From NCBI RefSeq assembly GCF_000455345.1, contig NZ_HG315690.1, positions 2,059,360 through 2,123,359 of the forward strand: a DNA stretch of 64,000 nucleotides. The letters are read 5' to 3'. This DNA comes from Halopiger goleimassiliensis (GTDB lineage: Archaea > Halobacteriota > Halobacteria > Halobacteriales > Natrialbaceae). The notes beneath the pieces were generated by a model that ran no database searches, was not told the DNA's origin, and saw nothing but the letters and a program-made list of their open reading frames with translations. The translations under genes were made by a program, and so were the position numbers. Of the stretch, positions 1-64,000 are shown one piece after another (positions within the stretch are counted from its first letter, which is position 1; each line of letters starts with the position of its first letter).

Positions 1-946
1 CGATCGCACGCGCGATGTTTTCACCGACGACTTCGGCGGCCTGCCAGGCGGCCTGGGCGGTCGGCGGGGCGGGCTGGTCGCCTTGATCGACGATCGCCGA
101 GTCGCCGATGGCAAAGACGCGCTCCTCGGAGGTCTGGAAGGTAGCCTCGGCGTTGACGCGGTTGTGCTCCTTCTCGAGGTCGGCGTCGTCGAGCGCGTCG
201 CGCCCGGTGATGCCGCCGGTCCAGACGAGTACGTCGTGCTCGAGCGGTTCACCTTCGTCGAACTCGATGTGGTCCTCGGTGGCCTCGGTGATCGGGTCGT
301 CCGTGTGGATCTGGACGCCCGCGTCCTCGAGCAGGTCGCGCAGGGCCTGCTGGATCTCCGGATCGTTCCCCGGGAAGATCTCCTCTAAGGCCTCGACGAG
401 ATGGATTTCGATGGGCGCGCGGTGGTTGTCGCGGAACTCCGCGATTTCGCCGGCAGTCTGGATGCCCGAGAGGCCGGCACCACCGATGACGACCTGCGCG
501 GGTTCGCCGCGGGTTGCCTCCTCGCTGGCTTCTTTGACGGCCTCGTGGATCTCGAGGGCGTCGTCCAGGCTCTTCAGCGTCAGCGAGTGTTCCTCGAGGC
601 CGGGGATCCCGTAGTAGGCGGTCTGACTTCCCAGCGCGACGAGGACGTAGTCGTACTCGACGTCCTCGGCGTCGGCCAGTTCGACGACCTGTTCGTCGAC
701 GTCGAGTCCGGTTACGTCGGCCTGGATGAACTGAGTCGACGGATCGGCGATCTCTTCGACCGGGAACGTGATGTCCGAGCGGACGTCGGGGTCGCGGATC
801 ACGCGGTGGGCCTCGTGCAGGACGAGGTGGTAGTCGACGTCTGCGATCCACGTGAGCCGCGCGTCCTCCCCGAGTTCCGACTGGAGCGTGTTAATCGCAC
901 CCGCACCGGCGTATCCGGCACCGAGTACGACGACCTTTTCAGTCAT
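1..946 (-). CDS. NAD(P)/FAD-dependent oxidoreductase, type II NADH dehydrogenase-like (3' end outside window)
   Basis: This flavoprotein probably oxidises NAD(P)H and passes electrons to membrane quinones, or is a close relative such as a sulfide:quinone reductase. The start at 946 gives MTEKVVVLGAGYAGAGA, a Rossmann GxGxxG motif at the N-terminus. A second dinucleotide site (GGAGLSGIQTAGE) follows mid-protein, and FAIGDSA, the FAD-contacting motif of the family, lies close to the window edge. The frame stays open for 315 codons and runs off position 1; the family is usually 370-400 residues, so roughly 60-80 residues are missing. It stands alone, with arginase downstream of its promoter on the same strand. 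The family call is firm; the exact electron donor and acceptor are not. Confidence 0.9.
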   Translation of the reverse strand, partial: MTEKVVVLGAGYAGAGAINTLQSELGEDARLTWIADVDYHLVLHEAHRVIRDPDVRSDITFPVEEIADPSTQFIQADVTGLDVDEQVVELADAEDVEYDYVLVALGSQTAYYGIPGLEEHSLTLKSLDDALEIHEAVKEASEEATRGEPAQVVIGGAGLSGIQTAGEIAEFRDNHRAPIEIHLVEALEEIFPGNDPEIQQALRDLLEDAGVQIHTDDPITEATEDHIEFDEGEPLEHDVLVWTGGITGRDALDDADLEKEHNRVNAEATFQTSEERVFAIGDSAIVDQGDQPAPPTAQAAWQAAEVVGENIARAI

Positions 947-1099
947 AGTCCACAGTCAGAAACACTCTGTTACAAAGGTGTTGAAACGCGAATGGGTATG
1001 ATAGATGATGACACAACGAAACGATGATGAACGATTCCGGCGCGCCGGCCGCTCGCGCTCGCACCGACGGGAGCGGACGTACCGGAGGGTTCGACCCGA

Positions 1100-2017
1100 C
1101 TAGAGGATCCGCTTCCCGAACGCGCTCGCCGCGAGTTCGGCCGCCAGGATCGCCGTCTCGTTGCCCTCGTCGAGGATGGGGTTCACCTCGACGACGTCCA
1201 TCGAGCGAAGGACGTCGTCGCGCTCGTGGCGTTTGGAGACGGTCTCGAGCGCGGAGTGGGCCTCTCGGTAGGTGACACCGCCCCGTACTGGCGTTCCGAC
1301 GCCGGGCGCGGCCGTCGGGTCGAGCCAGTCGAGATCGAGGCTGACGTGGATTCCGTCGGTCCCGTCGGTCGCGACCTCGAGGGCGTCTTCGACGACGGCG
1401 GTGATCCCGCGCTCGTCGATGTCGGCCATCGTAAAGGCAGTCATCTCGCTCTCCCGGACGAGTTCACGCTCGCGGTCGTCGATGCTCCGGAGGCCGACGT
1501 AGGCGATCGACTCCTCGCGGACGGTGGGGGCGTTTGCCCAGTCCATCTCGCCGAAGACGCCACGGCCGAGCACCGCGCCGAGGGGCATCCCGTGGACGTT
1601 CCCGCTCGGCGACGTCTCGGGGGTGTTGAGGTCGGCGTGGGCGTCGAACCAGATCCCGCCGAGGGTCGCGTCTTCGGCCGATCCGACCATCGATCCGATC
1701 GCGACCGAGTGATCGCCGCCGAGGACGAGCGGGAACTCGCCGTCGGCGAGCGTCGCCGCGACCTCCTCCGAGAGGCGCGAACAGACGTCTTCGATCTCGC
1801 GGAGGAACTTGGCGTCGCCGCGGACCGGTGGATCCGCGTCGGGATCGCGTTCCTCGGCACGAGGGACGAACAGATCACCGCTATCGACGGTGTCGACGCC
1901 GGCTTGCTCGAGTTCGTCGCTCAACCCCGCGTATCTGATCGCCGACGGGCCCATGTCGACGCCGCGGCGGTTCGCCCCGTAGTCCATCGGTGCGCCGATG
2001 ATTCTGACGGTGGACAT
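1100..2017 (-). CDS. rocF: Arginase / agmatinase family ureohydrolase
   Basis: Predicted to hydrolyse arginine to ornithine and urea in the cytoplasm. The 305-residue length suits the family. The manganese ligands are visible in order: GGDHS, DAHAD, then SLDLDWLDP near residue 230, and the late SMDVVEVNP segment is typical of the C-terminal half. The short N-terminus and the glycine-rich first 20 residues (APMDYGANRRGVDMGP) look more like arginase than agmatinase, but substrate cannot be settled from sequence. It is divergent from the metal-dependent regulator at 2111, and the 93-nt gap must hold both promoters. As arginase needs Mn(II), the position next to a DtxR-type regulator may be meaningful, though no operator is seen on its own side. 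Confidence 0.88.
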   Translation of the reverse strand: MSTVRIIGAPMDYGANRRGVDMGPSAIRYAGLSDELEQAGVDTVDSGDLFVPRAEERDPDADPPVRGDAKFLREIEDVCSRLSEEVAATLADGEFPLVLGGDHSVAIGSMVGSAEDATLGGIWFDAHADLNTPETSPSGNVHGMPLGAVLGRGVFGEMDWANAPTVREESIAYVGLRSIDDRERELVRESEMTAFTMADIDERGITAVVEDALEVATDGTDGIHVSLDLDWLDPTAAPGVGTPVRGGVTYREAHSALETVSKRHERDDVLRSMDVVEVNPILDEGNETAILAAELAASAFGKRIL

Positions 2018-2086
2018 GGTCGGTGGTTCGACCCCAGGTGATTTGACCGTACTGGATTCGTTCGATCGGTGCCGATAGGTTTAGGG

Positions 2087-2100
2087 TTAGACGGGTCTAA
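2087..2100. promoter_or_regulatory. DtxR-type operator box 1 (autoregulatory)
   Basis: TTAGACGGGTCTAA is a perfect 14-bp palindrome ending 10 nt before the regulator's ATG. Near copies occur at 2838-2852 and 2881-2894, upstream of the ZIP transporter. The position over the presumed transcription start fits repression of its own gene. Binding by the adjacent regulator is inferred. Confidence 0.7.
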
Positions 2101-2110
2101 ATTAGGATCG

Positions 2111-2791
2111 ATGATGCTGAGCGACGTGATGGAAGACTACCTCAAGGTCATCTACCAGCTCCAGCGGGAGACCGACGGGCGGATCAAGACCTCCGAGATC
2201 GCTACGGAGCTGGACGTCACGTCGCCGACCGTCACGAGTATGATCGAGAAACTCGAGGAGCGGGACCTCGTGGACCGCGAGAAGTACCGCGGCGTCAGGC
2301 TCACCGAAGAGGGCGAGACCGTCGCGCTCGAAATCGTTCGCCACCACCGGCTGCTCGAGTCTTACCTCACCGAACACCTGGATTACGACTGGTCGGAGGT
2401 CCACGACGAGGCCGACCGACTGGAACACCACATCAGCGAGGACTTCGAAGCCCGCGTCGCGGACGTCCTCGGCGAACCGGACGTCGACCCGCACGGCTCT
2501 CCGATCCCGAGTGCCGACCTCGAGCCCCCGGAACGACCCACGGGCGAGCCAGTGACCGAGTTCGACGAGGGCGAGACCGTCGTCGTTGAAGAGGTCGCGG
2601 ACCGGGACGCCGACGTCCTCTCGTACCTGGCCGACCACGGCGTCGAACCGGGTATCGAACTCGAGATCGTCGAAATCGCCCCGTTCGGCATGGTTACGGC
2701 TCGTCCAGCGGACGACGACGGGACCGTCTCGCTTCCCGAGCGCGTCGCTCACCACGTCCGCGTCTCCCGTCCGGCAGAAGTCGAACTCTAG
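2111..2791 (+). CDS. DtxR/MntR/SirR-family metal-dependent transcriptional regulator
   Basis: A 226-residue iron- or manganese-sensing repressor. The N-terminus (MMLSDVMEDYLKVIY) and the winged helix IKTSEIATELDVTSPTV give DNA binding. A dimerisation and metal-binding domain follows (ERDLVDREKY, then VRHHRLLESYLTEHL with conserved His and Glu; LEHHISEDFE), and residues 150-226 form an SH3-like FeoA domain. I chose the ATG at 2111 because family members start MLSDVMEDYL; an upstream ATG at 2069 would place the operator inside the gene. Palindromes TTAGAN4-5TCTAA sit before this gene and before the downstream ZIP gene, so it most likely controls itself and that transporter. Which metal it senses is not clear. 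Confidence 0.92.
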   Translation: MMLSDVMEDYLKVIYQLQRETDGRIKTSEIATELDVTSPTVTSMIEKLEERDLVDREKYRGVRLTEEGETVALEIVRHHRLLESYLTEHLDYDWSEVHDEADRLEHHISEDFEARVADVLGEPDVDPHGSPIPSADLEPPERPTGEPVTEFDEGETVVVEEVADRDADVLSYLADHGVEPGIELEIVEIAPFGMVTARPADDDGTVSLPERVAHHVRVSRPAEVEL

Positions 2792-2837
2792 TTCGATTCG
2801 CTACCAGTTTGTGACGTGTATCACTCGTCCGCTACCT

Positions 2838-2852
2838 TTAGAGAGAGTCTAA
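2838..2852. promoter_or_regulatory. DtxR-type operator box 2
   Basis: TTAGAGAGAGTCTAA has the same TTAGA...TCTAA half-sites as box 1 with a 5-nt spacer. It lies upstream of the TATA element of the ZIP operon, 43 nt before box 3 (start to start), so the two boxes flank the promoter. Confidence 0.65.
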
Positions 2853-2872
2853 TCCGTTTATCGGTAGAAAAG

Positions 2873-2894
2873 ATATAAGTTTAGACCCATCTAA
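2873..2894 (+). promoter_or_regulatory. TATA element and DtxR-type operator box 3 of the ZIP transporter
   Basis: A TATA-like ATATAAG occupies 2873-2879. The third box, TTAGACCCATCTAA (2881-2894), lies immediately downstream, between TATA and the expected start near 2902. A protein bound here would block transcription. Operator assignment rests on similarity to boxes 1 and 2. Confidence 0.7.
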
Positions 2895-2904
2895 TCCACA
2901 CTCG

Positions 2905-2955
2905 ATGAGAGCGACGCGCGGCCACCGCTCCGCTCGAGGTGATGACGACGGATGA
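2905..2955 (+). CDS. Possible 16-codon leader ORF overlapping the ZIP gene
   Basis: The ATG at 2905 lies about 30 nt after the TATA box, exactly where a leaderless haloarchaeal gene would begin. It encodes MRATRGHRSARGDDDG and stops at 2953-2955, overlapping the ZIP start by four nucleotides (ATGA). The ZIP frame is closed just upstream by TGA at 2943, so ZIP translation cannot start at the 5' end of the transcript. The short frame could therefore couple ribosomes onto the transporter. No homolog is known to me; it may be chance. Confidence 0.35.
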   Translation: MRATRGHRSARGDDDG

Positions 2956-3884
2956 GCGATCGCTCCCGCTACGACCTCCCGCGATGGATTCTGGCGATCG
3001 GTCCAGTATTCGTTTTGCTCGCCGTCTGCAGCCTGCTCTATCTCACGTCGCCGTTCGGTGATCTGTCCGGTGGAAGCGATGCGACCACGCTCGAGGTGCT
3101 CTGGATCGTGACCGTCATCGGTATTCTCGCCGGTATCGTCCCGGTTGCGATCGGGATGCTCTGGTTTCCCTTCATCCGGAACCTCGAGACGCGATACGTT
3201 CACGGGTTTATGACCCTGGCCGCCGGCGTCCTCGTGTTCATCGGGCTTGAGATCGTCAGAGACGTCGTCGAACTCACGGGAGCGGTCGGCGCGTCCGCGC
3301 TCGCAGCCGGAATCGCCGTCGGAAGTGGTGGGCTGACGTTCGGCGTGATGTACGTCGCGAGCAGGTGGCGACAGCGAACGATGGTCACAGGTGGGAAAAG
3401 CGGCGTCGAGATCGCCTATCTTGTCGCGATCGCGCTGGGTCTTCACAGCATCGGCGAAGGGCTCGGTATCGGCGTCTCCTACGTGCAGGGCGATACGGCG
3501 ACGCTCACGTTGCTCGTCCTGGCGTTCGTGATGCACAACGTCATGGAGGGACCGACCGTCGTCGCCGCCGTCGCCCGCGAACGAGCCACCCCACCGCTGC
3601 GTCACTTCGCCGCGATGGGCGTGATCGCGGGCGGCCCCGTCATCCTCGGGGGCTGGATCGGAAGCTTCGCACAGTCCGACCTGCTGGCCATCCTGTGTTA
3701 CGCGATCGCCGTCGGTGCGATCGTACAGGTACTGATCGAGGTCGGCCAACTCATCCGGATCGACGCCGAAGCAGTGCTCACACGAACGAACGCGGCGAGC
3801 TTCGCCGTCGGGTTCGCCCTCATGTTCCTCCTCGAGGACGTGCTCACCGAGGCCATCCTCGACGGCTGGTTGCTCACCGGTTGA
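2952..3884 (+). CDS. ZIP-family divalent metal transporter
   Basis: A 310-residue membrane protein with about eight hydrophobic segments, predicted to import a divalent cation (Fe, Mn or Zn). The two metal-site helices of the family are recognisable: HSIGEGLGIG near residue 170 and HNVMEGP near residue 197, resembling the HNxPEG and HxxxE signatures of ZIP transmembrane helices 4 and 5. A polar stretch between the third and fourth segments (SRWRQRTMVTGGKSG) suits the variable cytoplasmic loop. Its promoter carries two DtxR-type boxes that match the one in front of the neighbouring regulator, so it should be repressed when the sensed metal is plentiful. It begins inside a short leader ORF. Confidence 0.88.
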   Translation: MSDRSRYDLPRWILAIGPVFVLLAVCSLLYLTSPFGDLSGGSDATTLEVLWIVTVIGILAGIVPVAIGMLWFPFIRNLETRYVHGFMTLAAGVLVFIGLEIVRDVVELTGAVGASALAAGIAVGSGGLTFGVMYVASRWRQRTMVTGGKSGVEIAYLVAIALGLHSIGEGLGIGVSYVQGDTATLTLLVLAFVMHNVMEGPTVVAAVARERATPPLRHFAAMGVIAGGPVILGGWIGSFAQSDLLAILCYAIAVGAIVQVLIEVGQLIRIDAEAVLTRTNAASFAVGFALMFLLEDVLTEAILDGWLLTG

Positions 3885-4043
3885 GACGGCCAGCCGCCAG
3901 CACGGGCCGAGACGGCGGCCGAAACGCGAATCCGACGTGAGCCTACCGAATCCGGTTCTCGGGACGGTTTCGAACGGAAATCGTCGGAGTTGCGCGGCCT
4001 CCAACCCGTCGGGTTTAAGGAATCCAATTACGAATAATTCGCT

Positions 4044-4577
4044 ATGTCATCCATCGAATTGACCCCGAGTCAGAAAAAGATTCTTCGCGCACTGACGAAC
4101 CTACACAAAGAGTCCGAAGACGCGATCAAGGGGGAAGACATCGCCGATCAGGTCGACCGCAACCCGGGGACGATCCGCAACCAGATGCAGAGTCTGAAAG
4201 CCCTCCAGCTGGTAGAGGGCGTACCGGGACCGAAAGGCGGCTACAAACCGACCGCCGCCGCGTACGAGGCCCTCGAGATCCAGCAGATGGACGACCCGGC
4301 CACCGTCCCGATCGAACACGAGGGCGAAGCCGTCGAAGACGTCATCGTCGAGGAGATCGACCTCTCGAGCGTCCACCACCCCGAACTCTGTCGAGCCGAG
4401 ATCCACCTGCAGGGGACGATCGGCGACATCGACGAGGACGACTCCGTCGTCGTCGGTCCCACGCCACTCTCGAAACTCGTCGTCGAAGGCCGCGTCGACG
4501 GCAAGGACGACACGAACAACATCCTCATTCTGCGTATCGAGGACATGACCGCGCCCGCCGAAGAACCCGAACACTAA
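4044..4577 (+). CDS. Winged-helix transcriptional regulator, Rrf2/MarR-like
   Basis: A 177-residue protein. Residues 7-75 form a winged helix-turn-helix (PSQKKILRALTNLH, then GEDIADQVDRNPGTIRNQMQSLKALQLVEGVPGPKGGYKPT), with the PGPKGGY wing typical of Rrf2-like proteins. The C-terminal 90 residues are an acidic beta-rich domain (VHHPELCRAEIHLQGTIGDI) that I do not recognise; it ends in a charged tail. A single cysteine (CRAEIHL) is present, so an Fe-S cluster of the IscR kind is unlikely. A TATA-like TTTAAGG at 4014-4020 lies 24-30 nt before the ATG, indicating a leaderless monocistronic gene. The regulated genes cannot be told from context. Confidence 0.75.
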   Translation: MSSIELTPSQKKILRALTNLHKESEDAIKGEDIADQVDRNPGTIRNQMQSLKALQLVEGVPGPKGGYKPTAAAYEALEIQQMDDPATVPIEHEGEAVEDVIVEEIDLSSVHHPELCRAEIHLQGTIGDIDEDDSVVVGPTPLSKLVVEGRVDGKDDTNNILILRIEDMTAPAEEPEH

Positions 4578-4701
4578 CGCTCCCACTGCTCGATCTCTTC
4601 TCTCTGCTCTGTCGGCAGCGACGGCACACAACTATCCGCGTCCCGTCTCTACTCGAGGTCGGCTCACGCGACCCGAAACCCGCGGAAGTCGGAACGAACA
4701 G

Positions 4702-7182
4702 TCAGGCCGACTCGTCGGCACCGTCGTCCATCGACGCTGCCGGGATCTCGTCGACGCTGGCGACCGCGTCACCCCCCTCGACGTCCATCACGATCACGCC
4801 CATCGTGTTCCGACCCACGGTCGAAATCTCGTCGACGCGGGTGCGCATGATCTGGCCGTCCTCGCTCATCACGACGAGGTGATCGTCGTCGTCGACCGCT
4901 TTGACGGCCGTGACGGGTCCGTTCCGGTCGCCCGTCTTGATGTCGATCAGCCCCTTGCCGTAACGGGACTGCGTGCGGTACTCCGAGAGCCGGGTGCGCT
5001 TCCCGTACCCGTTGCGGGTGACGGTCAGCAGCGCCTGGCCGTCCTCCTCGTCGGTCGCGACCAGGCCGGCGACGGCGTCGTCGCCCTCGAGTTTGATGCC
5101 GTTGACGCCGCGAGCGTTCCGGCCCATCGCGCGGACCTCGTCCTCGTCGAACCGGATCGTCATGCCGCCCTCGGTCGCGATGACGAGGTCCTGCGTACCG
5201 TCGGTGACCTCGACGTCGACGAGTTCGTCGCCCTCCTCGAGGTCGGCCGCGATGATGCCCGTCGAACGGATGTTGTCGAACTCGTCGCCGGCGGTGCGCT
5301 TGACGTAGCCGTTGCGCGTGACCATCGTCACGTACTCGCCGTCGCCGAAGGCGTCCGTGTCGACGATGGCGGTGATGTCCTCGCCGTCGTCCAACTCGAG
5401 GATGTTGACCGCGGACTTCCCGCGTGCAGTCCGGCCCATCTCGGGGATCTCGTAGGTCTTGAGCTGGTAGACCTTGCCCTGGTTCGTGAAACAGAGCAGG
5501 TAGTCGTGGGTGTTAGCCCGGAACACCGTCGAGACGCGATCGTCCTCCTTGACGTCCGCGCCGATGATGCCCTTGCCGCCCCGACCCTGGGGGTCGAACG
5601 CCTCGATGGGCATCCGCTTGACGTAGTCGTCCTCGGTCATCACGACGAAGACCTCCTCCTCGGGGATGAGATCCTCGTGGGTGACGGTGCCCTGGTCTTC
5701 GACGATCGAGGTTCGGCGGTCGTCGTCGTACTTCTCCTTGACCTCGCGGAGTTCCTCCTTGATGACGGAGAGCAGTTCCTGCTCGCTCTCCAAGATCTCG
5801 GTCAGGCGCTCGATCTCGGCCTGGACCTCCTCGTACTCGTCCTCGATTTCGGCGGCCTCCATCGAGGTGAGGCTGCCCAGTTGCATGCGGACGATGTGAT
5901 CGGCCTGGTCCTGCGAGAAGCCGTACGCGTCCTGAAGCGCCTCTTTCGCGTCGTCTCGCGTCTCGCTGTCGCGGATCAGTTCGACCACGTCCTCGGCGTT
6001 CTCGACGGCCTTCAGCCGGCCCTCGAGGATGTGCGCACGGTCCTCGGCCTCGGCGAGGTCGTACTCGCTACGCCGGCGGACGACCTCGCGGCGGTGGGCG
6101 ACGTACTCCTCCAGGGTCTCCTTCAGGGAGAGGACCTGTGGCTGACCGTCGACTAAGGCGAGGTTGATGACGCCGAAGGTCCGCTCTAAGTGGTTCTCGA
6201 GCAGTTTGTTCTTGACGACCTCGGTGTTGGCACCGCGCTTGAGTTCGACGACGATGCGGACGCCGTCGCGGTCGGACTCGTCGCGCAGGTCCGAGATACC
6301 CTCGAGTTCGCCCTCGTTGACGTCGTCGGCGATGCGTTCGACCAGTCGCGCCTTGTTGGACTGGAAGGGCAGTTCCGTGATGACGATACGCTCGCGACCC
6401 GACTTCCACTCCTCGACCTCGAACTCGGCGCGGACGCGGATGCGGCCGCGGCCGGTCTTGTAGGCCGAGTAGATGGCGTCGCGGCCGACGATGTTCGCGC
6501 CGGTGGGGAAGTCCGGCCCCTTGACGTGTTCCATCAGGTCCTCGACGGTCGCATCGGGGTTGTCGATCAGTTCGATCGTCGCGTCGATGACCTCCCCGAG
6601 GTTGTGCGGCGGGATGTTGGTGGACATCCCGACGGCGATCCCCGAGGAGCCGTTCACGAGCAGGTTCGGGAACGCCGCCGGCAGGACGTCCGGCTCTTGC
6701 AGGCGGTCGTCGTAGTTCGCCGAGAAGTCGACGGTGTCCTTGTCGATGTCCTCGAGCAGTTCCTCGGAGATGGGCGACATCCGGGCCTCCGTGTACCGCT
6801 GGGCGGCGGCCGGGTCGCCGTCCATCGAGCCGAAGTTCCCTTGGCCGTCGACCAGCGGATACCGCATCGAGAAGTCCTGGGCCATCCGGACGAGGGTGTC
6901 GTAGATCGCGCTGTCGCCGTGTGGGTGGTAGTCACCCATCGTCTCTCCGACGATCGAGGAGGACTTGCGGTGCGAGGAGCCCGAGGTGACCCCCATCTCG
7001 TGCATCGCGTACAGGATGCGTCGATGGACGGGCTTGAGGCCGTCCTCGACGCGGGGGAGCGCCCGCCCCGCGATGACGGACATCGCGTAGTCGATATACG
7101 ACTGCTCCATCTCGTCCTCGATGCGGACGTTCTCTACCGCTCGCGCTTCGACGTCAGTCGGATCGGGTACGTCTGAGCTCAT
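4702..7182 (-). CDS. gyrA: DNA gyrase subunit A
   Basis: The breakage-reunion subunit of gyrase (826 residues, full length), which forms the A2B2 complex introducing negative supercoils. The catalytic tyrosine is Tyr130 in [11 protein letters not shown]. The quinolone-region helix [11 protein letters not shown] has the sensitive-type Ser/Asp residues. The C-terminal beta-pinwheel (from about residue 500) contains the GyrA box QGRGGKG, needed for DNA wrapping, so this is gyrase and not topoisomerase IV. It lies downstream of gyrB on the same strand, but a 319-nt hairpin-rich spacer separates the two, unusual for what is normally a tight pair. Confidence 0.98.
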
Positions 7183-7501
7183 GTTTCATTGAGTTTTGTG
7201 GGTTCCATTGGTTCACTTGCTGGTTGAGAAGCACTGCATCCGTGATAGCGTCCGCTCTGCGGACGCTCGAGCGGGCCGACGACCGACCCGGAGAGCGCGG
7301 TGCGAAGCACCGCGGAACGGCGAACGGCCGAAGGCCGTGAGCCCGAGCGCGGCTTGCCGCGCGGAGGGGAGGGAGGAGTGCTTTTCATCGAAGCTAAGCG
7401 GGAGCGAAGCTCCCGCGAGGTCCGAGAGAGCGCGTGGCGCTCTCTCGAGATTTTACCGAGCGCGGTCGCGAAGCGACCGAACGCAGGGTGAAAGTTCGTC
7501 T
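7183..7501. repeat. gyrB-gyrA spacer: array of seven perfect mini-hairpins
   Basis: No gene is seen here. Seven perfect inverted repeats occupy most of the spacer: 7248-7266 (8-bp stem, TCT loop), 7296-7314 (8 bp, GAA), 7324-7338 (6 bp, GAA), 7347-7362 (7 bp, TT), 7398-7416 (8 bp, GAA), 7423-7447 (11 bp, GTG) and 7463-7479 (7 bp, GAA). Four share a GCGAAGC- or CGAAG-like tip on the plus strand; GCGAAGC is known as an exceptionally stable DNA mini-hairpin. Stem sequences differ, so structure rather than sequence is conserved. The array would be transcribed between gyrB and gyrA if they share an mRNA. Confidence 0.9.
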
Positions 7502-9975
<2,474 letters not shown>

Positions 9976-11217
9976 ATGTCTACCGATACCAGTACGGCGG
10001 TCGACGTTCCGGTCAGTATCGCAAAAGAAACCATTCACCAATACGGGCTCGGTCTCCTGTTCGCGGCCAACATCTTCGGAGCCGGGTCCGTCTACATTCT
10101 GACGGAAGCCGGCATGGTCTTTGGCTTCGCGCTGTTGTGGGTGTTGCCGCTCACGCTCGGGGTCGGCCTCGTGATGCACGAGATGTCGGCCAGGCTGGCG
10201 GCCGAGAACAGACCGCTGATGGAGTACATCGCGGACGTCATCGGCGAACGAGCGGCGAAATCGTTCGCCGTAGGAATTTCGTTCATCATGCAGTTCTGGA
10301 GCGTCGCTAACTACGCGCTCGCGGGTGCCGCGCTCGTGTACCTCACCCCGCTATCGAACCTGTACCTGGGGATCATCGTCGCCGCAGCGCTCGGTATCTC
10401 GCTCGTGGAACTGCGCGTCTACAGTCGGGTCGAGGGCGTCATCGCCGTGCTCGTACTCGCGATCTTCGCGTCGTACGCCGTCATCGTCGCGAACCTACAG
10501 CCGCCGGTCAGCGCCGTCGCGAGCGGGTTCGTTCCCGGCATCGTCGACGACTTCGAGTACACGACGATGATCATCGCCCTGCTCGGGACGACCGTCTACT
10601 ACCCGAACTTCTTCATTCAGACGAGCATGCAACACGAGAAAAACTGGGAGCTCGTCTCGCGATACCGGCGGGACCACACCGTCGGCCTGGCCGCGGTCGT
10701 GTTCCTCTCCGCGACGGTGATCGTCGCGGCCGCGATGGCCGTTCCCGACGGCGATCTGACGCTGACGGCACCCGCCGAGCCGTTGATCGACCTGATCGGG
10801 CCGTGGGTGCTTGGCGTGTTCATGCTCGCCGTCGGCGCGGCCTCGTTCAGCAGCGCGACCGGCACGCTGTTTGCGGCCGGGTTCATGGTGCCCCAGTCCT
10901 ACGGACTCACGACTCGGTTCGGAGACGTCCACTTCCGCCGGACGGTCCACCTCCTGATCGCCCTCTCGGTCGCGCTGGCGATCCCGATCCTCGCGCTGAC
11001 CGATTTCACGCCGGTGAGCCTCGCCCTCCTGATGCCCGCCGTCAACGGGGTCGTCGGATTGCCGATCACTGCGCTGGCGCTGTACGCGGCGATCGAACGG
11101 TACTACGAGCCGTCCCGACTCGAGCGGGCAGTCTTCCTCGCGGCGGTCGTGCTCATGTTCGTCACGTCGCTCGTGACCGCCGAATCGCTCGCCCGCTCGA
11201 TCGCGCAACTCATCTGA
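9976..11217 (+). CDS. NRAMP-related transporter
   Basis: A 413-residue membrane protein with about 11 hydrophobic segments. Its general layout follows the NRAMP fold: a first helix unwound around AANIFGAGSVYILTEAG, then FALLWVLPLTLGVGLVMHEMSARLA as in NRAMP helices 2-3, and TTVYYPNFFIQTS where helix 6 normally carries the metal site. The canonical DPGN (helix 1) and MPHN (helix 6) motifs are not present, so transport of Mn/Fe is doubtful; NRAMP relatives moving other substrates are known. I start at the ATG at 9976 (MSTDTSTAVDVPVSIAKETI) because upstream in-frame sequence looks non-coding. The gene stands alone. Confidence 0.75.
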   Translation: MSTDTSTAVDVPVSIAKETIHQYGLGLLFAANIFGAGSVYILTEAGMVFGFALLWVLPLTLGVGLVMHEMSARLAAENRPLMEYIADVIGERAAKSFAVGISFIMQFWSVANYALAGAALVYLTPLSNLYLGIIVAAALGISLVELRVYSRVEGVIAVLVLAIFASYAVIVANLQPPVSAVASGFVPGIVDDFEYTTMIIALLGTTVYYPNFFIQTSMQHEKNWELVSRYRRDHTVGLAAVVFLSATVIVAAAMAVPDGDLTLTAPAEPLIDLIGPWVLGVFMLAVGAASFSSATGTLFAAGFMVPQSYGLTTRFGDVHFRRTVHLLIALSVALAIPILALTDFTPVSLALLMPAVNGVVGLPITALALYAAIERYYEPSRLERAVFLAAVVLMFVTSLVTAESLARSIAQLI

Positions 11218-11289
11218 TCGGCGACGCTTCCGAATTCGCAATCGGAAGAGTCACGAGGCCTGGTCAAATGGCGACGATAACGACGCCCC

Positions 11290-12069
11290 ATGCTCGGCTT
11301 CCCGTTCGACCTCTCGCTCGTGCTGTTGCTCGTCGCCATCGCCTTCTTCTCCGGGATCGGCATCACCACCATCGGCCCCGGTGGGATCTTCGTGACCATC
11401 GCGCTGTACTCGCTGACCCCGCTGGCCTCGAGCGAGGTCGCCGGCACCGCACACGCGACGTTCGTGGTCACCGGCCTCGTGGGCAGCGCGGCCTACCTCC
11501 ACTCGGGCGAGATGCGTACGGGCGAAGGCCGCGCACTCGCCATCGTGTTGAGTACCTCGAGCGTCCTCGGGGCGCTTGCTGGCGCAGCGATCAACGCCGT
11601 CGTCCCGCGGGCCGTGTTCGGGCTCTTGCTCGGTGGCGTCGCGATAGCCGTCGGCGGGATCATCCTCTATCGCGAACGGCGAGGTTTCAATCCGATCTAC
11701 GAACTCCGTGCCGAGGAGCCGTCGGGGCGAGTGGCCCTCGCCGGTCTCGGGTTCGGGCTGGGCGTCTGCAGCGGCCTGCTGGGGATTGGCGGCCCGGTAC
11801 TCGCCGTGCCGGCGTTGGTACTGGTCGGGATACCCATGCTGCTCGCGGTCGCCGTCGCGCAGGTCCAGTCGATCTTCATCGCGGCGTTCGCGACGGCGGG
11901 CTACGCGTTCCAGGGCACCGTGATCCTCCCGATCGCCGTCGTCGTCGGGACGCCGCTGTTGCTGGGCGTGATCGTCGGCTGGAAGGTCGCTCACGCCGTC
12001 GATCCAGAACGGCTGAAGGTCGCACTCGGCGTCGTCCTGCTCGGCGTCGGCCCGTATCTGGCGCTCTAA
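11290..12069 (+). CDS. Sulfite exporter TauE/SafE family permease
   Basis: A 259-residue integral membrane protein with about eight transmembrane segments arranged as two related halves. The glycine-rich segments GIGITTIGPGGIFV in the first half and GVCSGLLGIGGPVLAVPAL in the second are the family signature (formerly DUF81). Members export sulfite, sulfoacetate or related small anions, but the substrate of this one is unknown. The gap to the preceding NRAMP-like gene is 72 nt on the same strand, so co-transcription is possible. Confidence 0.88.
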   Translation: MLGFPFDLSLVLLLVAIAFFSGIGITTIGPGGIFVTIALYSLTPLASSEVAGTAHATFVVTGLVGSAAYLHSGEMRTGEGRALAIVLSTSSVLGALAGAAINAVVPRAVFGLLLGGVAIAVGGIILYRERRGFNPIYELRAEEPSGRVALAGLGFGLGVCSGLLGIGGPVLAVPALVLVGIPMLLAVAVAQVQSIFIAAFATAGYAFQGTVILPIAVVVGTPLLLGVIVGWKVAHAVDPERLKVALGVVLLGVGPYLAL

Positions 12070-12169
12070 CGAGTGCCATCGCACTCCACACTCGAGAAAC
12101 GCGTCGATCGCTCCGGCGTTCGAGAGTCGAGCCAGAACGCCGTTTGCCGTCGGCTTCCACAGCACTCCC

Positions 12170-12358
12170 ATGGCGGACGAAGCGGACTGGGAACCGCGAG
12201 TACCGACGGCCGAACCCGACGTAGTGACGACAGCGTACGTCGAGAACGATCGTGCACCGGACGAACTCGCGGTGTTCAGCCGCGGCGAACGGATGGCAAG
12301 CGAGTGGCTCGTCGCGACCGGCGAGGCGTCGTTCGTCCACCTCGAGTCGGTTCGCTGA
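12170..12358 (+). CDS. Small conserved haloarchaeal protein
   Basis: A 62-residue acidic protein (MADEADWEPRVPTAEPDVVTT at the start). The core YVENDRAPDELAVFSRGER followed by MASEWLVATGEASFVHLESVR resembles a small beta-rich haloarchaeal family of unknown function; from memory I would place it with the DUF7511-type proteins, without certainty. No cysteines, signal or membrane segment. It lies 100 nt after the permease and 91 nt before a UspA gene, same strand. Confidence 0.6.
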   Translation: MADEADWEPRVPTAEPDVVTTAYVENDRAPDELAVFSRGERMASEWLVATGEASFVHLESVR

Positions 12359-12449
12359 CGGTCGCCGACCGGCTCCCGGGACGCCTGCGACGCGGACCCG
12401 GGTCGCGTAAGTAGCAGACTCAAGGGGATCGCCCGTCCCTAGTGACGAC

Positions 12450-12872
12450 ATGGCACGGGTTCTCGTCCCGTTCGACGACTCCGACCCCGCCCGCTCGGCC
12501 CTCGAGTACGCGTTCGACCTCTTTCCGAACGGCGAGTTCGTCGCGCTCACCGTCGCCGACACGGCCGCGGTACCGTTCATCCCGAACAGCGCCGACGACG
12601 AGACCGACGAGCAGATCGAAACACTCCTCGGCGAGGCGGCCGAGCAGATCCGCGTCGCCGAAGCGATCGCGAGCGACCACGGCGAGGACCTCGAGACCTA
12701 CACCCGGGTCGGCTCGCCCGCCCAGGAAATCGTCGATTTCGCGGCGGCCGACGACGTCGATCACGTCGTGATCGGTAGTCGCGGCCGATCGGGGTTCAAG
12801 CGGCTCTTGCTGGGTAGCGTCGCCGAAGTCGTCGTCCGTCACTCCCCCGTGCCGGTCACCGTGGTTCGCTGA
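12450..12872 (+). CDS. Universal stress protein, UspA family
   Basis: A single-domain 140-residue UspA protein. The N-terminal strand VLVPFDDSDPARSALEYA and the ATP-loop sequence GSRGRSGFKRLLLGSVAEVVVRHSPVPV (glycines and serines of the G-2x-G-9x-G-S/T pattern) indicate an ATP-binding member. Its paralog at 20883 shares the same first strand (VPFDDS.PARSALEYAF.LFP) and the ending GSVAEVVVRHSPVPVTVVR, pointing to a duplication within this genome. Role in stress survival is a family-level inference. Confidence 0.9.
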   Translation: MARVLVPFDDSDPARSALEYAFDLFPNGEFVALTVADTAAVPFIPNSADDETDEQIETLLGEAAEQIRVAEAIASDHGEDLETYTRVGSPAQEIVDFAAADDVDHVVIGSRGRSGFKRLLLGSVAEVVVRHSPVPVTVVR

Positions 12873-12953
12873 CGAGCCTCGACGACGGCGGCGGCCTGCA
12901 ACCTCGGGCAGCAGACTCACCGCCTCGAGACCCCGAGGATCGGCGAGAGACCA

Positions 12954-13469
12954 ATGACCCGACCGACCTGGGACGCCGACGAACACGCACCCGATCGCAA
13001 ACACGACGAACGTGGCCACGACGAGGGGGAGCCGACCGACCGCGATACGATCGAACACGAGCCGAATCCGGGGCGTCGCGGCAGGTGGCTCGCCGCCCTC
13101 GTCGCCGTCCTCGGTGCCGCCCTGATCGGACAGGCGATCGTACTCGAGACTCCTGCGAGCGCGTTCTGGAACGAGGTTTTGGTCGGCGCGACGCTCGTCG
13201 CCCTCGGGGCCTACAACTACTATCGTCGGTCCAAACGGGAACTCGGGAGCGCGAGCGTGGCGATGCTGGCGGCGGTCCTCGGAGCGTGGCTCGTCGCTTC
13301 GCCGTTCGCGATCGGCGACGGCGGGACGCTCGAGGCGAGCGCCTGGCCACCGATCGTGATCGGCCTCCTGGCGATCGTCCTCGGTTCGTACAGCGCCGTC
13401 GCCACACGGAGGCGACGCCGGAACGCCGACGCCCGCCCGACGGCCGTCTACGATCGGCGCGGGCAGTGA
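12954..13469 (+). CDS. SPW-repeat-like membrane protein
   Basis: A 171-residue protein with a hydrophilic His/Asp-rich N-terminus (about 45 residues) and four hydrophobic helices. Pairs such as AFWNEVLVGATLVALGAYNYY and GAWLVASPFAI followed by WPPIVIGLLAIVLGSYSA match the pattern of SPW-repeat integral membrane proteins, in which Ser-Pro-Trp-like motifs recur at helix ends. Function of the family is unknown. It follows the UspA gene by 81 nt on the same strand. Confidence 0.65.
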   Translation: MTRPTWDADEHAPDRKHDERGHDEGEPTDRDTIEHEPNPGRRGRWLAALVAVLGAALIGQAIVLETPASAFWNEVLVGATLVALGAYNYYRRSKRELGSASVAMLAAVLGAWLVASPFAIGDGGTLEASAWPPIVIGLLAIVLGSYSAVATRRRRRNADARPTAVYDRRGQ

Positions 13470-13835
13470 TCGGCGGCAGGGAACGGGCCGCCGCTCGCGG
13501 CTCCGTTGGCGCATCGCAGACGGATCGGAACGCGAGCACGTCGGGTTCGAGCTTCGTCCGAGAACTGTCACGGAAACCGAACATACAACCGGTAGTGACC
13601 GTCTCTCGTTCGTCGAATGGAGTTATCCGTTCGGACGGAATCGGTTTACGTGCAGGCCTTCGTCGGGGCTTGCGTGCACTGTGAACGTTTCGTCGCGGCC
13701 GGTCCGATTCACCGGCCGCTTTTCGTACCGGAGACGGCAGTGACCGGTACGTACCGGGGACGACGATCGACGCGACCGGTGGCCGCAAATGCCGGGGCAA
13801 TTCCCTTCCCTCGAGTCCGCATAGTCCGGATTCCG
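13470..13835. other. Intergenic region before the SGNH-like gene
   Basis: 366 nt with no gene I can support. The frame of the next gene is open back to an ATG at 13617, but that extension is Arg/Pro-rich and would bury the membrane anchor, so I treat it as non-coding. No convincing TATA box or repeat was seen. Confidence 0.6.
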
Positions 13836-15128
13836 ATGCTTCCGTACGTCGCGCTCGCGATCGTCCTCGTCCTCGCCGCCGTCGCGCTCGAGCGAGTGTC
13901 GTACGTCGCGCTCGAGCGGCTTCCGTCGGTCGCGACCGAGGAGTTCCCCGAGATCGATCGGACGTTGCTCGAGAAGTTCAGTAGTTTCGACCCGGAACTC
14001 GGCTGGGTTCCCCAGCCGAACCGCGAGAAACAGAAGGATACGGGCGACCACCTGCCGGGCGAGGAGGTCCGGACGACGGTCACCTACTCGACCGACGCCT
14101 ACGGGAGTCGGATCTGTCCCGCGAGGGACCGGGACGAAGACGCCAACCTGACGGTCTCGACCTACGGCGACTCCTACTGTTTCTGCCGCGAGGTCGACAA
14201 CGACGAGACCTTCCAGCACTACCTCGCGCAGGAACTCGACACGCACGTCGGCAACTACGGCGGTGGCAACTACGGCCTCGATCAAGCACTCATGCGTCTC
14301 GAGCGCAACTACCCCGAGGACCCGACCGACTACGTGTTCGTGGTCGTCACGGCCTCCTCGATCGCCCGGATCCTCTCGGTGTGGAAACACTACCAGGAGT
14401 TCGGCAACGTGCTCGCGGTCAAGCCGCGATTCGTCCTCGAGAACGGCGACCTCGAGCGGATCGACAGTCCCATCGACGAGAAGGAGGACCTGCTCGACCT
14501 CGAGTCGAAGGCTGACTTCCTTCGGGAGTACGACTTCCACTACGAACACTGGTTCCGCCCTCACTACGCGACGCGGCCGTACGTGACGGACTTCCTCGAC
14601 GACCCGGAGAAACTTCGGTACGCGGCGCTCGAGGCGGGGATCGAGTTCGAGAAGCGAACGGGGCGGCCGATCCCCGGCATCGACCTCGACCAGGCCCAGA
14701 CCCAGTCGTCCCTCCGGCTGGAACGGCCCCGCGTCCGGTACCACGAGCGACTGTTCGATACCCACGAGGGGCTGTTCGACGCCCTCGTCGGGCGGTTCGT
14801 CGAGTACGCCGACGAACAGGAGTTCACGCCGGTGTTCGTGATGGTCCAACAGCTTCGCTACGCGGCGTACGAAGCCGACCACGGCCCCATCTACGGCGAC
14901 CTGCTTGACCGACTCGACGAGCGGTACGAGTCCCTCGAGACGATCGACATGGCCCGCCACCTCTCCTCCGACGACGGCGACGTCGAGTCGCTGTACGTCG
15001 AACGGGGCGAAGGCGGCCACTACAGCCCCGAAACAAACCGTGAAATCGCGTCGGTACTCGCCGACGTCGTCGAACGCGCGGAAGCACCCGAATCGGCGCG
15101 GGGCCACGCGACGGACCGGTCCGTGTGA
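13836..15128 (+). CDS. Membrane-anchored SGNH/GDSL hydrolase-like protein
   Basis: A 430-residue protein with an N-terminal transmembrane anchor (MLPYVALAIVLVLAAVALE), the rest probably outside the cell. Block I of SGNH hydrolases is recognisable as STYGDSYCFC (nucleophile Ser in GDS), block II as VGNYGGGNYGLDQAL (Gly and Asn of the oxyanion hole), and a C-terminal GGHYSPETNREIA holds the His expected for block V, although the usual Asp three residues earlier is Glu (RGEGGH). Enzymes of this type act on acyl groups of surface glycans, as AlgX/AlgJ-like proteins do. Four cysteines are unusual for a haloarchaeal exported protein. Its substrate is unknown. Confidence 0.75.
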   Translation: MLPYVALAIVLVLAAVALERVSYVALERLPSVATEEFPEIDRTLLEKFSSFDPELGWVPQPNREKQKDTGDHLPGEEVRTTVTYSTDAYGSRICPARDRDEDANLTVSTYGDSYCFCREVDNDETFQHYLAQELDTHVGNYGGGNYGLDQALMRLERNYPEDPTDYVFVVVTASSIARILSVWKHYQEFGNVLAVKPRFVLENGDLERIDSPIDEKEDLLDLESKADFLREYDFHYEHWFRPHYATRPYVTDFLDDPEKLRYAALEAGIEFEKRTGRPIPGIDLDQAQTQSSLRLERPRVRYHERLFDTHEGLFDALVGRFVEYADEQEFTPVFVMVQQLRYAAYEADHGPIYGDLLDRLDERYESLETIDMARHLSSDDGDVESLYVERGEGGHYSPETNREIASVLADVVERAEAPESARGHATDRSV

Positions 15129-15493
15129 CGGACGCCGGGTCACTGCCAACGCCAACGTGACCAAACTTGTTTGGCACCACTCGTATGTCGGTTCCCCACG
15201 ACGATTCGTGTACGGCAGGGCGTTGCTCCACGTTCTGCGCCATACACGCACTGGGACGGAACCCTGTTCGGTCTTCGGCGTAACCCCAGCCCGGATCGCG
15301 GGTACGACGAAACCGACGTACGGGAGCCCGTGCAACGCCCCTGCCGGGTCCCCTTTCCGTTCGAAACCGTGTCAGAGGGACGGCCCCGTTAGCGGGCCTC
15401 GAACCGAGCGCTCGAGCGACGTCTCTACTCCCGAATTGGTGTCTCGAGTGCCAGAAATCCCCGGGTAGTTCGGACCTCGAGGGCGACGAACGC
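15129..15493. other. Intergenic region between convergent genes
   Basis: 365 nt between the stop codons of the SGNH-like gene and gshA. I see no ORF with haloarchaeal codon bias, no tRNA and no repeat. Confidence 0.6.
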
Positions 15494-16582
15494 TCACTCC
15501 GTCTGCAGGAGCAACGACGCACAGAGCGCGTCGGGGCCGTCCTCCTCGAGCACCCGCCGCTGCCGTTCGGCCCCGCTCTCGCGCTCGTAGACGGTTTTGA
15601 TGCCGTCGATCCCGAGCCGTTCGCACTCGCGGTCGACGAGTTCGCCCAGATCGACCGTCTCCTCGAGCGTGCGGTCCAGCAGTTGCGCGTCGTGTCCGTA
15701 ACGCATGGCGCGCCACTTGTGCTCGTCGAGCAACTCCCGGCGGTGGTCACGGGCGTACCCGGAGGCACCGTCCTCGTACTCCTCGGCCAGCGCGCAGACG
15801 AGCGCGTGCGCGTACTCGACGAACGCCATCACCACGTCGGGGTCGGCCTGGCCGTCGGGCGTGCGCAACTCGACCGTCCCGTGGGCGGTGTGTGGGCGGA
15901 CGTCGTACCAGAGTTCGCCCCGATCGTTGATCGACTCGGTCTCGAGCATCCGTCGCTCGAACCGGTCGAAGTCCGCGAAGTCCTCGAAGTAGGTCGGCAT
16001 GCCCGTGTTCGGCAGTCCCTCGAAGATCTTCGCGCGGGCGGACTGGAGGCCGGTGTCGAACCCGTTCCAGAACGGCGAGTTGGCCGACAGCGCGAGCATG
16101 ATCGGCACGTGCCACCGTAGTTCGTTGGCGATCCAGACCGCCTTGTCGGCGTCGTCGACCCCCACGTGGACGTGGACGCCCGCGGTCGTGTTGCGGTGTT
16201 GGGGATACTGGATGCGGTCCAACTGCGAGCGGTAGCGGGGTTTCTCGGCGTGTTCCAGATCGCGCCACTTCGCCAGGGGATGCAGTCCCGCCGCCGCGAC
16301 GTCGAAGCCGTGGCCGCGGGCGTACTCGAGCAACGCCTGGCGCATCTCGAGCAACGACGACCGGGCATCGCCGAGATCTTCGATCAGCGGCGTCTGGCTC
16401 TCGATCACGAACTTGAACAGTTCGTGGTCGATGCGGTTCTCCAGGATCGCGGGGGGATCGTTCTCGTAGACGAGTTCGTCGGAGCCGCTCGTCGGTCGAC
16501 CGGCCTCGTCGACGACGAAGTACTCCTCCTCGATCCCCAGCGTGCCCATGCGCTCGAACGATTCCCGCGACCCGCGTTCCAT
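15494..16582 (-). CDS. gshA: Glutamate-cysteine ligase, GCS2 family
   Basis: Joins glutamate and cysteine to gamma-glutamylcysteine, which haloarchaea use as their main low-molecular-weight thiol instead of glutathione. The 362-residue protein starts [25 protein letters not shown], with the acidic GIEEEYF motif of carboxylate-amine ligases. The glycine/histidine stretch [14 protein letters not shown] and the catalytic-core segment [14 protein letters not shown] are typical of GCS2 (YbdK-like) enzymes. Start chosen because a TATA element (TATTAAATA, 16605-16613) lies about 27 nt upstream, giving a leaderless mRNA. YbdK-type enzymes are hard to tell from true ligases without biochemistry, but haloarchaeal members are established as GshA. 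Confidence 0.88.
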
Positions 16583-16604
16583 CGTGGAAGCCTTGCGTCG
16601 CCGG

Positions 16605-16613
16605 TATTAAATA
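16605..16613 (-). promoter_or_regulatory. TATA element of gshA
   Basis: TATTAAATA on the plus strand is the strongest AT-rich element between gshA and the divergent lipoprotein gene and lies 27 nt from the gshA ATG, as expected for a leaderless transcript. Confidence 0.65.
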
Positions 16614-16971
16614 GCGTTTGGAGTCGGCGCGTTCGACCGGCTCGTCCCGGCCCCTTCGCGCGAACTGCCGTCGCTCCGCCAGTAGCACTCCGTCGGTGTC
16701 GACGCCGATAGCCCGTCGTTACGCCGGTGTACGAAACGGGTACTTCGGACGACTCGAGCGTCCATCCGGACCGCTCGCGTGCTGCTCGAGCCAACCGTGT
16801 CGCCCAGGGAGCGTTCCGGGTACTCACTCGAGGATTCGAATTCCGAGAACGCCTCCGTACTCCCGTCCGGGGTCGGTAGCCTGGACCGACGAAGCCCGGG
16901 TGATCGGTCGGTGACAGCAAGCGTCCGCATAACAAGGAGGTCCGAGGGCGTCCCTCCGACTGGCACTTTCC
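16614..16971. other. Divergent intergenic region, gshA / deacetylase-like gene
   Basis: About 360 nt without a supported gene. An AAGGAGG sequence at 16934-16940 resembles a Shine-Dalgarno site but lies 31 nt before the next ATG, with a small GAGGG-CGT-CCCTC hairpin (16944-16956) between them. Confidence 0.5.
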
Positions 16972-18246
16972 ATGAAACGACGGTCCTATCTCGCGACGGC
17001 CATCGCCGGGACCGCGCTCGCCGGCTGTATGGGCATGATTCCCGACGAGTCGTCCGACGGCTCGGACGGCAACGCCGACGGCGGCGAGGGACAGGCCGAC
17101 GACTCGGCCGAGGACGTCCCCGACGGCGACCCGGTCTCGACGGGGACCTTCGACGACTTCGAGGACCTCGAGCCGTGGGAGACGATCGTCGGCTCGCTCG
17201 AGGCCGATACGGACCACGCCTACGCGGGGTCCCAGTCGGCGCTGATCGGAACGACCGAGGACGAGGAACAGGTCCGGATCAGGCGGCAACTCTCCGAGCC
17301 GATCGACGTTCGGGACGTCGTTCCCGCGCTCGCGCTCGACACCGACAGCGTCGGGAACCCGATCATCCAGCTCCAGGACGAACGCGGCGACTACCTCCAA
17401 TTCAAACAGCACGTCCGAGAGGGACACCCGTTCGTCCGCCGGAACTTCGGTCACACGGCGGTCAGCGGCGATCCCGACCTGCAATCGATCACCGAAATCC
17501 ACGTCGGCCTCTGGACCGGCGACGCGGAGCGATCGGTTCGGGTCGACGACTTCCACTTCGTTCCGCGAGTCGATCAGGGTCGGGTGTTGATCCAGTTCCA
17601 GGGCGGCTTCGAGTCGGATTACACGCTCGGCTACCCGGTCCTCTCCGAGTACGACATCCCCGCGTCGACGTTTATCGCCACGGATCGGATCCGCCCGCAC
17701 GCGGACGCGACGGGTGACCGGTTGACCGAGGACCAGGTCGCCGAACTCGCAGACGCTGGCTGGACCCTCGGCACCGTCGGCGCGCGACACCGCCACCTCC
17801 ACGAGGTCGACCCCGACCGCCTCGAGTCGGACCTCCTCTCCCCGCTCGAGTGGTTCGCGGAACGCGGCTACGACGACGCGCGGTACTTCGGCTTCCCCGG
17901 CGGGCGGTTCGACGGCGAGATGCTCGAGATCGTCGGCGAACACTACGACCTCGGGTTCGCGGACCGCCACCGCGCCCACGGCTACGCGACCAATCACCTC
18001 ACCCTGCCGCGCATCTCGGGCGACGTCGAGCGACGCAACCTCTCCGCCGAGCAGATGATCGACGCGCTCGACTGGACGGCCGAATACGGCGGCATCACGA
18101 CCATCGTCTTCTACGAGATGGACGAGGACGACGCCGAGAACCTCGAGGAGACGGCCGCCCACCTGGCCGACCTGCGCGAGTCGGGCGACCTGGAACTGGT
18201 CTCGCCGCGGGAACTCGCCGACGAGTTCGTCTACGAGGGCGATTGA
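16972..18246 (+). CDS. Polysaccharide deacetylase-like lipoprotein with incomplete active site
   Basis: A 424-residue secreted lipoprotein: MKRRSYLATAIAGTALAGC has a twin-arginine-like start and a lipobox with Cys19. An acidic linker and a beta-rich domain (about residues 45-190, carbohydrate-binding-like) precede a NodB-type domain. In NodB enzymes the first motif is TFDDG; here it reads QFQGG (RVLIQFQGGFESDY, about residue 204), so the general base and the metal-binding Asp are missing. The second motif keeps its His ligands (RHRHLHEVD) and the third is present as GFPGGRFDGEML. It may bind glycan without hydrolysing it, or use a different mechanism. Confidence 0.8.
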   Translation: MKRRSYLATAIAGTALAGCMGMIPDESSDGSDGNADGGEGQADDSAEDVPDGDPVSTGTFDDFEDLEPWETIVGSLEADTDHAYAGSQSALIGTTEDEEQVRIRRQLSEPIDVRDVVPALALDTDSVGNPIIQLQDERGDYLQFKQHVREGHPFVRRNFGHTAVSGDPDLQSITEIHVGLWTGDAERSVRVDDFHFVPRVDQGRVLIQFQGGFESDYTLGYPVLSEYDIPASTFIATDRIRPHADATGDRLTEDQVAELADAGWTLGTVGARHRHLHEVDPDRLESDLLSPLEWFAERGYDDARYFGFPGGRFDGEMLEIVGEHYDLGFADRHRAHGYATNHLTLPRISGDVERRNLSAEQMIDALDWTAEYGGITTIVFYEMDEDDAENLEETAAHLADLRESGDLELVSPRELADEFVYEGD

Positions 18247-18275
18247 GAATCCGTCGGGTCGCCGCCCCCATCGCC

Positions 18276-18911
18276 CTACTTCGGGCGAGCGACGATCCCG
18301 AGGTGATCGTCGTGGTACGAATCGAGTCGCCGACGCTCGAGCACTTCGTATTCCTCCTCGAGTTCTTCCCGGACGTCCGCGAACACCGTCCCTGGATCCT
18401 GAGTGACGTCCTCGCTGCGTGCCTTCACGGCGAGCAGCAGGCGGCCGTCGTCGGCGAGGAACCGCCGGTTCTCGAGCGCGACGCGGGCCTGGCCGCGCGT
18501 GGCGACGTCCTGGACGATCGCGTCGAGGTCGGCTTCGACGACGTGCGCGTAGGTTTCGGGCTTGCGGGCGTCGGCGAGCAGGGGGAACAGCCGCGGCCGC
18601 GACGCGGCGACCTCGAGCAGGTCTCGCGCGGGCCGGGGGGCGAACTCGACCGCGTAGGTCGGGCCAGCGAAGTCCGCGACGTGGCTGACGGTCGTCCCGC
18701 TCGCCGCGCCCAGATAGAGGACCGTCTCGCCGCCCGCAAGTCCGGTGTCCATCCCCAACTCGAGCATCGCGCCGAGTTTCGACCGGTCGGGATTCCAGGC
18801 GCGCCACTCGCCGTCCGTCGGCTCGCCGTAGACGGGTTCGCCGCGGGTGGCGAGGCGGTCGGTGCCGTCGAACCCTCGGCGCTCGACGCCAGACGGCAGG
18901 TCGTCACTCAT
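18276..18911 (-). CDS. flpA: Fibrillarin-like rRNA/tRNA 2'-O-methyltransferase
   Basis: The methyltransferase of the archaeal C/D box ribonucleoprotein, directed by guide RNAs such as the one in the tRNA-Trp intron of this window. The 211-residue protein has the SAM-binding loop YLGAASGTTVSHV and the acidic TYAVEFAPR strand, then ADARKPETYAHVV and the catalytic-core segment DAIVQDVATRGQA. I start at the ATG at 18911 (MSDDLPSGVERR), which overlaps the stop of nop5 by eight nucleotides, so the two are translationally linked. This nop5-flpA order is the usual archaeal one. Confidence 0.95.
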   Translation of the reverse strand: MSDDLPSGVERRGFDGTDRLATRGEPVYGEPTDGEWRAWNPDRSKLGAMLELGMDTGLAGGETVLYLGAASGTTVSHVADFAGPTYAVEFAPRPARDLLEVAASRPRLFPLLADARKPETYAHVVEADLDAIVQDVATRGQARVALENRRFLADDGRLLLAVKARSEDVTQDPGTVFADVREELEEEYEVLERRRLDSYHDDHLGIVARPK

Positions 18912-19791
18912 CGGCGGCACCTCCGTCCCCGTCGCCGCCCTCGCTCCCGTCGGTCGTCCGGGCCTGGATCGTCTCGATGCGCTCCGCGAGTTCGGCCTCG
19001 AGTTCGGGTTTCAGTTCGCCGGAGTAGTGGTCCACGCGGGCGGCGATGGCGAGTTTACCCGCCAGCGCGCGGGCTGCGGAGCCGCGGTTGTCGGGGTGGG
19101 TCCCCCGGACCGCCTCGTGGACGTAGATGATCCCGTGTTTCGGCGAGGGGGCGTGACCCCGGAGGTGGGCGAACAGGGCGTCCTCCGCCCCCAGCACCTG
19201 GATCGTCCCGCTGGGTTTCTTCGCCAGCGACTCGAGGCCGCCGGCCAGCGAGATCAGCCGGGCGGCGAGGATCGGCCCGGCGAGCGCACTCAGGTTGGGC
19301 GCGACCGTCGGCGTGCGCTCCTCGAGGGAGGCACGGAGCGCGTCGGCCTCGTCGTCGAGCGCGACGACCCGTTCGGCCAGCGATCGGAGCCGGTCGTTCG
19401 ACACGTCGTCTCGAGCCGCGAGGTCGCGGGCGTACTCGATACCCGTCCCCGCGTCGGGGTCGACGGTGCCGGCCCACTCGGCGAGCCGTTCGGCGAGTTC
19501 GTTTGCCGTGCGCTCGCAGTCGTCCATCGCACGGACGACGTGGACCACCTGGCGGTCGTCGGCGGCCTCGCGCTCGCGGACGGCCGCGCGGGTCGCTTCG
19601 ACCGTGGCCTCGTGCAATCGGTCGTAGTAGTCGTCGGCGGAGTCGGCGAAGCCGCGCTCGACGGCGAGTCCGGGCCAGTCGTCCGGTTCGGCGGTTTCGC
19701 CCTCCGTGATCGCCGCGGCGGCCCCGTCGGTATCGCCCGGTTCGACGTCTGCGAACCAGCCCGATTCCGCGGGATCGGTCCCGTCGCTCAT
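18904..19791 (-). CDS. nop5: Nop5/Nop56/58 family C/D box RNP core protein
   Basis: Scaffold of the archaeal C/D box RNP, bridging the guide RNA-L7Ae unit and fibrillarin. The Nop domain signature appears as GAEDALFAHLRGHAPSPKHG followed by IIYVHEAVRG; a coiled-coil-rich region (about residues 60-160) precedes it and mediates self-association. At 295 residues it is at the short end of the family, and its N-terminal fibrillarin-binding part is reduced and acidic, as in other haloarchaea. A GTATATG element at about 19816-19822 lies near 28 nt before the ATG, so the nop5-flpA operon is probably leaderless. Confidence 0.94.
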   Translation of the reverse strand: MSDGTDPAESGWFADVEPGDTDGAAAAITEGETAEPDDWPGLAVERGFADSADDYYDRLHEATVEATRAAVREREAADDRQVVHVVRAMDDCERTANELAERLAEWAGTVDPDAGTGIEYARDLAARDDVSNDRLRSLAERVVALDDEADALRASLEERTPTVAPNLSALAGPILAARLISLAGGLESLAKKPSGTIQVLGAEDALFAHLRGHAPSPKHGIIYVHEAVRGTHPDNRGSAARALAGKLAIAARVDHYSGELKPELEAELAERIETIQARTTDGSEGGDGDGGAADE

Positions 19792-19989
19792 TACGCCGAC
19801 CTTGGAGGCGTGTTCGTATATGCGTCCCGAAACGCGCTCCGGAACGGCAATCCGTCCACGGACTGCAGTCGGGTTCGTCCGGGATCGACTGGGTCCTCGA
19901 ACCGGAACCCTAGCTGCGCGACGGTGCGGGTCGGGTCCGGGTTCGGCCGTCGGTGACGGCTCACGGACCGTCGGCGCGACGCGTCCGGA

Positions 19990-20643
19990 CTACTCGATCT
20001 GACGGTCGTCGGTCAGCAACGTCTCTTCGACGAGCGATCCCGTAGCTCGCCGAATGCGCTGTGACAGTGCGCTGTCGCTGATCTCGACGGCGTCGGCGAG
20101 TTCGGTGAGCGTCGTGCGCCGCGGTACCTCGAAGTACCCCTGCCGGTACGCCGTCAGCAACGCGTCGCGCTGTTCGGCCGACAGCTCCGACTCCTCGTCC
20201 GGGAGCGTGGGGTTGTAGATGTGCCGCAGCGTGACGGGAATGTCGTTCTCGGTGAGCGCCACGTTAAAGGACGACAGGTCCTCGTGGGACGAGAACCGCA
20301 GACGGAAGTCCCAGGTGTCGGCGGTTCCGGTGGCCTCGAGGACCTTCGCACGCGTGTCGATCAGCGCCTGAATGAGACCGTTGATCTCGGTGCTCCAATG
20401 GACCTCGAACAGCGTCCTTTCCTCGGCCGACGTGAGCGGCTCGACCGATTCGGTTTCGGGATGATCGGCTAACGTCGTCTCGATCGTCGCCGGATCGTCG
20501 CCGGAGATCCAGAACAGCGGAATGATCGCCTCCTGGAGCGGAACGATGCGCTCGAGTTCGATCTCGACCTCGGGAACGTCGTCCAGCACGCGGCCGAGCG
20601 GAAACGCGCCGGCGGGAACGGTGATGTCGGCGATGACAGTCAT
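19990..20643 (-). CDS. HTH-10 (bacterio-opsin activator-type) transcriptional regulator
   Basis: A 217-residue regulator of the Bat/HTH-10 family. The N-terminal 150 residues are the haloarchaeal sensor-like region associated with this HTH (MTVIADITVPAGAFPLGRVL at the start). The C-terminus carries the HTH-10 signature: SAEQRDALLTAYRQGYFEVP, then TLTELADAVEISDSALSQRIRRA. A longer frame extends upstream, but MTVIADITVP at 20643 is the usual start of this family. It is divergent from the UspA gene at 20883, with 239 nt between them, so it may control the stress-protein group to its right. A family member also sits at 43105. Confidence 0.88.
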   Translation of the reverse strand: MTVIADITVPAGAFPLGRVLDDVPEVEIELERIVPLQEAIIPLFWISGDDPATIETTLADHPETESVEPLTSAEERTLFEVHWSTEINGLIQALIDTRAKVLEATGTADTWDFRLRFSSHEDLSSFNVALTENDIPVTLRHIYNPTLPDEESELSAEQRDALLTAYRQGYFEVPRRTTLTELADAVEISDSALSQRIRRATGSLVEETLLTDDRQIE

Positions 20644-20882
20644 TGGTTTCGACGAACGTCTGGCGGGTACGCGACGGCGGTACGGGCGAACACGGGTCCG
20701 GACTTCGAGGTCGAACACCAAAACGCTCCGGGGCCGATCGTCGCGGTTCGACCTCGAACGAGACGCCGATCTCGCGTGGCTCCTCGAGGTTCGGAAACAC
20801 AGCGGTCGGCCGCCGGAATCGGAATCGACAGTGAAGGCAACGCTTGTCGTCGCGTCGGCCGGACGGACGGTAGAGGGAACCC

Positions 20883-21461
20883 ATGACGACACCACACGAC
20901 TCCGCGGTCGCGGACGGTGCCGACGGTACCGTTCCGCGAGAGCGGCTGTGGGAACGGATCCGAAACGTCGACCGGAACTGGGACGCAGGGCGAGAACGCG
21001 ACCAGGCGGCGACCGGACCGTCGCGAGTGCTGGTGCCGTTCGACGACTCGCCGCCCGCCCGGAGTGCGCTCGAGTACGCCTTCGAACTGTTTCCGGACGC
21101 GGATGTAACCGCGTTAGCGATCGTCGAAGAGTCGACGATCGACTACGCTCCGGCTCCGCCAACCGAGCGGGGCGGGGACGGTGCGAGCGAACTCCTCGAG
21201 GCCCGCCCGCGGGAACTCGCGAGCGCGATCGAACTCGCGGAGCGCGTCGACGGCGAACTCCGAACGGCTGGACGGGTCGGAACGCCGACCCGGGGAATTC
21301 TCGAGTACCTCGAGAGCGGGTCGGTCGATCACGTCGTCATCGGTAGCCACTGTCGATCCGGCCTCGATCGCGTCCTCCGGGGCAGCGTCGCCGAGGTCGT
21401 CGTCCGCCACTCGCCGGTGCCGGTCACCGTGGTTCGCGCCGGACCGGATCGGGGTGACTGA
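20883..21461 (+). CDS. Universal stress protein, UspA family, with N-terminal extension
   Basis: A 192-residue UspA protein. Residues 1-47 form a charged extension (RERLWERIRNVDRNWDAGRE) absent from its paralog at 12450. The Usp fold then starts with RVLVPFDDSPPARSALEYAF and ends with IGSHCRSGLDRVLRGSVAEV and VVRHSPVPVTVVR, with the ATP-loop glycines and serines. A zinc-ribbon microprotein begins two nucleotides after its stop, indicating an operon. Confidence 0.88.
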   Translation: MTTPHDSAVADGADGTVPRERLWERIRNVDRNWDAGRERDQAATGPSRVLVPFDDSPPARSALEYAFELFPDADVTALAIVEESTIDYAPAPPTERGGDGASELLEARPRELASAIELAERVDGELRTAGRVGTPTRGILEYLESGSVDHVVIGSHCRSGLDRVLRGSVAEVVVRHSPVPVTVVRAGPDRGD

Positions 21462-21463
21462 CC

Positions 21464-21628
21464 GTGTCCCCAGCGAGAGACCAGCGTGAGAAGGGCGTCG
21501 CGATCTGCGAGCAGTGCCGAGAGGTGTACTCGGTCTGGATCCGTCCGGACGGAACGGTTTACGCGATCAGTTCGCACAACAGTTGCACGTGCGACGAACG
21601 GAACGCGAACGTCGTCGACGACCTGTGA
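21464..21628 (+). CDS. Zinc-ribbon-like microprotein
   Basis: A 54-residue protein starting with GTG two nucleotides after the UspA stop. Two cysteine pairs are evident: CEQC near residue 15-18 and CTC near residue 42-44, joined by VYSVWIRPDGTVYAISSHNS. A second copy of the same design lies at 40638-40832 (CEDC, LFTVWIRDDGSVYPISPNN, CGC), which shows that this is a real, conserved coding sequence rather than a chance frame. Likely binds one zinc ion. Function is unknown; the tight link to a UspA gene suggests a stress role. Confidence 0.75.
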   Translation: MSPARDQREKGVAICEQCREVYSVWIRPDGTVYAISSHNSCTCDERNANVVDDL

Positions 21629-21662
21629 CCGGACGCGGTCGCGACCGCAACCGGGGCCGCGT

Positions 21663-23972
21663 TCACTCGCGGCCGAACAGCCGCTCGCGCAGCGACCGCG
21701 ACGTGGGACGCTCGGCGAGAACGACCGAACAGTCGACCTCGTGGACGATGTCGTAGGCGAGCGAGCCCCTGAGGAGCCGCGAAAGCAGACCTCGCTCGGT
21801 CGCGCCGATGACCAACAGCGAGTAGTCCGCGGCCGCGGATTCGATAGCCGTCTCGACGTCACCCGAGGCGTCGACGCGGATCGTGGCGTCCGAGAGGTCG
21901 TGTTCGTCGGCCCACTCGGTCAGGAACTGCTCGCCCGCGGTACGTTCGTCCTCGCCGTCGACGACGTGCAACAGCGTGATCTCCGAATCGAGCTGGTCCC
22001 GCAGGTCGCGGGCGACCTCGGCACTGAGGTCCGAGTCCGGACCACCGGCCGTCGGCACCAGCACGCGGTCGGTCTCGAGGCCGCGGTCGTCGAAGACGAG
22101 GAAGTCACAGGGGAGGTCGTGGGTGAGTTCGTCGAGCGGCCCCTCGACGCGGCCGGCCGACCAGGCGCGGTCCGGTCCCCAGCCCATGACCGCGGCGTCG
22201 GCGTTCTCGCGGCGGACCACGTCGAAGATTTCCTCGAACGAGCGGTGCGAGACCACGGTTTTGACGTCGACTGGGACGTCGAGCGTCTCCGTGCTCTTTC
22301 GGACCCCTTCCATCAATTCCTGGGACTCCGCGTCGATGCGCTGGACGTGGTCGGACCCCTCCTCGAGGGGAGTCTGGTCCGGGACCTCGACGATGTGGAC
22401 GGCCGTGACCGACCCCTCGTTGGCCTTCGCGAGGACGCTCGCGAACGACAGCAGGTTGGATTCGGTCCGCGGATTCGATACCGGGACGACGACCGTGTAC
22501 TCCCCGTTACCGGACGGTTTCGCCGCCGTCGCGGCCGTCACGGCGACGTCCGGCATCGCCTCCGACCGCGAGAGGATGTAGTTGCTCAGCACGCCCTCGC
22601 GGTCGGTCTGGTGGCGGGCATAGAGGCCGTACCAGAGGACGGCACCGACGACGAACACCATGCTGAGTGCGATCTCGATCTCCTTCATGAAGCCGATCAG
22701 GCCCAGGGAGAAGACGATCCCGAGGATCGGCGTGATCGGATACAGCGGCACGGTGAAGTCGGGATCGTAATCGGGCACGTCCGCTTCCCGGAAGACGATC
22801 AACGCCGCGTTGATGAGCGCGTAGACGACCAGATGGAGGATGCTCGCGGCCTTCGAGAGGACCTCGAGGTCGTCCCCGAGGACGACGATGAACAGCAGGA
22901 TCATCCCGCCGGTGACGGCGATCGACCGGTACGGCGTCGCGAACCGCGGGTGGATCTCGTTGAGCCACGCGGTGACGATCTTGTCCCGACCCATCGCGAA
23001 GTTGATACGGGCGGAGGCCAGAATCGACGCGTTCGCGCTCGAGGCGGTCGCGAGCAACGCACCGAGCGTGATCGAGGTGACGCCGACGACGCCGAGGTTG
23101 GACTCGAAGATGATCTCTGCGGCGTCGGCCATCGGCGTCTCCTGGTTGATCGCGTCGTAGGGAATGATCCCGACGAGGAGACCGACGATGACCGCGTAGA
23201 TGACGGTCGCGATGACGACGCTGCCGACGATCGCGATCGGGAGGTTCCGGCCGGGGTTTTTCAGTTCCTCGCCGATCGTCGCGATCTTCGCGTAGCCGAG
23301 GAACGAGACGAACACGAGGGCAGTGCCGGGCAGTATCTCGCCGTAGCCGAGCGGTGCGATGGTGTCGTCGACCATCACGGTCCCCCAGTCGAACGAGAAG
23401 AACCCGAGCACGGAGAAGACGGTGAGGATCGTCAGTAACAGGGCGACGATGGCGGTCTGGACGCCGCCGGTCTCTTTCGCGCCGATGTAGTTGACGCCGA
23501 CGAACGCGAGGCCGGCCAGGAACGCACCGACCTGCACCTCCGAGAGGACGAGCGGACCGAGCACGATCGTCGGCAGTAACGCGACCTCGCCGACGAGCGG
23601 TAGCTGGACGGCGATACCGTCGAGGAACGTCGCAAGATAGCCGCCGAACCCGATGCAGTAGAAGGCGCTCGCGAAGGCCAGCCCCATCCAGTCGCCCATG
23701 CCGGAGATCGACCCGAACAGCGGCCCGAGCGCCCGGTTGATGTAGTAGTACGCGCCACCGGCTTTCGGCATCGCCGTGCCGAGTTCGCTCACCGAGAGTG
23801 CGTTGATCAGGGCGATCAACCCGCCGACCACGAACGAGAGCACGACGACGGGGCCGGCTTCCTTGGCCGCGACGCCCGGGAGGACGAAGATCCCTGCCCC
23901 GATCATCGTCCCGATACCGATCGCGAGGGCAGAGATCAGCCCCAGGTCCTTGGCCAGTTCCTCGTCGCTCAT
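21663..23972 (-). CDS. APC-family amino acid permease fused to two UspA domains
   Basis: A 769-residue fusion. Residues 1-430 form a 12-helix APC-superfamily permease: the first helix GLISALAIGIGTMIGAGIFVLPG carries the substrate-binding GIGxMIGAGIF motif. Two UspA-like domains follow (about 480-620 and 630-769), the last ending IGATERGLLSRLLRGSLAYDIVHEVDCSVVLAERP. The C-terminal domains are probably cytoplasmic and may gate transport in response to nucleotide. I use the ATG at 23972 (MSDEELAKDLGLIS); an earlier ATG at 24008 adds an unlikely extension. It is convergent with the UspA and zinc-ribbon genes. Confidence 0.9.
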   Translation of the reverse strand: MSDEELAKDLGLISALAIGIGTMIGAGIFVLPGVAAKEAGPVVVLSFVVGGLIALINALSVSELGTAMPKAGGAYYYINRALGPLFGSISGMGDWMGLAFASAFYCIGFGGYLATFLDGIAVQLPLVGEVALLPTIVLGPLVLSEVQVGAFLAGLAFVGVNYIGAKETGGVQTAIVALLLTILTVFSVLGFFSFDWGTVMVDDTIAPLGYGEILPGTALVFVSFLGYAKIATIGEELKNPGRNLPIAIVGSVVIATVIYAVIVGLLVGIIPYDAINQETPMADAAEIIFESNLGVVGVTSITLGALLATASSANASILASARINFAMGRDKIVTAWLNEIHPRFATPYRSIAVTGGMILLFIVVLGDDLEVLSKAASILHLVVYALINAALIVFREADVPDYDPDFTVPLYPITPILGIVFSLGLIGFMKEIEIALSMVFVVGAVLWYGLYARHQTDREGVLSNYILSRSEAMPDVAVTAATAAKPSGNGEYTVVVPVSNPRTESNLLSFASVLAKANEGSVTAVHIVEVPDQTPLEEGSDHVQRIDAESQELMEGVRKSTETLDVPVDVKTVVSHRSFEEIFDVVRRENADAAVMGWGPDRAWSAGRVEGPLDELTHDLPCDFLVFDDRGLETDRVLVPTAGGPDSDLSAEVARDLRDQLDSEITLLHVVDGEDERTAGEQFLTEWADEHDLSDATIRVDASGDVETAIESAAADYSLLVIGATERGLLSRLLRGSLAYDIVHEVDCSVVLAERPTSRSLRERLFGRE

Positions 23973-24305
23973 CGTACACCTCCGCTCCGGTTCGGAAAGC
24001 GAGAGCAACCTGTGTTACGTATCATGGTGGATAGAGAACTCCCTAGCTCGCGGTTCCGCCCACATACCGAACCGAAGCGTCACCTTCCCCTTAACTGATT
24101 TGTTTGCCGGCCGCGAGCGGCTGGATTTCCGGTAATCGTACACGATTCAAAACGGGGATTGTCGGGGCCTTCGACGGAGCGGTTCGGACGTTCCGGAACG
24201 AGACTCGAGGCCGTCAGCCCGCGTCTGCGGTCGAGTACGGGCGGCTCCGATCCGTCGGAGAGAATCACCACCGCTTACAATGGAGCGAATAGATACCCCG
24301 AGCAG
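23973..24305. other. Divergent intergenic region, APC permease / trkA
   Basis: 333 nt holding the promoters of both genes. I see no supported coding sequence and no clear palindrome. An in-frame extension of trkA to 24159 exists but lacks family similarity. Confidence 0.6.
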
Positions 24306-25640
24306 ATGCAGATAGTAATCGTTGGGGCAGGCGAGGTCGGCCGGTCCATCGCCCGCAATCTCGAGACGGCCCACGACGTGGTGGTGATCGATCGCGACGC
24401 GGGCGTGGTCGAGGACCTCACGTACTCCAGGGACGTCCTCGCGGTCCACGGTGACGGCACCGAACTCGGGACCCTCGAGGACGCCGACGTGAGGGGGGCC
24501 GATCTGGTCATCGCGTGTACGGACGACGACGAGGCGAACGTCGTCATCTGTGGCGCGGCCAAAACCGTCAGCGACGCGTTCACGATCGCGCGCGTCCGGA
24601 GGCGGGGGCTGCTCGAAACCTGGGAGGGGTCCCAGGGTGCGTTCGGCGTCGATTTCATGGTGTGTACGGACCTGTTGACCGCGCGGGCGATCGTTCGCAT
24701 CTCGAACCTGCCGGGCACCCAGGACGTCGACACCTTCGTCGGCGGCCTCGTCAGGATGGCGGAGTTCGAGATCACGGCCGAGAGTTCGGTCGCCGGACAG
24801 ACCGTCCAGGAGGCCGATCGGTACGACTCGCTGACGTTCGCCAGCGTCTTCCGGAACGACGAGATGATCGTCGCGACCGGCGAGACGGAACTCCGGGCCG
24901 GCGACCGCCTCGTGGTCATCGGCAGTTCGGAGTCGGTCGCCGACTTCGCCAGGGACATCGTCCCGACGGTGACCGACGACGGTAACGAGGTCGTCATCGT
25001 CGGTGCCAGCGAGGTCGGGTTCCAGGCGGCCCGCGAGTTCGAAGAGCACGGCTACCGGCCCCGCCTGATCGAACGCGACCACGAACGGGCCCGGGAGGCC
25101 GCCGAGAAGCTCCCGAACACGATGGTGCTCGAGAGCGACGCGACCGACTCCGAGTTCCTCGTCCGCGAACACGTCGACGAGGCGGACGTGGTCGTCGCCG
25201 CCCTGGACGGCGACGAGAAGAACCTGCTCGTGTCGTTGCTCGCGGAACGGATCGGCGTCGACCGAACGGTCGCCGTCATCGAGAACCTCCAGTACGCGGA
25301 CCTGTTCGAGACCGTCGGCGTCGACGTGGCAGTCAACCCGCGCGAGGAGACCGCCGAGGAGATCGTCCGGTTCACCCGGGCCAACCACACGGAGAAGGTC
25401 GCCATGCTCGAGCACGACCGTGCCGAGGTCATCGAGTTCGAGGTCAACGCCGATAGCGCACTCGCGGGACGACCGATCGTCGAAGCGACCGACGAACTGC
25501 CCGACGGCGTCGTCGTCGGCGCGATCTCCCGGCAGGGGGACCTCGTGACTCCCCGCGGTGAAACCATCGTCCAGCCGGGCGATCACGTCGTCGTCTTCGT
25601 CGACGCGGCCGTCCTCGACGAGGTCGTCGAGGCGATCTAG
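24306..25640 (+). CDS. trkA: Trk potassium uptake system, NAD-binding regulatory subunit TrkA
   Basis: Peripheral membrane gating subunit for TrkH; haloarchaea rely on K+ uptake for osmotic balance. The 444-residue protein has two RCK units. The first starts MQIVIVGAGEVGRSIARNLE, a Rossmann GxGxxG with acidic VVVIDRD after it; the second starts EVVIVGASEVGFQAAREFEE. Each is followed by an RCK-C domain (FEITAESSVAGQTVQEAD and FEVNADSALAGRPIVEATDE). I chose the ATG at 24306 because it begins directly with the first Rossmann strand. Its stop codon is immediately followed by the ATG of trkH, so the pair is one operon. Confidence 0.95.
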   Translation: MQIVIVGAGEVGRSIARNLETAHDVVVIDRDAGVVEDLTYSRDVLAVHGDGTELGTLEDADVRGADLVIACTDDDEANVVICGAAKTVSDAFTIARVRRRGLLETWEGSQGAFGVDFMVCTDLLTARAIVRISNLPGTQDVDTFVGGLVRMAEFEITAESSVAGQTVQEADRYDSLTFASVFRNDEMIVATGETELRAGDRLVVIGSSESVADFARDIVPTVTDDGNEVVIVGASEVGFQAAREFEEHGYRPRLIERDHERAREAAEKLPNTMVLESDATDSEFLVREHVDEADVVVAALDGDEKNLLVSLLAERIGVDRTVAVIENLQYADLFETVGVDVAVNPREETAEEIVRFTRANHTEKVAMLEHDRAEVIEFEVNADSALAGRPIVEATDELPDGVVVGAISRQGDLVTPRGETIVQPGDHVVVFVDAAVLDEVVEAI

Positions 25641-27185
25641 ATGCGACGGCTGCACGTCGACTGGCGGGCCGGGCTGAGCCTCGTCGGAACGCTGCTGGCC
25701 TTCCTCTCGGTCTCGTTCGTCGTGCCGATCCTCGTCGCGCTCGCCTACGGCGGGACCGATCTGTGGGTGTTCGTCGTCTCGATGGTCGCGACCGCCGGCT
25801 TCGGACTGGGACTGCGACGGCTCGATCCGGAACCGGATCCCGGTGCTCGAGAGGCATTCATGGTCGTCGCGCTGACCTGGCTACTCGCGGCAGTCTTCGG
25901 CGCGCTCCCGTACGTGCTCGCCGGTAATGGCACCGTCGCCCACCCGATCAACGCCCTCTTCGAGAGCATGAGCGGGATCACGACGACCGGGGCGACCGTC
26001 ATGGGCGACATCTCCTTCGATACCCACTCGCGGGCGCTGATGATGTGGCGTCAGCTCACCCAGTGGCTCGGCGGGATGGGAATCATCGTCCTCGCGGTCG
26101 CCATCCTCTCGCAGATGGCCGTCGGGGGTGCTCAACTCATGCGCGCCGAGACACCCGGTCCCGGTGTCTCGAAGCTGACGCCCCACATCGCGGAGACCGC
26201 CCGCGTGCTGTGGATCGCGTACGTCGTGCTGACGGTGGTCTACATCGTCCTGCTGTTCGGACTCAACAAGTTGGGCGTTGCAGATGATATGGGCCTCTAC
26301 AACGCCATCGCCCACGGGTTCACGACGCTTCCGACGGGCGGATTCTCCCCCGAAGCGCGCAGCATCGAGGCGTTCTCGCCGATCGTCCAGTGGCTCGTGA
26401 TCCCGTTCATGTTCGCCGCCGGGGTCAACTTCGTGCTCTGGTGGCACGTCATCACCGGGGACGCGAAGACGCTGCTGCGGGACAACGAGTTCCGCCTCTA
26501 CCTCGGCGCGACGGCCGTACTCTCGGTCGTCACCACGGTCGTCCTGTTCGTCTCCGCGATCGAGACGGAGAAGACCGGGATGATCGGCGGCCACCTCGAG
26601 CGATCGGCCCGGTACGCCACCTTCCAGATCGCGTCGCTGGTCAACTCCACCGGGTACGCGAACATGGACTTCGACGCCTGGAACGGGGCCGCCAAGGGGC
26701 TGTTGCTGTTCGCGATGTTCATCGGCGGCTCGACGGGATCGACCGGCGGCGGGATCAAGATCCTCCGGTGGCTCGTGATCCTCAAGTCGCTCCGCCGCGA
26801 GGTGTTCACGACGATCCACCCCGAGGCGGTCCGTCCCGTCCGGATGAACGGCCGCGTCCTCGACGAAGACGCGGTTCGGGGGATCTACGCCTTCACCCTG
26901 CTGTACCTCGTGATCTTCTTCGTCGGCGTCGCGCTCTTCGCCGCCGATGCCGCCCGCGCCGGACTGTTCGAGCTTCCCGAATTCGGGCTGATCGACGTCG
27001 TCAGCGCGTCGATCGCGACGCTCGGGAACATCGGTCCGGGACTGGGGACGATGACCGGGCCGATGGGCGGCTACCTCGAGTTCCCATCCACCTCGAAGCT
27101 CCTGATGATCCTCTACATGTGGATCGGCCGCCTCGAGATCTTCCCGGTGCTCGTCCTGCTGACGAAGGCCTACTGGACGGACTGA
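25641..27185 (+). CDS. trkH: Trk/Ktr potassium transporter, pore subunit TrkH
   Basis: A 514-residue K+ channel-like transporter with four pore repeats. The selectivity-filter segments are visible in each: MSGITTTGATVMGD, THGFTTLPTGGFSP (as HGFTTLPTGGF), NSTGYANMDFDAW and TLGNIGPGLGTMTGP. The glycine-rich ILF/lateral-gate region appears as GGSTGSTGGGIKILR. Starts directly after the trkA stop with no spacing, so translation is coupled. Complete and typical. Confidence 0.95.
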   Translation: MRRLHVDWRAGLSLVGTLLAFLSVSFVVPILVALAYGGTDLWVFVVSMVATAGFGLGLRRLDPEPDPGAREAFMVVALTWLLAAVFGALPYVLAGNGTVAHPINALFESMSGITTTGATVMGDISFDTHSRALMMWRQLTQWLGGMGIIVLAVAILSQMAVGGAQLMRAETPGPGVSKLTPHIAETARVLWIAYVVLTVVYIVLLFGLNKLGVADDMGLYNAIAHGFTTLPTGGFSPEARSIEAFSPIVQWLVIPFMFAAGVNFVLWWHVITGDAKTLLRDNEFRLYLGATAVLSVVTTVVLFVSAIETEKTGMIGGHLERSARYATFQIASLVNSTGYANMDFDAWNGAAKGLLLFAMFIGGSTGSTGGGIKILRWLVILKSLRREVFTTIHPEAVRPVRMNGRVLDEDAVRGIYAFTLLYLVIFFVGVALFAADAARAGLFELPEFGLIDVVSASIATLGNIGPGLGTMTGPMGGYLEFPSTSKLLMILYMWIGRLEIFPVLVLLTKAYWTD

Positions 27186-27232
27186 CGCGAGGCGGTCGTC
27201 CGGCCTCGATTCGGTCCCTCGACGTCCGTCGC

Positions 27233-29647
27233 TCATCCGAGCACCCGTTCCCACAGGATCAGCGTCGGCGGCAGGACGACGATCGCCGTCACGTACGAGT
27301 AGATGACGCTGATGAACATCAGGAAGCCGAACTGGCCCAGAAGCGGCGTAATCGCGAGCACGAGCGATCCAGCACCACCGAGCGTCGTCAGCATCGATCC
27401 CGTGAGGGCACCGCCGGTCCCCCTGAGCGTAGTCAGCAGGGACTCGTAGGCGTCGTCGCACTCGTTGTACTCGTCGATGAACCGGTGGGTGACGTGGACG
27501 GAGTAAGCGACGCCGACGCCGATCGTGATCGACAGGACGGTCCCCGTCAGGGCGTTCAGCGGGACGTTCAACACCGGCATCGTCCCGCCGAGCACCGCGA
27601 CGGTGACGACGATCGGCACCAGATTCGCCACGCCGAGCGAGGCCCGGCCCTCGAGGACGTGGTAGATCACCATCAGGAAGACGGCGGTGAATACCAGCGC
27701 GAGCGCGAGGCTGAGCAGCGAGGACTCGAGGATGAGCTGTGACACCTCGTGGAAGACGACGACTTCCCCGGTCGGCGTCGCCTCGAGGCGGTAATCGTCC
27801 GCGAGTTCCTCCGCGTCGTAGGTCACCTCGGCCTGGGTCGCGTCGGCCTCGACGGTGTAGACGATGCGGGTGCTGCGCTGGTCCTCGGTGACGTACTCGA
27901 GGGCCGCCTCGCTGGAGTCCGACGATAGCAGTTCGTCCAGGACGTGGCCGACGTTTCGGTCGGGGACGCCGTTACCGTTCACGTCGTTTTCCTCGAGCAA
28001 CCGGGCGAACTCCCGATCCTGCTGGGCGTGGTCGTGCATTACGTCGACGACGCTCTCGCTGTCGGCGACGGTGCCGTCGGTGACGATCGTCGACGGCGGG
28101 TCCTCGCCCGCGCGATGGATAGACTCCAGGGTGTGATCGGCGTATATCGGCCCCTCGACGTAGATCGTCACCTGGTCGTCCTCGCCGCTCTCGAAGGTGT
28201 CCTCGAGGTAGTTGAGCGTCTCCGTCGCGGTGTACTCGGACGGTGCGAGCGGTCCCGGAGCGGCATCGACGTAGTCGGGCAACTCCTCGGGCGGCAGGAA
28301 GTCCTCCTGTTCGAACGTCGTATCGACGGTCGTCGCGTACGCGCCGGCACCGGCCGTCACCAGGAGCGCGGCCAGCAACATCGCGATCGGTGCGCGGTCG
28401 GCGAGGTGGGCACCGGCCGGAAGGGATCGGCCCAGCAACGAGTCCTCGGAGCCGATGGGCGTCGTCCCGAAGTCGGGAACGTCGTGGCGGTCCCGGAACC
28501 GGTCCAGCTCGACTTTCGCCGCTGGCAGGAAGACGCCGAAGATGAGGAACGTGAAGATGATCCCGACGCTCGCGACGAACCCGAAGTCCCGGATCGGCCC
28601 GAGTTCGCTGGTGACGTTCGCGCCGAAACCGATGACCGTCGTCCCGGTCACGATGAAGAAGGCGACGAGCAACTGCTCGGCCGCGTCACGCATCCCGTCG
28701 TCGATTCCGGCCCCCGCGACGCGCTCCTCGCGGTATCGGTTGACCGCGTGAATGCCGAAGTCGATCCCGATCGCCAGCAACAGTGGCGGGATCGCGATCA
28801 TCATGTCGGTAAACGCGATGCCGGCGTGGCCGGTGAACCCGAACGTCCAGACGACGGCCATCACGAGCGCGATCAGCCCGAGTACCAGATCGAACGGATC
28901 CCGGTAGGCGACGATCAAAAAGACGAGGATGAGGACGATGACGACCGGAACGATGATGGCCAGCGAGTCCGCGATGACGTTCTCGAACTCCGCGTCGAAG
29001 ATCCCGTTCCCGAAGACGACGAACTCGCCGTCCATCGAGGCGGCCGCCTCCTGTGCGCGGAACTGGACCGTCGCCTCGTCGACCCCGTCGGCGTGGGTCG
29101 CCGTCGCGATCGTCGCCGAGGCGTAGGGCTCCTGCGGCGAGAAGTCGTCGCTGAGCGAGGCTGCAAAGGCCGACTCCTCGCCCAGTTCCCGAACCGCCTC
29201 GCGCACCTCGCCGTCCGAGGCGTGCTCGAGCGTCCGGATCTGGGCCGACAGCGTGTCGGCCGTCGGATCGATCGACTGGGCGACGCCCTGGGCGCTGCTC
29301 GAGGTCTCGACGACGCGATAGTCGTCGTTTCCCTCGAGATGCTGCTGGAACTCGAGCATCCGCAACAGGGCGTCCCTGGTGAGGACGTTCTCGCCGCGGT
29401 GGATCAGCTGGGTCGTAGGACCCTCCTCTTCGAACGGCGGTTCGAACTCCTCGTTGATCCGGTCCTGTGCCTCCTGGGCGTCGACCCCCTCGACGAAGGT
29501 GTCGAGCCCTTCCTCCATCTCGATGCCGCCGAGACCGCCGGCGAACAGCGCCGTGACTAGCAGGAAGGCGACGATCACGGCCCGCGGCCGCTCCGTGATC
29601 CAGTAGTTGGAGGCGTCGAGCGTCCGCTGGAGGAGTCCGTCGGCCAT
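27233..29647 (-). CDS. RND superfamily (MMPL/HpnN-like) exporter
   Basis: An 804-residue membrane protein with the RND layout: one helix (RAVIVAFLLVTALFAGGLG), a large outside domain (about residues 45-275), five clustered helices, then the same again. The sterol-sensing-like segment PPLLLAIGIDFGIHAVNRYREE and its counterpart in the second half, SITIGVGVAYSVHVTHRFIDEY, hold the Asp and polar residues used for proton coupling. It starts four nucleotides after the stop of the COG1361 protein and so forms an operon with it. Archaeal RND proteins of this type are thought to move lipids or hydrophobic compounds; the substrate is unknown. Confidence 0.9.
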   Translation of the reverse strand: MADGLLQRTLDASNYWITERPRAVIVAFLLVTALFAGGLGGIEMEEGLDTFVEGVDAQEAQDRINEEFEPPFEEEGPTTQLIHRGENVLTRDALLRMLEFQQHLEGNDDYRVVETSSSAQGVAQSIDPTADTLSAQIRTLEHASDGEVREAVRELGEESAFAASLSDDFSPQEPYASATIATATHADGVDEATVQFRAQEAAASMDGEFVVFGNGIFDAEFENVIADSLAIIVPVVIVLILVFLIVAYRDPFDLVLGLIALVMAVVWTFGFTGHAGIAFTDMMIAIPPLLLAIGIDFGIHAVNRYREERVAGAGIDDGMRDAAEQLLVAFFIVTGTTVIGFGANVTSELGPIRDFGFVASVGIIFTFLIFGVFLPAAKVELDRFRDRHDVPDFGTTPIGSEDSLLGRSLPAGAHLADRAPIAMLLAALLVTAGAGAYATTVDTTFEQEDFLPPEELPDYVDAAPGPLAPSEYTATETLNYLEDTFESGEDDQVTIYVEGPIYADHTLESIHRAGEDPPSTIVTDGTVADSESVVDVMHDHAQQDREFARLLEENDVNGNGVPDRNVGHVLDELLSSDSSEAALEYVTEDQRSTRIVYTVEADATQAEVTYDAEELADDYRLEATPTGEVVVFHEVSQLILESSLLSLALALVFTAVFLMVIYHVLEGRASLGVANLVPIVVTVAVLGGTMPVLNVPLNALTGTVLSITIGVGVAYSVHVTHRFIDEYNECDDAYESLLTTLRGTGGALTGSMLTTLGGAGSLVLAITPLLGQFGFLMFISVIYSYVTAIVVLPPTLILWERVLG

Positions 29648-29651
29648 CGTT

Positions 29652-31493
29652 TCAACGATCGCGGTCGATGGAGCGGTCGCCCTCGTCCTCGAGCGGGTCG
29701 TCGGTTCGCTCCCGACCACCGATCTCGCTCTCGTCGAACCCGGTCTCGGTTCCGGTCGACCCCTCGTCGTACTCGTAACTGCGGCCGACGCCACCGGAGC
29801 CGCTCGACGACCGCCGTTCCGCCGACGAGGAGCCACCGCCGACGTAGGGCAGTTTCGCGGCGTAGGGCGCGAGCCGGTCGCGGAACCACCACGTGGCGGC
29901 CGCGACGAACCCGAGGAGCCCGACGACGGCACCGACGGCGAGCGCCGAGAAGCCGTCGTCTTCGGGTTCGACGACCTCGATCGGCACGCGGTAGGTGTCC
30001 GTCAGCTGGGAGTTCGACCGTTCGTCGTCGTACCGGAAGTCCAGCTGGAGCCGGTAGGTCTGTGGCGTCGCGCCGTCGGCGACGGAGACCTCGAACGAGA
30101 TCGTCGCGCTCTCGCCCGGGCCGAGTTCCGGCACGAACGGGTCGTCGTCCCCGCCGTCCAGGGGCTCGTTGGTGAACAGCTTCGGCTCGATGTCGGTGAG
30201 GGTCTCGTCTTTCTGATTGGTTATCTCGAGGTCGACCGTCCGGGTCTCGCCGGCTTCCTGGGTCGGCTCGAGGACCTCGACGGCGAACTCGTCGCGTTCG
30301 GGGGCGACGTCCAGGGTGAGGTCGACCGGATCGTTCGTCATCCGGACGTCGCCGTGGGCGTTCCGGTAGCGCACGTCGGCCTCGAGGATCCGCGGACCGG
30401 GTTCGGCCTCACCACCGACGCCGATCCGGAACTCGAAGGGGGCCGACTCGCCGGGTTCGAGGTCGCCGACCGCGTACTGGGTCTCGCGCGGGTAGACGTT
30501 CGAGGCCGCACCGAGTCGCTCGTCGGGGTTGACGGAGAGGTCGATCCCGTCGCCGTCCTCGAGAACGAGTACGCCGTTCTCGATCGGTTTGGGTCCGTGG
30601 TTGACGAGTTCGCCCGAGACCGTGCCGTCCTCGCCGACGTAGAGGTCGGTCGTCACCGACTTCACGTCGAAGGACTGTTCATGTACCGACTCGGCCCCGA
30701 CCCGAAGCTCGCGGGAGGTGCGGTCGACGCCCTCGCCGTCCCGGAACTGGACCGTCATCGTGACGGGGTAGGTGCGAGCGACGGCGTCGTCGGCGAGTTC
30801 CATTCCGGCCTCGACCGTGACCGTCTCGTTGATCTCCCAGTCGCCGACGAACGCCTCGCTACCGCTCGTGAGTTCCGATTCGTCGGTCGTCGGCGTGATG
30901 GTCGCGAGGTTCTCGTCGGGCGAGTCGAACTGGACGACCGCGTCGGAGGCGTTCTCGACGCCCGTGTTCGTCAGTTCGACCGCGACCGTCCCCCGGTCGC
31001 CGACGACGAGGTCGGACGCGACGTCGCCGGTCTCGAACCGCGCCTGCTCGGCCACGATCAGTTCCACCGTCTCCGTGTCCGTGCTGGTAGAATCGTCGTC
31101 GTGCGTGTACTCGATCTCGGCCTCGAGGTCGTAGACGCCGGCCGTAGCGTTTTCGTCGACGGCGACCGTGAACGTCTCGGAGAGCAGCGTTTGAGCTGAC
31201 ATCTCCGGGAGCGCGGTTTCGTTCGTCTTCACGTCGACGGGCGCGCCGTCTTCGTGCAGTTGGATGGTCACGTCGCGGGCCTCCGTCGACGGGGCCTCGC
31301 CGACGTCGCTGTCGTCCTCGTACGGCGATGCACCGTTGCGAATCTCGAGTTCGAGATCGGTCTCCTCGCCGGGTTCGACGATGTTTTCCGGGGCGTACAC
31401 GTCGAAGTCGGGTTCGTCGGATGCAGAAACGAGCAGCGGGGACCCGGCCAACAGCACCACGAACACCAGGGCGACGAGCTGGATCCGTCTCAT
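29652..31493 (-). CDS. Exported COG1361 (S-layer-domain-like) protein with C-terminal anchor
   Basis: A 613-residue surface protein. It has a signal peptide (MRRIQLVALVFVVLLAGSPL), four or five repeated immunoglobulin-like beta domains of the COG1361/NPCBM-associated kind (recurring GDRGTVAVELTNTG, EDGTVSGELVNHG and ETRTVDLEITNQKDE strands), one transmembrane helix (ALAVGAVVGLLGFVAAATWWF, about residue 520) and a Ser/Gly/Asp-rich cytoplasmic tail. Its gene is followed at 4 nt by the RND exporter, an arrangement known from other archaea, so it probably acts as the extracellular partner. A TATA-like element (about 31514-31522) lies 25 nt before the ATG. Confidence 0.85.
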   Translation of the reverse strand: MRRIQLVALVFVVLLAGSPLLVSASDEPDFDVYAPENIVEPGEETDLELEIRNGASPYEDDSDVGEAPSTEARDVTIQLHEDGAPVDVKTNETALPEMSAQTLLSETFTVAVDENATAGVYDLEAEIEYTHDDDSTSTDTETVELIVAEQARFETGDVASDLVVGDRGTVAVELTNTGVENASDAVVQFDSPDENLATITPTTDESELTSGSEAFVGDWEINETVTVEAGMELADDAVARTYPVTMTVQFRDGEGVDRTSRELRVGAESVHEQSFDVKSVTTDLYVGEDGTVSGELVNHGPKPIENGVLVLEDGDGIDLSVNPDERLGAASNVYPRETQYAVGDLEPGESAPFEFRIGVGGEAEPGPRILEADVRYRNAHGDVRMTNDPVDLTLDVAPERDEFAVEVLEPTQEAGETRTVDLEITNQKDETLTDIEPKLFTNEPLDGGDDDPFVPELGPGESATISFEVSVADGATPQTYRLQLDFRYDDERSNSQLTDTYRVPIEVVEPEDDGFSALAVGAVVGLLGFVAAATWWFRDRLAPYAAKLPYVGGGSSSAERRSSSGSGGVGRSYEYDEGSTGTETGFDESEIGGRERTDDPLEDEGDRSIDRDR

Positions 31494-31536
31494 TACCAGT
31501 CTGTTCCGACAGCTTACTTATCAACCTTACTATTAC

Positions 31537-31556
31537 AAACCACAAGCTTGTTGTTT
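31537..31556. promoter_or_regulatory. Palindromic operator candidate between COG1361/RND operon and trmB-like gene
   Basis: AAACCACAAGCTTGTTGTTT is a 20-bp inverted repeat with one mismatched base pair; its perfect core is ACAAGCTTGT. It lies 21 nt before the regulator ATG and about 44 nt before the COG1361 ATG, just upstream of that gene's TATA element. It is the obvious binding site for the TrmB-type regulator encoded next to it. Confidence 0.6.
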
Positions 31557-31576
31557 CTTCTGACCGAGGGTCGCGT

Positions 31577-32410
31577 ATGGACGACGAGCGGGCCGAGTTA
31601 CTGTCGGAACTCGGGCTCTCGAACTACGAGGCCCGTGCGTACGTAACGCTGGCCAGAAACGGGGCCATGACGGCCGACGACGTGGCCGACGAGTCGGGCG
31701 TGCCGACCGGACGGATCTACGACGTGTTGAACTCGCTGGTCGACCGGTCCCTCGCCAGGGCCGACGACGGTCGACCCCGGACCTATACGCACGTCGAACC
31801 CGGCGAGGCCGTCGGGAGGCTCCTCGAGCGCCGCGTCGAGGAACTCGAACAAGAGCGCTCGAGCTACGAACGGACGGCCGCTGCCGCCGAGGACGTCCTC
31901 TCGGACCTCCAGAGCGAGGCGAGCGGCGAGGGGTTCGCCACCAGCGCGCTCCACGACGACGCTGCCCGGGACCTCCTGCTCGAGCGATTCGCGGCAGCCG
32001 ACGAGTCGGTACGGATCGCCATCGACACCGTCGACTTCGATCCCGAGTGGAGCCACCCCTTCACGAAACGCGTCGAGGACCTCCTCGAGGTCGGCATCTC
32101 GGTGCGACTGCTCGCGACCGACTTCACGACCGCAAGCGAGCGGACGAAAGCGTTGCTCGACGCCGGCCTCGAGGTCCGCCGTGCGGACGCCGTACCCAGC
32201 CAGCGGTTCATCGTCTTCGACGAACGGGAGGTCTGTCTCGAGGTGCCCAACCCTGCCGCCGAGAGCGAACTGCTGGCCGTCGTCAACTTCCGGGACGAAG
32301 ACCTCGGCGGGCGACTGGCCGACAGTTTCGACGATCTCTGGGCGGACGCGGAACCGCTGTCGCTCGAGGGCGACGAAAGCGCAGCCGAATCCCCCGGGGA
32401 CGCCGCGTAA
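31577..32410 (+). CDS. TrmB-family transcriptional regulator
   Basis: A 277-residue regulator. The N-terminal winged helix is classical TrmB: LLSELGLSNYEARAYVTLAR, then GAMTADDVADESGVPTGRIYDVLNSL. A coiled coil (EELEQERSSYERTAAAAEDVL) follows, and residues 120-260 form the TrmB effector domain related to phospholipase-D folds (SVRIAIDTVDFDPEW, ISVRLLATDF, PSQRFIVFDEREVCLE). TrmB proteins often sense sugars, but this one is divergent from a surface protein-RND exporter operon and most likely controls it. I use the ATG at 31577; the frame continues upstream but only as read-through of the divergent promoter region. Confidence 0.9.
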   Translation: MDDERAELLSELGLSNYEARAYVTLARNGAMTADDVADESGVPTGRIYDVLNSLVDRSLARADDGRPRTYTHVEPGEAVGRLLERRVEELEQERSSYERTAAAAEDVLSDLQSEASGEGFATSALHDDAARDLLLERFAAADESVRIAIDTVDFDPEWSHPFTKRVEDLLEVGISVRLLATDFTTASERTKALLDAGLEVRRADAVPSQRFIVFDEREVCLEVPNPAAESELLAVVNFRDEDLGGRLADSFDDLWADAEPLSLEGDESAAESPGDAA

Positions 32411-32474
32411 CGCCCGATTCACTGGATTTCGAGACGACTCGATCGCCGGAGGAGCTACGCCGACATCGAACGAC

Positions 32475-32481
32475 GTATATG
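32475..32481 (+). promoter_or_regulatory. TATA element of the small membrane protein gene
   Basis: GTATATG centred 26 nt before the ATG at 32504; standard spacing for a leaderless haloarchaeal transcript. Confidence 0.6.
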
Positions 32482-32503
32482 GCAGTGCGAACGGGTTTCT
32501 GTC

Positions 32504-32683
32504 ATGACAGATGACGCGATCACCTTCCGCCTCAACGGTATCATCGCCCTGCTGCTCGCCGTCTTCGCTCTCCAACTCGTGACGGTATTCTCTGGGGACG
32601 TGTTGATCCCGGCAGGGGTGAACGCCCTCATCATCATTGGCATCCCGGGACTCGCACTGGCCACGATTTACCTGCTCACGTAA
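32504..32683 (+). CDS. Small two-helix membrane protein
   Basis: A 59-residue protein: a short polar start (MTDDAITFRLNG) and two hydrophobic helices (IIALLLAVFALQLVTVF and VNALIIIGIPGLALATIYLL). Codon use is haloarchaeal and a TATA box stands at the proper distance, which supports it despite its size. I do not recognise a family. It is convergent with the DUF63 gene. Confidence 0.65.
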   Translation: MTDDAITFRLNGIIALLLAVFALQLVTVFSGDVLIPAGVNALIIIGIPGLALATIYLLT

Positions 32684-32784
32684 CGACCCGGTCGGAATCC
32701 CCACGCCCGACCTGCCGGTCGGCCCGCTGTTGGATTCGGGTACAGACGAGTGACAGTCGTCGTTCGAACCCGGGTTGTGGCCGA

Positions 32785-33912
32785 TCAGACGCCGAACGTC
32801 GCCCGGAGCATGTCCCTGGTTCCGGGGCCGAGTCCGACCGCGACGACGGTGATCATCAGGAGGTACGCGTAGCGGGGGCTCTCCTCGAAGACCTCCTCGT
32901 TGAAGATCCAGACGACGACGACGGCCGCCGCCAGTTTGACCAGCAGGAACGGCCACGCCTGTCCGGTGACGTCGGTGACGTACTGGGGCAGCAGCGACCC
33001 CGTCAGATCGACGATGGCCGCGTTGATCGGGTGTTTCGGCACCAGGTTGGACGCGTGGCCGAACGCCGTCGCCCAGTCGAGACCGATCACGTTCGCGACG
33101 CCGTCGACCGCGTGCGCCCAGATGACGACGATCCCCATGTACCGCGTCCCGTCGTTGATCCAGGGTGCGAGTCGATCGATCAACAGCCAGACGATCGCCG
33201 TCGCGAGCGTCGCCCCACCGAGGGTCGTCAGCAGCAACAGCCCGTAGAACTCGGCGTAGGGCTTAACCGCCGCGAGATAGCTCAGGTACGCCAGCGTCGT
33301 CGCGAGCAACGTCGCGCCGATGCCGAAGAGGGGATACTCGTAGCCCGAGACGACGTCGCGGCGCTCGAGCCAGATCGAGACCACGAGCGCGACGAGCGCG
33401 ACGACGAAGACGACGAAGTAGATCAGCGGGCTGATCAGGAGGCCCGACCAGGGGAGTTCGATCGCGAGTTCGCCCGTCTCGCGGTAGGCGGCGACGTTCG
33501 AGTCCTCGACCACGCGAAGAGCGCCGCCGAACAGCATGAACGGGAACAGTCCGTAGAAGCCCGCCCGGTAGCGCTGGATGTCCAGCCGGCGGATCAGGAG
33601 GACGATCCCGATCACGAACAGGATAAGCGTCGGGATGTAGCCGGCGTAGGAGACGAACGTGTAGCCGGGTTCGGCGAACGGACCGTCGCTCGGGCTCGCT
33701 CGAGCGCCCTCGATCTGTTCGCCGCCGGCCCAGGCGACCTCGCTCCAGCCGTGTGCGTCGGCGACGACCGGTCCCCAGTAGTACTGCCAGATAATGTCGA
33801 TGTAGACTCGCTGCGGGAAGGCGTAGGCGGCCAGCGCGACCGCAGCAGCGAGCGCGAGGACGGCAGCGGCCCAGACTTTCAGCGGGCCGTACCGTTCGAT
33901 CCGCTCGTACAT
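32785..33912 (-). CDS. DUF63 family membrane protein
   Basis: A 375-residue protein with about eight transmembrane helices, matching the archaeal DUF63 family in length and layout. Typical sequences include [20 protein letters not shown] near the N-terminus, [29 protein letters not shown] and [16 protein letters not shown]. Function is unknown; conserved His and Asp residues facing the membrane (HAVDG) suggest an enzymatic or ion-related role. I use the ATG at 33912 ([14 protein letters not shown]). The inositol-phosphatase gene ends 50 nt upstream on the same strand, so they may form an operon. Confidence 0.85.
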
Positions 33913-33962
33913 ATTGGACACCCGTTGCGGCGGGTGCTTACCGTTTCCGGTTTCCGACGTGT

Positions 33963-34763
33963 TCAGGTCCGGTCCTCGATCGCGCGGGCCGCCGCGAGCA
34001 CCTCGTCGTGTACCGCGCCGTTCGAGGCGACCAGCCCCTCGCTGTCGTGTTGCCAGCGCTCGCCTTCGAGGTCCGTCACCGTCCCGCCCGCCTCGCGGAC
34101 CATGGCGACGCCCGCGACGGTGTCCCACGGGTTCGCGTGCAGGTTCGTGAACACGCCCTCGAGCGTGCCGGTCGCGACCATCCCGAGCTCGAGCTGGGCA
34201 CAGCCGTACCGGCGCAGGTCGCCGAAACGGGTGACGAGTTCCCGCGCGGCGGCGGCGTACTGGTCGCGCTGGTCGTAGTCCCACCAGAACGTCGGACAGA
34301 CGGTCGCGGCTTCGGGATCGGTGCAGTCGCTCACCGTGACCGGCGTCCCGTTGAGAAACACTCCCTCCGGGCCGACGCGGAAGGTATCCGACAGCGCGGG
34401 ACAGACGGTTGCGGCGGCGACCGGTTCGCCGTCGACGACCGCCGCGACGGCGGTCCCGAACGTTCGCGAGCCGTCGACGTAGTTGTTCGTCCCGTCGATC
34501 GGATCGACGATCCAGGCCGGACCCTCCTCGGGGACCTCCTTCAGCGCACCCTCCTCCTCGCCGACGATGGGATCGTCGGGGAACGTCTCGGTGATCACGT
34601 CGATGACGGCCGCCTGGGCGTCGCGATCGGCCTGCGTGACGACGTCCGTCTTCCCGTCCTTGTGTTCGACGTCCAGTCCCGTCCGAAACGCCGCACCCGC
34701 GATCTCGGCACCGGCTTCGGCGGCCTCGCGGGCGACGGTCGCTCGTCGCGTCGGCTGGTTCAT
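33963..34763 (-). CDS. Inositol monophosphatase family protein
   Basis: A 266-residue Mg-dependent sugar-phosphate phosphatase. The metal ligands are all present: GEEEG (Glu pair near residue 75), [15 protein letters not shown] (first signature) and [17 protein letters not shown] (second signature). Archaeal members hydrolyse inositol-1-phosphate and often fructose-1,6-bisphosphate; sequence does not decide between them. The start at 34763 ([18 protein letters not shown]) follows family practice. It precedes the DUF63 gene on the same strand. Confidence 0.92.
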
Positions 34764-35030
34764 AGTCGCCGTCGGGGTGCCCCGGGAAAAGAAGTAGCGA
34801 TTTTCGCGCCCCGTCGGTCCCGTGACACCTATCTCCAGGGCCAAGGCGGTGAGGCATCCGGAGACACGGCTCACGACGGCAAATCCGCCAGTACGTTTAT
34901 AGTATCACGCCGGCCCGTAACGAACGACGTTCGACGGGAATTCGTATGCACGGTTACGGACCGACGCGCGGGGAGTGGGGAAGCGGACGGCGTATCGACG
35001 GGGATCGACCGAGCGGCGTGGGGAACCAGC

Positions 35031-36668
35031 ATGACACGACGTGACACTCGAGACGGCAGCCTGGACGGACGCGGGGCCAGTCCCCAGCGGTCATTTCACG
35101 TGCTGTACGTCGACTCAGACTGTGATCGGTGCGCCAGAATCGACGACGCTCTCGATCCGGCCTACCGGGTTACGACGGTCGAATCGTTCGCGGGCGCACG
35201 CGTGGACAGCTTCGAGGACGTCGACGCCGTCGTCGTCGGCGAGGACCTCTCGGCCCACGGCGGAGACGCCGTTCTCCGGTCACTGGAGGACGACGGGTCG
35301 ACACGTCCCGTTCTCGCGTTCGGTCCCGAACCCGATGCCGACGCGTTGCGAACCCTGCTCGAGTTCGAGCACGCCGACCTGCTGGTGCGCTCGGGGGACG
35401 ACCTCGCATCGACCGACCTCGAGCGACTCCGGGAGCGCCTCGAGGAGTACTATCAGCGCTCGATCTCGGACGTCCGCGAGACCGTCCTCGAGATCGCCAG
35501 TTCGCTGATGGGCGCTGCGCCCGACGAGATCGACGTCGAGATCGAGTGGGGCCTCCAGTTGATCGGGAATCGCCTCGACGCCGACCGCTGTCTGGTCTTT
35601 ACCCTGGAAGACGGCGTCTTCGAACGGACCCACCAGTGGGACCACCGCGGCAGCCGTCGCGATGACGACGGTCAGATCCCGGCGAACTCGTTCCCCGGCT
35701 ACGACTCGCTGCAGGCGTTCGACCCCTACGCCGTCCCCGGCAACGACGGCGTCGACGTCGAGGTTCCCGAGGGGTTCGTCGGGTCGATCGTCCAGACGGT
35801 CCACGACGACCGCCCGGCCGACGCCCGACCGGCGACCAGACGCTACCTCCAGAACCGAAACCTCGAGTCGTTGCTGGCCGTCCCCATCGTCATCGACTGG
35901 GAACTCCGCGGCGCGATCGTCGTCGAGCAGGACACCCGACGGCCCTGGCCCGTCTCCCTCCAGCAGCAGGTGACCACGCTCGGGGAACTGATCGGCCACA
36001 CCCTCGAGCGAGAACGGCGACGGCGTGAACTCGCCCGGCAGAACGAGCGCCTCGAACGATTCAGTTCCGTCGTCAGCCACGACCTCCGGAACCCCCTCAA
36101 CGTCCTCACCGGGTACGCCGAACTCGTCGAGGAGACCGGCGATCCCGACTACATCGACGACGTCCTCGTCTCGGCACGACGCATGGAGACGATGATCGAC
36201 GACCTGCTGGCCCTCGCTCGCGACGGGAGAGACCTCGACGAGCGCGAGCACGTCGTCCTCGCGGACGTCGTCGAGCAGGCCTGGAACGGCGTCAGGACGG
36301 ACGACGCGACGCTCGAGACGCGCGACCTCGGCTCCGTGGAAGGCGATCCCGCTCGCCTTCGGCGACTCTTCGAGAACCTCTTCCGAAATGCCGTCGAGCA
36401 CGCCGGCCCTGCGGTTACCGTTCGCGTCGAAGGGACCGACGACGGGTTCGCCGTCGAGGACGACGGTCCGGGCATCCCGCCAGACGAGCGCGAACAGGTC
36501 TTCAACGAGGGCGTGACGATGGGCGGCGGAACCGGCCTCGGCCTCGCCATCGTCGATACGATCACCACCGCACACGACTGGGAGGTCACGGTCGAGACCG
36601 GCGACCTCGGCGGCGCACGGTTCGCGTTCCGAACCGATACCGGGGCGACGTTCGGCTCGGGGCAGTAA
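35031..36668 (+). CDS. Sensor histidine kinase with receiver-like and GAF domains
   Basis: A 545-residue soluble kinase without membrane segments. Residues 21-130 look like a receiver domain (SFHVLYVDSD) whose phosphorylation site is replaced (DAVVVGEDLS), so it may be a pseudo-receiver. Residues 165-325 form a GAF-like domain (LDADRCLVFTLEDGVFERTH, LLAVPIVIDWELRGAIVVEQ). The HisKA motif has phospho-acceptor His350 (SHDLRNPLN); the ATPase domain shows LFENLFRNAVEHAG (N box) and VEDDGPGIP plus GGGTGLGLAIV (G boxes). No response regulator lies next to it. A TATA-like TTTATAGT about 130 nt upstream hints at a longer leader or another start. Confidence 0.88.
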   Translation: MTRRDTRDGSLDGRGASPQRSFHVLYVDSDCDRCARIDDALDPAYRVTTVESFAGARVDSFEDVDAVVVGEDLSAHGGDAVLRSLEDDGSTRPVLAFGPEPDADALRTLLEFEHADLLVRSGDDLASTDLERLRERLEEYYQRSISDVRETVLEIASSLMGAAPDEIDVEIEWGLQLIGNRLDADRCLVFTLEDGVFERTHQWDHRGSRRDDDGQIPANSFPGYDSLQAFDPYAVPGNDGVDVEVPEGFVGSIVQTVHDDRPADARPATRRYLQNRNLESLLAVPIVIDWELRGAIVVEQDTRRPWPVSLQQQVTTLGELIGHTLERERRRRELARQNERLERFSSVVSHDLRNPLNVLTGYAELVEETGDPDYIDDVLVSARRMETMIDDLLALARDGRDLDEREHVVLADVVEQAWNGVRTDDATLETRDLGSVEGDPARLRRLFENLFRNAVEHAGPAVTVRVEGTDDGFAVEDDGPGIPPDEREQVFNEGVTMGGGTGLGLAIVDTITTAHDWEVTVETGDLGGARFAFRTDTGATFGSGQ

Positions 36669-36716
36669 CCCGACGGGCCACGGCTCGAGAAGGAGTCGAC
36701 ACTCCCCGACTCGTTT

Positions 36717-36793
36717 ACTTCCGCAGAAGTGATGCGAGGGCAAGACGCTCCGTCTTGCCGCACTTGTGCAGTGCGAGGGGAGGGAATCGAACC
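36717..36793. repeat. 77-bp direct repeat, copy 1 (contains 22 bp of tRNA-Leu 3' end)
   Basis: Identical to 37084-37160. The right 22 bp (36772-36793) equal the T-arm and acceptor 3' end of the tRNA-Leu gene, in the same orientation. The other 55 bp equal the sequence that follows the intact tRNA, including a 9-bp-stem hairpin (36739-36759, GGCAAGACG stem, CTC loop). The layout resembles a tRNA attachment site duplicated by integration. Confidence 0.9.
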
Positions 36794-37083
36794 ACCGCCG
36801 GGAACCTGCGCTTCGCGCAGAACCCCGGCGTCGTTCGATCCCTCCTGCATCTCGCTCAGCACGTCTTGTGCTTCGCTGCGAAGCGAGGGGAGGGAATCGA
36901 ACCACGGTCGCGGGAAACCTGCTCCCTGATTCGAGGTTCGCAAAGCGAACTTCGAACCCACGAACTACGGGAAGACGATCACGCTCGCTCCGCTCACGCG
37001 CTGCGACTTCCCTGCCTTCGCTCGCTTCGCTCACGAAGACCCTACGAGAGCGGATCTCGAGTTACGTCGCTATTGGGTCGTCG
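36794..37083. repeat. tRNA-Leu-derived fragments and hairpins between the 77-bp repeats
   Basis: These 290 nt hold no gene. They contain a third copy of the tRNA-Leu 3' end (36883-36905), a degenerate copy of its anticodon-to-variable-arm region (37031-37062), another T-arm-like stretch (36951-36970) and several small hairpins with GCGAAGC or CGCTTCG tips (for example 36870-36884). The whole looks like a nested pile of partial tRNA copies. No integrase or transposase remnant is visible. Confidence 0.75.
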
Positions 37084-37160
37084 ACTTCCGCAGAAGTGAT
37101 GCGAGGGCAAGACGCTCCGTCTTGCCGCACTTGTGCAGTGCGAGGGGAGGGAATCGAACC
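37084..37160. repeat. 77-bp direct repeat, copy 2 (overlaps tRNA-Leu 3' end)
   Basis: Perfect copy of 36717-36793; positions 37139-37160 are the 3' end of the intact tRNA-Leu gene and 37084-37138 its trailer. The trailer hairpin is 37106-37126. Confidence 0.9.
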
Positions 37161-37221
37161 CACGAACCCCTACGGGAGCGGATCTTGAGTCCGCCGCCGT
37201 TGACCGCTTGGCTACCCTCGC
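37139..37221 (-). tRNA. tRNA-Leu (anticodon CAA)
   Basis: An 83-nt class II tRNA reading UUG. The acceptor stem pairs GCGAGGG with CCCTCGC, with discriminator A at 37139. The anticodon loop is CTCAAGA (anticodon CAA), flanked by GGCGGA and TCCGCT. A long variable arm (CCCGTAGGGG) and the T loop GGTTCGATTCC are standard. No intron and no encoded CCA. Its 3' end is copied downstream twice. Confidence 0.96.
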
Positions 37222-37962
37222 ACGCGTCACCAGTTCCGTCGTTCGACGGGCGGCGGGGTATGCGTCCAGAGCTACGGGATGGGGACTACAAACCAGCTAC
37301 GATATCGGACGACCGCGGCGGCACGCGAGCGAGCAGGACCAGGTAGCATCGGACACGTCCGGCTCCCGCCACCTGCCGGGAACCCGTCAGGACTCGAGAC
37401 CGACGTCGACCCCGTCTCCTCGCCGACACGGCCCGGAAACGCGATCGCTCCACCGAAACCGAGGACTGCTCGCCTCGAGCCCAGCGAGCCGGACCGGACG
37501 ATTCGGCCCGAAAAGGGTCCTGGAACGTCCCTCAGGCCAACCGCCGGTAGTCGGTTCCGTGGGACGAACGACGGGACAGTGTCACTCACTCGCATTCGAC
37601 ACGCGTTCGGAAATACGACGCGGACAGTTCGTTCGTCGCGCAACACCGTACACACCTGGTCGTTTTTGAACGGCGGTGTCGCAACGCTAATCGATCGTGG
37701 AACGCTGTCTCACACAACGTTTATTGAATTACCCCTCCTCCGATTAGGTATGTACGCTGTGAGTTCCAGCGAGTCCCGAATCGGTGGTCGGACGAGTGCT
37801 GACGTCGCCTCCACCTTCACATTCGGGAAATTCTTCAATAAACTCACAGCACGAGGCCCCAATTGGACGAACTGGCCGACCCTCTCCGTTCGCCGCAGGT
37901 CAGTCCGGTATCGTCCACCCCATCACCCATCGGCCTCGGGTCACGGCCATCGCCCCTAAGCG
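37222..37962. other. Intergenic region between tRNA-Leu and the DUF5794-like gene
   Basis: 741 nt without a gene I can support. Long frames exist but their third-position composition is not haloarchaeal. A TTTATTG at about 37719 lies 30 nt before an ATG at 37750 that opens a 69-codon frame (MYAVSSSESRIGG), the only hint of a leaderless small gene; I give it little weight. Confidence 0.5.
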
Positions 37963-38907
37963 ATGAGCACCTCACAACACCCGGTCGCCCTCCGCCTCGA
38001 GCGACTGGTAGGGGGTGACGCCAAGCTGCTGGCGCTGGTGATGATGCTGCCGTTGATCGACGGCGTCTTTCCCGCCCTGATCCTCGCCGGGGCGCTCGAC
38101 GATCCCCTGAGTGCCGTGCAGGTCGGGCTGCTGATCTTCGGCGGCAGCGCCACCGTCGCGGTCATCCTCGCGGAGATGTCCGGGACGCCGCGCGAGCAGG
38201 CCACCGTCGTCCTGCTGGTCGGCATCCCGCTCATCCTGCTGGCGGGCGTTCAGGCCGCTCTCGCACCCGCGATCGGAAGCGTCCTCGACGACGCGATCAT
38301 CACCCGGTTTGCGGCGCTCGTCATCCTCGCCATCGCGGCCAAAACCGCGAGCGCCACCATCGGCGAGTACCTCCCCAGTCCCGGGGTCATCATCGGGCTC
38401 GGCCTCGTCGCCAGTATCGACCTGAACGGCGTCGCCTTCGTCGTCCTCGACGACCTCACGCTCGTCGCCAACGCCGTCCTCGCGGCCGGCATCGGCGTCG
38501 CCTTCGCGCTCGCCATCGCACTCGGCGGGCCGTACCTCCGACAGTACATGGACCTCGATCGGTTCCGCTTCGGCAGCGCCGTCGCGCTGGGGCTGCTCCC
38601 GCTGTCGTTGCTCGGGATGGCGTTCGGCCAGGCTCCGCTCGCCGCGCTCGTCGTCGCCGGCCTGTTCGCACTGGATATTCCCCTCGAGTGGCGCACCGCC
38701 GACGGGGAACTCGAGGCCGAGGAGGCCGACCCCGAGGAGGACGCTATCGGCGTCCGCGAACTGGGGACGCTCACCGACGGCGGTAACGAGACCGAACCGG
38801 TCTTCGGCGGCTGGGTGGCCTCCCGCCCGGAGGAAGACGAACCGGCCCAGGACGACGTCGCCCCCGACGACTCGAGCGAGGGCGACGGGCGCGCGCCCTG
38901 GCTGTAG
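37963..38907 (+). CDS. Conserved haloarchaeal membrane protein, DUF5794-like
   Basis: A 314-residue protein with seven or eight hydrophobic segments, starting MSTSQHPVALRLERLVGGDA, which I recognise as the start of a haloarchaeal family (DUF5794, from memory). The membrane part ends at about residue 245 and is followed by a 70-residue acidic cytoplasmic tail rich in Glu and Asp (ELEAEEADPEEDAIGV). Function is unknown. It lies between the tRNA-Leu and tRNA-Trp loci. Confidence 0.8.
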   Translation: MSTSQHPVALRLERLVGGDAKLLALVMMLPLIDGVFPALILAGALDDPLSAVQVGLLIFGGSATVAVILAEMSGTPREQATVVLLVGIPLILLAGVQAALAPAIGSVLDDAIITRFAALVILAIAAKTASATIGEYLPSPGVIIGLGLVASIDLNGVAFVVLDDLTLVANAVLAAGIGVAFALAIALGGPYLRQYMDLDRFRFGSAVALGLLPLSLLGMAFGQAPLAALVVAGLFALDIPLEWRTADGELEAEEADPEEDAIGVRELGTLTDGGNETEPVFGGWVASRPEEDEPAQDDVAPDDSSEGDGRAPWL

Positions 38908-39073
38908 TCACCGGTTGTGACAGGTCCGAGTTAGTGGCCGCTCGAGCGGGCCGTTGTAGGCCGACGACACGAGACCGATCGTGGTCAGGCCGTCGTCGAA
39001 GTCGGGGACGCGATCCAGGTTCGATAGTCCGAATCGAAACCGCTTTAGGCCCCATCCCCCAACGTGGACTCGA

Positions 39074-39248
39074 GGGGTCGTGGCCAAGCCAGGGATGGCG
39101 ACTGACTCCAGAGGCACCGCGCCCGGGACGACACTCCAGACTGATATACTGATCGGGCACCTGATCAGTGTCCGTGTGATGACCCTCTGGAGTTCCGAGG
39201 CGCACCGGAGATATCAGTCGATCGGGGGTTCAAATCCCTCCGACCCCA
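39074..39248 (+). tRNA. tRNA-Trp (anticodon CCA) with 101-nt intron
   Basis: Exon 1 is 39074-39111 and exon 2 is 39213-39248; the mature tRNA is 74 nt with acceptor GGGGTCG/CGACCCC and discriminator A. The intron (39112-39212) interrupts the anticodon loop after the base following CCA, giving mature loop CTCCAGA. A bulge-helix-bulge site fits: CTCC pairs with GGAG (39207-39210) as the central helix, with bulges AGA and ATA; cleavage after the second base of each bulge gives exactly the mature loop. This intron position is the one known from Haloferax volcanii. Confidence 0.96.
39112..39212 (+). ncRNA. Box C/D guide RNA inside the tRNA-Trp intron
   Basis: Box C is GTGATGA at 39176-39182. Two antisense elements match the same pre-tRNA. 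GACTGATAT, next to box D CTGA (39149-39152), pairs with the exon 2 start and places U39 at the fifth base from the box. TCTGGAGT, next to a CCGA box (39195-39198), pairs with the anticodon loop and places C34 at the fifth base. So the intron should guide 2'-O-methylation of C34 and U39, as established in H. volcanii. The FlpA and Nop5 proteins needed are encoded at 18276-19791. Confidence 0.88.
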
Positions 39249-39253
39249 TACTT

Positions 39254-39282
39254 CTGTCGCGAGCAAATTCGCGAGCGACAGG
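39254..39282. terminator. Hairpin downstream of tRNA-Trp
   Basis: CTGTCGCGAGCAAATTCGCG then AGCGACAG folds into nested stems (CTGTCGC with GCGACAG; CGCGA with TCGCG) six nucleotides after the tRNA 3' end. It corresponds in position to the 13-bp hairpin behind tRNA-Val. Terminator or processing role is inferred. Confidence 0.4.
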
Positions 39283-39289
39283 TATGTCG

Positions 39290-39359
39290 CGGAGGGATTT
39301 GAACTAGACGAGACGCGCACAGCGAAGCGAGCACGTCTCGGCGTGGTTCAAATCCTCCG
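39290..39359. repeat. Palindromic duplicate of the tRNA-Trp 3' end
   Basis: An inverted T-arm/acceptor copy (39290-39304) faces a direct copy (39346-39359; the tRNA-like match continues to 39365), so the two pair as CGGAGG(G)ATTTGAAC with GTTCAAATCCTCCG. Inside is a second stem (CGAGACG with CGTCTCG) around CGCACAGCGAAGCGAGCA. The same design, with the shared string GATTTGAACTAGAC, follows tRNA-Val at 44448-44517. Confidence 0.85.
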
Positions 39360-39365
39360 ACCTCA

Positions 39366-39686
39366 TTTCTCGTCCCTGCGAGTCGGCTGGACGACGTCGA
39401 GAGTCGGATCCCCATAGTCTATCCGCCCCATCAAGCGACCGACACCGACGTTCGCGATACGCTCGAGAAGCGGGACGTTCGGGCCGACGGTGAACAGCGT
39501 TCGAGCGAGAATGACCACTTCATCCTGAAAGAGGCCGACGGCATTCTCGAGTCCATCGAGCGGGACGGCCTCACTCGCGAGCAGTGACTTCCGACGTCGA
39601 GACGTCGGGTACCGGACACGAAACGCGGGAAATAGCGCGTCGGCTTCACCAGCAGGCTTTTGCAACGCACACCTGTATGCTCGAGC
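39366..39686. other. Region between tRNA-Trp repeats and the toxin-antitoxin relic; possible gene fragment
   Basis: A plus-strand frame entered from the tRNA repeat reads as an acidic, haloarchaeal-like C-terminus of about 70 residues (ending LESIERDGLTREQ, stop near 39587) but has no start codon. It may be the tail of a gene truncated at the repeat. An opposite-strand frame (39363-39665, 100 codons) is also open. I cannot decide whether either is real. Confidence 0.35.
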
Positions 39687-39839
39687 ATGACCCTCACGAC
39701 CGACGATTTCACCGAATTCCTTGACAGGGACCCCGAGGACGACGAGGAGGTCCCCCTCGGTGATGCACTCTAGGAGCTGGCCGTGGATGTCGAGATGGAT
39801 TCCGTCGAAGCAGTTCGGGACGTTCGCGAACGGTTATGA
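39687..39839 (+). pseudogene. VapB-like antitoxin relic with one nonsense codon
   Basis: A 50-codon frame (MTLTTDDFTEFLDRDPEDDE...) broken by TAG at 39771-39773 (codon 29) and ending TGA at 39837, which overlaps the toxin ATG by four nucleotides, the usual linkage of such pairs. The reading frame is intact otherwise. Acidic, small and directly upstream of a PIN gene, so an antitoxin is the natural reading; the family is not recognised in detail. Confidence 0.65.
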
Positions 39840-40225
39840 GGCTCTTTCTCGACACGAACGTTCTCGTCGCGGCCGTCGTCCGGGATACTGAACGGTCCGA
39901 TGCTGCCGTCACAGCACTCAACGAGTCCGACGAGACGTACACGTCCATGCTGAATCTCATGGAGCTTCGAACCGTCCTCGCGAAAAAGAAACGGGTCGAG
40001 CGGGATCACGTCGAGTAAATCGAAAAGCGAGTGTCGGCCCGGACGACGGTTACGTTCCCGGACGCCTCCGACTTCGTTGAAGCGAACCGTCTCTAGGAGG
40101 AGACGCTACTGTACCCGATGGACGCGATTATCCTCTCTGCAGCGAACGCCGTCGATGCGACGCTCGTCACCTTCGATGGCGAGCTTCGAGAACACGGGGC
40201 GAAAACACCGCAAGACGTCATCTAA
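39836..40225 (+). pseudogene. VapC-like PIN-domain toxin relic with two nonsense codons
   Basis: Reads as a complete 129-codon PIN ribonuclease except for TAA at codon 61 (40016) and TAG at codon 87 (40094). All four catalytic acids remain: Asp6 (LFLDTN), Glu43 (NLMELR), Asp96 (YPMDAII) and Asp114 (TFDGEL). There is no frameshift. Both stops fall where haloarchaeal relatives are likely to carry Gln (CAA, CAG), so single C-to-T changes explain them. As written, only a 60-residue N-terminal fragment would be made. The locus sits just behind the tRNA-Trp repeats, a common place for mobile toxin-antitoxin genes. Confidence 0.8.
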
Positions 40226-40637
40226 TCGGATCGCTCGCAGAACCATCCGAAATACGGGCGGTTCGAGCGCGGTTACGACGATCGCCTGTTTCAGGGACCC
40301 CAGCTCGTCGGGTACGGCTTTTCTGGCGGCTCGATCACCGCCGAGCCGTATCGACCGTCGGTCGCACCGAATCACCGCGGCAACGACTCCCGAGTGATCT
40401 GCAGTCTCGAGCGGACCGGCGTCGAGTGTGACCTCGAGACCGATCGGACCGATCGCGCCGACGGGGCAGTGATGGACCAGGCCCTGTCGACCCGCGTCAC
40501 GTCGCCCGAGCCGAAGACCGGCCATCGATATCGGTCCGATTCGAGTCAACGCGACGGCAACAACGATCCGCCGGCACTGCTACCGAACCGCGGGACGGGA
40601 GGATCCCGAGGCGAATCCCCCACGCGCAGACGACCAG
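40226..40637. other. Non-coding or decayed stretch
   Basis: 412 nt between the toxin relic and the zinc-ribbon gene. No frame shows convincing coding character and I see no repeat, tRNA or clear promoter. Confidence 0.5.
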
Positions 40638-40832
40638 TCAGGGGTCGCTCCGTTCCTCGTCGATGAGTTCCGCCTCGTCGATCTGTCGTGGCGTCGGCGC
40701 TTCACAGCCACAGACGTTGTTGGGACTGATCGGGTAGACGGACCCGTCGTCTCGAATCCACACGGTAAAGAGTTCACCGCAGTCCTCACAGACGCCGAGG
40801 GCCTTCTCTTTGGTCTCATCTCGAGTAGTCAC
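40638..40832 (-). CDS. Zinc-ribbon-like small protein, paralog of the 21464 gene
   Basis: A 64-residue protein with a GTG start at 40832 (VTTRDETKEKALGVCEDC). Cysteines CEDC and CGC enclose LFTVWIRDDGSVYPISPNNV, which aligns residue by residue with VYSVWIRPDGTVYAISSHNS in the microprotein at 21464-21628. The C-terminal 20 residues are acidic. Probably one zinc site. An upstream ATG at 40916 is in frame but its extension has no counterpart in the paralog. Function unknown. Confidence 0.75.
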   Translation of the reverse strand: MTTRDETKEKALGVCEDCGELFTVWIRDDGSVYPISPNNVCGCEAPTPRQIDEAELIDEERSDP

Positions 40833-41062
40833 TGAACTGCGCCGTTCCGAGTACAACCACAAGGATTGCCAGACGGAAAATACCCGGGTCATCGGGCCAC
40901 CGAATCGATCCCTCACCGGACGGAACTGATCGAGACGAAAGCGAACTCTCGGATCGGCTCCCGGGAAGGGGGCAACCGGACTCCAGGGGCCGCACTCGAT
41001 CGTCGGTGACCGATCCTCGACCGCGCGGAGGGACCGACCGACAACTAACGGCGAGTGCTGAC

Positions 41063-41098
41063 TGAAACGTCCGTTTCACTCTGCGTCGGTTTTTATAC
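41063..41098 (+). promoter_or_regulatory. TATA element and upstream palindrome of a lipoprotein gene
   Basis: TTTTATAC (41091-41098) is centred 26 nt before the ATG at 41121. Twelve nucleotides upstream lies TGAAACGTCCGTTTCA (41063-41078), a perfect 7-bp inverted repeat around TC. This is where archaeal activators or TFB contacts occur, so it is a good candidate for a regulatory site. Confidence 0.55.
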
Positions 41099-41120
41099 AC
41101 GGTGGTGAAACGTTCGAGTC

Positions 41121-41765
41121 ATGCATCGACGGACGATGGTGACCGCAGTGGGGATCGCGATGGGTGCGATCGCCGGCTGCTTGAACGACGATTCGACAGG
41201 AACCGGAACCCCGGGGGACGACGGCTCCGACGGCGAGGACACCGATGGACCGATTCGCGAGCGATTCGCGGACGAACCCTCCCGCCCGGAGTGTGAGAAA
41301 GAATCCGAGTCGGTCGAGATCGAAATGGGTGACGAGACGGACACCGCGGAGACCGCGGCGACGATTCCCTATCCCGACCCGCCGACCGAGGTCACCGGTG
41401 AGGCCGTCCTCGAGTACCTCGAAGCGTTCGACGAGGCGTACCTCACCCACGACATCCTCTGTAACGATCGGCGGTCGGGAGCGATCCTCTCGATCGGGTA
41501 CAGTCTGGAGCGACGGGAGACGTTCGACTGGTACGACGACGTGACGGTCGTCTTCCTGCAGCGGGCCGCCGGCGCGACCAGCGGGGTCGACGAGGACGGT
41601 ATCATGTGGCAAGCGGACATCGGCTACAGCAGTGTCGTCTACGCCATCGACGAAACAGGCCTAGTGAGAGCCGAGGTCGACGACCCGATCACCGGCGACG
41701 AGGACCTCGAGTCACAGCTACCGGATCCGCTCGAGGCGGGGACGCTGGTCGCGGCCTTCGAGTGA
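41121..41765 (+). CDS. Secreted lipoprotein of unknown function
   Basis: A 214-residue protein with MHRRTMVTAVGIAMGAIAGC: a short twin-arginine-like start, a hydrophobic core and a lipobox cysteine at residue 20. An acidic Gly/Asp/Thr linker (about residues 21-45) leads to a domain of alpha+beta look (VTGEAVLEYLEAFDEAYLTH, VTVVFLQRAAGATSG, SSVVYAIDETGLVRAEV), reminiscent of NTF2-like haloarchaeal lipoproteins. Two further cysteines (PECEKE, ILCND) could form a disulfide. A TATA box at standard distance supports the ATG at 41121. Confidence 0.78.
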   Translation: MHRRTMVTAVGIAMGAIAGCLNDDSTGTGTPGDDGSDGEDTDGPIRERFADEPSRPECEKESESVEIEMGDETDTAETAATIPYPDPPTEVTGEAVLEYLEAFDEAYLTHDILCNDRRSGAILSIGYSLERRETFDWYDDVTVVFLQRAAGATSGVDEDGIMWQADIGYSSVVYAIDETGLVRAEVDDPITGDEDLESQLPDPLEAGTLVAAFE

Positions 41766-41802
41766 CGCGGAGGACGAAAACGGAAGTACAACCCTGGCCG
41801 AA

Positions 41803-41976
41803 TCAGGCGTCCGCAGTGCTGGTATCGACGCCGTCGTCGCCGTCGATTCGGACGAAGCCGTAGTCACAGTCGGGGCAGTGCCACTTGACCTTCTCGCCGA
41901 GGTGCAGCGTCGTACTCGCGGCCCGGTAGAAGGTCTTGGATTCGCCGCACTCGGGACAGTCGTGCTCGAGTTCCAT
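41803..41976 (-). CDS. Small zinc-ribbon protein
   Basis: A 57-residue protein starting MELEHDCPECGESKTFYRAA and carrying a second pair CPDCDYGFVRIDGDD: two CPxC knuckles of a rubredoxin-like zinc ribbon. This is a conserved haloarchaeal type; function unknown, probably nucleic acid or protein binding. I use the ATG at 41976, since the longer frame has no cysteines or family look. It is divergent from the adenosyltransferase at 42095, with 118 nt between. Confidence 0.75.
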   Translation of the reverse strand: MELEHDCPECGESKTFYRAASTTLHLGEKVKWHCPDCDYGFVRIDGDDGVDTSTADA

Positions 41977-42094
41977 GGCTCTGTGCTGGCGTTGGAACCG
42001 AGGCGTGTTTAACGTACTGTTTCCGGCGTGGACCGTAACGTGGCCGAATCCGTGCCCGCTAGTCATTAAGTTTCGGCCGTCCGTCCTGACACCC

Positions 42095-42628
42095 ATGTCG
42101 ATCTACACCGGCCGCGGCGACGACGGGGAGACGGACCTGCGGGACATGACCCGCGTTTCGAAGGCTAGCGCGCGAATCGAGGCCTACGGAACCGTCGACG
42201 AACTCAACGCGCTCATCGGAACCGTCCGCCCGACGGGCTACGAGGACGTCGACGAACGACTGCGGACGGTCCAGAACCACCTTCACGTCGTGCAGGCGGA
42301 CTTCGCGAACCCTGATCCCGAAGAGGACGACCCCGTGATCCGGGCCGAGCACGTCGAGACCGTCGAGGCGTGGATCGACGAGTACGACGAGGAACTCGAG
42401 CCGCTGACGTCGTTCATCCTGCCGACGGGCAGCGACGACGGCGCACGACTGCACCACGCCCGGACGGTCTGTCGGCGTGCCGAACGCCGCGCGGTCGCAC
42501 TGGCGTCGGAGGAGGAGATCAACGAGCAGGCGGTCCAGTACCTCAACCGGCTTTCGGACGGCCTGTTCACGCTCGCGCGGGTCGTGAACCAGCGCGACGG
42601 CGAGCCGGAAGAAGCGCCGCAGTACTGA
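42095..42628 (+). CDS. Cob(I)alamin adenosyltransferase, PduO type
   Basis: Transfers the adenosyl group of ATP to cobalamin in the last step of coenzyme B12 formation or salvage. The 177-residue protein starts MSIYTGRGDDGETDL, matching the TGxGDxGxT ATP-binding N-terminus, continues with YGTVDELNALIGTVR and has the late helix HHARTVCRRAERRAVAL with the Arg/Glu residues that bind ATP. QYLNRLSDGLFTLARVVN is the usual C-terminus. I start at the ATG at 42095 for that reason. It stands alone. Confidence 0.93.
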   Translation: MSIYTGRGDDGETDLRDMTRVSKASARIEAYGTVDELNALIGTVRPTGYEDVDERLRTVQNHLHVVQADFANPDPEEDDPVIRAEHVETVEAWIDEYDEELEPLTSFILPTGSDDGARLHHARTVCRRAERRAVALASEEEINEQAVQYLNRLSDGLFTLARVVNQRDGEPEEAPQY

Positions 42629-42714
42629 CCCACGCGTAGGGCGGTAAGCCTACAGCCGCGCCACCACGACCGGAACGGTAGACGGAACGGGAACTCCGGC
42701 CGAGAGCCGCTCGA

Positions 42715-43017
42715 TCAGCTGACGAAGAGCGTCTCCCGAGTCGCCGTTTCGATGAGCGTCCAGGCGGCCTGGAGGTTCTCTCCCGGTTCGATCCGGTCCC
42801 GAGAGCGGTCGTACCGGATCACGTTCGCGTCCGCGAGCAGCGGCAGGTGGGTGTGATGCAGTTCGATCTCGAGGGAACGGCGGGAGCGATCGCCGTCGTT
42901 CGTCGTCTCCTCGAGCAGATGGGCCGTCGCGTCCCCGACCCCGATCGAGGCTCCACGATCCGCCAGGTGTGTACAGAGCAAGCGACGATCCCGATCCGAC
43001 AGCGCCGTAAACAACAC
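42715..43017 (-). CDS. Haloarchaeal winged-helix protein, DUF7344-like
   Basis: About 100 residues with a GTG start at 43017 (VLFTALSDRDRRLLCTHLAD). The LSDRDRRLLCTHLAD helix, the helix EIELHHTHLPLLADANVI and the final wing YDRSRDRIEPGENL are typical of small haloarchaeal winged-helix regulators (DUF7344, from memory). The N-terminus is a little short for the family, so the start is uncertain. A TTTTTA on the coding strand near 43050 may be the TATA box. Next on the same strand, upstream, is an HTH-10 regulator. Confidence 0.6.
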   Translation of the reverse strand: MLFTALSDRDRRLLCTHLADRGASIGVGDATAHLLEETTNDGDRSRRSLEIELHHTHLPLLADANVIRYDRSRDRIEPGENLQAAWTLIETATRETLFVS

Positions 43018-43104
43018 GTCGTGGCGATGGGTATGTGTCGTCGCAGTAAAAATCCGATGGTTGGAACCGTAAGCAATCGACCTTGCTCTCCAGGGTTTTA
43101 TCCG

Positions 43105-43746
43105 TTACCGGCGGCGGAACACCGACTCGATCAGGGAGGCGATCGCCCGACGTAACCGTTCCGAGACGGATTGGGAGGAGATTCCGAGTCGATCGGCGAG
43201 TTCCGTCTGGGTCGCCGATCGGGGGACGTCGAAATAACCCGCTTCGTACGCCAGTAGCAGCGCTTCCCGTTGTCGTGGCGAAACTTCCGGCAGGGTCAGT
43301 TCGTCGGGATCAGTTCGCTCGTAGAGCGACAACAGCGTGAACGAACAGCCCAGTTCGGCGTACGCCCGGCGGTAGGAGAGGAGGGTCTCTCGATCCGGAA
43401 CGCACATCCGCATCCGCCACCCCTCCTCGGTGCCGATGGCCTCGAGAAGTATCACGTCGTCCTCGGCCCACGACGAGAACGTCGTCCGTCGTCGGCCGGT
43501 CGCCGTCAGATCGACCCGGTAGAGGTGCTGTGAATCGACCGAATCGAGCCGGACCGGGTTCGTAACCGTCGGATCGGCTTCGAGTGCCCGGTCGAACGAC
43601 TCGACGTCAGTCCCGGACATCCAGAACAGCAGTCGAACGGTATCGTCGATCCGATACCGTTCCTCGTTCCGAAGCGTCACCTCATCGCACGTCGTCAGCG
43701 TCCGCTGGAGTATCGACGACCCGACGAGGTATTCGGCGACCAACAC
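43105..43746 (-). CDS. HTH-10 (bacterio-opsin activator-type) transcriptional regulator
   Basis: A 213-residue regulator related to the one at 19990. The C-terminus has the HTH-10 pattern: SPRQREALLLAYEAGYFDVP, then TQTELADRLGISSQSVSERLRRA. The N-terminal region (VLVAEYLVGSSILQRTL, VRLLFWMSGTDVESFDRALE) is the associated sensor-like domain. The GTG start at 43746 is supported by a TATA box (ATTTATAAAT, 43768-43777) 27 nt upstream, which would make the transcript leaderless with GTG as its first codon. Targets unknown. Confidence 0.86.
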   Translation of the reverse strand: MLVAEYLVGSSILQRTLTTCDEVTLRNEERYRIDDTVRLLFWMSGTDVESFDRALEADPTVTNPVRLDSVDSQHLYRVDLTATGRRRTTFSSWAEDDVILLEAIGTEEGWRMRMCVPDRETLLSYRRAYAELGCSFTLLSLYERTDPDELTLPEVSPRQREALLLAYEAGYFDVPRSATQTELADRLGISSQSVSERLRRAIASLIESVFRRR

Positions 43747-43767
43747 GGGTAAAGAATTAGGCCCAAT

Positions 43768-43777
43768 ATTTATAAAT
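43768..43777 (-). promoter_or_regulatory. TATA element of the HTH-10 gene
   Basis: ATTTATAAAT, a self-complementary AT-rich box 27 nt from the GTG start at 43746; the only such element in this divergent region. Confidence 0.7.
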
Positions 43778-44006
43778 CTCTTTTAATGAACGATGTGAGG
43801 AAACGACGGATCGACACCCGAAATAGCGCGCTCTCGACGGGTTTCGGGCCGTCGACCCGAGGACTCGAGCGCGACGGTCGTCCGCTCGAGTCGCCGTCTG
43901 CTGATCGGTCCCGCGTCAGGCCCGACGCGGGATTCCTGCGGCCGATGGCGGTCGGCCCTGCGACAGGGCTATATCCTCGCGACGCCTCTCAATACCTGAT
44001 TGTTCC

Positions 44007-44273
44007 ATGAGCAAGCACTTCCACGACAGCCGGTACTACCTCCAGCGCGCCGTCCACCACGCCGTCCTCGGCGTCCGCGAACACCTCGATCCCCACCTCG
44101 AGCGCGTTCGGACTCGTCTCGGATCCGAACCCGAACCGGAGCCCGAACCCAGCCGCCTCGAGACCGTTCGCGAGGACGTCGTCGCCCTCGAGCGAGGCGT
44201 CGAACGCCGAGCGCGCGAGACGGTCGCCGAGGCTCGAGCGCGCGTCGATGCTCGCCGGCCCGACGGCCGGTGA
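44007..44273 (+). CDS. Small helical haloarchaeal protein
   Basis: An 88-residue, charged and probably all-helical protein. It begins MSKHFHDSRYYLQRAVHHAV and continues with SRLETVREDVVALERGVERR and RETVAEARARVDARR; this combination (aromatic HF..RYYL start, then ETVREDV) is found in a haloarchaeal family of unknown function. A Glu-Pro repeat (SEPEPEPEP) divides the two helical parts. It ends 40 nt before tRNA-Val. Confidence 0.7.
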   Translation: MSKHFHDSRYYLQRAVHHAVLGVREHLDPHLERVRTRLGSEPEPEPEPSRLETVREDVVALERGVERRARETVAEARARVDARRPDGR

Positions 44274-44313
44274 AAGGAAGCCTTAAGTCGACCGCACCGA
44301 TACTCCCTCGTGC

Positions 44314-44388
44314 GGGTTGGTGATCTAGTCCGGTTATGATACCTCCTTCACACGGAGGAAGTCGGCAGTTCAAATCTGCCCCAACCCA
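44314..44388 (+). tRNA. tRNA-Val (anticodon CAC)
   Basis: A 75-nt tRNA with acceptor GGGTTGG/CCAACCC and discriminator A. The anticodon arm is CCTCC-TTCACAC-GGAGG, giving anticodon CAC (codon GUG); the T arm is GGCAG-TTCAAAT-CTGCC. No intron, no encoded CCA. It is directly followed by TTTTT (44389-44393), an archaeal-type oligo-T terminator. Confidence 0.96.
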
Positions 44389-44441
44389 TTTTTGCCGACG
44401 CAACGACGAGGAGCACAGCGACGAGTCCGCGTCGGCAAAAA
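44389..44441. terminator. Oligo-T and 13-bp hairpin behind tRNA-Val
   Basis: TTTTTGCCGACGC (44389-44401) pairs perfectly with GCGTCGGCAAAAA (44429-44441) around a 27-nt loop. The T-run at the left end should terminate the tRNA transcript, and the mirrored A-run would do the same for transcription from the right. Confidence 0.7.
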
Positions 44442-44447
44442 TTGTCC

Positions 44448-44525
44448 GGCAGATTTGAACTAGACCGAGGTTCTGCGAGCGAAGCGAGCAGGTTCTCGGG
44501 CGGAGTTCAAATCTGCCCCAACCCA
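44448..44525. repeat. Palindromic duplicate of the tRNA-Val 3' end
   Basis: GGCAGATTTGAACT (44448-44461) pairs perfectly with AGTTCAAATCTGCC (44504-44517). The right arm belongs to a 22-nt exact copy of the tRNA-Val 3' end (44504-44525 equals 44367-44388). An inner stem (CCGAG with CTCGG) and a GAGCGAAGCGAGCAG tip fill the loop. The string GATTTGAACTAGAC is shared with the equivalent structure behind tRNA-Trp. Confidence 0.9.
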
Positions 44526-44569
44526 CTCGAGTCGTTCGTGAGGTGGACCAACCCAGTCTCCACGCCGTA

Positions 44570-45262
44570 TCACCACCGCATTTCCACGTTTCCGTCGGCG
44601 TCCCACCTGCACTTGTTTCTCTCAACTGCATCCTCGGGACCACTCACGGAGATCGTCTCGTCGTCGACTCGCAGAACGTACCCGGCTCCAAACTCGTCTA
44701 CCGCCCACGTGGTTTCCGCCGAGAGTTTCTCCGTTTCCACTTCGACGTCTATCGTTCCGTACCGGTAGTCCACTTCGGGAGGAAGATCGACCAGTTCCTC
44801 GGAAGGGAGGTCGAACTCGTCTACAAAGAAGCGATCGCCACCAGCACTCAAGCGAAGGGTGATCTCCCGCTGTTCCGCCGCTTCATTTACGACGGCCAAA
44901 CCGAGATCTAATGCCGTTTCTGGATACGCCTCCTCGAGTCGAAGCGAATACCCGCTCCCCTCCGACTCGAGAACTGGCTCGTAGTACGCGACCGGTTCGT
45001 CGGATCCGCTTAGATACGAGCTGTCGGTATCCATCACCTCGTCGAGAACCAGCGGCTCGTCACTCTCGTAGACGTCGTCGTCGAGTGCCGCGCTGACCTC
45101 CTTCGCTGCGGGGTCTGGTAATGACGTGATCGCGAGTATCGTCTGCGAACAGCGTTCGTACGGTTGTTCATCGCTCGAAGTCCCGGGTCCAGTATCCACA
45201 CATCCTGCGAGGAGATTTGGAAGGGGAATAGCAGCACCAGCGAGGACCGTGCGGCGGTTCAT
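44570..45262 (-). CDS. Secreted lipoprotein of unknown function
   Basis: A 230-residue protein starting MNRRTVLAGAAIPLPNLLAGC: twin-arginine start and lipobox with cysteine 21. The mature part has an acidic linker and then beta-strand-rich sequence (DLGLAVVNEAAEQREITLRL, GTIDVEVETEKLSAETTWAV, YVLRVDDETISVSGPEDAV). Haloarchaea secrete many such Tat lipoproteins and this one is not recognised further. A longer frame to 45361 exists, but the RR signal peptide fixes the start at 45262. Confidence 0.78.
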   Translation of the reverse strand: MNRRTVLAGAAIPLPNLLAGCVDTGPGTSSDEQPYERCSQTILAITSLPDPAAKEVSAALDDDVYESDEPLVLDEVMDTDSSYLSGSDEPVAYYEPVLESEGSGYSLRLEEAYPETALDLGLAVVNEAAEQREITLRLSAGGDRFFVDEFDLPSEELVDLPPEVDYRYGTIDVEVETEKLSAETTWAVDEFGAGYVLRVDDETISVSGPEDAVERNKCRWDADGNVEMRW

Positions 45263-45521
45263 ATCCACACGACCGGTGGGGTGGGTAAGTGTTTTCTCTC
45301 GTGTGAGAGATCGACGACACGTGACGGGTCGTGAGCGGATCGCCGAGTGTCGGTTCCACACATCTCGGCGGTGAAGACGACCGAAAGCCGGGGTTGCAAC
45401 GGGAGAACCGACAGTCGAAGCGCCTCCCGCCCGGAGACGCCGATGTTGGTGCGGTACCGGAGCATCACTCGAGCGCGCCCGAATCGAACGGCAAAAGAAC
45501 CCGAGTCGACTCGGACGAGGT

Positions 45522-46430
45522 ATGGAGGTGCTCGGCCGGCTGCTCGCGCTACTCGTGATCCTGTTGGTGGGGACCGGCCTCCGGACGGTCGGCGTGCTAG
45601 ATCACGGGCGGACGGCGCGGCTGAACGCGGCGGCGTACTACGTCGCGCTGCCGGCGCTGATCTTCGTCTCGACGTACGACCAGGCGATCGACGAACTGGT
45701 CTCGGTGCCGTTGCTCGCGGGGCTGGTGGCCGTCGTCCTCGCGACGGCGGGCATCGCCTGGTTCGTCCACCGGCGTCGCGCCTCGAGCGCACGCCGGAGC
45801 GTGGCCATCGTCCAGTCGTATCACTCGAATCTCGGCTATCTCGGATTGCCGCTGGTCGCCGCGACGTTCGACGCTGAAATCACGGCCATCGCGAGCGTCG
45901 TCCTGGGCGTCGTCACGCTGGTGCAGTTGCCGCTGACCATCGTCGTCCTCTCGACGCTCAACGGAGCCGACGCCGCGCTGGGGAACCAGCTTCGGGGCCT
46001 CGCCACCAACCCCGTGTTGCTCGCGCTGTTCGCCGGGCTGGCGCTGGGCTCGAGCCCGATCACTGCGCCGACGGTCGTCGCCACGGGCCTGGACGTGATC
46101 GGCGCGTTCGCCCTGCCGCTCGCGTTGCTGTGTGTCGGCGCGTCGCTCGAGGTCGATCGCCCGTCGATCGATCCGGGGGCGACGGGATCAGTGATCGCAC
46201 TGAAGATCTGCTGTATGCCGCTTCTCGCGTGGTTCGTCTTCGGCGCGCTCTCGGTCGATCACGCGACGTTCACGGCCGCGGTCGTGATGCTGGGCACGCC
46301 GACGGCCGTCTCCACGTTCGTCTTCGCGAACGCGCTGGGCGGCGATCGGCAGTTCGCCTCGTTGAACGTGTTCACGACGACGCTGGCCTCGATCGCGACG
46401 CTGTTCGTCCTCATCACCGCCGTTGGGTAA
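45522..46430 (+). CDS. AEC family (auxin efflux carrier-like) transporter
   Basis: A 302-residue membrane protein with about ten helices. Recognisable family sequences include the N-terminal NAAAYYVALPALIFVSTYDQ (helix 2 with the ALPAL break), RRSVAIVQSYHSNLGYLGLP with the polar NxGYxGxP motif, and in the second half LPLALLCVGASLEV and VMLGTPTAVSTFVFANALGG. Archaeal members probably export organic acids or act as Na+-coupled carriers; the substrate is unknown. Stands alone. Confidence 0.88.
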   Translation: MEVLGRLLALLVILLVGTGLRTVGVLDHGRTARLNAAAYYVALPALIFVSTYDQAIDELVSVPLLAGLVAVVLATAGIAWFVHRRRASSARRSVAIVQSYHSNLGYLGLPLVAATFDAEITAIASVVLGVVTLVQLPLTIVVLSTLNGADAALGNQLRGLATNPVLLALFAGLALGSSPITAPTVVATGLDVIGAFALPLALLCVGASLEVDRPSIDPGATGSVIALKICCMPLLAWFVFGALSVDHATFTAAVVMLGTPTAVSTFVFANALGGDRQFASLNVFTTTLASIATLFVLITAVG

Positions 46431-46463
46431 CGGCGACGGTGGCGACGAGCGCCGCGACGGACG

Positions 46464-47216
46464 CTAGCCGAAGAAGAACCGCTTCACGCGACCGAGGACC
46501 CCTGGTTCGGACGCCTCGTCGTCGTCCGGTTCTGCTTGTGCGTCGGAATCGATCGATCCCGCCAGCGGACCCGCGTCCTCCGTTCCAGACGAGTCGTCGG
46601 ACGTGACCGTCCCGTCGGCGGAATCGCCGACCGTCTCCTCGAGGTCGTCCATCGTGAGGTCGATCTCGCCGACGTCGGGCGTCGATTCGCGGTCCGGGTC
46701 GGTCTCGGCGGCGCGGACGTCCGCGCCGGTGATCTCGGTACGCTGGGCGCTCTCGAGTCGATCGGCGATCTCGTCGGGTGACGGTTGCGTCGCGTCCCCA
46801 TCCCCGTCGGCCGACTGCGATGGGTCGTCCTCACCGTCGGTAGTGGCTTCGGCCGTCGACTCCCGTTCCGCCTCCTCGACCAGGGAGTCGGCGGCCGACG
46901 TCGACTGTGCCTCCGCCGACGAATCCGCCCCGTCGCTCGCGCCGTCGGCGTCGCGCTGTTCGCTTGCCGCGGGTTCGGCGTCGTCCGTTCGTTCGACGGT
47001 CCTGACGGCCGATTCCTCGTAGGTCATCGTCTGTCCGCCGTCGTCGGGGGTCGACCCCGGCGTTTCCTCGAGCGAGTTCAGGATGTCGTCGACGCTCTGG
47101 TCGGAGACGACGCGACGCGGGCCCCCACCTGGCTCGAGGGAATCCGTGCCCGGTTCGTCGTCGGTGGAGTCGGCGTCCTCGGCCGACGACGGTCGGTGTG
47201 ATTGCTCGTCGCCCAT
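46464..47216 (-). CDS. Acidic, mostly disordered protein with a basic C-terminal helix
   Basis: A 250-residue protein dominated by Asp, Glu, Ser and Thr, so mostly unfolded at low complexity. Two short ordered stretches stand out: RRVVSDQSVDDILNSLEETP near residue 35 and EIDLTMDDLEETVGDSADG near residue 190. The last residues, GVLGRVKRFFFG, form a basic amphipathic helix that may touch the membrane. I know no function. Its start at 47216 (MGDEQSHRPSS) is the first ATG after the promoter region. The preceding YihY gene reads the same way. Confidence 0.65.
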   Translation of the reverse strand: MGDEQSHRPSSAEDADSTDDEPGTDSLEPGGGPRRVVSDQSVDDILNSLEETPGSTPDDGGQTMTYEESAVRTVERTDDAEPAASEQRDADGASDGADSSAEAQSTSAADSLVEEAERESTAEATTDGEDDPSQSADGDGDATQPSPDEIADRLESAQRTEITGADVRAAETDPDRESTPDVGEIDLTMDDLEETVGDSADGTVTSDDSSGTEDAGPLAGSIDSDAQAEPDDDEASEPGVLGRVKRFFFG

Positions 47217-47341
47217 CGTTCGCCAATGTCGACCCCGACACCATAACCTTTCCCCCACAGGAACGTCGCGATAATTGAACAGACACGAACGCTGAGACCT
47301 TCGGCGAGAATCGGGGGCAGTCGGGCGGCTGGTCGCGACTG

Positions 47342-48124
47342 CTACTCGGCGAGGGACGGCCGGAAGAGGACGACGTTGACGATGGCCCCGACGAGGACGA
47401 GCGCCCCGGCGAAGTAGAGCCAAGTGACGAACAACAGCACGGCACCGACGGCCCCGTAGGCCTGGTACCGGCCGGCGTTGGCGGCGTAGAGCTGGAAGCC
47501 GGCCTGGAGGAGCACCCAGCCGACGGCGGCGACCAGCGTTCCAGGGAGGATCTCGCGGATCGTGACGCGAACGGGCGGCAGGACGTAGTAGATCGGCAGG
47601 AAGACGATTACGAGACCGACGAGGAGCGCGAGCCAGCCCAGAACGCCAGCGAAGGGGAGATCGTGAGCGACGAGCCCCAGCACCGCGCCGACGCCGACCA
47701 TCAGCGCCAGGCCGGTCGCGATCGCCAGGACGACCGTGATACCGTCACGCAACTGCTCGAGCAGCGGATCCCTGGCAGCCTCGTCGTAGACCCTGTCGAA
47801 CGCGAGGCTGAGGCCCCGGAACACCTTGAGCCCGCCCCACGTCGCGACCAGCAGGGCGACGACGGTGGCCTCGGCGCGGCCTGCCTCGGTCGTCAGCGTC
47901 GTGACGAGCAACTCCTCGCCGGCCGCCGGGAGGAAATCGCCGGCCAGCAGGACGAGCCGTTCCGCGAGCGCTTCGCCGCCGACGAGCGAGCCGACGACCA
48001 GCGCGAGCAACACCAGCGGGAGCAACGAGACGAAGGCGTAGTAGGCGACCCCGGCCGCGAGAAACGTGAGTTCGCGATCCGTAGCCGTCCGGTAGACCGA
48101 CTCGAGGAACGCCCTGGCGTCCAT
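47342..48124 (-). CDS. YihY/virulence factor BrkB family membrane protein
   Basis: A 260-residue protein with six transmembrane helices. The N-terminus (AFLESVYRTATDRELTFLAAGVAYYAFVSLLPLVLL) holds the family's AAGVAYYAFxSLxP signature, and the C-terminus has GWVLLQAGFQLYAANAGRYQ and YGAVGAVLLFVTWLYFAGALVL with the conserved YGALG-like turn. Function is unresolved in all organisms; it was once misnamed ribonuclease BN. It is upstream of the acidic protein gene on the same strand, separated by 125 nt. Confidence 0.92.
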   Translation of the reverse strand: MDARAFLESVYRTATDRELTFLAAGVAYYAFVSLLPLVLLALVVGSLVGGEALAERLVLLAGDFLPAAGEELLVTTLTTEAGRAEATVVALLVATWGGLKVFRGLSLAFDRVYDEAARDPLLEQLRDGITVVLAIATGLALMVGVGAVLGLVAHDLPFAGVLGWLALLVGLVIVFLPIYYVLPPVRVTIREILPGTLVAAVGWVLLQAGFQLYAANAGRYQAYGAVGAVLLFVTWLYFAGALVLVGAIVNVVLFRPSLAE

Positions 48125-48281
48125 ACCCGCTGTACGAACCGGACCACTAAGTACGTGGGATTCCGTCGCGAATACTGATACGCTACTGGCGGCCGGTCAC
48201 ACCGCTGAGCGGGGCGGTGACGTGGCCCTGCGGCCGGTCACAGGCGGCCGACGAACTGGTTACGTCCGGCTGACTGACCGA

Positions 48282-49067
48282 TCACCAACCGGTATCCACG
48301 CCCCACTCGGTACAGAAGTTGTGCGAGGCGTAGACGGACCCGTCGTCGGCGATGTAGACCCCGACGCCGCCGCGGTCCCAGGCGGGACCGCCGTGTTCCT
48401 CGAGGATGGCCTCGCGGTGCTCCGTCGAATTCATCCACTGGTCGACCAGCCCCTCGCCGAGCCCTTCGGCGGTGTAGAAGGTCGTCGGCTCGCCGTCCGG
48501 GCGGTCGACGGGTCGATCGACCCACGTCAGGGCGATGTTCTCGCCGTAGCCCCGACAGTAGTCGTCGACGTCCCGGAACCGGTCGAACGGGCCCTCGCCG
48601 TCGGGGTTCGTGTGCGCGAAGTAGTCGCGCTCGGCCATGTCGTAGCTGTGGGCGCGGGCGACCGAAGCGACGGTACCGTCCCACTCGAGGGGGGCGAGGC
48701 CGTGTTCGTCGCGACGCTGGTTGACCTCGGCGTGGACGAAGTCCTCGACGTCGTCCGACGAGACGGTCTCGACCCCGGTTTCGTAACGCGAAACGCCGGG
48801 ATCGGCGGGATCGGTCACGGAGGGGTCGCGCTCGCCGGCCGGCGGCGGGTCGGAACTGGGGTCCGGTCGGTCGACGATGTCGACGTCCTCGAGCGACTCG
48901 AGGTCGTCGAACACCGTCGGCGCGACCGTCACTGCGCCGAGTACGAGCCCCGCGACGAGGACGGCGAACACCAGCAGGCGGGCGAGCGATCGGAGCAACG
49001 CCCGGGGCGACTGCCCTGGTCCGGGCACTCGATCGTCGGGCGTCCGGGGCGGGTCGCGATCCATCAC
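48282..49067 (-). CDS. CAP-domain (SCP/PR-1-like) membrane-anchored protein
   Basis: A 261-residue protein with a short cytoplasmic start, one transmembrane helix (LLVFAVLVAGLVLGAVTVAP, about residues 31-50), a Pro/Asp linker and an extracellular CAP domain (about 105-261). Family motifs: EVNQRRDEHGLAPLEWD, ARAHSYDMAERDYFAHTNPD with the first His of the cleft, GYGENIAL, and WMNSTEHREAILEE with the second His. GVGVYIADDGSVYASHNFC gives the closing strands; the cysteines CRG and FCTEW could pair. Some CAP proteins bind lipids or act as proteases. Start may be Met1 or Met2. Confidence 0.9.
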   Translation of the reverse strand: MMDRDPPRTPDDRVPGPGQSPRALLRSLARLLVFAVLVAGLVLGAVTVAPTVFDDLESLEDVDIVDRPDPSSDPPPAGERDPSVTDPADPGVSRYETGVETVSSDDVEDFVHAEVNQRRDEHGLAPLEWDGTVASVARAHSYDMAERDYFAHTNPDGEGPFDRFRDVDDYCRGYGENIALTWVDRPVDRPDGEPTTFYTAEGLGEGLVDQWMNSTEHREAILEEHGGPAWDRGGVGVYIADDGSVYASHNFCTEWGVDTGW

Positions 49068-49150
49068 TAATCACGTCCACGGAGCGAACCAAGAGGGCCG
49101 TGGCGAGTTGCAGTCGGTGATACTCGCTCGCTCCGATTAGAAGTCTCCGA

Positions 49151-49507
49151 TTACTCGGCCGGATCACCGAAGATCGTCTCGTGGAACGCGATCACCAGTC
49201 CGGGGACGACGGCCATGAAGAGGTGTTCCTCGAGCGGGATGCCGGCGACGTCGATCCCCGTCCGGAGTTCGACGTCGAAGATGCCGACGGCGAGGGTGTA
49301 CCGATCCCAGACGTAGGCGACGGGATACAGCGCGAGGATCGTTACCGCGGCCTTGCGGAGTGCGCCGGCCCGGCGGAGCAACGCGAACGCGACGGTCCCC
49401 CAGAACAGTTCGGTCGCGAGGTAGGTGTACCGGCCGAAGACGCCGATGTCGGGCACCGGCCGGTCGGTCTCGAGAGTCACTCCTGCCACCACCACGGGCG
49501 GCCCCAA
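49151..49507 (-). CDS. Single lycopene-cyclase-type domain protein
   Basis: About 110 residues with three transmembrane helices. RTGIDVAGIPLEEHLFMAVVPG is the PLEE signature of the heterodimeric-type (CrtYc/CrtYd, CarR) lycopene cyclases, preceded by GRYTYLATELFWGTVAFALL and YPVAYVWDRYTLAVGIF. Haloarchaeal cyclases usually have two such domains in about 240 residues; only one is present here. No ATG is available: TTG at 49507 or GTG codons at 49495 to 49480 are the possible starts, and GTG at 49480 gives VTLETDRPVPDIG. It may be a stand-alone half or a relic. Confidence 0.65.
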   Translation of the reverse strand: MGPPVVVAGVTLETDRPVPDIGVFGRYTYLATELFWGTVAFALLRRAGALRKAAVTILALYPVAYVWDRYTLAVGIFDVELRTGIDVAGIPLEEHLFMAVVPGLVIAFHETIFGDPAE

Positions 49508-49597
49508 AACCGTTCCCCCTGACCGTCACGACGCCACGACGGTGTGGGAACAGGCAGTATGTTAAAAACCCCGGCGGCAGTAGGTCCACGTAGGACG

Positions 49598-50755
49598 ATG
49601 AATATTGCTGATATCGCCACCCAGGAGTACATCGAAGTCGACGTCGGCACGCGCATGGGGAAAGTCCGGTCCACCTTCGAGGACGACAACCCCAAGGGAA
49701 TTATCGTCACCGACGACGGGGAGTACGAGGGGGTCATTAGCGAGCGGGAGGTCCTCCAGTCCCACGTCGAGGACGACGCCAAGGTGGCAGCGCTGATCAA
49801 GCCGAGTCGGAGCGCGCCCTCCCCCCGGGTCGACCGCGAGGAAGACGTCCGCGAGACCGCACGCATCCTCATCGAGAGCAACGCGAAGGTCGCACCCGTC
49901 TTCGAGAACGGCGACCTCTGGGGCGTCATCACCGACGATGCCATCCTCGAGGCCGTCCTCGACAACCTCGATACCCTCACCGTCGAGGACATCTACACGG
50001 CCGATCCCGTCACGCTCGAGGAGGACGACGGCATCGGGCGCGCCATCAACCAGCTGCGGGAACACGGCATCTCCCGACTGCCCGTGCTCAACGAGAACGG
50101 CTACCTCTCGGGCGTCGTGACGACCCACGACATCGCCGACTTCGTCATCCGCAAGAGCAACTCGACGACGACCGGCGACCGCGTCGGCGACACCCAGCGA
50201 ATGCTCGACGTGCCGGTTTACGACATCATGAACAGCCCCGTCGAGACGACCACCCTCGATGCGACCGCGAAGGAGGCCGTCGAGACGATGCTCGATCGGG
50301 ATTACGCGGGCCTGGTCGTCACCCCGGAGGACGACGACCGGGTCGTCATCGGCGTCATCACGAAGACCGACGTCCTGCGCGCGCTGACGTTCACCGAGGA
50401 AGAGCGCATGGACGTTCAAATCTCGAACGTCTCGATGCTCGATACGATCACCCGGGAAGGCGTCGTCGAGGGCATCGAGGAGGTCGCGGACAAGTACGCC
50501 GACATGCAGGTCCACCACGCCCACGTCCGCTTCAAGGAACACAAGGAGAAACTCCGCGGGACGCCGCTGGTCCACTGTCAGATCCGCCTGCGGACGAACA
50601 AGGACCAGGTCGCCGGCACCGGCGAGGGCTACGGGGCCGAGAACGCCTTCCGCGTCGCCCTCGAGAAGCTCGAACGCCGCGTCCTCGAGATGAAAGGCAT
50701 CACCAGCGACGAGGAGTACCGGGGCCAGCTACTCCGGAAGCTCAACGAACTGTAA
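49598..50755 (+). CDS. Four-CBS-domain protein with ribosome-hibernation-like C-terminal domain
   Basis: A 385-residue soluble protein. Four CBS domains (about 1-60, 75-125, 130-185 and 205-275) make two nucleotide-sensing pairs; MNIADIATQEYIEVD and VYDIMNSPVETTTLDATAKE start two of them. Residues 305-385 (HAHVRFKEHKEKLRGTPLVH, CQIRLRTNKDQVAGTGEGYG, then a long helix AFRVALEKLERRVLEMKG) have the beta-alpha-beta order and the final helix of HPF/RaiA-type ribosome hibernation factors. I infer an energy-sensing ribosome-binding protein; this is not shown by sequence alone. The ATG at 49598 was preferred to 49544 because MNIADIATQEY is the family start. Confidence 0.8.
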   Translation: MNIADIATQEYIEVDVGTRMGKVRSTFEDDNPKGIIVTDDGEYEGVISEREVLQSHVEDDAKVAALIKPSRSAPSPRVDREEDVRETARILIESNAKVAPVFENGDLWGVITDDAILEAVLDNLDTLTVEDIYTADPVTLEEDDGIGRAINQLREHGISRLPVLNENGYLSGVVTTHDIADFVIRKSNSTTTGDRVGDTQRMLDVPVYDIMNSPVETTTLDATAKEAVETMLDRDYAGLVVTPEDDDRVVIGVITKTDVLRALTFTEEERMDVQISNVSMLDTITREGVVEGIEEVADKYADMQVHHAHVRFKEHKEKLRGTPLVHCQIRLRTNKDQVAGTGEGYGAENAFRVALEKLERRVLEMKGITSDEEYRGQLLRKLNEL

Positions 50756-50789
50756 CGGCGGCCGCGTTCGCTGTTTTTCGCAGCCAGCC

Positions 50790-51563
50790 TCACCGAGTGG
50801 CGTCGCCGCTCTCGAGACCCGTTTCGGTGATCCGGAACTGGGCGCTCTCGCCCGCGGGTTTCGAGCGGTGTTTCTCGAGGGTCGCCCGGCGGTTGCCGCC
50901 GCGGAAACGCTCGAGGCGGAGGACGACGCCGGTCCAGTGCTCTAAGGTGTTGCCGCCGAGGGCGCGGGTCCGATCCGACTCCGGGTCCGAGAACACCTGG
51001 TTCGTCAGGACGACCGCGAGGTCGTGTTTCCGGGCCAGCGAGAGGAGATGCGTCACCTGCCGGGCCACCCGGCGGAGCGCCTCCCCTTCGTCGCCGTCGC
51101 CGGTGCGCTCGAGGCGGTAGAAGCCGGTCGCGCTGTCGAGGACGACCAGGTCCGCGCGCTCGGCGAAGGCCTCGACGTCCCGGACCGCTTCGGCCTGCTC
51201 CTCGAAGTCCAGCGCGTCCTCGACGACGATCCGGGAGGCGAGCGTCTCGACGTCGGATCCCGCCTCGAACGGCTCGTCGTCGAGGTCACCCGACTTCGCG
51301 GCGTCGACGAGCGCTCGAGGCGGCGCGTCCGCGTCCGTCCGGGCCGACAACAGCTGTTCGAACCGATCCACGGAGACGCCCTCGGTGTCGATGTAGACCG
51401 TGGTTCCGCCCGCGGCGGCGGTCTCGACGGCCGCCGAGAGCGCGAGATTGGTCTTGCCGGCCGCCGGCGGGCCGTAGACCTGCGTCACGGTGCCGCGCTC
51501 GAAGCCGCCGCCGAGCAGCTCGTCGACCGCCCTGCAGCCGGTCGGGATCGCCTCGTCGTTCAC
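50790..51563 (-). CDS. radB: RadB, RadA paralog in DNA repair and recombination
   Basis: A 257-residue RecA-fold protein without the N-terminal HhH domain of RadA. Starts with GTG at 51563: VNDEAIPTGCRAVDELLGGG, the usual RadB beginning. Walker A is YGPPAAGKTN, Walker B LVVLDSATGFY, and VLTNQVFSDPESDRTRALGG is the L2-like region followed by LEHWTGVVLRLER. RadB helps RadA-dependent recombination in haloarchaea. A GTTTTTG on the coding strand about 27 nt upstream could be the TATA box of a leaderless GTG-started mRNA. Confidence 0.94.
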   Translation of the reverse strand: MNDEAIPTGCRAVDELLGGGFERGTVTQVYGPPAAGKTNLALSAAVETAAAGGTTVYIDTEGVSVDRFEQLLSARTDADAPPRALVDAAKSGDLDDEPFEAGSDVETLASRIVVEDALDFEEQAEAVRDVEAFAERADLVVLDSATGFYRLERTGDGDEGEALRRVARQVTHLLSLARKHDLAVVLTNQVFSDPESDRTRALGGNTLEHWTGVVLRLERFRGGNRRATLEKHRSKPAGESAQFRITETGLESGDATR

Positions 51564-51678
51564 GGTCGTCCTTGGAACGGTCGGCGCAAAAACCCCCCGG
51601 AACGTCCCCGGAGCCGCTCGCGTACGCCGACCGACCCGGTCGGATACGCTTATTCGGATCGGGAGCGAACCCTCCGAC

Positions 51679-52440
51679 GTGATCGTCGTCGCCACGGAGG
51701 ACTTCGAGGTGTACCACGGCGTGGTCAACGAGCTCCGGGACCGCGGGACCACGTTCACCACGATCGAACCCGACGACGACCTCCCCGAACGGACGACCGT
51801 GATCGTCACCGACGAGGATCACGCCGACGACTTCGCGGAGACGGACGCGACTACCATCGTCGCCGAACCCGACGCGGCGCGCCGGGTCGTCGATCAGGCG
51901 CTGACCGCACTCCGGGGGTCGGGCGGTCGCACCGTCGTCGGCGTCGACCCCGGCCGCAAACCCGGCATCGCCGTCCTCGCGGGCGAGACGGTCGTCGCGG
52001 CCTTCCAGGTCCCGATCGGCGACGCCGTCGAGGTCGTCCAGCGGGAGGTCCACGAGGCGGCCGACCCCATCGTCAAGATCGGCGACGGTGCCCGGCTCCA
52101 GAGCGCGAAACTCGTCAACGAACTCGAGGACGTCCGCGTCGAACTCGTCGACGAGACCGGGACGACGCCGTACCTCGGCACGGGCACCCGCGGAATGGGC
52201 GACGTCCTCGCCGCCGTCAACATCGCCCGCCTCGAGGGCGAGGTCGTCGACGCCCGCGAAATCGAACCGACCGACGGCGAACTCCAGGTCATCAAGGACC
52301 GTTCGCGCGAACGCAGCGACGAGAACCGCGCGATCGACGCGGGACTGGCTCGGCGGGTCGCGACGGGCGAGTTGACGATCGACGAGGCCCTCGAGCAACA
52401 CCGCGCGGACTCGTCGGCGTCCGGTTCGGACGACGGCTGA
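51679..52440 (+). CDS. Predicted RNase H-fold nuclease-like protein (COG2410-like)
   Basis: A 253-residue protein beginning with GTG at 51679 (VIVVATEDFEVYHGVVNELR). The first 75 residues form a small alpha/beta domain. The RNase H/RuvC-like part starts with TVVGVDPGRKPGIAVLAGET (first acidic residue in VDPG) and continues with DPIVKIGDGARLQSAKLVNE and a helical end with further acidic residues (DENRAIDAGLARRVATG). It is divergent from radB, with 115 nt between them, so a role in recombination or repair is suggested. A TTATTC about 29 nt upstream suits a leaderless start. Confidence 0.72.
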   Translation: MIVVATEDFEVYHGVVNELRDRGTTFTTIEPDDDLPERTTVIVTDEDHADDFAETDATTIVAEPDAARRVVDQALTALRGSGGRTVVGVDPGRKPGIAVLAGETVVAAFQVPIGDAVEVVQREVHEAADPIVKIGDGARLQSAKLVNELEDVRVELVDETGTTPYLGTGTRGMGDVLAAVNIARLEGEVVDAREIEPTDGELQVIKDRSRERSDENRAIDAGLARRVATGELTIDEALEQHRADSSASGSDDG

Positions 52441-52635
52441 CCTCCTGGCTGCTCGATTCTCGCTGGTCCCTAGCTGGGCGCTACGGATCCTGTACCGTCC
52501 GATTACTCGCTCGATATCCGGCGGTTCCCCTTCGGCGCTACCGGATTGAGGGTCCGAATCTCCCGATATCGGGTCCCTCGAGAGCGCAAGGTGACCGTTT
52601 TAGCCATCGATCGTGCCACTGTCGACGGCACGCGT

Positions 52636-53469
52636 ATGGCCCCCGCACTCGTCCACTTTCTCGTCGGTGCCGCCCTGGCCCTCGTGGTCGGCCTGCCGTT
52701 CGTGCTCCGGTCGGGACGACAGCAGCACGCCCTCTGGGTCGTCGTGAGCGGTGGGATCTGGGGCATGTTGCCGGACGTCCACCGCGTAACCCCGCTGTTC
52801 GCTGACCTGCTTTCGGTGCTGCACGACTCGCGGTGGGGGAACGTCTTCGCCGCGCACTACACGCTCGATCGGCCGCCGTTCGACAACCGTCCACTCGGCT
52901 CCATCGCGGGGGCGGTACTGACGTTCGTCCTCGCCGTCGGCCTGTTCTCACTCGCCGGGTCCGTCGGTGGGGGCGACCGTCCGTCGTCGGCCGCGGACGG
53001 CACCGATCGCCGACTCGTCGCGCGCGTTCTCGTCGCGGGGTACGCAGCGACCGTCGCCGGTCTCGTCGCCGGCCTCGCACTGGCGGCCGTCGTCGGAACG
53101 GCCACCGTCGAATCGCTCGGAATCCTCGCTGGGTGGGACAGCGCCGGCGCTGGCGTCGTCGTGCTGGGTATCGCGTGCGTCGCAGGGGGCACCGTCTTCG
53201 CTGCGTTCCTCGAGGCCATCGAACCGGTCGACCGGCGGCTGGCTCCACACTGGGGTGGCGTCCTCGGGGCGGTGTTCGGGATCGTCTGCTGGGGCATCGG
53301 CGTCGCCCTCGCACTGCCGGTCGTGCTGGCCGCCATCGCCGATCTCCCGCGACCGATTCCGTACCTCCATCGTCCCGGGTTCGTCGCCCTCCTCGCGTAC
53401 GGGTTCGTCCTCGGCTGGTCCTATCCCGTCGTTCGCGGATTCGTCGAGCCGGGTACGTACGACCCGTAG
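52636..53469 (+). CDS. Multi-pass membrane protein, YdjM/DUF457-like start
   Basis: A 277-residue protein with about seven helices. The opening MAPALVHFLVGAALALVVGL and GIWGMLPDVHRVTPLF resemble the His/Asp pattern (H near helix 1, then PDxD/PDxH) of membrane-bound YdjM/DUF457 proteins, which are metal-dependent hydrolase-like. The rest is hydrophobic with few polar residues (GGTVFAAFLEAIEPVDRRLA). I prefer the ATG at 52636. Function unknown. Confidence 0.65.
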   Translation: MAPALVHFLVGAALALVVGLPFVLRSGRQQHALWVVVSGGIWGMLPDVHRVTPLFADLLSVLHDSRWGNVFAAHYTLDRPPFDNRPLGSIAGAVLTFVLAVGLFSLAGSVGGGDRPSSAADGTDRRLVARVLVAGYAATVAGLVAGLALAAVVGTATVESLGILAGWDSAGAGVVVLGIACVAGGTVFAAFLEAIEPVDRRLAPHWGGVLGAVFGIVCWGIGVALALPVVLAAIADLPRPIPYLHRPGFVALLAYGFVLGWSYPVVRGFVEPGTYDP

Positions 53470-53638
53470 TACTCGTAGCCGCCACGTCCCGGGACGAGAC
53501 GCCCACGATCGACGTCGGGTTCCTCACGGTACCGGCCGATAACGTCTCACTAACGACGAAACCGTACGGATCAACTGAACAACAGTTAAGGGCCGGGGCG
53601 AAGTTCGCTGGCCCGAACGAGTCTCTCGAGGGGAGACG

Positions 53639-54655
53639 ATGAGTAACTCGCGCCCAGCCACCACAGCGACCGAGAGCGGCTCGAAGGTCCCACGAGCCGT
53701 CATTCACAAACAGATCCTCGACCGCGCAGCGGAGGAACCGGACGCGTCGATGGCGGACATCGCCGACGACGTCAGCGGTGCGACGACGGGTATCGTCGAG
53801 CACGTGCTCGAGGAGTACGGCGATCCAGCCACCGGAGACGGTCCCGACGGGGAGGTGTCCGTCCCACCGCTCGAAGACACGCCGGATAGCGTGAACGAGC
53901 ATTCGACCGAACCCGGGTCGGAGCCCGACGAGGAGACGCTCCCGAACGACACGACCGAGAGTACGATGCCGTCGAACGACCACGACCCAACGATGAGCGA
54001 GCGTTCGGACCGATCGGAGACCGACCACGAGACGCCACCGGATCCCGACGACGTCACGGAGAAACAACTGGAGACCTTGCGGGCGATTCAGGCGTACCCG
54101 GACGCGACGCAAGCCGATCTCGGGGATCGGTTAGGCGTCAGCAGCGCGACGATCAACCAGCGCGTGAACGGCATCGACGGCTTCGAGTGGTCGGACCGCC
54201 ACCGGTTCGTCGCCGAACTGTTCGACGGGGCGCGGTTTACGACGGACGGCGGCCCGATCGAGACCGAGGACGATCCGACTACGAACGTCGACGACGCCGC
54301 TCACGAGCGGGACGCCGACGCGTCCGACGGGGATGCCGCCTCGTCCGTCGATCGTCCGTCGGCGGACGAGCGCCGAACCGGCATCGAAACGCCCAACCCC
54401 GCGTCGCCGGCGAGGGCCGACCCCCACGAGGAACTGGTCGAGCAGCTCTCGACGGTCACGGCCCGGCTCGAGGACGTCGCACAGCACCTTCCAGACGAGG
54501 AGACCGCCCGGGGGAACGGGACCGGACTCGCGTCGGATCCGGAACTGACGCACAAAGTCCTCCACGCCTGCCTCGAGGCGGATCACATCTCCGAGAGCGA
54601 GGAACTGGAGATCGTGAAGGCGGTGACGACCGGATCGACTGCCGGTTCCGACTAG
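53639..54655 (+). CDS. Two-domain winged-helix DNA-binding protein
   Basis: A 338-residue acidic protein. A first HTH lies at about residues 15-65 (RAVIHKQILDRAAEEPDAS, MADIADDVSGATTGIVEHVL). After a 75-residue Ser/Asp/Glu-rich linker, a second HTH lies at 138-195 (VTEKQLETLRAIQAYPDATQ, ADLGDRLGVSSATINQRVNG). A further disordered part leads to a C-terminal helical segment (EELVEQLSTVTARLEDVAQH). This is a haloarchaeal regulator design I do not know a target for. It lies upstream of the tandem repeat at 54913 and may bind it. Confidence 0.75.
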   Translation: MSNSRPATTATESGSKVPRAVIHKQILDRAAEEPDASMADIADDVSGATTGIVEHVLEEYGDPATGDGPDGEVSVPPLEDTPDSVNEHSTEPGSEPDEETLPNDTTESTMPSNDHDPTMSERSDRSETDHETPPDPDDVTEKQLETLRAIQAYPDATQADLGDRLGVSSATINQRVNGIDGFEWSDRHRFVAELFDGARFTTDGGPIETEDDPTTNVDDAAHERDADASDGDAASSVDRPSADERRTGIETPNPASPARADPHEELVEQLSTVTARLEDVAQHLPDEETARGNGTGLASDPELTHKVLHACLEADHISESEELEIVKAVTTGSTAGSD

Positions 54656-55209
54656 CTCTCCGCCGTCGTTCGAATCCCCCTCGCTGGCCGATGCCGGAGC
54701 CGTCTCGAATGCGGTTACTAGCACCCGGTACTGGAACGAACCACGACTCCTCACGAGGAACGGGCCACTGATCTGAGTAGCGGTGTGGTAACTGGAACCT
54801 ACAGCAGACACGTCCCGACAGGGAACGGACCGTCGGGGAGTTGCCCCTCGAACGGTCCTTCGATCGGTGCAGGTCGCGACGAACGCCGCCCGGAGCGACA
54901 GTCGGTCCACGCCTCGGACGCGCACGTTCAGTGCCTCGACGCGCACGTTCAATGCATCGGACGCACACAGTCAGTGTCTCGGACGCACACAGTCAGTGCC
55001 TCGACGCGCACGTTCAATGCCTCGGACGCGTACGTTCGGTCGACGAACGCTACCCGCTCGCCGACCTGTAAGCGGATACAAACAAAATCGGTCTCGGTGA
55101 TACGGCTACCGAACCAGCCACGCCGGCGGACGACTCGCCAGGACCGGGGTGACGGTTCCGGCCCGTGGGGAAGCGAGTGCTCCGTTCCGGTACGATCCGA
55201 GGCGAGACC
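54656..55209. other. Intergenic region with tandem repeat before the STT3-like gene
   Basis: 554 nt with no supported gene. The middle is a six-copy 21-22-bp tandem repeat, listed separately. The right part (55041-55209) presumably carries the promoter of the STT3-like gene; AT-rich ATACAAACAAAAT at about 55076-55088 is the only TATA-like stretch and lies well upstream of the ATG at 55210. Confidence 0.55.
54913..55040. repeat. 21-22-bp tandem repeat, six copies
   Basis: Copies start at 54913 (22 bp), 54935 (21), 54956 (22), 54978 (22), 55000 (21) and 55021 (partial, degenerate). The common core is CTCGGACGCGCAC followed by GTTCARTGC or AGTCAGTGC. Copies 2 and 5 are identical; copies 3 and 4 share the ACACAGTCAGTG version. 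The spacing equals two turns of DNA, as in iterons or arrays of operator sites. No spacers, so not CRISPR. Confidence 0.9.
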
Positions 55210-57678
55210 ATGACCTCCGACGCAGATCCAGCGGCGGTCGCCGAGGCGGCTGCCGAGTTCCGCGACGCGTACGACGACGGCGAGCAGGCGCTCCGGACGG
55301 TTCTCGAGATCGACGCCGACCACGAGACCTGGGAGTTCGAGGACCAACCCCTCGACTCGGGGACGTTCGGGGAACTCGTCTCCCGGGGGATCGTTACCAG
55401 CGTCGACGACGGCTATCGACTCGCGAGTCGCGAGGGCGTGCAGGCCGCGCTCGACGGAGACGAGGTGCCGACCCAACGGGTATCGGCCGAACGCGACTCG
55501 AGCGAGGAAGTCGGACCCCACGTCGGGTTCGACCCGCGAGCCGCGGTCGCGCTGATCGGAGCGCTCGGCTTGCTCTTCGTCACCCGGAGCCTGAACTACG
55601 CCGCCGTCGTCCGTGAGGGAGACGTCGTTCCGCCGGCGAACGACCCGTACTACTATCTCTACCGGCTCGAGGGACTGGTCGAGGTGGCCGACGGGCCGAC
55701 CGACTGGAGCGTCCTGACGGCGATTCCCGACGGCGAGCGCAGACCGCTGACGCACGCTACCAACTGGTTCGTCGCCGAGTTACTCGGCGGGGATCAGTGG
55801 GCCGTCGATCAGGTCGTCACGTGGCTTCCCGTCGTGTCGACGATCGCACTCGGCGTCGTGGTCTACTGTCTCACAGTCCTGGTCACCGACGACGCACGCA
55901 TCGGGGTCCTGTCGGTCGTCCTCCTCGCGCTCACGCCCGTCCACGCCGTCTACACGGGGGTCGGCTTCCTCGAGCACCGTCTCCACCAGTACTTCTGGAT
56001 GGGCGTGACGCTCCTGACCCTCGCCTGGCTGGCGGTCGACGTCCAGCAACGGCGGCAGCTGAACTCGCCCCGGACTGCTGCCTGGGGACACGTCCGGACC
56101 CCCTGGGCGTGGCTCGCGGCCGTCGTCCTCGGTATCGCGGCCACCTGTTCGGCGTACGCGTGGGGCGGATCGGTTCTGATGTTCGTTCCGGTCGCGGCGT
56201 ACGTCGGCTGTAAGGTACTGCTCGACCTCCGGGCCGACCTGTCACCGGGGCTGGCGAACGCCCCGTTGTTGGCCGGACTAGGCATCTCGACGCTGTTGTC
56301 CGGCCTCTTTCACCTCGGGTTGGGCTGGCACGAGCCGTTTACCGCGTCCGTTCCGGTCCTCGTATTCCTCGGTGCGCTCGTGGCCGTGGGATTCGCCGAG
56401 GTGGCGAGAGCGATCGACGTCGCTCCGGGCTGGCTCCTCGTGGCCGAGGGGCTCCTCTTCGTTCTGGGGCTCGCCGCGTTCAGGGTGATCCGTCCGGACG
56501 ACTGGCTCCGGCTGTGGGACCGCGCGATGGACCTGTACTTCAGACCGGGCGTCATCGAATCCGTCTCGCTGTTCGGCCTCCACGACTGGATCGTACTCGG
56601 GCCGCTGATCCAGGTCGGCGTCAGCTTCTTCGTCGGTCTGGTCGTCCTCGGATGGGCCTGCTGGCTCTCCGTTCGGCGATACGAACCCGGCTGGACGTTG
56701 CTCGCCGTGTACGTCCTCTTCTGGCTCGGACTCGCCGCTTTGCAGGGCCGGTTCGCCGCCCAGCTATCGATCCCCCTGTCGATACTCGGTGCCGTCGGCG
56801 TGGTGTACGTCCTGGCGGTCGTCGATCTGGCCCGAGTACCGATGCCGTTTCACCGAACCACGATCACCGAGTCGATGCCCTCGAGTCCGAACCCACGGCG
56901 CAGCGACGGCGGACGGAGCGATGATGGAACCGATCGGACGACGAGCATCGGGATACCGGACGGTGCGGTGCAAACGGTCGGCGTCGTCTGGATCGTCCTG
57001 TTGATCTGTGGCGTCAGCGTCTTCTACGTGCCCTCGCTGGTCACCGACACGGCCTACACAGACGGCGAGTACGAGACGGCACAGGTCATCGACACCCACG
57101 CATCAGCGGTCGACCGGGAGTATCCCGAGAACTACGTCTTCAGTCCGTGGACCCCCAACCGGATGTACAACTACTTCGTGAACGGGGAGGCGCGATCGTA
57201 CCGGTACGCGTTCGCAAACTACCGCGATTTTCTGGCCGACGACTCACCGGACGAGTGGTATCAGCGCTTCCAGGAGGACGACGTCGGCTACGTCGTGTTG
57301 ACGAACGCCGTCGGCTACCCCGAAACGAGTACCCACACGCAGTTACACGCGGAGCTCGGCACTGGGGGGGAGGACGGCGACCCGCTCGAGCATTATCAGG
57401 CGATATGGATCACGGACGATACGACAGCCTTCGCGGTGGTACCCGGTGCCGAAATCGTCGTTCCCGGCGACGTCGCCGCCGAATCCGACGGCCCGGTGAC
57501 CGTCGAGGCAGCAGTGACGGTGTCGAACCTGCAGTTTCACTACCAGCAGGAGCTGACACCGAACGAGAACGGCCAACTCACGGCGCGAGTTCCCTACTCG
57601 GGCGAGTACACGGTCGGCGATCGAACTGTCGAGGTATCGCCCGAAGACGTCGAAAACGGCACCGTCGTGACGCCCTAA
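55210..57678 (+). CDS. STT3/AglB-like membrane glycosyltransferase family protein
   Basis: An 822-residue protein related to the archaeal oligosaccharyltransferase AglB. Residues 15-90 form a soluble winged-helix-like domain (FRDAYDDGEQALRTVLEI, FGELVSRGIVTSVDDGYRLA). Then follow about 13 helices with the external-loop acid motif PPANDPYYYLYRLEG, the second acidic motif FLEHRLHQYFWMG and GRFAAQLSIPLSILGAVG, as in STT3. The C-terminal part is extracellular. Where AglB has WWDYG, this protein reads FSPWTPNRMYNYFVNGE (about residue 642), so sequon recognition may differ or be lost. It opens the surface-glycan locus at the window end. Confidence 0.8.
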   Translation: MTSDADPAAVAEAAAEFRDAYDDGEQALRTVLEIDADHETWEFEDQPLDSGTFGELVSRGIVTSVDDGYRLASREGVQAALDGDEVPTQRVSAERDSSEEVGPHVGFDPRAAVALIGALGLLFVTRSLNYAAVVREGDVVPPANDPYYYLYRLEGLVEVADGPTDWSVLTAIPDGERRPLTHATNWFVAELLGGDQWAVDQVVTWLPVVSTIALGVVVYCLTVLVTDDARIGVLSVVLLALTPVHAVYTGVGFLEHRLHQYFWMGVTLLTLAWLAVDVQQRRQLNSPRTAAWGHVRTPWAWLAAVVLGIAATCSAYAWGGSVLMFVPVAAYVGCKVLLDLRADLSPGLANAPLLAGLGISTLLSGLFHLGLGWHEPFTASVPVLVFLGALVAVGFAEVARAIDVAPGWLLVAEGLLFVLGLAAFRVIRPDDWLRLWDRAMDLYFRPGVIESVSLFGLHDWIVLGPLIQVGVSFFVGLVVLGWACWLSVRRYEPGWTLLAVYVLFWLGLAALQGRFAAQLSIPLSILGAVGVVYVLAVVDLARVPMPFHRTTITESMPSSPNPRRSDGGRSDDGTDRTTSIGIPDGAVQTVGVVWIVLLICGVSVFYVPSLVTDTAYTDGEYETAQVIDTHASAVDREYPENYVFSPWTPNRMYNYFVNGEARSYRYAFANYRDFLADDSPDEWYQRFQEDDVGYVVLTNAVGYPETSTHTQLHAELGTGGEDGDPLEHYQAIWITDDTTAFAVVPGAEIVVPGDVAAESDGPVTVEAAVTVSNLQFHYQQELTPNENGQLTARVPYSGEYTVGDRTVEVSPEDVENGTVVTP

Positions 57679-58250
57679 CCCCGTCTCCGACGAATCCTGA
57701 CGGGGACGATACCGACTCGAGATCGATATTCGGCCACGCTCGAGTACGGTTCCTACTGCGGCCGAGACGTCCACGAAACGTCCTCCGCCCACTGTGATCG
57801 ACTCGAGCCGTGGTGCGGGGGCCGTGATCCACGAATCGGTCCTCCAGTCGGCCTGTGTCAGCCAGTTGAACGGGTTCGACGGACGACGGCAGTGTGCTCG
57901 AGCGCTCGCGATCGGTCCGGAACGAGTCGTGTGCTACGACGTTCTCCACCGCAGCGTCCCGTTCGGTGCCCTGACTACAGAAGGCTAGGCTTACACACGG
58001 ATCCGCAATCGACGACTAGTGCGACTAGCGACGCTCCGTGATGCCGGTCGCTAGTCCGCCCGGAGTCACGCGACCATCGAGCGCTCCGTTCGATTCGAGA
58101 CACTAGTGCGGACTCGAGTCGTGCGATGCGCTCGTCGATCATCGGCGCGTTTCTCGTATGAACTGCCAGTCAAACGTTCGCCTTCACTCGACAGTCAGTT
58201 CGAAGTGTACACGGGGTTTACCAGCGTCTCCGGGTTTTCTCCGGGCTGAT
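57679..58250. other. Intergenic region with CTAG cluster
   Basis: 572 nt between the STT3-like gene and the epimerase. No gene is supported; a 64-codon GTG frame (57794-57988) has no family look. CTAG, a rare tetranucleotide in haloarchaea, occurs five times between 57985 and 58106. A 10-bp hairpin is listed separately. The epimerase promoter (perhaps GGTTTACC near 58215) is at the right end. Confidence 0.55.
58023..58056. repeat. 10-bp inverted repeat
   Basis: GACTAGCGAC (58023-58032) and GTCGCTAGTC (58047-58056) pair perfectly around a 14-nt loop. CTAG lies in both arms. Could be a terminator, operator or small RNA stem. Confidence 0.6.
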
Positions 58251-59204
58251 ATGCAGGGACAGCGCATCCTCGTGACCGGCGGTGCTGGGTTCATCGGTTC
58301 GAACCTCGCGACCGAACTCGCCGACCGAAACGACGTGATCGTGATCGACGACGGCTACCTCGGCACGCCCGACAACCTCGACGAGTCGGTAACCTACCGT
58401 GAGCGGTGCGTCCTCGAGGACGACCTGCCGACCGACGTCGACGTGGTCTTTCACCTCGCCGCGCTCTCGTCGTACGCGATGCACGAGTCGAATCCCCAGC
58501 GGGGAGCGCGGGTGAACGTCGAAGGGTTCGTGAACACGGTCGAGCAGGCCCGCCAGGACGGCTGCGAGACCATCGTCTACGCCTCGACGTCGTCGATCTA
58601 CGGCTCGAGAACGGAGCCGACCCCCGAGGACGTCCCCGTAACCGTCAACACCGGCTACGAAGCGTCGAAACTGGCTCGAGAGCGCTACGCCGAGTACTTC
58701 GCGAACCACTACGATCTGACGACCTGTGGCCTTCGGCTGTTCTCGGTCTACCAGGGCTACGACGGCGCGGAGGCCCACAAGGACGAGTACGCCAACGTCA
58801 TCGCTCAGTTCGCCGACGATATCGCGAACGGGCGGTCGCCGGTCCTCTACGGCGACGGGAGTCAGACGCGTGACTTCACGCACGTCTCCGACGTGGTCCG
58901 GGCGTTCGAGGTGGCTGCCGAGGAGGGACTCGAGGGGGTGTTCAACGTCGGCACCGGGCAGCGCTACTCGTTCAACGAGGTCGTCGAGCGCCTTAACGAG
59001 CAGCTCGGGACGAGCGTGGAGCCGGAGTACACCGAGAACCCGATTCCCGAGGACGTGTACGTGTACGATACGTGTGCGGATTGCTCGAAGTTACAGGTTG
59101 CAACTGACTGGAAGCCGGAGATCTCCCTCGAGGAGGGGATACAATTGGTTTGTAACCAGTACAACACTCCCCTGAGTAATTCCGTATCTAGCGTGGAGTC
59201 GTAA
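58251..59204 (+). CDS. NAD-dependent epimerase/dehydratase (sugar-nucleotide epimerase)
   Basis: A 317-residue short-chain dehydrogenase of the extended class, probably interconverting UDP-sugars for surface glycans. Motifs in order: ILVTGGAGFIGSNLA (NAD site), DVVFHLAALSSY, YASTSSIYG (catalytic Ser/Thr), GYEASKLARERY (YxxxK catalytic pair) and YGDGSQTRDFTHVSDVVRAF. GalE-like UDP-glucose or UDP-N-acetylglucosamine 4-epimerase is most likely, but substrate is not decided by sequence. I use the ATG at 58251 (MQGQRILVTGG). It is the last gene with typical high-GC codon use; composition changes right after it. Confidence 0.93.
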   Translation: MQGQRILVTGGAGFIGSNLATELADRNDVIVIDDGYLGTPDNLDESVTYRERCVLEDDLPTDVDVVFHLAALSSYAMHESNPQRGARVNVEGFVNTVEQARQDGCETIVYASTSSIYGSRTEPTPEDVPVTVNTGYEASKLARERYAEYFANHYDLTTCGLRLFSVYQGYDGAEAHKDEYANVIAQFADDIANGRSPVLYGDGSQTRDFTHVSDVVRAFEVAAEEGLEGVFNVGTGQRYSFNEVVERLNEQLGTSVEPEYTENPIPEDVYVYDTCADCSKLQVATDWKPEISLEEGIQLVCNQYNTPLSNSVSSVES

Positions 59205-59284
59205 TCTTAGATAATCGGTTTTAGCGTCGTTGGCTGCATCGGTGGTATAGATTAGGCGAACACTGGCAAGTGAAACTAAGACGG

Positions 59285-60631
59285 TCAGCTAGTGAGATGT
59301 TCTATCGTCCGTTTGTACGTCGATGGAATACCATTGATAAACAGGAAAATGACTGCAAGCGAAACGAGCCATTGGATCAGTGTTATCAGAGACGTCATCT
59401 GGCCAGTAAACAACCTCGTTCCGAAGTGTATAGCAATAAGAGCGTATATGACGAGAGAAACCTCCGACGATGATCCTGGTTCGAAGTACTCGTACCCGAA
59501 CCGGAGTAAGATGCCGAGGACGATCGCACCAACGATAACCCCTATCATCATGAAGTTGAGATATAGTTCACCGACGAGAGAAGGTGGAGTTCCGGCCGGA
59601 ATATCGTAGACCGCAGATCCCAGTTGGTCACCAATGTTCGCCGGTTTCGACTGCCACACTCGTCTCGGAATCGGGAAGACGAATGGGTAGAGGAGAGTTT
59701 CTCCGAACATCGGGGGAAACTGTTCCGGCACCATGTGATAGATGTGAGACACAATGGTTAATTCGGTCCGCTTTGCTCCAGCGATTGCACTAAACGATTC
59801 AACCGAGAGGAGGTACGTGGGAAGATCCCACAGCGATAGGGATTCATATCTCGCGATTCTTCGAAGTCCAAGCATAACTTTCGCAAAAAGACCAACGACA
59901 GCAACGACAGCGGCTAGCTCTCCAATTTTAAGCTCTCTTCGAGAGTAGTGATAGCAGACGACCAGCAGTACGAAAAACCAAAGCAGTCGTGAACGTGAAC
60001 TAGCTACGAATGGAGTAATATTTCCCAGTATGACCAATATCCCCAGTACGACTCCCTGTTGTGAACGAAGGGACGTTCCAGTTTTCACAATATTTAGGAA
60101 GTACAAAACGGCAGCAACCTGGAATAAGTCCGTTCCCCACCGGATATACAACGTCGGAAGATCACGCTTATCGGAAATCTCTGCAAGCGACGTAGGCCAT
60201 CCAACGGAAGTGTAAAAAAAGATGATCAACGACACGGTTCCTACGAGACAGCACACTTTGACAGCCGTCAGTGCACGATCTTCGTCCCATTGTACCGTTA
60301 GTTCAGGGACATGGCGTGCAATACGTTCTCCAGTTGGGGAGACGTACGCGACGACAAGTAGTGCAACGGCGAGGACACTCATCCCCATCGGTACAACGAG
60401 ATAGTTGATTCCGTTGCCGAAAAGAAAATTGTTAGCGTCGCCCCTGATCGCGTAATCAAGTGAGGGTCCGAACCAACCCATCAGATACGCGAGTCCGACA
60501 AAGCCGAGTGGTGAAAACACGTCCTCTTCACGAAGATAGCCCACTGTGATCACGGTCAAACCGATACAGGCGAGCAGGACTAACTGAACGGCTGGTGAAA
60601 GATCGGTGCCGATTGTTGTGACAGCCATCAT
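59285..60631 (-). CDS. Wzy-like polysaccharide/oligosaccharide polymerase
   Basis: A 448-residue membrane protein with 11-12 helices, resembling oligosaccharide repeat-unit polymerases (Wzy/O-antigen polymerase type). Hydrophobic helices surround a long outside loop in the second half (KRTELTIVSHIYHMVPEQFP, PIPRRVWQSKPANIGDQLGS, IPAGTPPSLVGELYLNF), which carries the Arg residues expected of polymerases and the PPSLxGELYxN stretch seen in this family. It would join lipid-linked glycan repeats on the outer face of the membrane. Codon use is clearly more AT-rich than that of earlier genes, a sign of transfer. Start could be Met1 or Met2. Confidence 0.82.
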   Translation of the reverse strand: MMAVTTIGTDLSPAVQLVLLACIGLTVITVGYLREEDVFSPLGFVGLAYLMGWFGPSLDYAIRGDANNFLFGNGINYLVVPMGMSVLAVALLVVAYVSPTGERIARHVPELTVQWDEDRALTAVKVCCLVGTVSLIIFFYTSVGWPTSLAEISDKRDLPTLYIRWGTDLFQVAAVLYFLNIVKTGTSLRSQQGVVLGILVILGNITPFVASSRSRLLWFFVLLVVCYHYSRRELKIGELAAVVAVVGLFAKVMLGLRRIARYESLSLWDLPTYLLSVESFSAIAGAKRTELTIVSHIYHMVPEQFPPMFGETLLYPFVFPIPRRVWQSKPANIGDQLGSAVYDIPAGTPPSLVGELYLNFMMIGVIVGAIVLGILLRFGYEYFEPGSSSEVSLVIYALIAIHFGTRLFTGQMTSLITLIQWLVSLAVIFLFINGIPSTYKRTIEHLTS

Positions 60632-60764
60632 GACTTCCTATCCGAGCACCTCCTACGACCGGTGTGGTTGGGGACCTTCACCACAACCCTCGTCCGTTCA
60701 AACGCACCTTCAAGATCGATGGACGGGCAAATTTCATCCTCTCCAGATCGATCTCGTCCCATAG

Positions 60765-62195
60765 TTACTCAAGGTACCCTAATTGACGCAATCGTTCCTT
60801 TTGTGTCCCATCTTCGATTTCGATAGTGGTCTTTGTCGCGTCCATATCAGCCCTGATTGATTCGCACTCAGCACACCACTCCTCAAGGAGTCGATCGAAC
60901 CGATCGCGGTGATCCGGAAGGTCTTCAGAGACGTTTTCAGTTTCCATTGGATCAGTGGTCAGATCGTACAGAAGTTCGCTATCGTCCTGCTCAACGAAGC
61001 GACGGTAATAGTACGTCGGATTCTGTAAAATATCGAGGAGAAGGTTCTTTTCCAATACTAGTTTGGCCGAGCGAACTACCCAACTAGCGTTCTTCTCACC
61101 CCTATCGAAGCGGATGTATTTCCACTCGTCCGACCGGACCGCCTGTGAGGTTTCCGTCACATCGTAGGTACAGACGTCCACAAACGCATGCTCATGTCCA
61201 TCGACGGATTCGCCAGTCATCGCACCCGCTAGCGAACGGCCTTGTAGAGATTCCGAGACAGTGTCATGAACGTCAACATCGGCGTACTCCAGGAGGGTAG
61301 GATAGAGGTCGACCAGACTAACGAGTTCGTCGACGATGGCAGACTCAACTCTCGAGTCACCGTAAGATGCGATCAAGGGAACGTGTACGAGCTCTTCATG
61401 CGGCGGGAGTCCATGCCCGAACTCTCCGTGCTCGTTGAAGGCATCTCCGTGGTCTCCGAGGACGACGATGAGCGTATCTTCAAGTTCGCCCATTCGTCCA
61501 AGGTAGTCAATCAGCGTGCCGAAGCAGTCGTCGTTGTACCGGATTTCGGAATCGTATAGATCGACGAGATGCTGGATGTCTTCCTCCGTAGCGGAATCGA
61601 GTGTCGAATCGATCGTCCCATCGACCGGGCCAGAATACGTTTCGTCAACGAAATTCCGATGCTCCTCCGGTGGGACGTACGGACCGTGCGTTTCGTTGGA
61701 CCAGAGTAAGGCGAAGAACGGCCGATCCGAATCGACATCGTGTTCTTCTTTGAATCCACGAGTCACGTCCTCTGCCCGAACCAAAGGAACGTCCGTCCGT
61801 TCGTGGTCGTCGGTAGCCCGTTGCTGAACGATGTCGTCTTCGAACAGGTCCCTGTAGACATCGAACCCCTTATCGAATCCCCATGAGGAGTTCATGTTCG
61901 GCATCGATCCGACACCAATAGTCCGGTAACCCGCTGAGCGAAATTGTTCAGCGAGCGTTGGCACGGGAGGGTTGAACCCGTCAGAGATTCGTCGAACACC
62001 GTGTGTTGGGGGATAAAGCCCTGTGAGGATTGAGGCGGCGACTGGACGCGTCCACGTACTCGGGCTGATACACTTCTCGAAACGGATGCCGTTAGCAGCG
62101 AGTGTATCTATGTTCGGCGTGGTTCGTCGATCGTATCCGTAGCAGCCAACGTGGTCAGCTCGCAACGCGTCGAATACGTAGAGGAGGACGTTCAT
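60765..62195 (-). CDS. Sulfatase-like alkaline phosphatase superfamily protein
   Basis: A 476-residue enzyme-like protein. Metal-site motifs: LLYVFDALRADHVGCYGY at the start (Asp ligands) and VVLGDHGDAFNEHGEFGHG near residue 255 (Asp/His ligands). The usual sulfatase CxPxR is not found; the corresponding stretch is CISPSTWTRPVAASILTGLYP, with Thr or Ser as possible nucleophile, so it may be a phosphotransferase (LtaS-like) rather than a sulfatase. No signal peptide. Ends RLRQLGYLE, like two other proteins nearby. The ATG at 62195 starts directly with the first strand. Low GC like its neighbours. Confidence 0.85.
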   Translation of the reverse strand: MNVLLYVFDALRADHVGCYGYDRRTTPNIDTLAANGIRFEKCISPSTWTRPVAASILTGLYPPTHGVRRISDGFNPPVPTLAEQFRSAGYRTIGVGSMPNMNSSWGFDKGFDVYRDLFEDDIVQQRATDDHERTDVPLVRAEDVTRGFKEEHDVDSDRPFFALLWSNETHGPYVPPEEHRNFVDETYSGPVDGTIDSTLDSATEEDIQHLVDLYDSEIRYNDDCFGTLIDYLGRMGELEDTLIVVLGDHGDAFNEHGEFGHGLPPHEELVHVPLIASYGDSRVESAIVDELVSLVDLYPTLLEYADVDVHDTVSESLQGRSLAGAMTGESVDGHEHAFVDVCTYDVTETSQAVRSDEWKYIRFDRGEKNASWVVRSAKLVLEKNLLLDILQNPTYYYRRFVEQDDSELLYDLTTDPMETENVSEDLPDHRDRFDRLLEEWCAECESIRADMDATKTTIEIEDGTQKERLRQLGYLE

Positions 62196-62380
62196 GGCAG
62201 TTCTATCCCGTTTCACCGACCCACAAATAGGTATTTGGAACGAGTGATGATTGTACGATAGAGTGAAACCTTACGGGAACGCTAACGAAGACACCGTATG
62301 TACAGGGGATTCCATTGACGATCGAAAAGAGACCAATTGGACCAGTCCTCAAGTTGGTAAGTCACCGAGAGCGTAACCAG

Positions 62381-62389
62381 ATTATTTAG
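62381..62389 (+). promoter_or_regulatory. TATA element of the 62414 gene
   Basis: ATTATTTAG centred 29 nt before the ATG at 62414, the strongest AT-rich box in this divergent region. Confidence 0.6.
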
Positions 62390-62413
62390 ACGACTTCGTC
62401 AAACGGCACTGTC

Positions 62414-63319
62414 ATGGATCAGGTGGTCGAGAAAATCCAGCGTGGCATTCGGAGCCCCTCACTAGTCGCACGAAAATTGAACCAGTTGTACTACTCCCGT
62501 GGCGGGTTACGGTCACATTGTCCCGAAGGCATCGACATCGTCGAAGAAGATTGGGATCATCTACTAGTTCTTGATGCTTGTCGATACGACATGTTCCGAG
62601 ACGCCATTGGTGCCGATAGGCGACTCCAGAAACGGATCTCGAGGGGTTCGTCGACCGCAGAGTGGCTCCGAACTAATTTTGACGGACGGCAACTAGACGA
62701 TACGGTGTACGTGGTTGCCAATCCCCAGTTTGCGAATCACGCTGATCAGATTGACGTGGAATTTCACGCGGTATACGATCTGTGGGATGAGTACTGGAAC
62801 GACGACCTCGAGACCGTTCCGGCGGAAACGGTCGCGGCTGTAACGCGCGACATCGCTGAGGAGTATCCTCATAAACGAATCCTCGCACACTTTTTACAGC
62901 CTCATCTCCCGTTTCTTGGTCCAAGCGCGGATCAGCTCCCGTCGTCCGAACGGGCACTGTGGTACTCAAAGATGGAGGGAAGCATTTCGGTTGACGAAGA
63001 GACGCTCTGGACATGTTACGTCGAAAACCTCGAACTCGCTCTGGAGGAGGTCTTGCCACTCGTGGACGATCTTGATGGGAAAGTCGTCATTAGTTCCGAT
63101 CACGGAAATATGGCCGGGGAACGCGTCCTCCCGTTCCCTGCCAAACACTACGGGCATCCGGAACGGCTGTATCACCCGAAGTTGGTGGAAGTCCCGTGGA
63201 TGGAGTTCAAGAGCGAGGAACGACGAAGAATTCGCGCTGGAGAATCGGTGACGACGAACCACACGTACGAGTCACAGAAGGTCCGGAACCGACTCGAAGA
63301 ATTGGGCTATCGATCGTAA
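62414..63319 (+). CDS. Alkaline phosphatase superfamily (sulfatase-like) protein, short form
   Basis: A 301-residue protein of the same superfamily as its neighbours but more compact. WDHLLVLDACRYDMFRD is the first metal-site strand, RILAHFLQPHLPFLG carries His residues, and GKVVISSDHGNMAGERV is the DHG motif. No CxPxR; the possible nucleophile is in RGSSTAEWLRTNF. Ends RNRLEELGYRS. Proteins of this type occur in haloarchaeal glycosylation loci and are often called sulfatase or arylsulfatase A-like; the reaction is unknown. The frame has intermediate codon bias. Confidence 0.78.
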   Translation: MDQVVEKIQRGIRSPSLVARKLNQLYYSRGGLRSHCPEGIDIVEEDWDHLLVLDACRYDMFRDAIGADRRLQKRISRGSSTAEWLRTNFDGRQLDDTVYVVANPQFANHADQIDVEFHAVYDLWDEYWNDDLETVPAETVAAVTRDIAEEYPHKRILAHFLQPHLPFLGPSADQLPSSERALWYSKMEGSISVDEETLWTCYVENLELALEEVLPLVDDLDGKVVISSDHGNMAGERVLPFPAKHYGHPERLYHPKLVEVPWMEFKSEERRRIRAGESVTTNHTYESQKVRNRLEELGYRS

Positions 63320-63373
63320 CCAGGAGAAACACCTGTACAAGTCGGGCACCGTTCGGTCATTGTGGGACGATTC

Positions 63374-64000
63374 CTAATCCATGTACCCGAGTTTTTTGAG
63401 GTGTTCTTTGACGGTATCTCGCTCGTCCACAGTGCGTGTCTCCTCCCAATCGAATCCCGTACAGAATTCACGGAGACGAGACTTCACGTGCGGATCGGTG
63501 ATCTGTTCGCCATTGATTTCGAAATCTGGACAACCCCCGTACTCGTACAACTGGGCAGTGCCGTCGTCCGATACGATAAGTTTGTGCTCGTCGTTTAGAA
63601 CGGCGATTTTACGCCGATCGTACTCGCTACCTTCGAATTCAAACGAGTCGTATCGGATCTCGGGCGTGGCTTCCGTCGAAAGGTACTCAGCGACGATCGG
63701 GCCCTCAGATGGAAGCGTCGTCGGAGATGTTTGCGATGGATCGCTGGTGAGCCACTGGTAGAGGTCGCGGAAATCGACGGGATCTGCGACCCGGACTCCT
63801 CGACCATATTCAGGGTGTCGAATGACGAGCGGAACGTGCAGCAAGGTATCGTGCACCGAGAATCGATGGGCCATCAGCCCGTGGTCGCCGATATTTTCCC
63901 CATGATCACCGACGATGACTACGATCGAGTCCGAGAGTTGACCATCGTCACGAACTGCTTCGAACAGTCGTCCTAGCTGGCAGTCGAGATAGTTGAGTTC
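63374..64000 (-). CDS. Sulfatase-like protein, C-terminal part (start outside window)
   Basis: The frame is open from 63374 to the window edge, so the N-terminal half is missing. The visible 208 codons contain the DHG metal motif SIVVIVGDHGENIGDHGLMA followed by HRFSVHDTLLHVPLVIRHPE, which is the classical sulfatase C-terminal half of the catalytic domain, and a C-terminal subdomain ending VKEHLKKLGYMD. It is convergent with the 62414 gene. An internal ATG at 63874 exists but lies inside the conserved domain, so it is not the true start. Confidence 0.85.
   Translation of the reverse strand, partial: ELNYLDCQLGRLFEAVRDDGQLSDSIVVIVGDHGENIGDHGLMAHRFSVHDTLLHVPLVIRHPEYGRGVRVADPVDFRDLYQWLTSDPSQTSPTTLPSEGPIVAEYLSTEATPEIRYDSFEFEGSEYDRRKIAVLNDEHKLIVSDDGTAQLYEYGGCPDFEINGEQITDPHVKSRLREFCTGFDWEETRTVDERDTVKEHLKKLGYMD

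Follow-up and report, generated by a model that had tools for sequence, protein, structure and literature searches.

The tRNA-Val and tRNA-Trp Loci

The 64,000-nt stretch of the Halopiger goleimassiliensis genome analyzed here (the window) carries a tRNA-Val gene with the anticodon CAC (44314..44388; found with ARAGORN and scoring 60.5 bits against the Rfam tRNA family), the target of the insertions described below. All features of this locus lie on the forward strand. The part of the gene that runs from the T-loop to the discriminator base (44369-44388) is referred to as the X block. Directly 3' of the gene lies a hairpin, h1 (44389..44442), with 14-nt perfect arms at 44388-44401 and 44429-44442, or 13 bp when the last tRNA base is left out. 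Its left arm contains a T-run and its right arm an A-run, and h1 may double as the terminator of tRNA-Val. It is followed by X' (44448..44461), an inverted copy of the T-loop and the 3' T-stem strand of this particular tRNA (GGCAGATTTGAACT), then by a second stem-loop, h2 (44462..44503), which separates X' from X and is common to other isotypes and genera. The h2 sequence starts with AGAC, ends with GGCGG, and has the tip GCGAAGC at 44479-44485. The boundary of the unit is X (44504..44525), a 22-nt exact direct copy of tRNA nucleotides 44367-44388. The whole arrangement, 137 bp at 44389-44525, is called the Val cassette here. A preliminary description of this DNA had reported the perfect hairpin after the tRNA, the inverted T-arm with its partner inside the copied tRNA 3' end, and the second stem in the loop with its GCGAAGCGAGCA tip, all of which are present. 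When folded as single-stranded DNA, the Val unit reaches z = -6.9, with 0 of 200 shuffled sequences folding equally well. A search of the locus against Rfam returned only the tRNA above the gathering threshold, with the remaining matches below it.

An intron-containing tRNA-Trp gene (CCA; 39074..39248, forward strand, found with ARAGORN allowing introns) is the second target in the window. It was said to have the same design with its own T-arm and to share the string GATTTGAACTAGAC with the Val locus, and this is borne out. On the same strand, h1 of the Trp cassette (39249..39283) is followed by X' (39290..39304), a 15-nt perfect inverted copy of the Trp T-arm, by h2 (39305..39346; TAGAC-GAGACG...CGTCTC-GGCGTGG, tip GCGAAGC), and by X (39347..39365), a direct copy of the Trp 3' end that is slightly decayed, with one base lost and one changed. 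The whole Trp cassette spans 117 bp (39249-39365). The first 34 nt of its h1 (TACTTCTGTCGCGAGCAAATTCGCGAGCGACAG) recur as h1 behind tRNA-Val in relatives.

Distribution Across Haloarchaea

The central palindrome can be searched for with the pattern GATTYGAA-N25-55-TTCRAATC, using the reversed pattern as a control. The 3.9-Mb genome contains 17 matches and none to the control. One match lies inside a tRNA-Ser gene, and the other 16 lie behind tRNA genes, each with the T-arm of its own tRNA: Ser, Leu, Glu (twice), Arg (twice), initiator Met (twice in tandem), an intron-containing CAT tRNA, Asp, Gly, Trp, Val (twice), Phe, and Pro. In the window, tRNA-Leu(CAA) at 37138-37221 is not matched by the pattern. 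The earlier view that more than a duplicated att site is involved is upheld, as is the recurrence of the design with each tRNA's own T-arm.

The pattern is present in 29 of 31 genomes of relatives. A sample drawn from the phylum included 25 haloarchaeal genomes, 24 of which contain 1-25 matches; 11 of its 123 non-haloarchaeal genomes contain 1-2, which is near the level of the control (4 control matches in 3 genomes). When palindromes were picked without reference to tRNAs, 26 of 28 were found to sit behind a tRNA gene (one locus per genome; L030 judged by eye). When 84,980 named genomes were scanned for the TAGAC subtype, the matches comprised 17 haloarchaeal contigs, including Natronococcus, Natrinema, Halosimplex, and Haladaptatus, and one Woesearchaeote. 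The latter, a metagenome-assembled genome (L182; JACQSU010000041.1, 938-978), has the cassette layout behind tRNA-Met, with a TAGAC...GGCGTTG motif as in haloarchaea. It is the sole palindrome of that genome and could reflect transfer, shared ancestry, or a mis-binned contig. In the phage and plasmid records, a Natronorubrum bangense plasmid matches the Val cassette at 75% over all 137 nt. Neither a haloarchaeal virus with the palindrome nor a free circle of a cassette was found among the viral contigs and the phage and plasmid records. An open-literature search of incomplete coverage found no description of tRNA-linked cassettes.

Cassette Anatomy and Covariation with the Host tRNA

The anatomy of the cassettes was compared in 159 units at 133 tRNA flanks, a set selected in part by the palindrome itself. 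Unit length has a median of 123 nt and a 5-95% range of 98-154 nt, which leaves no room for a gene, so that a cassette does not carry an integrase gene of its own. The preliminary description had named random distance and orientation of the two copies as an observation that would speak against it. Instead, X' lies 34-113 nt behind the tRNA and X lies 25-60 nt behind X', always in the same order; because both distance and orientation are constant, that objection does not apply. In all isotypes the ends of the cassette are fixed at the start of the T-loop and at the discriminator base.

The two hairpins behave differently across tRNA isotypes. Similarity between h1 sequences (score of at least 0.6) is found in 7.7% of same-isotype pairs vs 0.17% of pairs between isotypes, and the corresponding values for h2 are 13.4% and 5.6%. 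Judged by these similarities, h1 is restricted by isotype and h2 is isotype independent; the Val-type h1 of the Trp cassette in the window is an exception to the former. The idea that h1 is a duplicated native tRNA flank was set aside, being true of a minority of loci (17/133) and at odds with the incoming h1 of the insertions described in the next section.

At the level of sequence, X' and X vary in step with the host tRNA. At base 57, X' agrees with that tRNA in 128 of 133 cases, and the T-stem part of X' matches the host tRNA at 2.55 of 4 positions vs 1.51 after shuffling (2000 shuffles, maximum 1.78). The match of X' to the tRNA is often imperfect, and in Ser units the T-loop and acceptor end are retained and the middle is not. 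The loop tips of h2 also show a bias. GNA triloops closed by C-G, for example d(GCGAAGC), have exceptional stability in single-stranded DNA, and C-GNA-G tips number 69 on the tRNA strand vs 4 on the opposite strand, a bias that by itself does not decide between DNA and RNA because the tRNA strand is also the transcribed strand.

Insertions and Array Growth

Comparison of orthologous tRNA-Val, Phe, Pro, and Ser genes within the family shows that the DNA downstream is highly variable, with zero, one, or several units or a larger element. In one genome (L246), tRNA-Pro directly abuts a flank that begins TACTGTATAA; in its congener (L245), exactly 129 bp with the structure h1-X'-h2-X lie between tRNA-Pro and the same flank. 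In a second pair of congeners, L198 has 266 bp, made up of two different units, after tRNA-Phe, and the flank beyond them shares 96.9% identity with that of L197 over 1138 nt. The incoming h1 is unlike the resident flank in both pairs. The insertions are exact-ended at the tRNA 3' end, and a copy of about 20 nt of the target, the tRNA 3' end, is always present with cassettes. Insertion is precise, repeated, and tRNA proximal, and the end of the tRNA is restored.

In 25 ordered comparisons the extra DNA starts directly at the tRNA, which indicates that arrays grow from the tRNA side; 37 further offset pairs, in which it begins within older units common to both or beyond a larger insert, were left out. 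Arrays contain up to five units, and neighbors are dissimilar. For example, five tandem units lie behind tRNA-Ser in L341 and two in its congener L350, with h1/h2 pairs reassorted and a homologous outer flank. At tRNA-Phe, distal copies in L196, L199, L208, L211, L220, L222, and G000:C2:282484 have the odd spelling GTTCACAATCC across genera with differing h1. Such a copy is an old unit retained by descent in which the tRNA-proximal half has been replaced.

Relationship to Integrases and Full-Size Elements

The tRNA genes that bear cassettes are also used by full-size elements of 1-75 kb. The integrase beside the far end of these elements is of the SNJ2 type, with 36% identity to SNJ2's own enzyme over 97% of its length. 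SNJ2 attP, beside int, has a 14-bp core of 3' T-stem and acceptor sequence without a palindrome, and attP has been described as free of stem-loops (review PMC8371274). The cassette core differs, as it begins at the T-loop and is palindromic. In some SNJ2-type attR arms, a twin hairpin breaks the tRNA copy exactly at the start of the T-loop, and the second of these hairpins and h2 form one sequence family (score 33, against at most 16 after shuffling). In L158, L159, L160, L163, L167, and L297 and at the tRNA-Phe loci L200, L201, and L221, the twin hairpins sit exactly at the T-loop start of dead tRNA fragments in these attR arms, in a short form that lacks a full X.

In L163, L356, and L358 the cassette lies outside the SNJ2-type element, beyond attR, with the element between the tRNA and the older cassette. 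This layout indicates that large elements, too, insert right beside the tRNA and that cassettes are older than, or separate from, the SNJ2-type elements. The two have a platform in common, and perhaps a recognition hairpin as well. An integrase 148-191 nt away in three genomes had suggested that the palindrome might be the P-arm of SNJ2-type elements; this was no longer taken as proof, as the cassette there is beyond attR.

SNJ2-type integrases are present in 41 of 44 haloarchaeal genomes, and their per-genome counts did not discriminate. One genome (G015) has 15 palindromes and zero SNJ2-type integrases at E <= 1e-12. The cassettes of the window have no integrase beside them; the genome's six PF00589 genes lie elsewhere. 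The genome has two SNJ2-type integrase genes (G000:C1:1785741-1786700 and C2:272830-273774), neither of them beside the cassettes of the window.

Prophage contigs from IMG/VR offer a separate observation. Five of them (L070, L083, L096, L099, and L115; GC 0.61-0.65) have a perfect 20-24-bp T-arm palindrome, CATGGATTTGAACC...GGTTCAAATCCATG, at the att site. The palindromes lie 39-117 nt from an integrase gene, confirmed as PF00589 in two cases, and their core is the tRNA-Met att core of Bifidobacterium prophages (PMC6109161), a paper that gives the core and does not mention a palindrome. By analogy, these contigs give an independent hint that an inverted plus a direct T-arm could form a tyrosine-recombinase site.

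A Model for Gene-Less Cassettes and Its Alternatives

With slightly better than even confidence, we read the Val feature as one of a group of mobile cassettes that contain no genes and have the T-loops of haloarchaeal tRNA genes as their specific insertion site. The shared h2, the covariation of X' and X, and the precise insertions argue for cassettes and against simple duplication of an att site or fold-back at random. Further points in favor are the location of 26 of 28 palindromes behind tRNA genes, the dissimilar neighbors in arrays, the strand bias of the C-GNA-G tips, the kinship of h2 with hairpins in attR arms, and the prophage palindromes. The likeliest view is that the cassettes are att-like mini-elements moved by a candidate tyrosine recombinase. 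Such a cassette would bring along X as a new 3' end for the tRNA, together with h1, which resembles a terminator, the inverted T-arm X', and h2 as the hairpin for recombination. Upon insertion the tRNA would be rebuilt from the X of the cassette and the old 3' end displaced downstream as the direct copy; later cassettes would enter beside the tRNA to form arrays. We infer that strand exchange by the tyrosine recombinase would have the T-loop as its overlap region, a type of overlap already known for integrases that act on tRNA genes (cited in PMC8371274). The X'-h2-X segment would act as a folded, possibly single-stranded, att site, in which pairing of X' with X would make a double-stranded core from one strand, with inner-arm mismatches TAGAC/GGCGT. 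This geometry would be as in CTXphi attP and integron attC. It weighs against the model that no recombinase could be linked to the cassettes, that SNJ2-type integrases occur in nearly all genomes yet G015 has none at the threshold used, that SNJ2 attP lacks a palindrome, that neither a free circle nor a cassette in a virus record turned up, and that the cassettes of an isotype must already carry its X, so that the spread of h2 between isotypes is not accounted for. A more specific and rather doubtful proposal is that haloarchaea (with one Woesearchaeote instance) have an integron-like system in which T-loops would be the attI-like platform, the gene-less cassettes would carry attC-like folded sites, and a host or mobile-element recombinase would act on them.

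The cassettes could also be scars of SNJ2-type-integrase elements at tRNA 3' ends whose interior was deleted, leaving the att arms (X, h1, X', h2, X). Full-size SNJ2-type elements at the same tRNAs, the related twin hairpins in their attR arms, and short forms at tRNA-Phe that lack int and contain a tRNA fragment (nt 27-53) fit such an origin. We consider it unlikely given that the cassette lies beyond attR in three loci, that no full-size element read carries a full X', that unit length is uniform, unlike the outcome of random deletions, and that two units were gained together between the tRNA-Phe congeners without an element. It is quite improbable, too, that the hairpins are an RNA device, that is, tRNA trailer hairpins for termination, processing, or regulation in which X' pairs with X or with the T-arm of the tRNA. 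In its favor, every hairpin is on the sense strand of the tRNA and the loops are biased, a T-run opens h1, and X' covaries with the tRNA. Against this, the minimum-energy RNA fold has X' paired to the T-arm of the tRNA itself, which abolishes the tRNA fold; many orthologous tRNAs lack any unit, dead tRNA fragments contain related hairpins, few of the tips (6) are GNRA tetraloops, and there is no Rfam family.

The preliminary description had suggested fold-back during replication or a palindromic element that copies tRNA ends. The palindromic element comes close to the result of the comparisons; fold-back as its generator is not supported. Fold-back or template switching at tRNA hairpins would yield inverted plus direct copies, both X-h1-X' and X'-h2-X are palindromes, in 17 of 133 loci (score of at least 16) the last X is followed by sequence similar to h1, and quasi-palindrome correction would keep X' like X. 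This origin is nevertheless very unlikely, because h2 comes from neither the tRNA nor the flank and is foreign sequence common to isotypes and genera, tandem units are unlike one another, new units are not copies of the resident flank in the tRNA-Pro and tRNA-Phe pairs, and the ends are exact and the same in every isotype. It is possible, though, that repair maintains the match between X' and X. We give hardly any weight to elements of the IS200/IS605 (HUH) type, like haloarchaeal PATEs, with two subterminal hairpins moved as single strands. Such elements would match the gene-less units in having two hairpins and palindromes, and PATEs are known from Haloquadratum (PMC3119063). PATEs move without target duplication (PMC3119063), unlike cassettes with their constant target copy, the cassettes target tRNA T-loops only, and no connection to TnpA emerged from the loci examined.

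If the preferred reading of mobile, gene-less cassettes is true, mobile cassettes would have furnished the 3' ends of a large share of haloarchaeal tRNA genes, and the T-loops of tRNAs would be a general and very active recombination platform in haloarchaea. The cassettes would offer a natural test case for tyrosine recombinases acting on folded single-strand sites beyond integrons and CTXphi, and their arrays, growing from the tRNA side, a ready marker of recombination history. This reading would also caution that a repeat or short "att" copy close to a haloarchaeal tRNA often does not mark the end of a provirus.

Comparison with Known Systems

Among the closest known systems are the SNJ2-type tRNA-integrated elements (pleolipoviruses and others), which have the same hosts and tRNA 3'-end targets, rebuild the tRNA, leave its end directly repeated at their distal boundary, and in some cases have related hairpins in their attR arms. 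As expected of tRNA-site-specific insertion, the gene is rebuilt and a direct copy of its end lies at the other boundary in L245/L246, in L198/L197, and in the window. Unlike SNJ2-type elements, cassettes are gene-less, have an inverted T-arm, stack in arrays, and begin at the T-loop as opposed to a 14-bp T-stem/acceptor core. The Bifidobacterium-type tRNA-Met prophages resemble them in the inverted T-arm/loop/T-arm palindrome beside an integrase on IMG/VR contigs and differ in being full prophages of bacteria with one palindrome and no arrays.

Other short haloarchaeal elements, the MITEs, SMRs, and PATEs of Haloquadratum (PMC3119063), are likewise short, gene-less, palindromic, and mobile between strains. 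Those elements are found genome-wide and within other elements, whereas the cassettes are found only behind tRNAs and duplicate the tRNA end. They therefore fit neither the MITE definition (terminal inverted repeats, a short target duplication, and many sites) nor that of PATE and IS200/IS605 elements, in which the target is not duplicated (PMC3119063).

The CTXphi attP, a folded single-strand site for XerCD, also has two inverted core copies and a foldable spacer, in a 7-kb phage that integrates at dif as opposed to a unit of about 120 bp at tRNA genes (PMC4792948). Integron cassettes and their attC sites share with the tRNA cassettes small size, palindromic sites, mismatched inner stems, and strand-specific loop features, and integron arrays share insertion at one fixed end, as in the 25 ordered comparisons. 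Unlike integrons, the tRNA cassettes have no ORF, IntI, or attI, and the target is a tRNA gene. The cassettes are tRNA-targeted integration of a known kind that behaves like an integron-style array, and it is possible that they represent a categorically new system.
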